Source: a virus. Taken from it: a stretch of DNA of 22,048 nucleotides. Positions 1-22,048 of the stretch are shown here, one piece after another (positions within the stretch are counted from its first letter, which is position 1; each line of letters opens with the position of its first letter). The translations under genes and the position numbers were made by a program. The stretch lies in the IMG/VR virus record IMGVR_UViG_3300044729_001036, positions 1 to 22,048 of that record. One strand, given 5' to 3'. The notes below the pieces were generated by a model. The model was given only the letters and a program-made list of their open reading frames with translations, had not been told where the DNA came from and did no database searches.

Positions 1-217
1 AGCCGCGTAATTTGGCATAGTCTTGCAATGCGCTGCCGGTCTTCCCGGTTTGCCAAACGCACACCTCCCGCCTCGCCTCGTCGCGCTCGCGCCTCGCCTC
101 GCGCAAGGCCCGCCATAGCGCAGCCTCGACCGGATTCGCGCACTCGCTGCGCGTGGCCGGGATCGTGACCTGTGACGCTTCGTCGGTCGCTGGGTCTAGC
201 GGTTGATGATTTGTCAC
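1..217 (-). CDS. N-terminal part of an unrecognised early protein (runs off the window)
   Basis: An open frame starts with GTG at 217 and stays open to the window edge (72 codons seen). The GTG overlaps the TGA of the upstream nuclease gene by 4 bases (GTGA, 214-217), the same coupling used across this genome. The peptide starts MTNHQPLDPATDEASQV and includes a charged, probably helical stretch (ALWRALREARRERDEARREV). That suggests a short coiled coil, but I do not recognise the family. Its position directly after a RecE-like nuclease suggests a DNA-metabolism or early-region role, which is inference only. The C-terminus lies outside the window. Confidence 0.6.
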   Translation of the reverse strand, partial: MTNHQPLDPATDEASQVTIPATRSECANPVEAALWRALREARRERDEARREVCVWQTGKTGSALQDYAKLRG

Positions 218-1065
218 GCTGCCACCTGTCCTTCCTGCAGCTGCCGACGCTTCCACGCTGGAATGCCAATGGCCACAACCTTGTCAGGGTGCGACGGCCA
301 ATGGTTGCTATCAATGCACTCTTTCCAAATCTTGAGTGATCGATCGACCTGATGGTCGTACAGGTCAATGACCTCATCCTCTAGCCGATAAACAGCCACT
401 CCAGGTTCGTCTTCGTAGTCTGTGTTTGTCTCAATTGCGACAAACATAAAGTGCTTGAAATCAAGGTGAGCCAATTTGCACACGCGCCGATAAGCAGCCG
501 CCTGCACTCCGTATCCCCAGTGCTCAACGGCACGCTCAAAACTGTCTTTATCAGCTGGGAAGGAAGTGGTCTTGATATCCACAACGATCCCATCGCAATA
601 GGCGTCAAGCCTTGCCTTTGTTGGCACGATGTCGTCAGCGAAAATCGAAACCTCCCGTTGCTGGCACTTCTGCAGCAGGGCCGTGGCAGTTTTGCACGCG
701 TCGAATGCTTCCTTCATTCGCCGCAGCTGCTCGCCTTGGTCGGGCGTGAGCACAGTGCGACCGGCCGCGGTCTCCTGAAACGACGCCCAGCGCTCCTTGC
801 CTTCCTTGTAGCGCCGATCCACATCGGGCGCGATCGCAATCTGATTCAGGAAGTTGTGCGGCTCAAGGATTGCGGCGTGCAAAGCCGTGCCCAGCGCCTG
901 CGATGCGTCCTGCTTCCGACGCTTCAACTTGTTCTTGGCCTTGCGAGGAGTCAATGTGATGAGGTCACGGACCGTGGTCGACCCGATGGCATCGACCGCG
1001 TGGTACTCGGCCGCTGGCATCCCGTGCACGATGCGCCTGCGAATTAGATCGCTGAGTTCGTGCAT
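214..1065 (-). CDS. RecE/exonuclease VIII-like PD-(D/E)XK nuclease
   Basis: This 283-residue protein resembles the PD-(D/E)XK exonucleases annotated as putative exodeoxyribonuclease VIII (DUF3799/RecE C-terminal domain type). Visible motifs are GTALHAAILEP at residues 59-69, the conserved N-terminal signature with H63 or nearby; R152-x-D154 in KARLDAYCD; the catalytic D163-I-K165 in VVDIKTT; and Q188-AA-AY192, the QxxxY motif IV of RecB-type nucleases. The expected activity is processive degradation of one strand at double-strand ends, giving 3' overhangs for phage recombination. RecE-type enzymes usually work with a single-strand annealing partner such as RecT; none is visible here and it could lie beyond position 1. 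The start at 1065 overlaps the preceding HTH gene by 22 bases. Family assignment is fairly secure; biochemical activity is inferred. Confidence 0.8.
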   Translation of the reverse strand: MHELSDLIRRRIVHGMPAAEYHAVDAIGSTTVRDLITLTPRKAKNKLKRRKQDASQALGTALHAAILEPHNFLNQIAIAPDVDRRYKEGKERWASFQETAAGRTVLTPDQGEQLRRMKEAFDACKTATALLQKCQQREVSIFADDIVPTKARLDAYCDGIVVDIKTTSFPADKDSFERAVEHWGYGVQAAAYRRVCKLAHLDFKHFMFVAIETNTDYEDEPGVAVYRLEDEVIDLYDHQVDRSLKIWKECIDSNHWPSHPDKVVAIGIPAWKRRQLQEGQVAA

Positions 1066-1217
1066 CGGAACGCCTCCTGAAGCAGGACCATGAACCGCTC
1101 GTCGGCCTCTGCCAACTCCACGATGGCGTCGGCAAACTTCGCCAGCGCCTCATGCTCGACCCTGCTGACCGTCTGCGGGCTGCACCCGAGAACGCTTGCC
1201 ACCTGCTCCTGCGTCAT
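1044..1217 (-). CDS. 57-residue sigma-70 region-4-like HTH protein
   Basis: The start ATG at 1217 overlaps the stop of the upstream gene as TGATG, with a purine-rich GGGGGTGG just upstream. The N-terminal ~30 residues, MTQEQVASVLGCSPQTVSRV followed by EHEALAKF, match the pattern of sigma-70 region 4 (typically TxEEVAxxLGVSRERVRQIExxALxKLR), including the turn and the recognition helix followed by E-x-x-AL-x-K. The remaining 25 residues are helical and acidic. No other sigma regions are present, so this is not a full sigma factor. A small DNA-binding regulator of phage transcription is the likely role, for example an early/late switch or a Cro-like activity. An XRE-type HTH is the alternative reading. 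Confidence 0.65.
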   Translation of the reverse strand: MTQEQVASVLGCSPQTVSRVEHEALAKFADAIVELAEADERFMVLLQEAFRCTNSAI

Positions 1218-1606
1218 CACGCCACCCCCAGAAGGCGGCGAACACTGAGGGCGCAAGCCTGAGCCCATCGCGAGCGGATCAGGCCAGCCTTGACCGCGGA
1301 CTCGTCCTCGTAGATGTCCTTGCGGTAGTCGCCCTGGCCGAGCGAGACCAGCGGAACCTGCTTGGCGATGCGACCAGCGATGATGTCATCGCATGCGGCC
1401 ACGACCTGATTCGCGCTTGCATGCGCGCCGCGGGTGCGGAGCTGCAGCAGGTTGACCAGTTCGCCCAGGCGCTGATCAGCGACCAGCTGGATCTTCGTCG
1501 CTTCGAGCGTGTCGCCCATGCTTGCGAGGTTGTGCATGGCGATACTCACGTCCTCGGCCTTCTTCGCCCACAACACCCGGGCCTGAATCGTTGCTTCCTT
1601 GCTCAC
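1217..1606 (-). CDS. Unrecognised early protein, 129 residues
   Basis: A GTG start at 1606 is preceded by a good ribosome binding site (GGGAG, 6-base spacing), and the stop overlaps the next gene's ATG as TGATG, so it belongs to the early operon. The protein is mostly helical, with KKAEDVSIAMHNLASMG near the N-terminus and GELVNLLQL in the middle, and has no membrane segment or recognisable catalytic motif. Its first 131 bases overlap the far 3' end of the integrase frame (1476-1606). That overlap is one reason to doubt the extreme C-terminus of the integrase. Function unknown. Confidence 0.6.
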   Translation of the reverse strand: MSKEATIQARVLWAKKAEDVSIAMHNLASMGDTLEATKIQLVADQRLGELVNLLQLRTRGAHASANQVVAACDDIIAGRIAKQVPLVSLGQGDYRKDIYEDESAVKAGLIRSRWAQACALSVRRLLGVA

Positions 1607-2858
1607 AAGTGGCTCCCTGCTGCGCTAGCAGCTGCATGGCCTGCTGCATCAGCAGCGTGGCCGCTTCCAAGAGCCGTTCCGCCATCCCTATCGGGGTGTC
1701 AGTGCAAATCCTGTCACCCCGACTCGCACACACAGGCTCGCGCATCGCGCGGGCCTGCTGTGTTTGTCGGGAGACGGACGAACGGCTGCGAACAGATCGA
1801 AGACCAGCGCGAGAGGTGGATTCAACGGCCGTGGGCGCGAGGCTCGCGCTGGTCGTCGAAGAGTTCGCTGAAGTGGTTGCGCCAGAGGCCATTGTTGAAT
1901 CCGTGCGTAACCTATCGACCGCACGAGTTTCACTCCCACAAAAGTTCCCGGATTTCACACCCCGACGCTCGGCCGCATCCCGGAGCCGTTCCTCCTTGTG
2001 ACGCAAGTACCGGTGGGTCTGGTCGATAGAGCGGTGCCGTACCAGGCGCTGGATCAGTTCTGGCTGGGTCCCTGCCTCGAATTGGCTGGTGATGTACCCA
2101 GCCCGGAAACTGTGCCACGAGTACCGCCCGGTGATACCGCAGGCAGCCAGATCGGCCTTGAGCGCCTTGTCTGTCACGATGCGGTCAAAGACCTTGGGAC
2201 CGCGCTTGGCAATCCCTGACAGCAACTGGCAGACGCTGGCACACAGTGGCACGGCGTCGCGCCGCCGCGCCTTGTCGTGTGAAATGATCATGGTGCGCGC
2301 CTGCAGGTCGATGTCCTTCCACATCTGGGCTCGGGCCTCGCCGCGGCGCAGGCCCGTCAGCTGCAGGAACTGGTAGAGGTTGGCCCGGTTCAAGGCACTG
2401 GCTCGGTCGCTTGGCTTCCGTCCGTGCTGGGCCTGCTGCCTGGCGTGGGCAACCAGGGCCTCCACCTGCTCGTCGGTCAGTGCGTCCTGTCCCTGCCCGG
2501 TGCGGCCGCGCGGCGCCGGTACCGACGCCCACGGGTTTGATTTCAGTACATCCTGAACCACCAGCCAGCCGCAGAACCTGCGGCACGCCGTAATCCTGTT
2601 GCGGATGGTCTGCGGCGCAAGCGTGTTACGCCGTGTTACATCGCGCAGCCATTCCACGCAGGTAGCAGGGGTCGGTTCCCGGGCCCCAACATGGTCAAGC
2701 CACTGCCGCACCCAGACCGCCTGCTGACGGCAGTGACGGGCGGCTTGCCCGTCAAAATCCCGGCAAAACGCAATCCATGCGTCTACCTGCGCACGGAGGT
2801 CCGTCCCCGGCGCGCACGTTGAATCCACGCAAAACTCTACGATGACCCGGACGATCAT
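1476..2858 (-). CDS. int: Tyrosine recombinase (phage integrase) with an unusual C-terminal tail
   Basis: This enzyme catalyses site-specific integration and excision between attP and the host attB. An N-terminal SAM-like core-binding domain (about residues 25-110, including NTLAPQTIRNRITACRRFC) is followed by the catalytic domain. The catalytic set is complete: R171 in LTGLRRGE, K196 in SHDKARRR, H249-x-x-R252 in WHSFRAG, H275 in VRHRS and the nucleophile Y284 in THRYL. Normal family members end 20-40 residues after the tyrosine. Here the frame continues about 175 residues more, through a Ser/Thr/Arg-rich stretch (about 320-375) and a helical patch (MAERLLEAATLLMQQAM). It crosses several inverted repeats and the start of the next gene. 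That tail may be real, or it may be open frame over attP. The 2858 ATG has only a weak upstream Shine-Dalgarno, so the start could be slightly internal. Confidence 0.85.
   Translation of the reverse strand: MIVRVIVEFCVDSTCAPGTDLRAQVDAWIAFCRDFDGQAARHCRQQAVWVRQWLDHVGAREPTPATCVEWLRDVTRRNTLAPQTIRNRITACRRFCGWLVVQDVLKSNPWASVPAPRGRTGQGQDALTDEQVEALVAHARQQAQHGRKPSDRASALNRANLYQFLQLTGLRRGEARAQMWKDIDLQARTMIISHDKARRRDAVPLCASVCQLLSGIAKRGPKVFDRIVTDKALKADLAACGITGRYSWHSFRAGYITSQFEAGTQPELIQRLVRHRSIDQTHRYLRHKEERLRDAAERRGVKSGNFCGSETRAVDRLRTDSTMASGATTSANSSTTSASLAPTAVESTSRAGLRSVRSRSSVSRQTQQARAMREPVCASRGDRICTDTPIGMAERLLEAATLLMQQAMQLLAQQGATCEQGSNDSGPGVVGEEGRGREYRHAQPRKHGRHARSDEDPAGR
1692..1721. other. Candidate attP core: tRNA-like 11-bp inverted repeat
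   Basis: Arms CGGGGTGTCAG (1692-1702) and CTGTCACCCCG (1711-1721) pair with one mismatch around the 8-base centre TGCAAATC. Imperfect 11-bp arms with a 6-8-base spacer are the usual architecture of tyrosine-recombinase core sites. On the plus strand, AAATCCTGTCACCCCGA reads like the T-arm plus acceptor 3' strand of bacterial proline-type tRNAs as I remember them, and CGGGGTG matches the acceptor 5' strand. There is no D-arm or anticodon arm, so it is not a tRNA gene. The site sits just 3' of the integrase catalytic region, a common attP position. There is no T-tract on either strand, which argues against a terminator. Confidence 0.4.
1802..1902. repeat. Interlocked inverted repeats in the 3' part of the integrase frame
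   Basis: Two perfect inverted repeats are seen. GACCAGCGCGAG (1802-1813) pairs with CTCGCGCTGGTC (1843-1854), 12 bp with a 29-base loop. GGATTCAAC (1818-1826) pairs with GTTGAATCC (1894-1902), 9 bp; its left arm lies inside the loop of the first, so the two would interlock like a pseudoknot. The palindrome ACGGCCGT (1825-1832) is also in the loop. Together with the element at 1692-1721 this suggests att arm sites or a regulatory region rather than ordinary coding sequence. Function not shown. Confidence 0.45.
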
Positions 2859-2884
2859 GGTGCAGAATCTTCCCGGAAATAGGC

Positions 2885-2915
2885 TTGACGTGGGGGGATC
2901 CGGGTCCGCTAGCCT
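2885..2915 (+). promoter_or_regulatory. Possible sigma-70 promoter of the plus-strand membrane gene
   Basis: A good -35 match, TTGACG (2885-2890), is followed after 19 bases by TAGCCT (2910-2915), a poor -10 match. It lies 27 bases upstream of the ATG at 2942, in the 83-base divergent gap between this gene and the integrase. The long spacer and weak -10 make this tentative. I see no convincing promoter for the integrase on the opposite strand. Confidence 0.3.
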
Positions 2916-2941
2916 GAATGGACTTTCCGAGGAGACAAACC

Positions 2942-3235
2942 ATGCCCAGCATGCAGGAACCCGGTGGACTGAGCGAAGCCGACAAGAAGCGCATCATCGA
3001 AGAGGAGCTGCTGCGCAACCATGTCCGGCAGACCATGCAGTTGCGCGAGCTGCAGGAGATGGAAGAGGCCGAGAGTCAGGAGAACGCAGGAACGTTCAAG
3101 CGAATCCTGATCTACATCGCGGTCGCGGTCTTTCTGATCGTCGTAATCGCCGCTACGACATTCTGGTCAAACACGAAAGAATCGATGAACAGAATGGTCA
3201 ACTCAGCGCCTTCCGCAACTGCGCCACGACGCTAG
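2942..3235 (+). CDS. Single-pass membrane protein, only plus-strand gene
   Basis: The 97-residue protein starts at ATG 2942, supported by a strong ribosome binding site (GAGGAG, 7-base spacing). An amphipathic, charged N-terminal region (SEADKKRIIEEELLRNHVRQ) and a probable coiled coil to about residue 48 precede one transmembrane segment at about 54-76 (RILIYIAVAVFLIVVIAATT), then a short polar tail. No signal peptide is seen, so the N-terminus is probably cytoplasmic. It is divergent from the integrase and its last 38 bases overlap the 3' end of the minus-strand gene that stops at 3198. An independently transcribed membrane protein next to an integrase is a typical place for a lysogeny-expressed or superinfection-exclusion gene, but that role is inference. 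I recognise no family. Confidence 0.7.
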   Translation: MPSMQEPGGLSEADKKRIIEEELLRNHVRQTMQLRELQEMEEAESQENAGTFKRILIYIAVAVFLIVVIAATTFWSNTKESMNRMVNSAPSATAPRR

Positions 3236-3710
3236 TCACCACGCCCTTCGCAGCCTCCAGCGCGGTCTCTGCGCTGCCTCCAATACCTTCAACGGCCTTG
3301 AAGGTTCCGATCGGACAAGAAACGCCAGCGAGCGTGAGTTTCACGCTGAGTTGCGATCGTTGGTTGGCCGGGCACCCGCACTTCGTGCAGAACCCGACGC
3401 CGCCCTCGTCCTTCACGCCGTTGAACACGTCCACTCGCCCAGGGCACGCCATGCACGCCCGGATGCGCTCTTCCACAACGGCCGCTGGAGCAGGACCCTG
3501 TATCGCGTGCTTCGCCTCAGTCTTGAGATAGTTCGCGACCTTGGATCCGACTCCCTGCTTGGCTGCTGCACGGCGCTTCGCCTCGATCTCACGCTGCTTG
3601 CGCATGTGCTCGGCGGCATCGACGTGTGAGCCCATGATCCGCTGAACAATCTCGCGCCGCTCCTGCTGCGTCTCGATGGGCGCCGGTTTGTAGTACCAGA
3701 CCTTTGTCAT
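3198..3710 (-). CDS. Cys-cluster (zinc-ribbon-like) phage protein
   Basis: The 170-residue protein begins at ATG 3710, overlapping the stop of the 1080-residue gene as ATGA (3707-3710). Residues 15-60 are strongly charged and helical (ETQQERREIVQRIM and further on). The C-terminal half holds a Cys cluster: C86-x2-C89, then C108-x2-C111-x-C113 in GFCTKCGCP, and C132-P-I-G-T-F. The pattern C-x2-C, C-x2-CGC, CP-x-G-[KT]-[WF] is a recurring small module in phage and bacterial proteins, often near glycan-related or tail-fibre genes, and probably binds a metal. It is the last gene of the structural operon and converges with the plus-strand membrane gene. Assembly of, or a partnership with, the Cys-rich neighbour is possible but unproven. 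Confidence 0.7.
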   Translation of the reverse strand: MTKVWYYKPAPIETQQERREIVQRIMGSHVDAAEHMRKQREIEAKRRAAAKQGVGSKVANYLKTEAKHAIQGPAPAAVVEERIRACMACPGRVDVFNGVKDEGGVGFCTKCGCPANQRSQLSVKLTLAGVSCPIGTFKAVEGIGGSAETALEAAKGVVTSVVAQLRKALS

Positions 3711-6700
3711 CCGTTGAAGTGCGAATAGTCGCTGGTTGTCTCGAAGTCTTGGACGTGCTCGGTGCAGTCGATGCAGAGGCCGAGCGGCAATGGATCCATG
3801 CACTCGGTCGCACCGACATGCCCGCACCAGCAGTCCTGCGGATCCGTGATGACCCAGACCTTGTTGCCGCTGATCGTCTGCCACGAGCCGATGGCGCTGT
3901 TCCTCGTCGTGTTCGGCGCTGGCGCCGAGCCGCCGATCTTGGTGGTGGTCGGCACTCGCGTCCACGTCGGGTAGGCCGGGCAGTCGCACGGCCCGTTGAG
4001 GCGAGGATCACAGTCGCAGTTTGGATCCTCAGCAGGGTCGCAGCAGAACGCAGGATCCTCCGGGTTCGTGACTGCAGGATCGCAGCACGGCGTCTCGCTG
4101 GTGGGATTCTCCTCCAGCGTCTCGCACGTCAAGCACACCCGCGGCCAGGGGGGGCAAGGATCCCACAGGCTTCCCCAGATGTGAAGCATGTGCTCGGTGC
4201 GAACCTCCGCGCAGGTCTGCTGCAGCGGCTCCCGCGGATCCTCGCACGGCGTCGCGCACTCGCCGAACTCGTTCTCGGTGCCAGGGCAACCGTTCGTCGT
4301 GTAATCGCACACCTCGTACTGCGTTTCGTCCTTGCCGTAGGTCGTGGGCCCGGGCTGCGCGATGCTGTTGTTGGTCTTCTCGACGCGCTGGAGGTTTCCT
4401 CCGACCAGCTCGTAGGTCCGGTGGTCTGGACGGATGACCGCGAACGCCATGCGCGTGCTCGCGACGCTGCGCGGCGGGTGGTACATGCCGAAGGTGGACC
4501 CGTAGTACGAGTAGCCCTGGTCAACCGTCGCCGGTGTACAGGTGCCCGTCCACGGGTTGGCCTTCATCGTGGCGCTGCTGCAGGGCTGGTTGACACCCAC
4601 GCAGCAGGCACCCTTCCAGACATGGAAGCAGTCCGGGTTGCACGTCGGGCCCGACCCGTTGAGCGGGTTTCCTTGGTCGAACGTGTGCTGCCAGTTGTGT
4701 TCCCACGGCATGCCGAACAGCGTCCCCAGCACCTTATCGATCTGGTCGTAGACGCCGTTCACGCTGTACCCGATTGCATTGTTCAAGCAGTCCTGCGAGT
4801 GGTACGGCACCACGACCACGGGATATCCCGGGCTGGGAGCGATCTGCCCGCTCGTTCCGCCACCACCTTCGCATGCGCAGCAGTGGCAGACGTTGCCCTT
4901 GCGGTTGAAGGCATCGCCGACTCCGTTACGCACTCCCATGTGCCACGGCCCCCACGGCTTCGAGCCCATCCGGCCCCAGCTCCACGCAGTCGGCTCGACT
5001 GAGCTGCAGACGCCTGGCGTGTCCTGCAGGTAGAAGTCGCGGTACTGAGCCCGGTAGGAGTTGTCGTAGTTGTACTTGTCCAGCGTCAGCGAGTAGATGC
5101 ACCCGTAGCTGAAGACGCCGCCGTTGGGGATCGCGAACTGTCGCAGCGGCCCGCAGTGGCGCGTGTCCTCGCCACAGTCCTTGCACTTCTGCGCCGCGGC
5201 GCTTGGCACTGGCGTACAGTCTCCAAACGCGACGCCCTGATAGTCGAGGCCCACCGGCGCACTGTTCCAGTGGGTCGTGTTGGTGCCGCCGTGGATGCCA
5301 GCGCAGTAGAACTGCACCGGGTAGTCGTACTTCGCTTCCTTGCCGTAGTCGTTCTGGCTGCCGTGCGTCAGGCTGTAGGTGGTCAGCCCAGGGCACAGAT
5401 CGTTGCAGCTGCTCCCTTGCGGATGTGCGGTCACGCAGTTCGGGTTGCCGCCGCCAGCGGGTGGCTCAAGGGTGTCGAACACTCGCGTGCGTGAGTTGCC
5501 CCAGCCGAACTTCAGATCGCCACCGTTCCAGACCGGGTTGCCCTGGCGCACCTGCTCGGCGCTTGTGAATCGCCCATTGAGTCCGAGTTCAGCCTTCGCC
5601 CAGTTGGGGTCGTAGCCGAAGCGCTCGGTCGCCATGTTGGCGCCGACGCATCCGATGCCCTCCAGCAGGGTGACTTTGCCAAGACCGAAGCCACAGCCGT
5701 TGTCGATGCACGTCGTGACGATGCCGCCGCCGTTGTCGTAGTCAAACTTCTGGTCCGCGGCGCAGTTGCATGTGAGCGTTCCGCCGCCGCCTGTTGCATG
5801 GGTAGTGTTCGCGTTGAACACGTCGATCCACTGATCGGCCAGACAGTCTCGGCAGTTGGATCGCCCATCGGTCTGCCCGGTGGGGCAGCTTCCGTTGCTG
5901 TTCGTGTTGCGCGTCGTGATGACCTGCCCGGTCCTGCGCATGGCGACAGCGAAATCCTTCTTGATCTCGAGGTCGCAGCAGGACTTCACACCGTCGCCAT
6001 AGAGTTGATTCTGTGCGCTGAACACGAACTCGCGCCAGCACTTCTCGATGTAGTCGGTGCTCCACGGTCCCGCGGGGGGACCTGCGTCCTCGCATGTGCA
6101 TGCGGGGTCGAACGCCTGCGTGGCTGGATCGGGGTCTGTCGCGTCACGCCTCGGGAATTGGACGTTTATGGATGGAAGCGCGGTCATCGCCTCCACGTTG
6201 AGTTCCATCGGCAAATGCGGGTCCGTCTCGACGCCGAGGTCGAACATCGGAAGGCATGGCTTCTGCCCGGAGTGCCACTCCTCAAGGCGGTCGATGTGCA
6301 GGTTGTAGGTGACCGTCTCGCTGCTGGTGTCGTAGGCGCCATCGAGCGCTGGCTTGAAATACGCAGCGTTGTCCGTAGCCACGGCGTCGATGTCCGTGAC
6401 GATCGGGAGCGCCTTCGTGTGCGGGTCGATCCGTGGCACAGGCGGGCTCATCAGGATGTCCGTCCACCCGTTCACCACGTCCGCCACAGCGGGGTCTCCC
6501 CAGCAGACCACGGTGCCATCGTTGAAGGTGACTGCGGTCGTGCTGTATCCCGCGTGCAGACCGACGATCTTCTTGAGGTTCGCGTTGGCCGGATCAGTAA
6601 GGTTTCCCTTGCTCGAGGTCGTCGGGACGTTGCACTGTCCCATCGTGTTGAGTCCCCAGCATGCGATGGTGTGATCATCGTGGCGCACGACGCAGTGGTA

Positions 6701-6949
6701 TGCACCCGCCTCGATGTCGATCACGGGCTTGGAGTTGACAGCGTCTGGCACCGTGAGCGGGTGGCCGGTCGGGGGAGGCCCCGGGATCGTCTCGTACTCG
6801 CACGTTCCGGCGTTGTCGAGCTGCTGCACATTGCCGACGATGACGGTGACGGACCCGTCCGATGCCAGCATGATGAAGTGATACCAGCCGCCGCGAACCA
6901 ATCGCGGCTGCGACGTGACACTGCAGCAGCAGACCCGGTGGAGGCTCAC
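3707..6949 (-). CDS. 1080-residue Cys-rich protein with RCC1-like repeats, probable tail-tip or receptor-binding protein
   Basis: This is the largest gene in the window. It starts at GTG 6949, overlapping the previous stop as GTGA. Residues about 18-160 contain RCC1-like beta-propeller repeats: a degenerate one at 18-40 (RGGWYHFIMLASDGSV), a clear one at 78-108 (IEAGAYHCVVRHDDHTIACW, then GLNTMGQ) and one at 128-152 (VGLHAGYSTTAVTFNDGTVV then CWGD). The rest matches no domain I know. It contains roughly 64 cysteines in all, many paired (CC, CxC), for example VCHCCAC near the middle and PCCDP, FCCDP and CDCDP near the C-terminus, with Gly/Asn/Tyr-rich segments between. No signal peptide is evident. 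The cysteines imply disulfides formed outside the cell or metal binding. Position at the end of the tail operon suggests the adhesin or tail-tip protein; this is inference. No collagen repeats or intramolecular chaperone were recognised. Confidence 0.7.
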   Translation of the reverse strand: MSLHRVCCCSVTSQPRLVRGGWYHFIMLASDGSVTVIVGNVQQLDNAGTCEYETIPGPPPTGHPLTVPDAVNSKPVIDIEAGAYHCVVRHDDHTIACWGLNTMGQCNVPTTSSKGNLTDPANANLKKIVGLHAGYSTTAVTFNDGTVVCWGDPAVADVVNGWTDILMSPPVPRIDPHTKALPIVTDIDAVATDNAAYFKPALDGAYDTSSETVTYNLHIDRLEEWHSGQKPCLPMFDLGVETDPHLPMELNVEAMTALPSINVQFPRRDATDPDPATQAFDPACTCEDAGPPAGPWSTDYIEKCWREFVFSAQNQLYGDGVKSCCDLEIKKDFAVAMRRTGQVITTRNTNSNGSCPTGQTDGRSNCRDCLADQWIDVFNANTTHATGGGGTLTCNCAADQKFDYDNGGGIVTTCIDNGCGFGLGKVTLLEGIGCVGANMATERFGYDPNWAKAELGLNGRFTSAEQVRQGNPVWNGGDLKFGWGNSRTRVFDTLEPPAGGGNPNCVTAHPQGSSCNDLCPGLTTYSLTHGSQNDYGKEAKYDYPVQFYCAGIHGGTNTTHWNSAPVGLDYQGVAFGDCTPVPSAAAQKCKDCGEDTRHCGPLRQFAIPNGGVFSYGCIYSLTLDKYNYDNSYRAQYRDFYLQDTPGVCSSVEPTAWSWGRMGSKPWGPWHMGVRNGVGDAFNRKGNVCHCCACEGGGGTSGQIAPSPGYPVVVVPYHSQDCLNNAIGYSVNGVYDQIDKVLGTLFGMPWEHNWQHTFDQGNPLNGSGPTCNPDCFHVWKGACCVGVNQPCSSATMKANPWTGTCTPATVDQGYSYYGSTFGMYHPPRSVASTRMAFAVIRPDHRTYELVGGNLQRVEKTNNSIAQPGPTTYGKDETQYEVCDYTTNGCPGTENEFGECATPCEDPREPLQQTCAEVRTEHMLHIWGSLWDPCPPWPRVCLTCETLEENPTSETPCCDPAVTNPEDPAFCCDPAEDPNCDCDPRLNGPCDCPAYPTWTRVPTTTKIGGSAPAPNTTRNSAIGSWQTISGNKVWVITDPQDCWCGHVGATECMDPLPLGLCIDCTEHVQDFETTSDYSHFNG

Positions 6950-7068
6950 TTAGACCAAGGAAGCTTGGCGTTGAGCCACTTCCACATCGGCGGGCCGATC
7001 AGGGCGCCGGCGACGAACACGAGAGCGGTGAAGAATCCGGTTCCGAGGGCGTTACGCAGCATTTCCAT
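6946..7068 (-). CDS. 40-residue small membrane protein
   Basis: A short frame starts at ATG 7068 with AGGAG and 7-base spacing, and its TGA overlaps the GTG of the Cys-rich gene (GTGA, 6946-6949). The peptide runs MEMLRNALGTGFFTALVFVA, then GALIGPPMWKWLNAKLPWSK. It has one hydrophobic helix at about residues 10-26 followed by an amphipathic, basic and Trp-containing end. Size, topology and position after two other membrane proteins fit a small holin or accessory lysis protein, but it could also be a translation-coupling leader for the large gene. An internal ATG at codon 3 is an alternative start. Confidence 0.6.
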   Translation of the reverse strand: MEMLRNALGTGFFTALVFVAGALIGPPMWKWLNAKLPWSK

Positions 7069-7573
7069 CGTCCATCTCCTTGCGCCAGGCTGCGTCGAAG
7101 AGCGGGTCGCTGGCCCGGCGGGCAGCGATCAACTCACGAAGGCCCTCTGACCGTGATGGGTCGAGGGCTGCGGCAGCGAGGTTTGCCTCCTGCACCTTGC
7201 GGCGAGGGATCCAGCCGATGGCTGCGCGGATAGCCGCGCCGATGCCAGTCTGGAAAAGGATCACTGCCACGCCCACCACAACTACAGCCCCGGCAAGCCA
7301 CCGCAAGAGGGCAGCCCACCAGGGCACCTGATCCTCGACGCCCGGCAGCACGGTGTGGATAGTCGCTGCATTTTGCACAATGGTGTCGGCCCGGCCGACG
7401 ATCTCGATGGCGTGGGCCTTCACGGTCGGGTTGGCGGTCAGTGCTTCGATTTTCAACGCCGCAGACCGGATCGAGACTGCCTCGGTTTGGGTCGAGTTCG
7501 CAGCCTCCGCGATCTGCCTCGACGGGCTGCAGGCCGCTAAAAGCATCAGGAGACCCGCCAGCGCGATCCTCAC
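7052..7573 (-). CDS. Lipoprotein with internal transmembrane segment, unispanin-like
   Basis: This 173-residue protein starts at GTG 7573 (GTGA overlap with the preceding gene; GGAG upstream). A type II signal peptide with lipobox L12-A-A-C15 gives a lipidated N-terminus. Residues about 16-84 form a helical, Ala-rich stretch, presumably periplasmic, and a transmembrane helix follows at about 86-108 (WWAALLRWLAGAVVVVGVAV). A 60-residue basic and helical tail ends the protein. A lipid-anchored N-terminus plus one C-terminal transmembrane helix is the topology of unispanins (phage T1 gp11), which join the outer and inner membranes in the last step of lysis. The long tail after the helix is unusual for that class, and a plain membrane-associated structural protein remains possible. 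The stop overlaps the 40-residue gene by 17 bases. Confidence 0.65.
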   Translation of the reverse strand: MRIALAGLLMLLAACSPSRQIAEAANSTQTEAVSIRSAALKIEALTANPTVKAHAIEIVGRADTIVQNAATIHTVLPGVEDQVPWWAALLRWLAGAVVVVGVAVILFQTGIGAAIRAAIGWIPRRKVQEANLAAAALDPSRSEGLRELIAARRASDPLFDAAWRKEMDDGNAA

Positions 7574-7857
7574 GGGCGCGACTCCATACGGTCCAGCCTG
7601 GCTGAGACGGCCCTGAGGGCATCCTCGTGGCTCTTGTCGTTGGCCGCTCCGAGCACCTGACTCTTCACCAGTTCCTGCGCAATGGCACGCAGCTCGCCCA
7701 TGTCGCTGTGCAGCCGATCCACAACCGCGTCTCGGCGCCCGAGCGTGACGAAGACCGTGGCGACGCCGATGACCAGGACTCCCAACTGGGCAACGCTGAT
7801 AGCGGTCGCGAGCGGGAGGGATGTCTGGTGACGTGGTCCGATGGGGGTGGGGCTCAT
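7570..7857 (-). CDS. 95-residue small membrane protein with coiled coil, holin-like
   Basis: ATG 7857 is supported by GAGG with 6-base spacing, 8 bases after the previous gene's stop. One transmembrane segment at about residues 17-39 (ATAISVAQLGVLVIGVATVF) is followed by a coiled-coil-like charged region (RRDAVVDRLHSDMGELRAIA and on). Single-helix membrane proteins with a cytoplasmic or periplasmic coil are common between tail and lysis genes of phages and are often called holin-like. Its placement immediately before the lipoprotein gene supports a lysis or envelope cassette. No catalytic lysis enzyme accompanies it in this window. Confidence 0.65.
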   Translation of the reverse strand: MSPTPIGPRHQTSLPLATAISVAQLGVLVIGVATVFVTLGRRDAVVDRLHSDMGELRAIAQELVKSQVLGAANDKSHEDALRAVSARLDRMESRP

Positions 7858-7865
7858 GGAGTACC

Positions 7866-8360
7866 TCAGATGGTGCAGGCGCCGTCGATGGCGTTTGGCA
7901 TGGAGAAGCAGAACAGCTGCTTCCCGCTGGCTCGGCGCAGGGCGTACATGATCACGCAGGTATTCGCGGCGATCGGCTGCAGCGTGAATCCAGCCGGGAT
8001 GGTCGAAATGGTCACGCCGGGCCCGACCTTGGTCGGCGAGGCGCCTGCCTGGCACAGCTCGCACAGGTTGATGGCGTAGGTCGTGGCGTCCGTTCCGTTG
8101 GCGCGGCGCGTGGCGGGGGTGACAACCGTGTTGTCGTCTTTGAGCACGACCTCCTCCCAGGCGTAACGCCAGCGGGTGGTCGAGCCGGAGAGGAGCACGG
8201 GGGTGGTCTTGATCTTTGCGATGAACCAGTCGGCCTGCTGCGCCGTGGGTGCCTGGCGTCCCTTGAGCTGCGGGCGGTTGGTTTCGCGCGCCAGATGGCG
8301 AACCTGACCCGGTGTCAGCGGGCCGACCTTGCCGGTGCTGGTGGCGCCGAGGCGTGGCAT
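7866..8360 (-). CDS. Unrecognised, probably structural protein, 164 residues
   Basis: Start ATG 8360 overlaps the previous stop as TAATG. The protein begins MPRLGATSTGKVGPLTPGQV and has a basic N-terminal third. The rest looks like beta structure, with W-R-Y-A-W-EEV near residue 85, NLCELCQ around residue 120 and a C-terminal NAIDGACTI. The pattern of a W-x-YAW-x-E strand, an N-L-x-E motif, a YPAGF-like motif (here IPAGFTLQPI) and a final N-A-x-DG-x-C is vaguely like proteins I recall from planctomycete genomes; I cannot verify that here. Position after the tape measure suggests a tail-tip or baseplate component. No enzymatic motif is visible. Confidence 0.6.
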   Translation of the reverse strand: MPRLGATSTGKVGPLTPGQVRHLARETNRPQLKGRQAPTAQQADWFIAKIKTTPVLLSGSTTRWRYAWEEVVLKDDNTVVTPATRRANGTDATTYAINLCELCQAGASPTKVGPGVTISTIPAGFTLQPIAANTCVIMYALRRASGKQLFCFSMPNAIDGACTI

Positions 8361-9310
8361 TACGGCAACCAGCTCACGAGACCAGAGAAATCGGTAACGC
8401 CCGGGAATGGCTGGCGCCACATGACTTGGCCCGCGTATCTCGGAGAGTCCGGGTTGGCGTCCAGCGTCGCCGCCGTGGTTGTCAGCGACCCGCCCGAAAT
8501 GATGCCCAGGACCACCTGCTTCGTGCTATCCACCTTCGCGATCTGCCGCAGGTGGTAGTCCCTGTCATAGGCCATCGAGTAGGTGATCTCGTAGGCGTTC
8601 GGTCCTACCCGCGAAATCTGCGCGCCGGTGAACAGGAGCGTCCCGGCGCCGCATGTGAAACCGGCGATGGTCACGTTCGTGCTGTTGCGGGTGTTCGTTT
8701 GCGATGCAATCGCGGAGAGCAGCGATGACGTGGGCCGACCGTTCATCACGTTGCGCAGCGTGAATCGGATGGTCGAAACGAAGGCGTCGATGGGTTCGCC
8801 AGCCTGATCGACAGGCGTGCCGCCGATGTCGCTCTCGCCCGGGGTGTTGATGCTGCCGCCGGAAGGGAGCGTGTAGTTGTTCACCCGGAAGGTGGGGACG
8901 ATCGCGGCGCCGATGTCCATTTCGACCGCCGTGAAGCCCGGCTGATTCTCCGGCGTGATGTCCTTTGCCGCGGCGCTTGGAACGTAGGAACTCTGCGCCG
9001 ATCCGAAGTTCACGGTAAGCGTCCAGGCCATCCCGCCATCCGTGTTGGCCAGCGTGTAGCCGCTGTAGTTCAACTTCGAGAAGCTGGAGGTGCCCGAGCC
9101 TGTCCCGTTGAGGTAAGTGCCAAACGAGTTCAGCGCGCTTCCTGTGGTCGCAGCCGAACCTAGCACGGTGGTCAGTGCGGCGCTGCTGATTATCGCTTGG
9201 GTGGTCAGGAGTGCACCAGCATCGTCGCGGACGTTGTAGGTGGCCGTGCCGGTGAACTGATCCCGGTCGTACACCACGTTCTGGTTTTGCAGACTGAATA
9301 CGACGGCCAT
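8360..9310 (-). CDS. Unrecognised tail protein following the tape measure, 316 residues
   Basis: ATG 9310 overlaps the tape measure stop as TGATG. The sequence is Ser/Thr/Gly/Asn-rich and predicted by eye to be mostly beta strands, for example QFTGTATYNVRDDAGALLTT at residues 18-37. It has no signal peptide and no membrane segment. In lambda-like gene order this is where the distal tail protein (Dit) sits, so a Dit or tail-tip scaffold is the best positional guess. I do not see recognisable Dit, Tal or gpJ sequence motifs. Confidence 0.6.
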   Translation of the reverse strand: MAVVFSLQNQNVVYDRDQFTGTATYNVRDDAGALLTTQAIISSAALTTVLGSAATTGSALNSFGTYLNGTGSGTSSFSKLNYSGYTLANTDGGMAWTLTVNFGSAQSSYVPSAAAKDITPENQPGFTAVEMDIGAAIVPTFRVNNYTLPSGGSINTPGESDIGGTPVDQAGEPIDAFVSTIRFTLRNVMNGRPTSSLLSAIASQTNTRNSTNVTIAGFTCGAGTLLFTGAQISRVGPNAYEITYSMAYDRDYHLRQIAKVDSTKQVVLGIISGGSLTTTAATLDANPDSPRYAGQVMWRQPFPGVTDFSGLVSWLP

Positions 9311-10338
9311 CAGTTAGCCCTCAATTCCCGCAGATAGCGCGTGTTGTCTTCGATCTTCGCATCAATGTCCCTAATCCGCTCCAGGTTGGTAGCCATGCGC
9401 TCGCTGCTGTAGTCGATGGCGCCAGCGACGCGGACGCCGCCCACGGCGGTGCCGATGCTGGAGATATTTGATGCGCCCTGTATTCGGCCACGTTCCTCCA
9501 TGACATCTTCGAGCAGCTTTTCGCGCTCCCGTGCAGCGCTTTGAATCTCTCGCTCGACGCCATTGGAGATGGTGGACATCAAGTCATCCCAATAGTCCGC
9601 AGCCGACTCAATCCCGTCGAAATAGTCCTCCCAGAACGTCTCCCAGTACTTGTCTCTTTCAAGGCGCTCTTGCTGGGCGTCTTGGGCTGCGTAGAGGCGC
9701 TTGTACGCATCCTCCATCTGCTGAACGAGGTCTCGGGTTTCGGCTACGGAGAAACCTTGCTCAATCAGTTTCTTGCTTGCCTCTGTCAGAACACGAGATA
9801 TCTCGTGTTGCCTTTGAAGACGAACCCGTTCGTCATCATTGACAGCCTCAACAAGCGAGCGTTGATACTCAAGGTCCTTCAGTGATCGACCAAAGCCTTG
9901 CAGTCCATCGCCTCGCTTTGCAGCAACGAGCCTGCTGTCAGCAATTCTTTGCTCGATTGACGACTGCCCGGGATTGAAAAACTCGGTAACCGCGTCGCCA
10001 AGCGCTTGCCCCAAAGCGCCAGCGATTGGCACGTTCTTCATGGCCTTCGCAAATCCTTCTCGAACCGAGTACCAAATGTTTTCCCCAGCGCTTTCAAACA
10101 TCGGATTCTTCAACGACTCGATGATGCCCTTGGTGAGATCGTCAGCCAGGCCAATCCCAAACATGCCGACGATGCTCTTGGTAATTGCCTTGCCATACGA
10201 CTTGCCGGCTTTGTCAAAGATTGCGCCCATTCTGGAAGTGCGCTGCTGTGTTGCCCGCTCAGCTTCCGCCAATCCGCGCTCATACTGCGCCCACAGGAGG
10301 TTCAGCTGGACTTCCATCTTGGACGAGGCGGCTGCCAT
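9310..10338 (-). CDS. Short tail tape measure protein, 342 residues
   Basis: The gene follows the frameshifted tail chaperone directly (ATG overlaps its TAA as TAATG), which is the standard place of the tape measure. The protein has a helical N-terminal region (EVQLNLLWAQYERGLAEAER), hydrophobic segments at about 50-75 (AITKSIVGMFGIGLADDLTK) and 100-118 (VPIAGALGQALGDAVTEFF), then long charged helices with coiled-coil character from about 125 to 290. At roughly 1.5 angstrom per residue this predicts a tail near 50 nm, short for a siphovirus, whose tape measures are commonly 700-1500 residues. It lacks peptidase or lytic domains. Assignment rests on position and composition. Confidence 0.65.
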   Translation of the reverse strand: MAAASSKMEVQLNLLWAQYERGLAEAERATQQRTSRMGAIFDKAGKSYGKAITKSIVGMFGIGLADDLTKGIIESLKNPMFESAGENIWYSVREGFAKAMKNVPIAGALGQALGDAVTEFFNPGQSSIEQRIADSRLVAAKRGDGLQGFGRSLKDLEYQRSLVEAVNDDERVRLQRQHEISRVLTEASKKLIEQGFSVAETRDLVQQMEDAYKRLYAAQDAQQERLERDKYWETFWEDYFDGIESAADYWDDLMSTISNGVEREIQSAAREREKLLEDVMEERGRIQGASNISSIGTAVGGVRVAGAIDYSSERMATNLERIRDIDAKIEDNTRYLRELRAN

Positions 10339-10987
10339 TAGCGGGGCTCCTTCTTCATCGTCTTGCGCAGCTGCGTGAGCGCTGCCTCGGGTGTGCTGTC
10401 ATTCTTCACGAAGGGCATGAAGTCCACGGGCTTGAATGGCTGGCCCTTGGTCCGATGGCAGTTCGCCATGACGCTTGCAACGATCCCGGCCTGCAGATCG
10501 CCGCGCTCATCCCCGATGGGGCTGATGGCGTTGAACGCGATCCACTCTGATAGTTCCTTGCTGCTCATGCGTTCGCCTAGTTCCTCGACCGTCATCCCGA
10601 GCGCCAGCGCTAGCCGGAACATGAACATGCGTAGCGGGCGCTCCGTCAGTTTCCCTCGGCACGCTCCTGATCCGAGACCCCGATCCCGCTCAACCTGGTC
10701 GCGATGTCGTAGAGCCGGTCGATCACGGACGCGGGGAGTTCTCCCATCGCCTCGATGTCGTTGGGGTTGAAGACCCGCTCGCCGTTCTCGTAGACGCACA
10801 GCGAAACAAGGCTGGCGCGGACGTTGCGCAGGTTCTTGGCCCGTCCGTTGAACAGGCGGGTCTCCCACTCGTCCCGCCCGGCGGCGGTCAGGCCACGCAC
10901 CTCGACCTGACCGACGCCGGTGATCTCGACGGTCTCCGAAGGGACCGACGCCCGAAGGGCAAAGAATCGTTCTCGAAGGTTGCTCAT
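10338..10987 (-). CDS. Tail assembly chaperone fusion gpGT, made by -1 frameshift
   Basis: Translation starts at ATG 10987, shifts by -1 at GGGAAAC (10655-10649) and ends at TAA 10340-10338, giving a product of about 216 residues. The shifted part begins LTERPLRMFMF and contains LALALGMTVEELGERMSSKE followed by LSEWIAFNA, the signature of the lambda gpT-like tail proteins (Phage_tail_T/DUF4035). In lambda-type phages gpG and gpGT together hold the tape measure and recruit tail tube subunits; neither stays in the virion. The T part has no good start of its own, which supports the frameshift. Confidence 0.85.
10599..10655 (-). promoter_or_regulatory. -1 programmed frameshift signal (slippery heptamer plus hairpin)
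   Basis: The heptamer G-GGA-AAC is in the zero frame at 10655-10649, immediately before the gpG stop. After a 5-base spacer (TGACG) a hairpin begins: GAGCGCC (10643-10637) pairs with GGCGCTC (10605-10599), and CGCTA (10636-10632) pairs with TAGCG (10612-10608). The stem is 12 bp with a 2-base bulge and a 19-base loop. Slippery sequence, spacing and structure all match a classical -1 frameshift site, comparable to lambda's GGGAAAG between genes G and T. Confidence 0.85.
10646..10987 (-). CDS. Tail assembly chaperone gpG (unshifted product)
   Basis: The 113-residue zero-frame product ends SDQERAEGN at TGA 10648-10646, right after the slippery site. The pattern VEVRGLTAAGRDEWETRLFN, then R-ASLVSLCVY-NGERVF, is typical of small tail chaperones just downstream of the tail tube gene. 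Its ATG lies 3 bases after the tube-protein stop; the ribosome binding site (GGA) is weak, so coupling to the tube gene is probable. Most ribosomes should make this form, with a minority making gpGT. Confidence 0.85.
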   Translation of the reverse strand: MSNLRERFFALRASVPSETVEITGVGQVEVRGLTAAGRDEWETRLFNGRAKNLRNVRASLVSLCVYENGERVFNPNDIEAMGELPASVIDRLYDIATRLSGIGVSDQERAEGN

Positions 10988-10990
10988 GGA

Positions 10991-11446
10991 TCAGTCCACG
11001 TCGGTGAAGGTCACGGCACCCGACCACTTGATCGTGATGCTGGCGGTCACGGCCGCGTCAAGGCTTCCCTTGACGGACATCGCAGTGACCATGCCGATGC
11101 CGCTCATGGTGGCGCCCTTGTTGGTGCTCGATCCGAACTCCACCAGCCAAGACAGGTTGACCGGAGCAGTCGTGCCGGCGCTCGCGTCGAGCTGGTCGAT
11201 GATGGTCGCCTGCTGGGCGTCATCCGGGTCGAGGTTCACTTCGAGGCTGATGCTGCCGGAGTCGATCAGGCCGGGGGTGAACTTGCGGAAACGGTCGGTG
11301 ATCGTCGTGATCTCGACAGGGTTGAGGGTCATCCCGTCCACGTTCATCGACAGGATCTCGCCGACCGCAAGGGTCGGTGCCTGATACGCGCCAGCGTTGA
11401 GCGCGCCGACCTTCAGGGTCGATCCGAAACTGGTGAATGCTGCCAT
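10991..11446 (-). CDS. Major tail tube protein
   Basis: The 151-residue protein starts at ATG 11446 behind a clear AAGGAG. The pattern of a short N-terminal strand (FTSFGSTLKVG), a VGEILSMNVDGMTLNPVEIT segment, and a conserved LDPDDAQQATIIDQL followed by VNLSWLVEF is that of lambda gpV/TTP-like tail tube proteins. It polymerises as hexameric rings around the tape measure. The Ig-like C-terminal extension seen in lambda gpV is absent. The following gene is the tail chaperone, as expected. Confidence 0.8.
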   Translation of the reverse strand: MAAFTSFGSTLKVGALNAGAYQAPTLAVGEILSMNVDGMTLNPVEITTITDRFRKFTPGLIDSGSISLEVNLDPDDAQQATIIDQLDASAGTTAPVNLSWLVEFGSSTNKGATMSGIGMVTAMSVKGSLDAAVTASITIKWSGAVTFTDVD

Positions 11447-11455
11447 GTGCTCTCC

Positions 11456-11917
11456 TTATGGAACAGGACCCGTTGGGTCGGTGATGGTTACTGGTGACAC
11501 AGCCGGGCTCCGATAGGTGCACTCGGCCTGGACAGTCGTGATGTGCGTTTCGGGCTCTGTGCCCTCGGCGCCCAGGTCGTACTCGGTCTCGGCGCTGATC
11601 ACGCGGATCTCGAACACCTGCGTGGTTCCGCGGCCGGTTCCAGCTGCGCCGTGAAGGGCGACCCGCACGTCCTCAGCGAGGAGGCGACTGGCTTGCAGGG
11701 TTGCCGCGAAGCAGTCCACGGTGACATTCATGCGGCGCAGGCGATCGGTGCGGCCGATGCTGGGGCTCACGTCCCGGTCGTTTGCGAACGTGATCACGAT
11801 GGCTGGCAGGGCCGTAGCCGGTCGATACGAGGCATAGATACGGGTGGACACCCGCGTCGTGATTGCGGCGCTTGAGGTCAGTGCGTCACGAACGACAGCG
11901 GCGACGATGGCGCTCAT
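11456..11917 (-). CDS. Tail terminator/completion protein (DUF3168-like)
   Basis: This 153-residue protein starts at ATG 11917, overlapping the previous stop as ATGA. It shows a DUF3168-type layout: a helical start (IVAAVVRDALTSSAAITTRV), the strand IYASYRPATALPAIVITFAN, then LRRMNVTVDCFAATLQASRL with a helix and alternating strands. Members of this family cap the tail tube and mate with the head connector. Position between the gp10-like gene and the tail tube gene agrees. The last ~20 residues (PVTITDPTGPVP) are a Pro-rich tail. Confidence 0.7.
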   Translation of the reverse strand: MSAIVAAVVRDALTSSAAITTRVSTRIYASYRPATALPAIVITFANDRDVSPSIGRTDRLRRMNVTVDCFAATLQASRLLAEDVRVALHGAAGTGRGTTQVFEIRVISAETEYDLGAEGTEPETHITTVQAECTYRSPAVSPVTITDPTGPVP

Positions 11918-12474
11918 GCTGCCTTCCTCAGCGTGCCGCGCTGCTTTGCGTTCAGCAGATAGATGTGCGCCTGCAGGCTGATCTTCAGCCGCTGAACAAA
12001 CGACGGAAGCACGCTGCCCTGTACCTCACCCGCTAGCATCTTGCCCAACTTGTTCCAGCCGACATAGGGGCGGGTCTTTCCGCGGCCGCGGTCGATCAGG
12101 TGCAGGCCGGGGTTCCAGATCTTGACGCGAGCGAAGGATCCGTTGTTCTGCGGGAAGACGCCCCACTTCAGACCGAACGCACTGCGACCCGTGATGGGGG
12201 TCTTCAGCAGCTGGCGGATCATGAAGAGGCGGCTGTACTTGACCGGCCTGCCGCGCTTGTTGCGGCGCCAACGGTGCTGGAGCGCTCGCTCGGGCGTTTC
12301 GTTGTCGTGCTTGCCGACGATGTTGTAGATGAGGACGAGCAGACGATTGTGGATCGGCTCGACAGCCTTGACCTGCAGATCCTTCAGCGTCTTGTGCAGC
12401 GCCTTGGGCTTCATCTCCTGCAGCTGCTTGACGAGCGCTTCGACGCCATCGATGTTCGCGTTGAAGGACATCAT
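11914..12474 (-). CDS. HK97 gp10-like neck/tail protein
   Basis: The start is ATG 12474 (ATGA overlap with the joining-protein stop), giving 186 residues beginning MMSFNANIDGVEALVKQLQE. The N-terminal helix with G-VEALVKQLQEMKPKALHKTL is typical of HK97 gp10-like proteins, which sit between the head-closure gene and the tail terminator gene and act at the head-tail junction. The middle is unusually basic (HRWRRNKRGRPVKYSRLFM), and the protein is longer than the common 130-150 residues. Confidence 0.65.
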   Translation of the reverse strand: MMSFNANIDGVEALVKQLQEMKPKALHKTLKDLQVKAVEPIHNRLLVLIYNIVGKHDNETPERALQHRWRRNKRGRPVKYSRLFMIRQLLKTPITGRSAFGLKWGVFPQNNGSFARVKIWNPGLHLIDRGRGKTRPYVGWNKLGKMLAGEVQGSVLPSFVQRLKISLQAHIYLLNAKQRGTLRKAA

Positions 12475-12812
12475 GCGATCACCTGCCTGCAAACGATGTC
12501 CATGTACTCGCGGCGCTCCTGCCAGTTGATCACGCTCACCACGTCCCAGGCGGTGACGGACATTCCGGCCGTGTTTGCGACGGTGCGCAGGCGGCACTTG
12601 TGCGTGATGTCAGGGTGCCACCTGGCGCGAATCCGGTGGGTGATCACCTGATTCATCTGGCGGTGGTTCATCTTCTCGTCTGCGCTCGCCTCGTTCACGG
12701 CAGCAAAGACGGTCGCGACCACGGCGTAGGTGCTCGTGGACTGCCCGTAGGCGTCGGTCGCCTCGGTGGGAGTCATAACCTCCAGCGGCGTTCGCATGTA
12801 GCCCGGGTTCAC
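12471..12812 (-). CDS. Head-tail joining/head closure protein
   Basis: The 113-residue protein starts at GTG 12812, overlapping the connector stop as GTGA; an in-frame ATG five codons later is the alternative. It fits the SPP1 gp16-like Phage_H_T_join family: an RTPLEVMTPTEATDAYGQST opening, a VFAAVNEAS-DEKMNHRQMN region, then HRIRARWHPDITHKCRLRT and a final WQERREYMDIVCRQV. The (T/Y)H-x-I-x-(I/A)R strand and the closing ERREYM-I-C are characteristic. It closes the portal channel after packaging. Confidence 0.75.
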   Translation of the reverse strand: MNPGYMRTPLEVMTPTEATDAYGQSTSTYAVVATVFAAVNEASADEKMNHRQMNQVITHRIRARWHPDITHKCRLRTVANTAGMSVTAWDVVSVINWQERREYMDIVCRQVIA

Positions 12813-13405
12813 TGATAGTCCCCCGAGTGGTACTGCACGATCAGGCGCTCGACGGTGCGCGGGATCTCGTGGAGCTGCGCCGGTCCGACCGCCGTGCGGT
12901 TCTCGTACATGTGCGTCGCCTGCAGGAGCACGGCGTGGCCGAGAGCCACCGGCACGCTGGCCGCAGTGGCGCCGTACCCGGCCACGAAGTTCACCGTCAC
13001 GTCCAGGGCGCCTGTTCCAAGGGTGGTCGGCCAGCTGGACCCGGTGCGCAGCACCACCCGGCCGACGCCGTTGACGCTGTAGACGTGGTAGACGCTTGAA
13101 GCCAGCGTCTGCGTGGCGCCTGCGGTGTCGGTGTAGGTCACGCTGGTGACGCTCGACAGCGGCGACCGAGGCAGGATGATCTCGCCATCCGCCGGGAAGC
13201 CTTCGAGCTGATAGGCGAAAGAGCGGTTGATGAGAGCCCGGCGGGTCTCGGCCTCGATCACCTGGGTGGCGCTCAGGATGAGCGTGGCGATGTAGGCATC
13301 GTCCTGGGTGTGGTAGATGCGGGCGTGGGTCTTGAACTCAGACGCAGTCACCACGGCCGCGGATGCGCCGTTGTCGGTCAGGTTGGTGCGCATGTTCTGG
13401 TTCAC
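12809..13405 (-). CDS. Head-tail connector (gp6-like adaptor)
   Basis: About 198 residues. The region VVTASEFKTHARIYHTQDDA followed by YIATLILSATQVIEAETRRAL matches the N-terminal helical pair of phage gp6-like connectors (Phage_connect_1), with the C-terminal VPVALGHAVLLQATHMYENR helix also typical. A dozen copies normally form the ring below the portal. The start is uncertain: GTG at 13405 overlaps the preceding stop as GTGA and has GAGG upstream, while GTG 13411 and ATG 13393 are alternatives. A beta-rich middle (LPRSPLSSVTSVTYTDTAGA) is the usual insertion. Confidence 0.75.
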   Translation of the reverse strand: MNQNMRTNLTDNGASAAVVTASEFKTHARIYHTQDDAYIATLILSATQVIEAETRRALINRSFAYQLEGFPADGEIILPRSPLSSVTSVTYTDTAGATQTLASSVYHVYSVNGVGRVVLRTGSSWPTTLGTGALDVTVNFVAGYGATAASVPVALGHAVLLQATHMYENRTAVGPAQLHEIPRTVERLIVQYHSGDYQ

Positions 13406-13704
13406 GCCCACACCCTCATCGGAACCGCAGGCTGCGGATCAAGGATTGGCAGTTCCGCCAGCACCTCCGGCGGCAGTTCACCTGACACGCGCAGGTTCGC
13501 GTGGAAGCGCGAGTCGGTCACAGGCTCCTCGTCCACGATGCGGGTCACCGGGCCGATCCAGCCGAGATCAAGCCGGATGCCGTTGTAGTCGATCACGGTG
13601 CCGTCGATGATCTGCCCGTCCGTGTTTGAGATCGTGATGCCTGCCGCGAGGAACGCATTCGCCATCGCGGCCTCGGTGTTTGCTCGGAGGTAGTAGTCGA
13701 TCAT
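13402..13704 (-). CDS. Conserved small phage protein, 100 residues, function unknown
   Basis: ATG 13704 overlaps the fibre-gene stop as ATGA. The start MIDYYLRANTEAAMANAFLA and the end FHANLRVSGELPPEVLAELP with closing P-x-RVWA belong to a pattern I know from many tailed phages: an opening D-x-YL-A-TEAAM, a middle VDLG-IGPVTRI-like part, a WHANLR motif and an ending (A/V)-P-x-R-(V/I)-W-A, usually encoded next to structural or fibre genes. No biochemical role is established to my knowledge. Here it sits between the fibre and connector genes. Confidence 0.65.
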   Translation of the reverse strand: MIDYYLRANTEAAMANAFLAAGITISNTDGQIIDGTVIDYNGIRLDLGWIGPVTRIVDEEPVTDSRFHANLRVSGELPPEVLAELPILDPQPAVPMRVWA

Positions 13705-14822
13705 GCTGTGAGAGCCTGAAGGGTTGCGTTCGAGAGACGGGTGGGCCAATACTTGAACACAGCGATTGGGCCGAAGTTATAGCCAGCAGCGTTGACAGCA
13801 CTTCCACCAAGACTCACTCTCGTGAGAGATGATGCAACGGCTCCGTTAGTGTCGGTTGCCACCGCTCCACCATTCACGGATACCGCGAAGTCATTGGCTG
13901 CATATGCGGCACAGACCCGACCCGCGCTTGGTGATGTAGAACCAATTTGTGCGGTGAATGAGCCGCCAGCAAACACGTTGAACGCAACACCAGAACCCTC
14001 GAACATCTGATTGTTGCTGCCGCTGGCGGGAAGAAATGTGTATGCGCGATTTGATCCAGTGCTGATGCGGTCGCCGTAGCGGATCAAGATGGTGCCAGCG
14101 GAAGCGTTGAATCCAAAAGCGGTGCTGATGTTGTCGATCAAGCAATCATCCGCCGCCCGCTGCACGGTGCTTGCGCCCGTAGGGATGTACGAGGATGCGC
14201 CGGAGCCTGTCTCAAGTTGTGCGCCCCACATTTCGATGGCGTCGCCGCTCGTCACGATGCGGATTCCGACCCGATGATCGACCGTGTGCGTGAACGAATA
14301 CCGCGTCCAAGTTGATGTGATTGCCTGCGTAGTCCAGTTCGTACCGTTGTTCTGCGTGTATTGGATGTTCCCTGTACCAGTCACGCGGCGCAGCCACACG
14401 CTGAACGTCCGCTCTGACGATGTGCCGATGGCCGCAGCACGAATCACCGTTGCATTGCCCGCCGATGCCGTGAAGCGCACCGCAGTCGTTCCACCAGCCG
14501 GATCAGCATTTCCTGTGGCTCGCGTGATGCTGGTATCCGTCCACGCAGCAGCGTTGAAGTCCTCGCTGTATGTCATCAGGTTCGTCGCACTACCCTCGAT
14601 CAGCAGCCCGCGCGGCGCAAGCGTGGTCGGGTCGTAGTCGAAGCGAGGGACATTCGTGCCAGCCGTTGTCACCAGCCCGCTGCTGTTGATGTAGGTGCTC
14701 GTCGCGCTGCTCCTGCTGAACGTGAACCGCGAGTCCAGCGAACTCATCGACGTGAAGTCCAGCGAGAGCGTGGAGCCGTCGCCGCGGCGAAGCATGAATG
14801 GGACGTAGCTGTTGCCCCTCAT
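13701..14822 (-). CDS. Head spike/fibre-like protein, 373 residues
   Basis: ATG 14822 overlaps the upstream stop as ATGA and has AAGGGG upstream. Residues about 30-90 carry the signature FTFSRSSATSTYINSSGLVT, then VPRFDYDPTT, then RGLLIEGSATNLMTYSEDF, found in proteins annotated as phage head spike/fibre-domain proteins. A carbohydrate-binding-like beta sandwich follows (SVWLRRVTGTGNIQYTQNNG), and the C-terminal part is a second beta-rich, concanavalin/LamG-like domain ending IAVFKYWPTRLSNATLQALT. Located between the capsid and connector genes, it is probably a head fibre or decoration that helps bind host surface glycans. No membrane segment is present. Confidence 0.7.
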   Translation of the reverse strand: MRGNSYVPFMLRRGDGSTLSLDFTSMSSLDSRFTFSRSSATSTYINSSGLVTTAGTNVPRFDYDPTTLAPRGLLIEGSATNLMTYSEDFNAAAWTDTSITRATGNADPAGGTTAVRFTASAGNATVIRAAAIGTSSERTFSVWLRRVTGTGNIQYTQNNGTNWTTQAITSTWTRYSFTHTVDHRVGIRIVTSGDAIEMWGAQLETGSGASSYIPTGASTVQRAADDCLIDNISTAFGFNASAGTILIRYGDRISTGSNRAYTFLPASGSNNQMFEGSGVAFNVFAGGSFTAQIGSTSPSAGRVCAAYAANDFAVSVNGGAVATDTNGAVASSLTRVSLGGSAVNAAGYNFGPIAVFKYWPTRLSNATLQALTA

Positions 14823-15019
14823 CGCCGAGCCCCTTTCTTCACAGCCCGACAGCACTCAGGCTTCACGCATGCCTCCGGCTGGTCCGGGTGAAACTCTGCG
14901 CGCTCGGCCCAGCCAAGCGACATGAACTCGATGGCTCGCGTGTCGGGCAGGTCGTAGACCTGGCCTTGCGCGTAGCCATCGTCCGCCATCCCGACTGATT
15001 CGAGCATCTTGACCTTCAT
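14819..15019 (-). CDS. 66-residue small head-module protein
   Basis: ATG 15019 has GAGG with 5-base spacing. An upstream in-frame GTG at 15076 would put a strong hairpin inside the gene and is less likely. The sequence MKVKMLESVGMADDGYAQGQ, VYDLPDTRAIEFMSLGWAE follows a common small phage fold: an opening MKVK-L strand, a G-x-x-Y-x-x-G-x-V-x-D-L hairpin, then a helix with A. The last 20 residues are Cys- and Lys/Arg-rich (EACVKPECCRAVKKGARR). The gene follows the capsid genes and overlaps the fibre gene by 4 bases. Function unknown. Confidence 0.6.
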   Translation of the reverse strand: MKVKMLESVGMADDGYAQGQVYDLPDTRAIEFMSLGWAERAEFHPDQPEACVKPECCRAVKKGARR

Positions 15020-15033
15020 CGCTGCCTCGAAAT

Positions 15034-15061
15034 CCCCTGGGGAGGTTTCCCTCCCCAGAGG
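15034..15061 (-). terminator. GC-rich hairpin with GAAA tetraloop after the second capsid gene
   Basis: On the minus strand CTGGGGAGG (15058-15050) pairs perfectly with CCTCCCCAG (15045-15037) across a GAAA tetraloop. Three more outer pairs, one a G-T wobble, extend the stem to 12. It starts 24 bases after the capsid stop. The following sequence has only TTT, so it is at best a weak intrinsic terminator. It could instead protect the capsid mRNA 3' end. Confidence 0.5.
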
Positions 15062-15084
15062 GCTGTAGTCACTCACTCACCGGA

Positions 15085-16398
15085 TCAGCTGGCCGCACCG
15101 CGCAGGTAGCTGAACGCGCTCATGTTGGTGAGCTTGATGTCCACGCGGTTGGTGGCGACGTAGCCCACCTCGTCCGACGCGGCATAGAGCTCGTTGAGCA
15201 CGCGCAGGGTGTAGCCCGAGCGCTCGCCGATGACGCAGTAGTCGAACGCACCGATCATGCCGCAGATGCCGCCGCCAGAGGCGAAGCCCTGGCTGGTGGT
15301 TGCGGGAGCCGGGACGTAATGGCTGCAGTAGACCGGGATGCCCATGATCCTGTCGGGCTCGCCCAGCTGGCCCGAAGGCTGCCAGAAGTAGCCGAGCTGC
15401 GTCGTGGCAGCCGTGGCCGCCGCGTTGCGGATGTAACCGAGCGCGGTATCAGACAGCAGGATCGCCGCGCTCGGGTGCGAGCGGTACTCGCGTCCGAGGC
15501 TGTACACCCATTCGATCACTTCCTTCGCGGTGATGGCCGTGTTCGAGGCGACCTGCTTGCCAACGCTCGGGCCGTTTGATGCGATGGTCAGGATGCCGGT
15601 CGGCTGGCCGGAAGCGCCGGTGCCCACGAGCATTCCCTGCTCCTCGGTCTGCGCGAACGACTTGGCAAACGAGTTGGTGATGATCGACTCGACCGAGAAG
15701 CCAGCGCCACGAGCGGGAGCGTCATCAAGCAGTTCGCGGCTGACGCGGGCGAGGCCCGCCAGCTTGCGAGGCTGCAGCACCGTGCTGCTGAAGGTCGGAT
15801 TGGTCGCAAGCGAATCGGTGATCGATGCGGCTTCCGCGGTCCAGTTGACGCTGGCGAGCGCACGCTCGATCACGATGTCGCGCTTCCACGAACCCAGCGG
15901 CATGACGGTCGAGATCTGACGCAAAACCACCATCTTCTGCAGGATCTCGTACATGCGGTTGTGGAACTCGGTCGGCGGGATGATGTCGCCCAGGCCCGTG
16001 CCGCCCTCGCTGAGAGCGCGCATCTCGGCCACCGGCGTGTGCTCGCCGCGCTTGAGGTAGCTCTCGTACGCCTTGATGTACTCGTCGCTGCAGCGGAAGT
16101 CGCCGAAGCGAGGAGCCCGCTGGTTGGTCTCCTTGGCAGCAGGAGCCTTGCGCAGCTCGGGCGCGTCGGGGCCCACATCCACCCAGCCCGTCTTCTTGTC
16201 CTCAGCGGCAAGGTTCATCAGGGTGTGGTTGCGCTCGATCTGCTTCTGGACGCGGCGGTACTCGGCGTCCAGCTCGTCGAAGCGCTTGGTCTCGTCGGCG
16301 CTCATGTCGCCGCCGTTGGCGTTGGCCGCCTCGATCATCTGCTGCATCTCGCGGTAGCGGGCATCGTTGCCCTCCCGCAGTTCCTTGTAGTTCTTCAT
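15085..16398 (-). CDS. Major capsid protein (HK97 fold) with N-terminal delta domain
   Basis: The 437-residue protein starts at ATG 16398 behind AAGGAAAGGA. Residues 1-65 form a charged, helical scaffold-like delta domain (MKNYKELREGNDARYREMQQ), followed by a linker to about residue 100. The mature HK97-fold part then begins near residue 105, with EMRALSEGGTGLGDIIPPTE (about 125-144), the N-arm and E-loop region, ELLDDAPARGAGFSVESIIT and the P-domain segment LVGTGASGQPTGIL. The prohead protease encoded upstream would remove the delta domain. It is clearly homologous to the preceding gene. Being complete, it is probably the principal shell protein. Confidence 0.85.
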   Translation of the reverse strand: MKNYKELREGNDARYREMQQMIEAANANGGDMSADETKRFDELDAEYRRVQKQIERNHTLMNLAAEDKKTGWVDVGPDAPELRKAPAAKETNQRAPRFGDFRCSDEYIKAYESYLKRGEHTPVAEMRALSEGGTGLGDIIPPTEFHNRMYEILQKMVVLRQISTVMPLGSWKRDIVIERALASVNWTAEAASITDSLATNPTFSSTVLQPRKLAGLARVSRELLDDAPARGAGFSVESIITNSFAKSFAQTEEQGMLVGTGASGQPTGILTIASNGPSVGKQVASNTAITAKEVIEWVYSLGREYRSHPSAAILLSDTALGYIRNAAATAATTQLGYFWQPSGQLGEPDRIMGIPVYCSHYVPAPATTSQGFASGGGICGMIGAFDYCVIGERSGYTLRVLNELYAASDEVGYVATNRVDIKLTNMSAFSYLRGAAS

Positions 16399-16425
16399 GG
16401 GTTCCTTTCCTTGCGTGCGGGTGGA

Positions 16426-17451
16426 TCAGGCGCGGTTCACGTTGAGCACGCCACTGGTGTGAAGCAGGCAACCGTCCGCTCGCACGCTGGCGACGAATGC
16501 CGTTTGGTCGTTTCCTGCATAGGTCTCGTTGAGACGTGTGACGCTGAAGCCTCGGAAAGAGGTCGCCAGCAGGTACTTGGTCGGGTCGAAGAACATGACC
16601 AACGTGTCACCGGCCGCTGGCGTCGTGTTGCTCAGGCGGTGGTAGACGGTCGGCAAGCCCTCGACCGACGTGCCTTCCTGCATGTTTCCGGCAAACAGCG
16701 GGAACAGCGGGGGGAAGAACGTCGAGTCGAACGAACCCGTGAGTCGGCTGTTGATGACCGCCACCGAGTTCTTCCAAGACTCAAAGGCCAGCGGCGAGAG
16801 CGCGCTGTTGGTGGATGCCCAGGCTGCGGCAAGGATGTCGCTGGGCTTGTTCGTCGTTGCGATGCCGGTGCTCGCCGTGCGGCTATACGCCTTGGCCGAG
16901 TTGAATGCGCCCTGGCAACCGGCACTGCCGTCGCCGATCAGGATCTGCGAATTGATCTGCGTGATCAGTTCGGCAACAAGTTCAGCCCGAACAAACTCTT
17001 CGATACTGGCCGCCGCGGTCGAGTCTTCGAGGATCTCGTTGGTGACCTTGGTCCAGGCGGTGACCTTCTTGAGACTGAAGGTGTAGGTCGTGCTGCCACC
17101 GCTTCCCTGCTGAGGCAGGGCAAGAGCGGTACCAGAGGTCCAAGCCTCCGTGCCGATGTTGGTCTCGGTCTGGTTCGTGTTGACCGTTGCGTCCGCGACG
17201 TTGATCGGTACGGTGAACTTGCCAGCGGTCGTCACCTTGCGGACGCGGCTCAGGATCGTGTCCTGGCGCATCGAGAGTTCGATGAAGTCCGACCAGCCCG
17301 TGGGGGCGATGACGTTGCCAAGACCCGTGCCGCTGTTGGAAAGCGCACGAACTTCGGCGTCAGTCAGGCGGCTTGTGCCGTGTCGCAGGTAGTTCTGGAA
17401 CAGGCTGCGGTATTCCTCGCCGCCGCGGTCCAGGATTGATTTGTCAGCCAT
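16426..17451 (-). CDS. Second HK97-fold capsid protein, lacking a delta domain
   Basis: The 341-residue protein starts at ATG 17451, preceded by GGAGA. The open frame extends upstream only through a terminator-like sequence to a TTG. Residues 12-60 (EEYRSLFQNYLRHG, then EVRALSNSGTGLGNVIAPTG) align with residues about 107-145 of the downstream capsid protein, and NEILEDSTAAASIEEFVRAE and ILIGDGSAGCQGAFN match its ELLDD and LVGTGASGQPTGIL segments. It therefore begins where a mature capsid protein would begin and has no scaffold domain. It may be a penton or minor shell protein, or a co-assembling partner of the full-length one. It ends 27 bases before its paralogue. Confidence 0.8.
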   Translation of the reverse strand: MADKSILDRGGEEYRSLFQNYLRHGTSRLTDAEVRALSNSGTGLGNVIAPTGWSDFIELSMRQDTILSRVRKVTTAGKFTVPINVADATVNTNQTETNIGTEAWTSGTALALPQQGSGGSTTYTFSLKKVTAWTKVTNEILEDSTAAASIEEFVRAELVAELITQINSQILIGDGSAGCQGAFNSAKAYSRTASTGIATTNKPSDILAAAWASTNSALSPLAFESWKNSVAVINSRLTGSFDSTFFPPLFPLFAGNMQEGTSVEGLPTVYHRLSNTTPAAGDTLVMFFDPTKYLLATSFRGFSVTRLNETYAGNDQTAFVASVRADGCLLHTSGVLNVNRA

Positions 17452-17482
17452 CGCAGTCTCCGGTTGAGCGCTGCGACGGGCC

Positions 17483-17549
17483 AAAAAAATGGCGCACTGC
17501 CGCAGCGGTTGGGGGGTTCAGTTCCAAACGCCTGCAGGCCAGTGCGCCA
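17483..17549 (-). terminator. Strong intrinsic terminator just upstream of the first capsid gene
   Basis: On the minus strand TGGCGCACTG (17549-17540) pairs with CAGTGCGCCA (17499-17490), followed directly by seven T (17489-17483). The 40-base interior folds further: CC/GG, GCAG/CTGC, CG/CG and TTGG/CCAA pair in order with single-base bulges or mismatches, leaving an 11-base loop. The stem is therefore about 22 bp with small defects. It should stop minus-strand transcripts coming from the portal and protease genes, 31 bases before the capsid ATG. Confidence 0.75.
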
Positions 17550-17632
17550 CGAGGGCTGTCACGGAGGCTTGCCTCGCTCGCAGTCGGATCGCACTAGGCG
17601 ATGGCCCGCTGCTTGCGGTGCTATTCGATTAG

Positions 17633-17660
17633 GAGGCATTCTCACACGCCAGAATGCCTC
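17633..17660 (-). repeat. Perfect 10-bp hairpin after the protease gene
   Basis: GAGGCATTCT and AGAATGCCTC pair perfectly around an 8-base loop (GGCGTGTG on the minus strand). It is located 12 bases past the protease stop. The sequence after it (CTAATCG) has no T-tract, so it is unlikely to terminate alone; an RNA-stability, processing or protein-binding role is possible. Confidence 0.6.
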
Positions 17661-17672
17661 TGCAAGACCCCA

Positions 17673-18197
17673 TCACATCGGCGGGGCCAGTCGCAGGGTC
17701 CGACGCACCGGATCGCTCTGGGCGGCTTCCCGGGCCTCCACACTGGTCGTGGGGTTGGCTGGGAAGGTCACGAGCGACAGCTCCAGCAGGTCGGCGTCGA
17801 GGATCACCCGCACGGGCTTCCCGTCACCCTTCTCGTAGCGCTCATCGCGCACCATGAAACCGAACGAGCACTGGCTCACCACGCCGCTCTCGACGAGCGC
17901 GTGAGCCTCGCGGGCGGTCGCGGTGTCAGGCAGGGTGGCCTCGAAGCCGAGGCCCTTCTCGTCGGTCCAGATCCGCAGGTTGCCAGCCCGGACTCGGGCC
18001 AGCGGCTTGCCGGTGTCGTGGTTCCACAGCAGGGCGATGTCTCCGGCGTCCTCAAGGGCCCGGTCGAACGCCGTCGGGTCCACGCGCTCCATCTCGCGAC
18101 CCATGTCGTAACTCTCCCACGTCACCGCATAGCCGCGCACCTTCAGGTCGGCGGCCTCGCTCAGGGTGCCCAGGGCACGGGTTTCAGGCTTGTGCAT
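17673..18197 (-). CDS. HK97-family prohead protease
   Basis: The 174-residue serine protease matures the prohead by removing the capsid delta domain and itself. It starts at ATG 18197 with GGAGG and 6-base spacing, overlapping the portal gene by 14 bases. The likely catalytic residues are H60 in LLWNHDTGKPLAR, S111 in VSQCSFGFMV, and E139 in LLELSLVTFPANP; these correspond to the H/S/E triad of the family, and the LVTFPANP motif is characteristic. Length is typical. Notably, its substrate gene is separated from it by a terminator. Confidence 0.9.
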   Translation of the reverse strand: MHKPETRALGTLSEAADLKVRGYAVTWESYDMGREMERVDPTAFDRALEDAGDIALLWNHDTGKPLARVRAGNLRIWTDEKGLGFEATLPDTATAREAHALVESGVVSQCSFGFMVRDERYEKGDGKPVRVILDADLLELSLVTFPANPTTSVEAREAAQSDPVRRTLRLAPPM

Positions 18198-19959
18198 TGG
18201 TGTCCTCCAGAATGGGTTCGTTGAGCACTTCGATGCGCACCAGGTCGAGCAGCTCGGTAGCCGCTGAACCCGGGAGCGTGTTCCAACCAGCCAGCGAATC
18301 GCTCAGGTGTCCGATTTCGCCGACACTGCGACGCAGGTGCCGAGCGTGGCGCACGAGCGCCTCGTCGAGCACCTTCACCGCCTTCGCCTCGTCGCCGAGC
18401 AGGCGACCCAGACCGGCCACCACGTCGCGCAGGTCGGCGTCAAGGCAGTCGATGGGGGGTGCCCACTTGTCGAGCTTGGCTTGGGTCCGCTGCTTGAGCA
18501 GGTACTCGCTCACCCGGGTGAGGTGCCGCTTGTAGGCGCCCTCAACCGCAGGACGCACGGCTGCGATAGCCGCGGTGCGATGGGCCGCCGCAAGCAGCTC
18601 GCGGGCGCGCTCGGTCTGCTCCTCGGCGTCCTCGGCGTCGATGTCCACGCTTGCTGGCACCTCCTCGACCTCCTCGGGCTCAAGGTCCTCAGACGGCGGC
18701 ACGGAAGGGGCCGTCGGCTGCTGGAAGCCTGGCGTTGCGGTGTTGAGCGGTACGCGGATCTGGTCGCCGCCATCGACAGCCTTGAGCCCCTCTCGTGCGC
18801 GGGCCTCGTTGACCGTCAGAACACCGTTCGTGATGCCTACCGCGTAGGCGCCGAATCGAGTGCTCATGTCAGCCCGCAGCAGGCTGTCGAAGTTGATGCG
18901 GGTGCAGTACGGCTCGCCGCGCATGATCAACTTGCGCGCCGCCTCCTGCTCCAGCCTTGATGCCCACGATGCCAGCGCGTGCTTGACGAACTGAGAGTCA
19001 CTCTGTTCTGCTGCGTTGTATGACGTGCTGTCGGTGTCGCCGATCTTGTGGGCAGGCACCTGAAACATCGCCGCGATCTGCTGGCGGCAATACTTGCGCA
19101 TCTCGATCAGGTCGTTGTCCTTCATCGAGTTCGTGATGGGCTTGTATTCGAGCCCGTCTTCGAGCACGGCCACGCGGCCAGCCCGGCTGGCGCCGCCGTG
19201 GGCAGCCTGCCACGCCTCGCGCAGGCGCTTCGATGCGTCCGGGCTCAGACGCCCAGGCATCTTGAGCGTGCCCGCTGGGACTGCGTTGTTCGAGATGAAC
19301 CGCGTGATGAACTCGGTGATCTCCAACTCCAGAGCGATCACGTCGCGCATCAGGTGAATCGGAGGCACACCGAGCACGCCATCGAAGGTGGTGGCGCCAA
19401 CGACGTGAAACATGTCGTAGGCCCGGAATCGGCGCATCGCCTTCTCGGCGTTGCTGCCCGTGTACTTGCCAGTCCAGACCTGGTAGTAGGGCTGGTTCTG
19501 ACCGTCGCGGTAGACCGCAACGTAGTCAGGTCGCAGGGGCTCCAGCGAGACCGGGCGCCCGGTCGCATCGCGGTAGATGTACGAGTAGTGGTTCCCGGTC
19601 AGCAGCACGTCGCTGATGACCTTCTCGCGCCATTGCAGAGCGCCGACATCCTCGTTCACCTCGTAGTTCAGCAGGCTGTAGAGCGGGTGATTGTTCTCCG
19701 CGATCTTTCCATCGTCGGTCTCCTGCAGCACGTCCCACGGGAGGCTGGCGATGCTTGATGCGATCAGTCGCACGCAGGCGTAGACGCTCGGGCTCTCCAG
19801 CGCTCTCGCGGGCGTGATGGCCTCGCCGGTGTACGAGTACGACTGAACGTAACTCTGCACGGCGCCGCTTGAGGATTGCCCGATCGGTACGGTGTCCTCG
19901 AAGTCAGAGCGCGGTGGGGTGGGGCCGAGATAGCGGCGCACGATGTCGATCAGACCCAT
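18184..19959 (-). CDS. Portal protein (HK97 family)
   Basis: ATG 19959 (after AGGAAAGGA) gives 591 residues and overlaps the TerL stop by 10 bases. The portal core spans about residues 50-400: SPSVYACVRLIASSIASLPW, LLTGNHYSYIYRDATGRPVS, FHVVGATTFDGVLGVPPIHL and ITNSMKDNDLIEMRKYCRQQ followed by IAAMFQVPAHKIGD. All are HK97 portal hallmarks. Residues from about 430 form an acidic Pro/Glu/Asp-rich linker followed by a 140-residue helical extension (ARELLAAAHRTAAIAAVRPA onward) not found in the basic 400-residue form. The dodecamer forms the DNA entry vertex and docks TerL. Confidence 0.9.
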   Translation of the reverse strand: MGLIDIVRRYLGPTPPRSDFEDTVPIGQSSSGAVQSYVQSYSYTGEAITPARALESPSVYACVRLIASSIASLPWDVLQETDDGKIAENNHPLYSLLNYEVNEDVGALQWREKVISDVLLTGNHYSYIYRDATGRPVSLEPLRPDYVAVYRDGQNQPYYQVWTGKYTGSNAEKAMRRFRAYDMFHVVGATTFDGVLGVPPIHLMRDVIALELEITEFITRFISNNAVPAGTLKMPGRLSPDASKRLREAWQAAHGGASRAGRVAVLEDGLEYKPITNSMKDNDLIEMRKYCRQQIAAMFQVPAHKIGDTDSTSYNAAEQSDSQFVKHALASWASRLEQEAARKLIMRGEPYCTRINFDSLLRADMSTRFGAYAVGITNGVLTVNEARAREGLKAVDGGDQIRVPLNTATPGFQQPTAPSVPPSEDLEPEEVEEVPASVDIDAEDAEEQTERARELLAAAHRTAAIAAVRPAVEGAYKRHLTRVSEYLLKQRTQAKLDKWAPPIDCLDADLRDVVAGLGRLLGDEAKAVKVLDEALVRHARHLRRSVGEIGHLSDSLAGWNTLPGSAATELLDLVRIEVLNEPILEDTNAQA

Positions 19960-21578
19960 TCGATGTTCCTTTCCTCGTAGACGCTTGGGCCGGTCTCGGT
20001 CTTCTGGTGCAGCCAGGTCGCGAGAGCGGTGACGAGAGCCGCGAGCGGGTCGATGCGCTCGGTGCTCGATGCCTTGGATGGCTTCACGTTTCCAGCCGGG
20101 TCGATGTCGAGCACGCAGTTCGACACGGCCCAGGTGAGCAAGTGGTTGTCGTTGTGGCGCAGCTTGCGGCCGAGCACGAGCGCTTCGAGGCGCTTGGCTG
20201 GCTCGCTCAGGGTGCGGTAGCCCTGGCGTACCTCGATCATGGGGACGCCCTCGGCGAAGAGCTGCGACGCCAGCTGCGTCGCGCCCCACGGGTCGTAGCC
20301 AACCGCTTTGACGTTATAGCGCTTCACCAGATCGCGGATCTTGTGCCCGATGAAGTCGTAGTCCACGACCGCGCCAGGCGTCGGCTGCAGCCATCCCTTG
20401 GCGGCCCAGACCTCGTAGGGTGCGCGGTCGCTGCGGCTGCGCCGGCGGATGCCATCCTCTGGGCACCACGACCAGGACAGCACATCGACCGACCCGTCCG
20501 CGAGCGGGAAGCACAGGCTCAGGCTCGACAGGTCCGTTGTGGTCGAGAGGTCAAGGCCCATCCAACACTCGCGCCCCAGCAGCGCATCAGGGTCGCACCC
20601 GCTCGAATAGCAGGCGTTCCACGAGTCAGCGCTGATCCAGACCTGCTTGCTCTCGGTCCACTGGCACAGGTAGAGCTGCCGGAAGGCGGTCTCGTAGGAG
20701 GGCAACTCCTTCGCCTTGGAGCACTCGGCCGCGAGGAAATCCTCGGACACCGTGATCCCGAGCGACGGGTTCGCCTTGCGCCACACCTTCGGGCTCTTCC
20801 AGTCATCATCGACGGGTGCGCCAAACAGCACCGGCATGAACTTCGGGTCCTCGACCACGCCCGAGCGCACCTTCTCCGCGTAGTCGTGCAGTTCCCAGCA
20901 CAGGCTGTTGCGGTCATGCCCGGCAGTCGTGATCGACACCCGAAGGGGCTGCTGGCGGGCGCCCATCGAGGTCACCATCGCGTCGTACAGGTCACGGTCT
21001 GGGAACGTGTGCACCTCGTCGAACACGATGCAGCTCGCGTTCTTGCCGTGCTTCGTGCCTGCGTCGCTCGAGAGGATCTCGAGTTTCGAGTTGCCAAAGG
21101 TGATCACGTTGCGGAACACCTCGACGCTCTTCGCGAGCGCCGCGTTCGACTGCACCATCTGCCTGCATGCGTCGCCGACGATCGCGGCCTGGTCGCGGGC
21201 GCTCGCGCAGCAGTAGACCTCGGCGCCCGGCTCGCGATCGCACAGCAGCATGTAGAGCGCGAGCCCGGCTACCAACGTGCTCTTGCCGTTCTTGCGCGGC
21301 ACCTCGATGTAGGCGTCGGTGAAGCGCCGCGTCCCGTCGGCCTTCTTCCAGCAGAGCAGGGCACCCAGCAGGTCGCGCTGCCACGGCAGCAGGGAAAACG
21401 CCTTGCCAGCCCACACACCCTTCTGGTGCGTCAGCAGGCCGAAGAAAGTGTCGAGGCGCTGCAGCTCGTCCACATCGAACCAGTCGCCCTTCGCGGCGGT
21501 GGCCGAAGCACTGAAGCCCGCAACAGGTGCGAGCCTAGGCCGTCTTGGGTTTGAGGAGCGCTTCGATGCCCGAGGCAT
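19950..21578 (-). CDS. terL: Terminase large subunit
   Basis: This is the DNA-packaging motor ATPase and nuclease, Terminase_1 (YmfN/HK97-type) family, 542 residues from ATG 21578; an upstream TTG at 21605 has no ribosome binding site. Walker A is RKNGKST at about residues 95-101 and Walker B is CIVFDEVHTF with D187-E188. The C-terminal nuclease acidic residues are in GLDLSTTTDLSS (D343), VGYDPWGATQL and IDPLAALVTAL. LLPWQRDLLGALLCW before the Walker A is the adenine-binding region. The start lies 44 bases inside the TerS gene. The ATPase and nuclease motifs all look intact. Confidence 0.92.
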   Translation of the reverse strand: MPRASKRSSNPRRPRLAPVAGFSASATAAKGDWFDVDELQRLDTFFGLLTHQKGVWAGKAFSLLPWQRDLLGALLCWKKADGTRRFTDAYIEVPRKNGKSTLVAGLALYMLLCDREPGAEVYCCASARDQAAIVGDACRQMVQSNAALAKSVEVFRNVITFGNSKLEILSSDAGTKHGKNASCIVFDEVHTFPDRDLYDAMVTSMGARQQPLRVSITTAGHDRNSLCWELHDYAEKVRSGVVEDPKFMPVLFGAPVDDDWKSPKVWRKANPSLGITVSEDFLAAECSKAKELPSYETAFRQLYLCQWTESKQVWISADSWNACYSSGCDPDALLGRECWMGLDLSTTTDLSSLSLCFPLADGSVDVLSWSWCPEDGIRRRSRSDRAPYEVWAAKGWLQPTPGAVVDYDFIGHKIRDLVKRYNVKAVGYDPWGATQLASQLFAEGVPMIEVRQGYRTLSEPAKRLEALVLGRKLRHNDNHLLTWAVSNCVLDIDPAGNVKPSKASSTERIDPLAALVTALATWLHQKTETGPSVYEERNIEWV

Positions 21579-22002
21579 CCCCCTTCGACTTTCCTGAACC
21601 CACAAGACCGACGCGCGACGCAGGAGTCAGCCCGAACTCCTTCGACAGACGCATGACCTCGGCCCTCGCCTCGTCACGCGCCTTCTTCCACGGAGAGATA
21701 TACGACCCCTGCGCCGTTTCAAGTACCAGCCCCTTTTCCCGGCAGGCAGCAGCCATGCGCTCAAACTCGGCCTGGTACATCGCCAGCGCGTTGTGCGCCT
21801 TGTAGTCCTCGCAGGCGTACAGACCCATGCGGCGCAGGTCCTCGATGATGCGATCGAAGTGTCGGCGAGCGATGTCATCCGACGCGACATCGGGCAGCAT
21901 CAGCGGCGTCCCGTCGCTGCCTTGCGGCTCCGGCGCCCTGGCGTGGCCCTTCTCGCTGCCTCGAAACTTCAGAATCGCGGTAGGTACTGGTCTGCGGCCC
22001 AT
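21535..22002 (-). CDS. terS: Terminase small subunit (P27 family)
   Basis: The 155-residue protein starts at ATG 22002 behind GGGAGG with 8-base spacing. It fits the P27/Terminase_4 family: a basic N-terminus with ILKFRGSEKGH (GNPGK-like position), a central ARRHFDRIIEDLRRMGLYAC helix pair, and the typical C-terminal signature GSYISPWKKARDEARAEVMR followed by LSKEFGLTPASRVGL. It recognises the packaging start (cos or pac) on the phage DNA and loads TerL. It is the first complete gene of the late operon in this window. Confidence 0.9.
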   Translation of the reverse strand: MGRRPVPTAILKFRGSEKGHARAPEPQGSDGTPLMLPDVASDDIARRHFDRIIEDLRRMGLYACEDYKAHNALAMYQAEFERMAAACREKGLVLETAQGSYISPWKKARDEARAEVMRLSKEFGLTPASRVGLVGSGKSKGDASGIEALLKPKTA

Positions 22003-22005
22003 AAA

Positions 22006-22048
22006 CTAAGCCTCCCTTCGCTGGTTTCGGGCGCCGCGTGCAGACGTG
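22006..22048 (-). CDS. Possible C-terminal end of an upstream gene
   Basis: A minus-strand frame enters from the right window edge and stops at TAG 22008-22006, reading TSARGARNQRREA at its end. A basic C-terminus here would be compatible with an HNH endonuclease, which often lies upstream of P27-type TerS genes, but 13 residues are too few to assign. Confidence 0.2.
   Translation of the reverse strand, partial: TSARGARNQRREA

Follow-up and report, generated by a model that had tools for sequence, protein, structure and literature searches.

In most HK97-type phages, one protein makes up both the pentons and the hexons of the head. Shells of two HK97-fold proteins are already known from T4, a satellite and encapsulins. 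In T4, gp23 forms the hexons and gp24 the pentons (PMC13185644). SaPIbov5 encodes the capsid protein Ccm, which shares 24% identity with the capsid protein gp33 of phage phi12 and has a delta domain of 87 instead of 128 residues; cleavage occurs after Lys87 in Ccm and after Arg128 in the phi12 protein, and Ccm is found in pentamers only and forms no capsid when alone (PMC8569155). The Family 2B encapsulin of Streptomyces lydicus has syntenic shell genes, one component of which is unable to form shells alone (PMC12407261). As to the delta domain itself, the scaffold tower of Pseudomonas phage D3 has been interpreted as an N-terminal coiled coil of 70-80 residues, and the adjoining P-domain-associated part, the PDAR (residues 81-113), consists of a helix, a turn and a strand and rests on the capsid domain (PMC12749128).

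The DNA analyzed here, called the window in the following, is a 22,048-base IMG/VR virus record from an uncultured phage that is known here from sequence alone. It carries two adjacent capsid genes, MCP1 and MCP2. As the scaffold tower is found on MCP2 only and the pair is conserved, the heads of this phage and its relatives are probably built from two subunits with divided labour. The pair resembles Ccm and the phi12 protein, since in both cases two HK97-fold capsid proteins are about 24-25% identical and one of them has a shortened delta domain with a cleavage site. However, Ccm is satellite-encoded and redirects the head of its helper, whereas MCP1 and MCP2 are adjacent genes of a head operon that belongs to the phage itself, and the two invariably come as a pair; the delta domain retains 87 residues in Ccm and only about 35 in MCP1, and the pentamer position shown for Ccm is a proposal for MCP1. 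With gp23/gp24 of T4 the locus shares a phage-encoded pair of HK97-fold shell proteins, but T4 has a large prolate head, while here an HK97-type delta domain is fused to MCP2 within an HK97-like module with an S78 protease. HK97 gp5 and phage D3 are alike in gene order, fused delta domain, PDAR, protease and the alignment of the cleavage site, and they differ in having one capsid gene for pentons and hexons. The S. lydicus encapsulin also has two HK97-fold shell genes in one operon and in conserved order, each type being nearest to its own kind, and an added domain in the E-loop. It is, however, a bacterial compartment, its E-loop domain has a cyclic-nucleotide-binding fold, and no scaffold tower is restricted to one partner. 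Unlike the shell genes of two-component encapsulins, which lie beside cargo genes and without packaging machinery, the MCP genes have terL, portal, protease, head-tail connector and tail genes as neighbours. What appears to be new, judged from these comparisons, is a phage lineage with an obligatory tandem pair, one member of which lacks the tower but keeps the PDAR. No such pair was found in 50,697 phage records, and the open-licence papers searched yielded no description of any phage that carries a tandem of HK97 capsid genes.

The head module and the fold of its two capsid proteins

The head module lies on the minus strand in HK97 order, terS-terL-portal-S78 protease-MCP1-MCP2, followed by a small protein, a PHROG 5939 tail-type protein and a head-tail connector. 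The terminase large subunit (19950..21605, minus strand, as are all features below) matches PF20441 and PF03354, the portal protein (18184..19956) matches PF04860 with an E-value of 2.5e-97, and the S78 prohead protease (17673..18197) matches PF04586 with an E-value of 2e-41. This protease is encoded upstream of MCP1 in 49 of the 49 loci with enough sequence, and it is the likely processor of both capsid proteins.

MCP1 (17451-16426) is an HK97-fold capsid protein of 341 aa whose delta domain has no coiled-coil tower, and MCP2 (16398-15085) an HK97-fold major capsid protein of 437 aa with an N-terminal delta, or scaffold, domain. Both match PF05065 across the capsid domain and far above the curated cut-off (E 2e-22 for MCP1, 1e-41 for MCP2), as well as PHROG 10, 'major head protein'. 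The two proteins are 25% identical (E 3e-12), and a profile comparison relates them with 99.9% probability (E 2e-35) over 305 columns. AlphaFold2 models were built on alignments of relatives and reached moderate confidence (MCP1: pLDDT 71, pTM 0.72; MCP2: pLDDT 70, pTM 0.59). Their best Foldseek matches are phage and gene transfer agent (GTA) capsids, where capsids missing among the matches listed were not counted as absent. Upon structural realignment (VIA), MCP1 gave Z-scores of 15.9 with the GTA capsid, 15.1 with D3 prohead I and 14.9 with HK97 prohead I, and MCP2 gave 20.2 with the GTA capsid. The latter, Rcc01687 of Rhodobacter capsulatus, is the best match for MCP2 in the PDB by structure and by sequence and the best structural match by Z for MCP1, differing from both as a single capsid protein; a sequence search of the PDB with MCP1 returned no match. 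Given these models, the HK97 fold of both proteins is not in doubt. The initial annotation had placed two tandem HK97-fold capsid genes at this position, strongly diverged but with common motifs, and both statements are borne out: neither protein folds otherwise, and the motifs RALSNSGTGLGNVIAPT / RALSEGGTGLGDIIPPT, EILED / ELLDD and LIGDG / LVGTG are present in the two genes.

Elsewhere in the window, the gene of the PHROG 5939 'tail protein' (13701-14831) has its place between those of MCP2 and the head-tail connector. Many relatives have it there too, while in others it was not detected; the protein could be a head fibre. A 1080-aa protein with RCC1-like repeats (3707-6949; PF25390, PF13540) is encoded behind the tail genes and is possibly a tail-tip or receptor-binding protein. 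A tyrosine integrase (PF00589) at 1476-2858 makes it probable that the phage is temperate. Scans of genome contigs with MCP1 did not find a host genome, and scans with MCP2 found only relatives in Bacillota at 28-32% identity and no host.

The delta domain is divided unequally

MCP2 has a complete delta domain according to helix prediction, as had been claimed for it. Its scaffold tower comprises residues 1-70 (16189..16398), in which residues 4-27 and 34-69 are predicted to form long helices, with a linker after the second, and its PDAR comprises residues 102-127 (16018..16095), with a helix at residues 105-120, and ends at the presumed cleavage residue Arg127. All MCP1 proteins lack the coiled-coil tower, and nearly all keep the PDAR. 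MCP1 residues 9-37 align with MCP2 residues 102-129; in the D3 and HK97 proheads, the segment aligned with them is the C-terminal part of the delta domain. In the structural alignment, MCP1 residue 10 and MCP2 residue 102 both fall on D3 residue 81, the start of the PDAR, and MCP2 102..436 aligns with D3 81..394 (VIA).

When the sequences are aligned with HK97 and D3, both MCP1 Arg35 and MCP2 Arg127 come to lie over HK97 Lys103, the residue that precedes the HK97 cleavage site. MCP1 thus keeps a propeptide of ~35 residues (17347..17451) with a presumed cleavage next to Arg35. The propeptide ends in an invariant E-x-R motif: Gly25, Glu33 and Arg35 are invariant in 25 diverse MCP1 proteins, and L37 is nearly so. 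The predicted cleavage sites would leave mature proteins of near equal length, about 306 aa for MCP1 and 310 aa for MCP2. The earlier view that the first gene starts at the mature N-terminus thus has to be corrected, as MCP1 begins about 35 residues before that point with a propeptide that aligns with the PDAR. The further suggestion that only one partner supplies the scaffold stands for the tower, which MCP1 lacks, and fails for the PDAR and the presumed cleavage site, which MCP1 keeps. By alignment and model, MCP1 has lost only the tower from its delta domain. As the propeptide would be useless in a mature shell and yet is conserved, MCP1 is presumably built into proheads and processed there.

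Conservation and evolution of the pair

Loci were gathered from IMG/VR in scans whose queries were single proteins, alignments and a motif of the leader described below. This yielded 75 distinct MCP2 proteins with MCP1 immediately upstream in the same tandem order, and the gap between the two genes is 12-103 nt in the 55 pairs measured. Where an MCP2 of this dual clade was found without MCP1, the end of the contig intervenes or the locus is L082, and where MCP1 was found without MCP2, the sequence stops inside MCP1 or a few hundred nt past it. L082 was rejected as a pair-less exception, because its upstream gene encodes a strongly diverged PF05065 protein. The same holds for L060 and L068, which had been flagged as lacking MCP1 due to a long open frame and do possess it. 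In L062 (5935-7240) MCP2 is split over three frames, by a sequencing error or a real break, and the upstream MCP1 is intact. Control relatives outside the dual clade (G042-G048) have a single capsid gene. The same pair was found in no phage of INPHARED, where the matches of MCP1 are single capsid genes at about 25% identity; the MCP1 type with a long E-loop has no match there, and the types of L100 and L082 match single capsid genes or tail fibres. From these loci, the pair is old and obligatory, and the expectation that relatives would carry it held for all that were examined, none of which has a decayed copy.

Compared with the nearest relatives at similar dS, dN/dS is 0.09-0.13 for MCP1 and 0.20-0.24 for MCP2, so that MCP1 is the more constrained of the two. 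MCP1 is kept with intact frames down to about 26-37% identity. By these measures, both genes are under purifying selection and neither is decaying; the decay of one copy is rejected by the dN/dS values and the intact frames. The two genes have a similar codon bias, with ENC values 7.9 and 8.3 below expectation, which thus does not identify MCP1 as a minor protein.

A maximum-likelihood tree computed from the capsid part, which is unrooted and is to be read as a three-way split, separates 25 MCP1 proteins (99/99), the MCP2 proteins of the dual lineage (99/95) and single-capsid phages (99/98), the last mostly of Bacillota. L100 is the deepest branch in the MCP1 clade and in the MCP2 clade. Such a topology would agree with a single ancient duplication from which the lineage started. 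A recent duplication is rejected, because the paralogues are 25% identical and form separate clades that each span all relatives.

Within the lineage, the two genes have not always travelled together. The core of MCP2 in L051 and L064 is 77-78% like that of the window, whereas their MCP1 is only 34-35% like the window's. Agreement between the MCP1 and MCP2 trees is rejected by the AU test (p 4e-4 for MCP1 and 5e-61 for MCP2, for sets that were picked after the trees had been seen). On these trees, MCP1 and MCP2 types have been reassorted between lineages, and as MCP1 types were swapped between MCP2 backgrounds, the interface must be tolerant. Relative to the window, reassortment is seen in L051, L064, L047 and L052. 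The breakpoints seem to lie near the PDAR; for example, the MCP2 of L021 is 90% identical to that of the window in the PDAR and 56% in the core.

The E-loop of MCP1

The E-loop region of MCP1 (residues 79-138; 17038..17217) is the place at which relatives carry added domains. By length comparison, it comprises 56-134 residues in MCP1 proteins and 46-50 in all MCP2 proteins. The MCP1 proteins of the L008 clade have in this region a repeat that they share with structural proteins of the virion and with tail proteins (PHROG 701 and others). The upstream gene of L082 carries, at a comparable position, a domain that resembles tail fibres (PHROG 9370; tail fibre of Leptospira phage LE3). Pfam searches with MCP1 and its relatives gave PF05065 only, with no cyclic-nucleotide-binding domain in the E-loop. 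The inserts within the genes at 4688-5935 of L008, 2601-3851 of L027, 6001-7248 of L031 and 2307-3527 of L082 are unrelated between two lineages and are seen in MCP1 only, never in MCP2. From this restriction we infer that MCP1 is the subunit that tolerates outer modules.

A structured leader before MCP1

The MCP1-MCP2 operon is preceded by a non-coding leader (17452..17672), which is recognized by a conserved gap, by alignment and by covariation. Between protease and MCP1, every locus that includes upstream sequence has a gap of 170-232 nt, apart from L100 (30 nt). A promoter-like element, TTGCAG-N16-GAGAAT, lies at 17665-17638, and its TTG and AAT are invariant in 17 aligned relatives; a simple consensus promoter scan did not call it. 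Further downstream follow an invariant terminator-like hairpin (17549-17540/17499-17490) with a T-run after it and an alternative, mutually exclusive hairpin (17507-17501/17475-17469) that is supported by three covarying pairs, with a score reached by 0 of 500 shuffles. There is also a possible antiterminator pairing, and a CUCCG anti-Shine-Dalgarno element (17566-17562) could pair with the Shine-Dalgarno sequence CGGAG (17462-17458). A leader motif of 17 fixed bases, used to scan viral contigs, occurred before MCP1 genes in 116 of 131 cases (among fetched, partly overlapping loci), and an Rfam search with the leader gave no match. From these sequence features, the leader looks like an attenuator-type element for the capsid operon.

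Proposed arrangement of the two subunits in the shell

A division of labour between the capsid paralogues, as the initial annotation had proposed, is well supported by the conserved pair, the purifying selection, the asymmetric scaffold and the different E-loop. We think that one operon would make two HK97-fold subunits for one head. MCP2 would be the principal subunit, which scaffolds the prohead with its tower and PDAR and forms the hexamers. MCP1, an ancient paralogue that has lost the tower alone, would be recruited into the same prohead via contacts of the capsid domain and the PDAR, and the single S78 protease would trim it at the same conserved Arg as MCP2. The scaffold towers would then come from MCP2 capsomers only, and MCP1 would occupy the pentameric vertices, where the tower may be dispensable and the longer E-loop can bear exposed modules. 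That MCP1 co-assembles with MCP2 in some form is very probable. Its position at the pentons is favoured because Ccm, the closest architectural analogue, fills pentamers only and because T4 splits pentons and hexons likewise, but we hold the penton position to be about evenly balanced. Against it, MCP1 evolves more slowly than MCP2 in close pairs, which is not the default for a rare vertex protein. For the best reading as a whole, a two-subunit shell in which MCP2 provides the hexons and the scaffold and MCP1 the pentons, we likewise see a roughly even chance.

The main rival is a mixed shell, in which MCP1 and MCP2 occur together within hexamers and perhaps pentamers, in a fixed or variable ratio, with the tower supplied in trans, for example as trimers under skewed hexamers. 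It is kept alive by the slow evolution and the codon bias of MCP1, as strong constraint and a high codon bias are what an abundant protein would have, and the nearly equal lengths of the mature proteins also suit it. Two-component Family 2B encapsulins indeed form mixed shells with irregular tiling (PMC12407261), and in the D3 prohead the tower under the eH hexamer type appears as two trimers (PMC12749128). However, the reassortment of MCP1 and MCP2 core types would be harder if every interface were common to both, and the restriction to MCP1 of E-loop insertions, which reach about 75 residues, suggests distinct positions, so that mixed capsomers are a possible but less likely arrangement. Their elaborated form would be an obligate two-subunit head whose capsomers contain subunits with and without a tower side by side, where the ratio of the genes under the structured leader RNA sets tower stoichiometry and head size and MCP1 offers, with its E-loop, an exchangeable platform for outer display; as a whole, this is likewise possible but less likely.

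Alternatively, MCP1 might be a shape or size switch that enters some particles only and gives alternative head sizes, or isometric versus prolate heads. Ccm works in this way when it replaces phi12 pentamers, and the leader with its promoter-like and terminator-like elements could regulate MCP1. But this leader precedes both genes, which are thus not separately controlled by it, and some relatives should have lost a switch protein, while MCP1 is never lost. As features of a satellite are also absent, the window containing terL, portal, protease and tail genes, we consider a switch improbable. It is still less probable, indeed very unlikely, that MCP1 forms something other than the DNA-filled shell, for instance a decoration or a compartment of the encapsulin kind. 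The delta tower is missing from encapsulins as well, and MCP1 has structural matches to encapsulin chains, but its closest ones are phage and GTA capsids. Moreover, MCP1 lies between protease and MCP2 wherever the sequence reaches, a context of cargo genes is absent, and MCP1 keeps the PDAR and the processing motif, which a compartment protein would not need. It is hardly credible that MCP1 has no separate role and is just a redundant or decaying copy, as only the duplication itself speaks for it, against intact frames at 26-37% identity, dN/dS of 0.09-0.13 and no relative without MCP1.

Significance for head assembly

With a two-subunit shell as the preferred reading, the two-protein HK97 shell would be an established lineage of environmental phages. 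In this pair, nature has also provided one delta domain with its tower and one without it, and has maintained both versions next to one another over a long period. The head module is small and could be expressed in E. coli, which would make it suitable for asking whether pentons need the tower and what sets the position of a subunit. Why most HK97-type phages make do with one protein for pentons and hexons, and which role the delta domain has at each position of the shell, is a general question of head assembly, on which these phages may thus bear.
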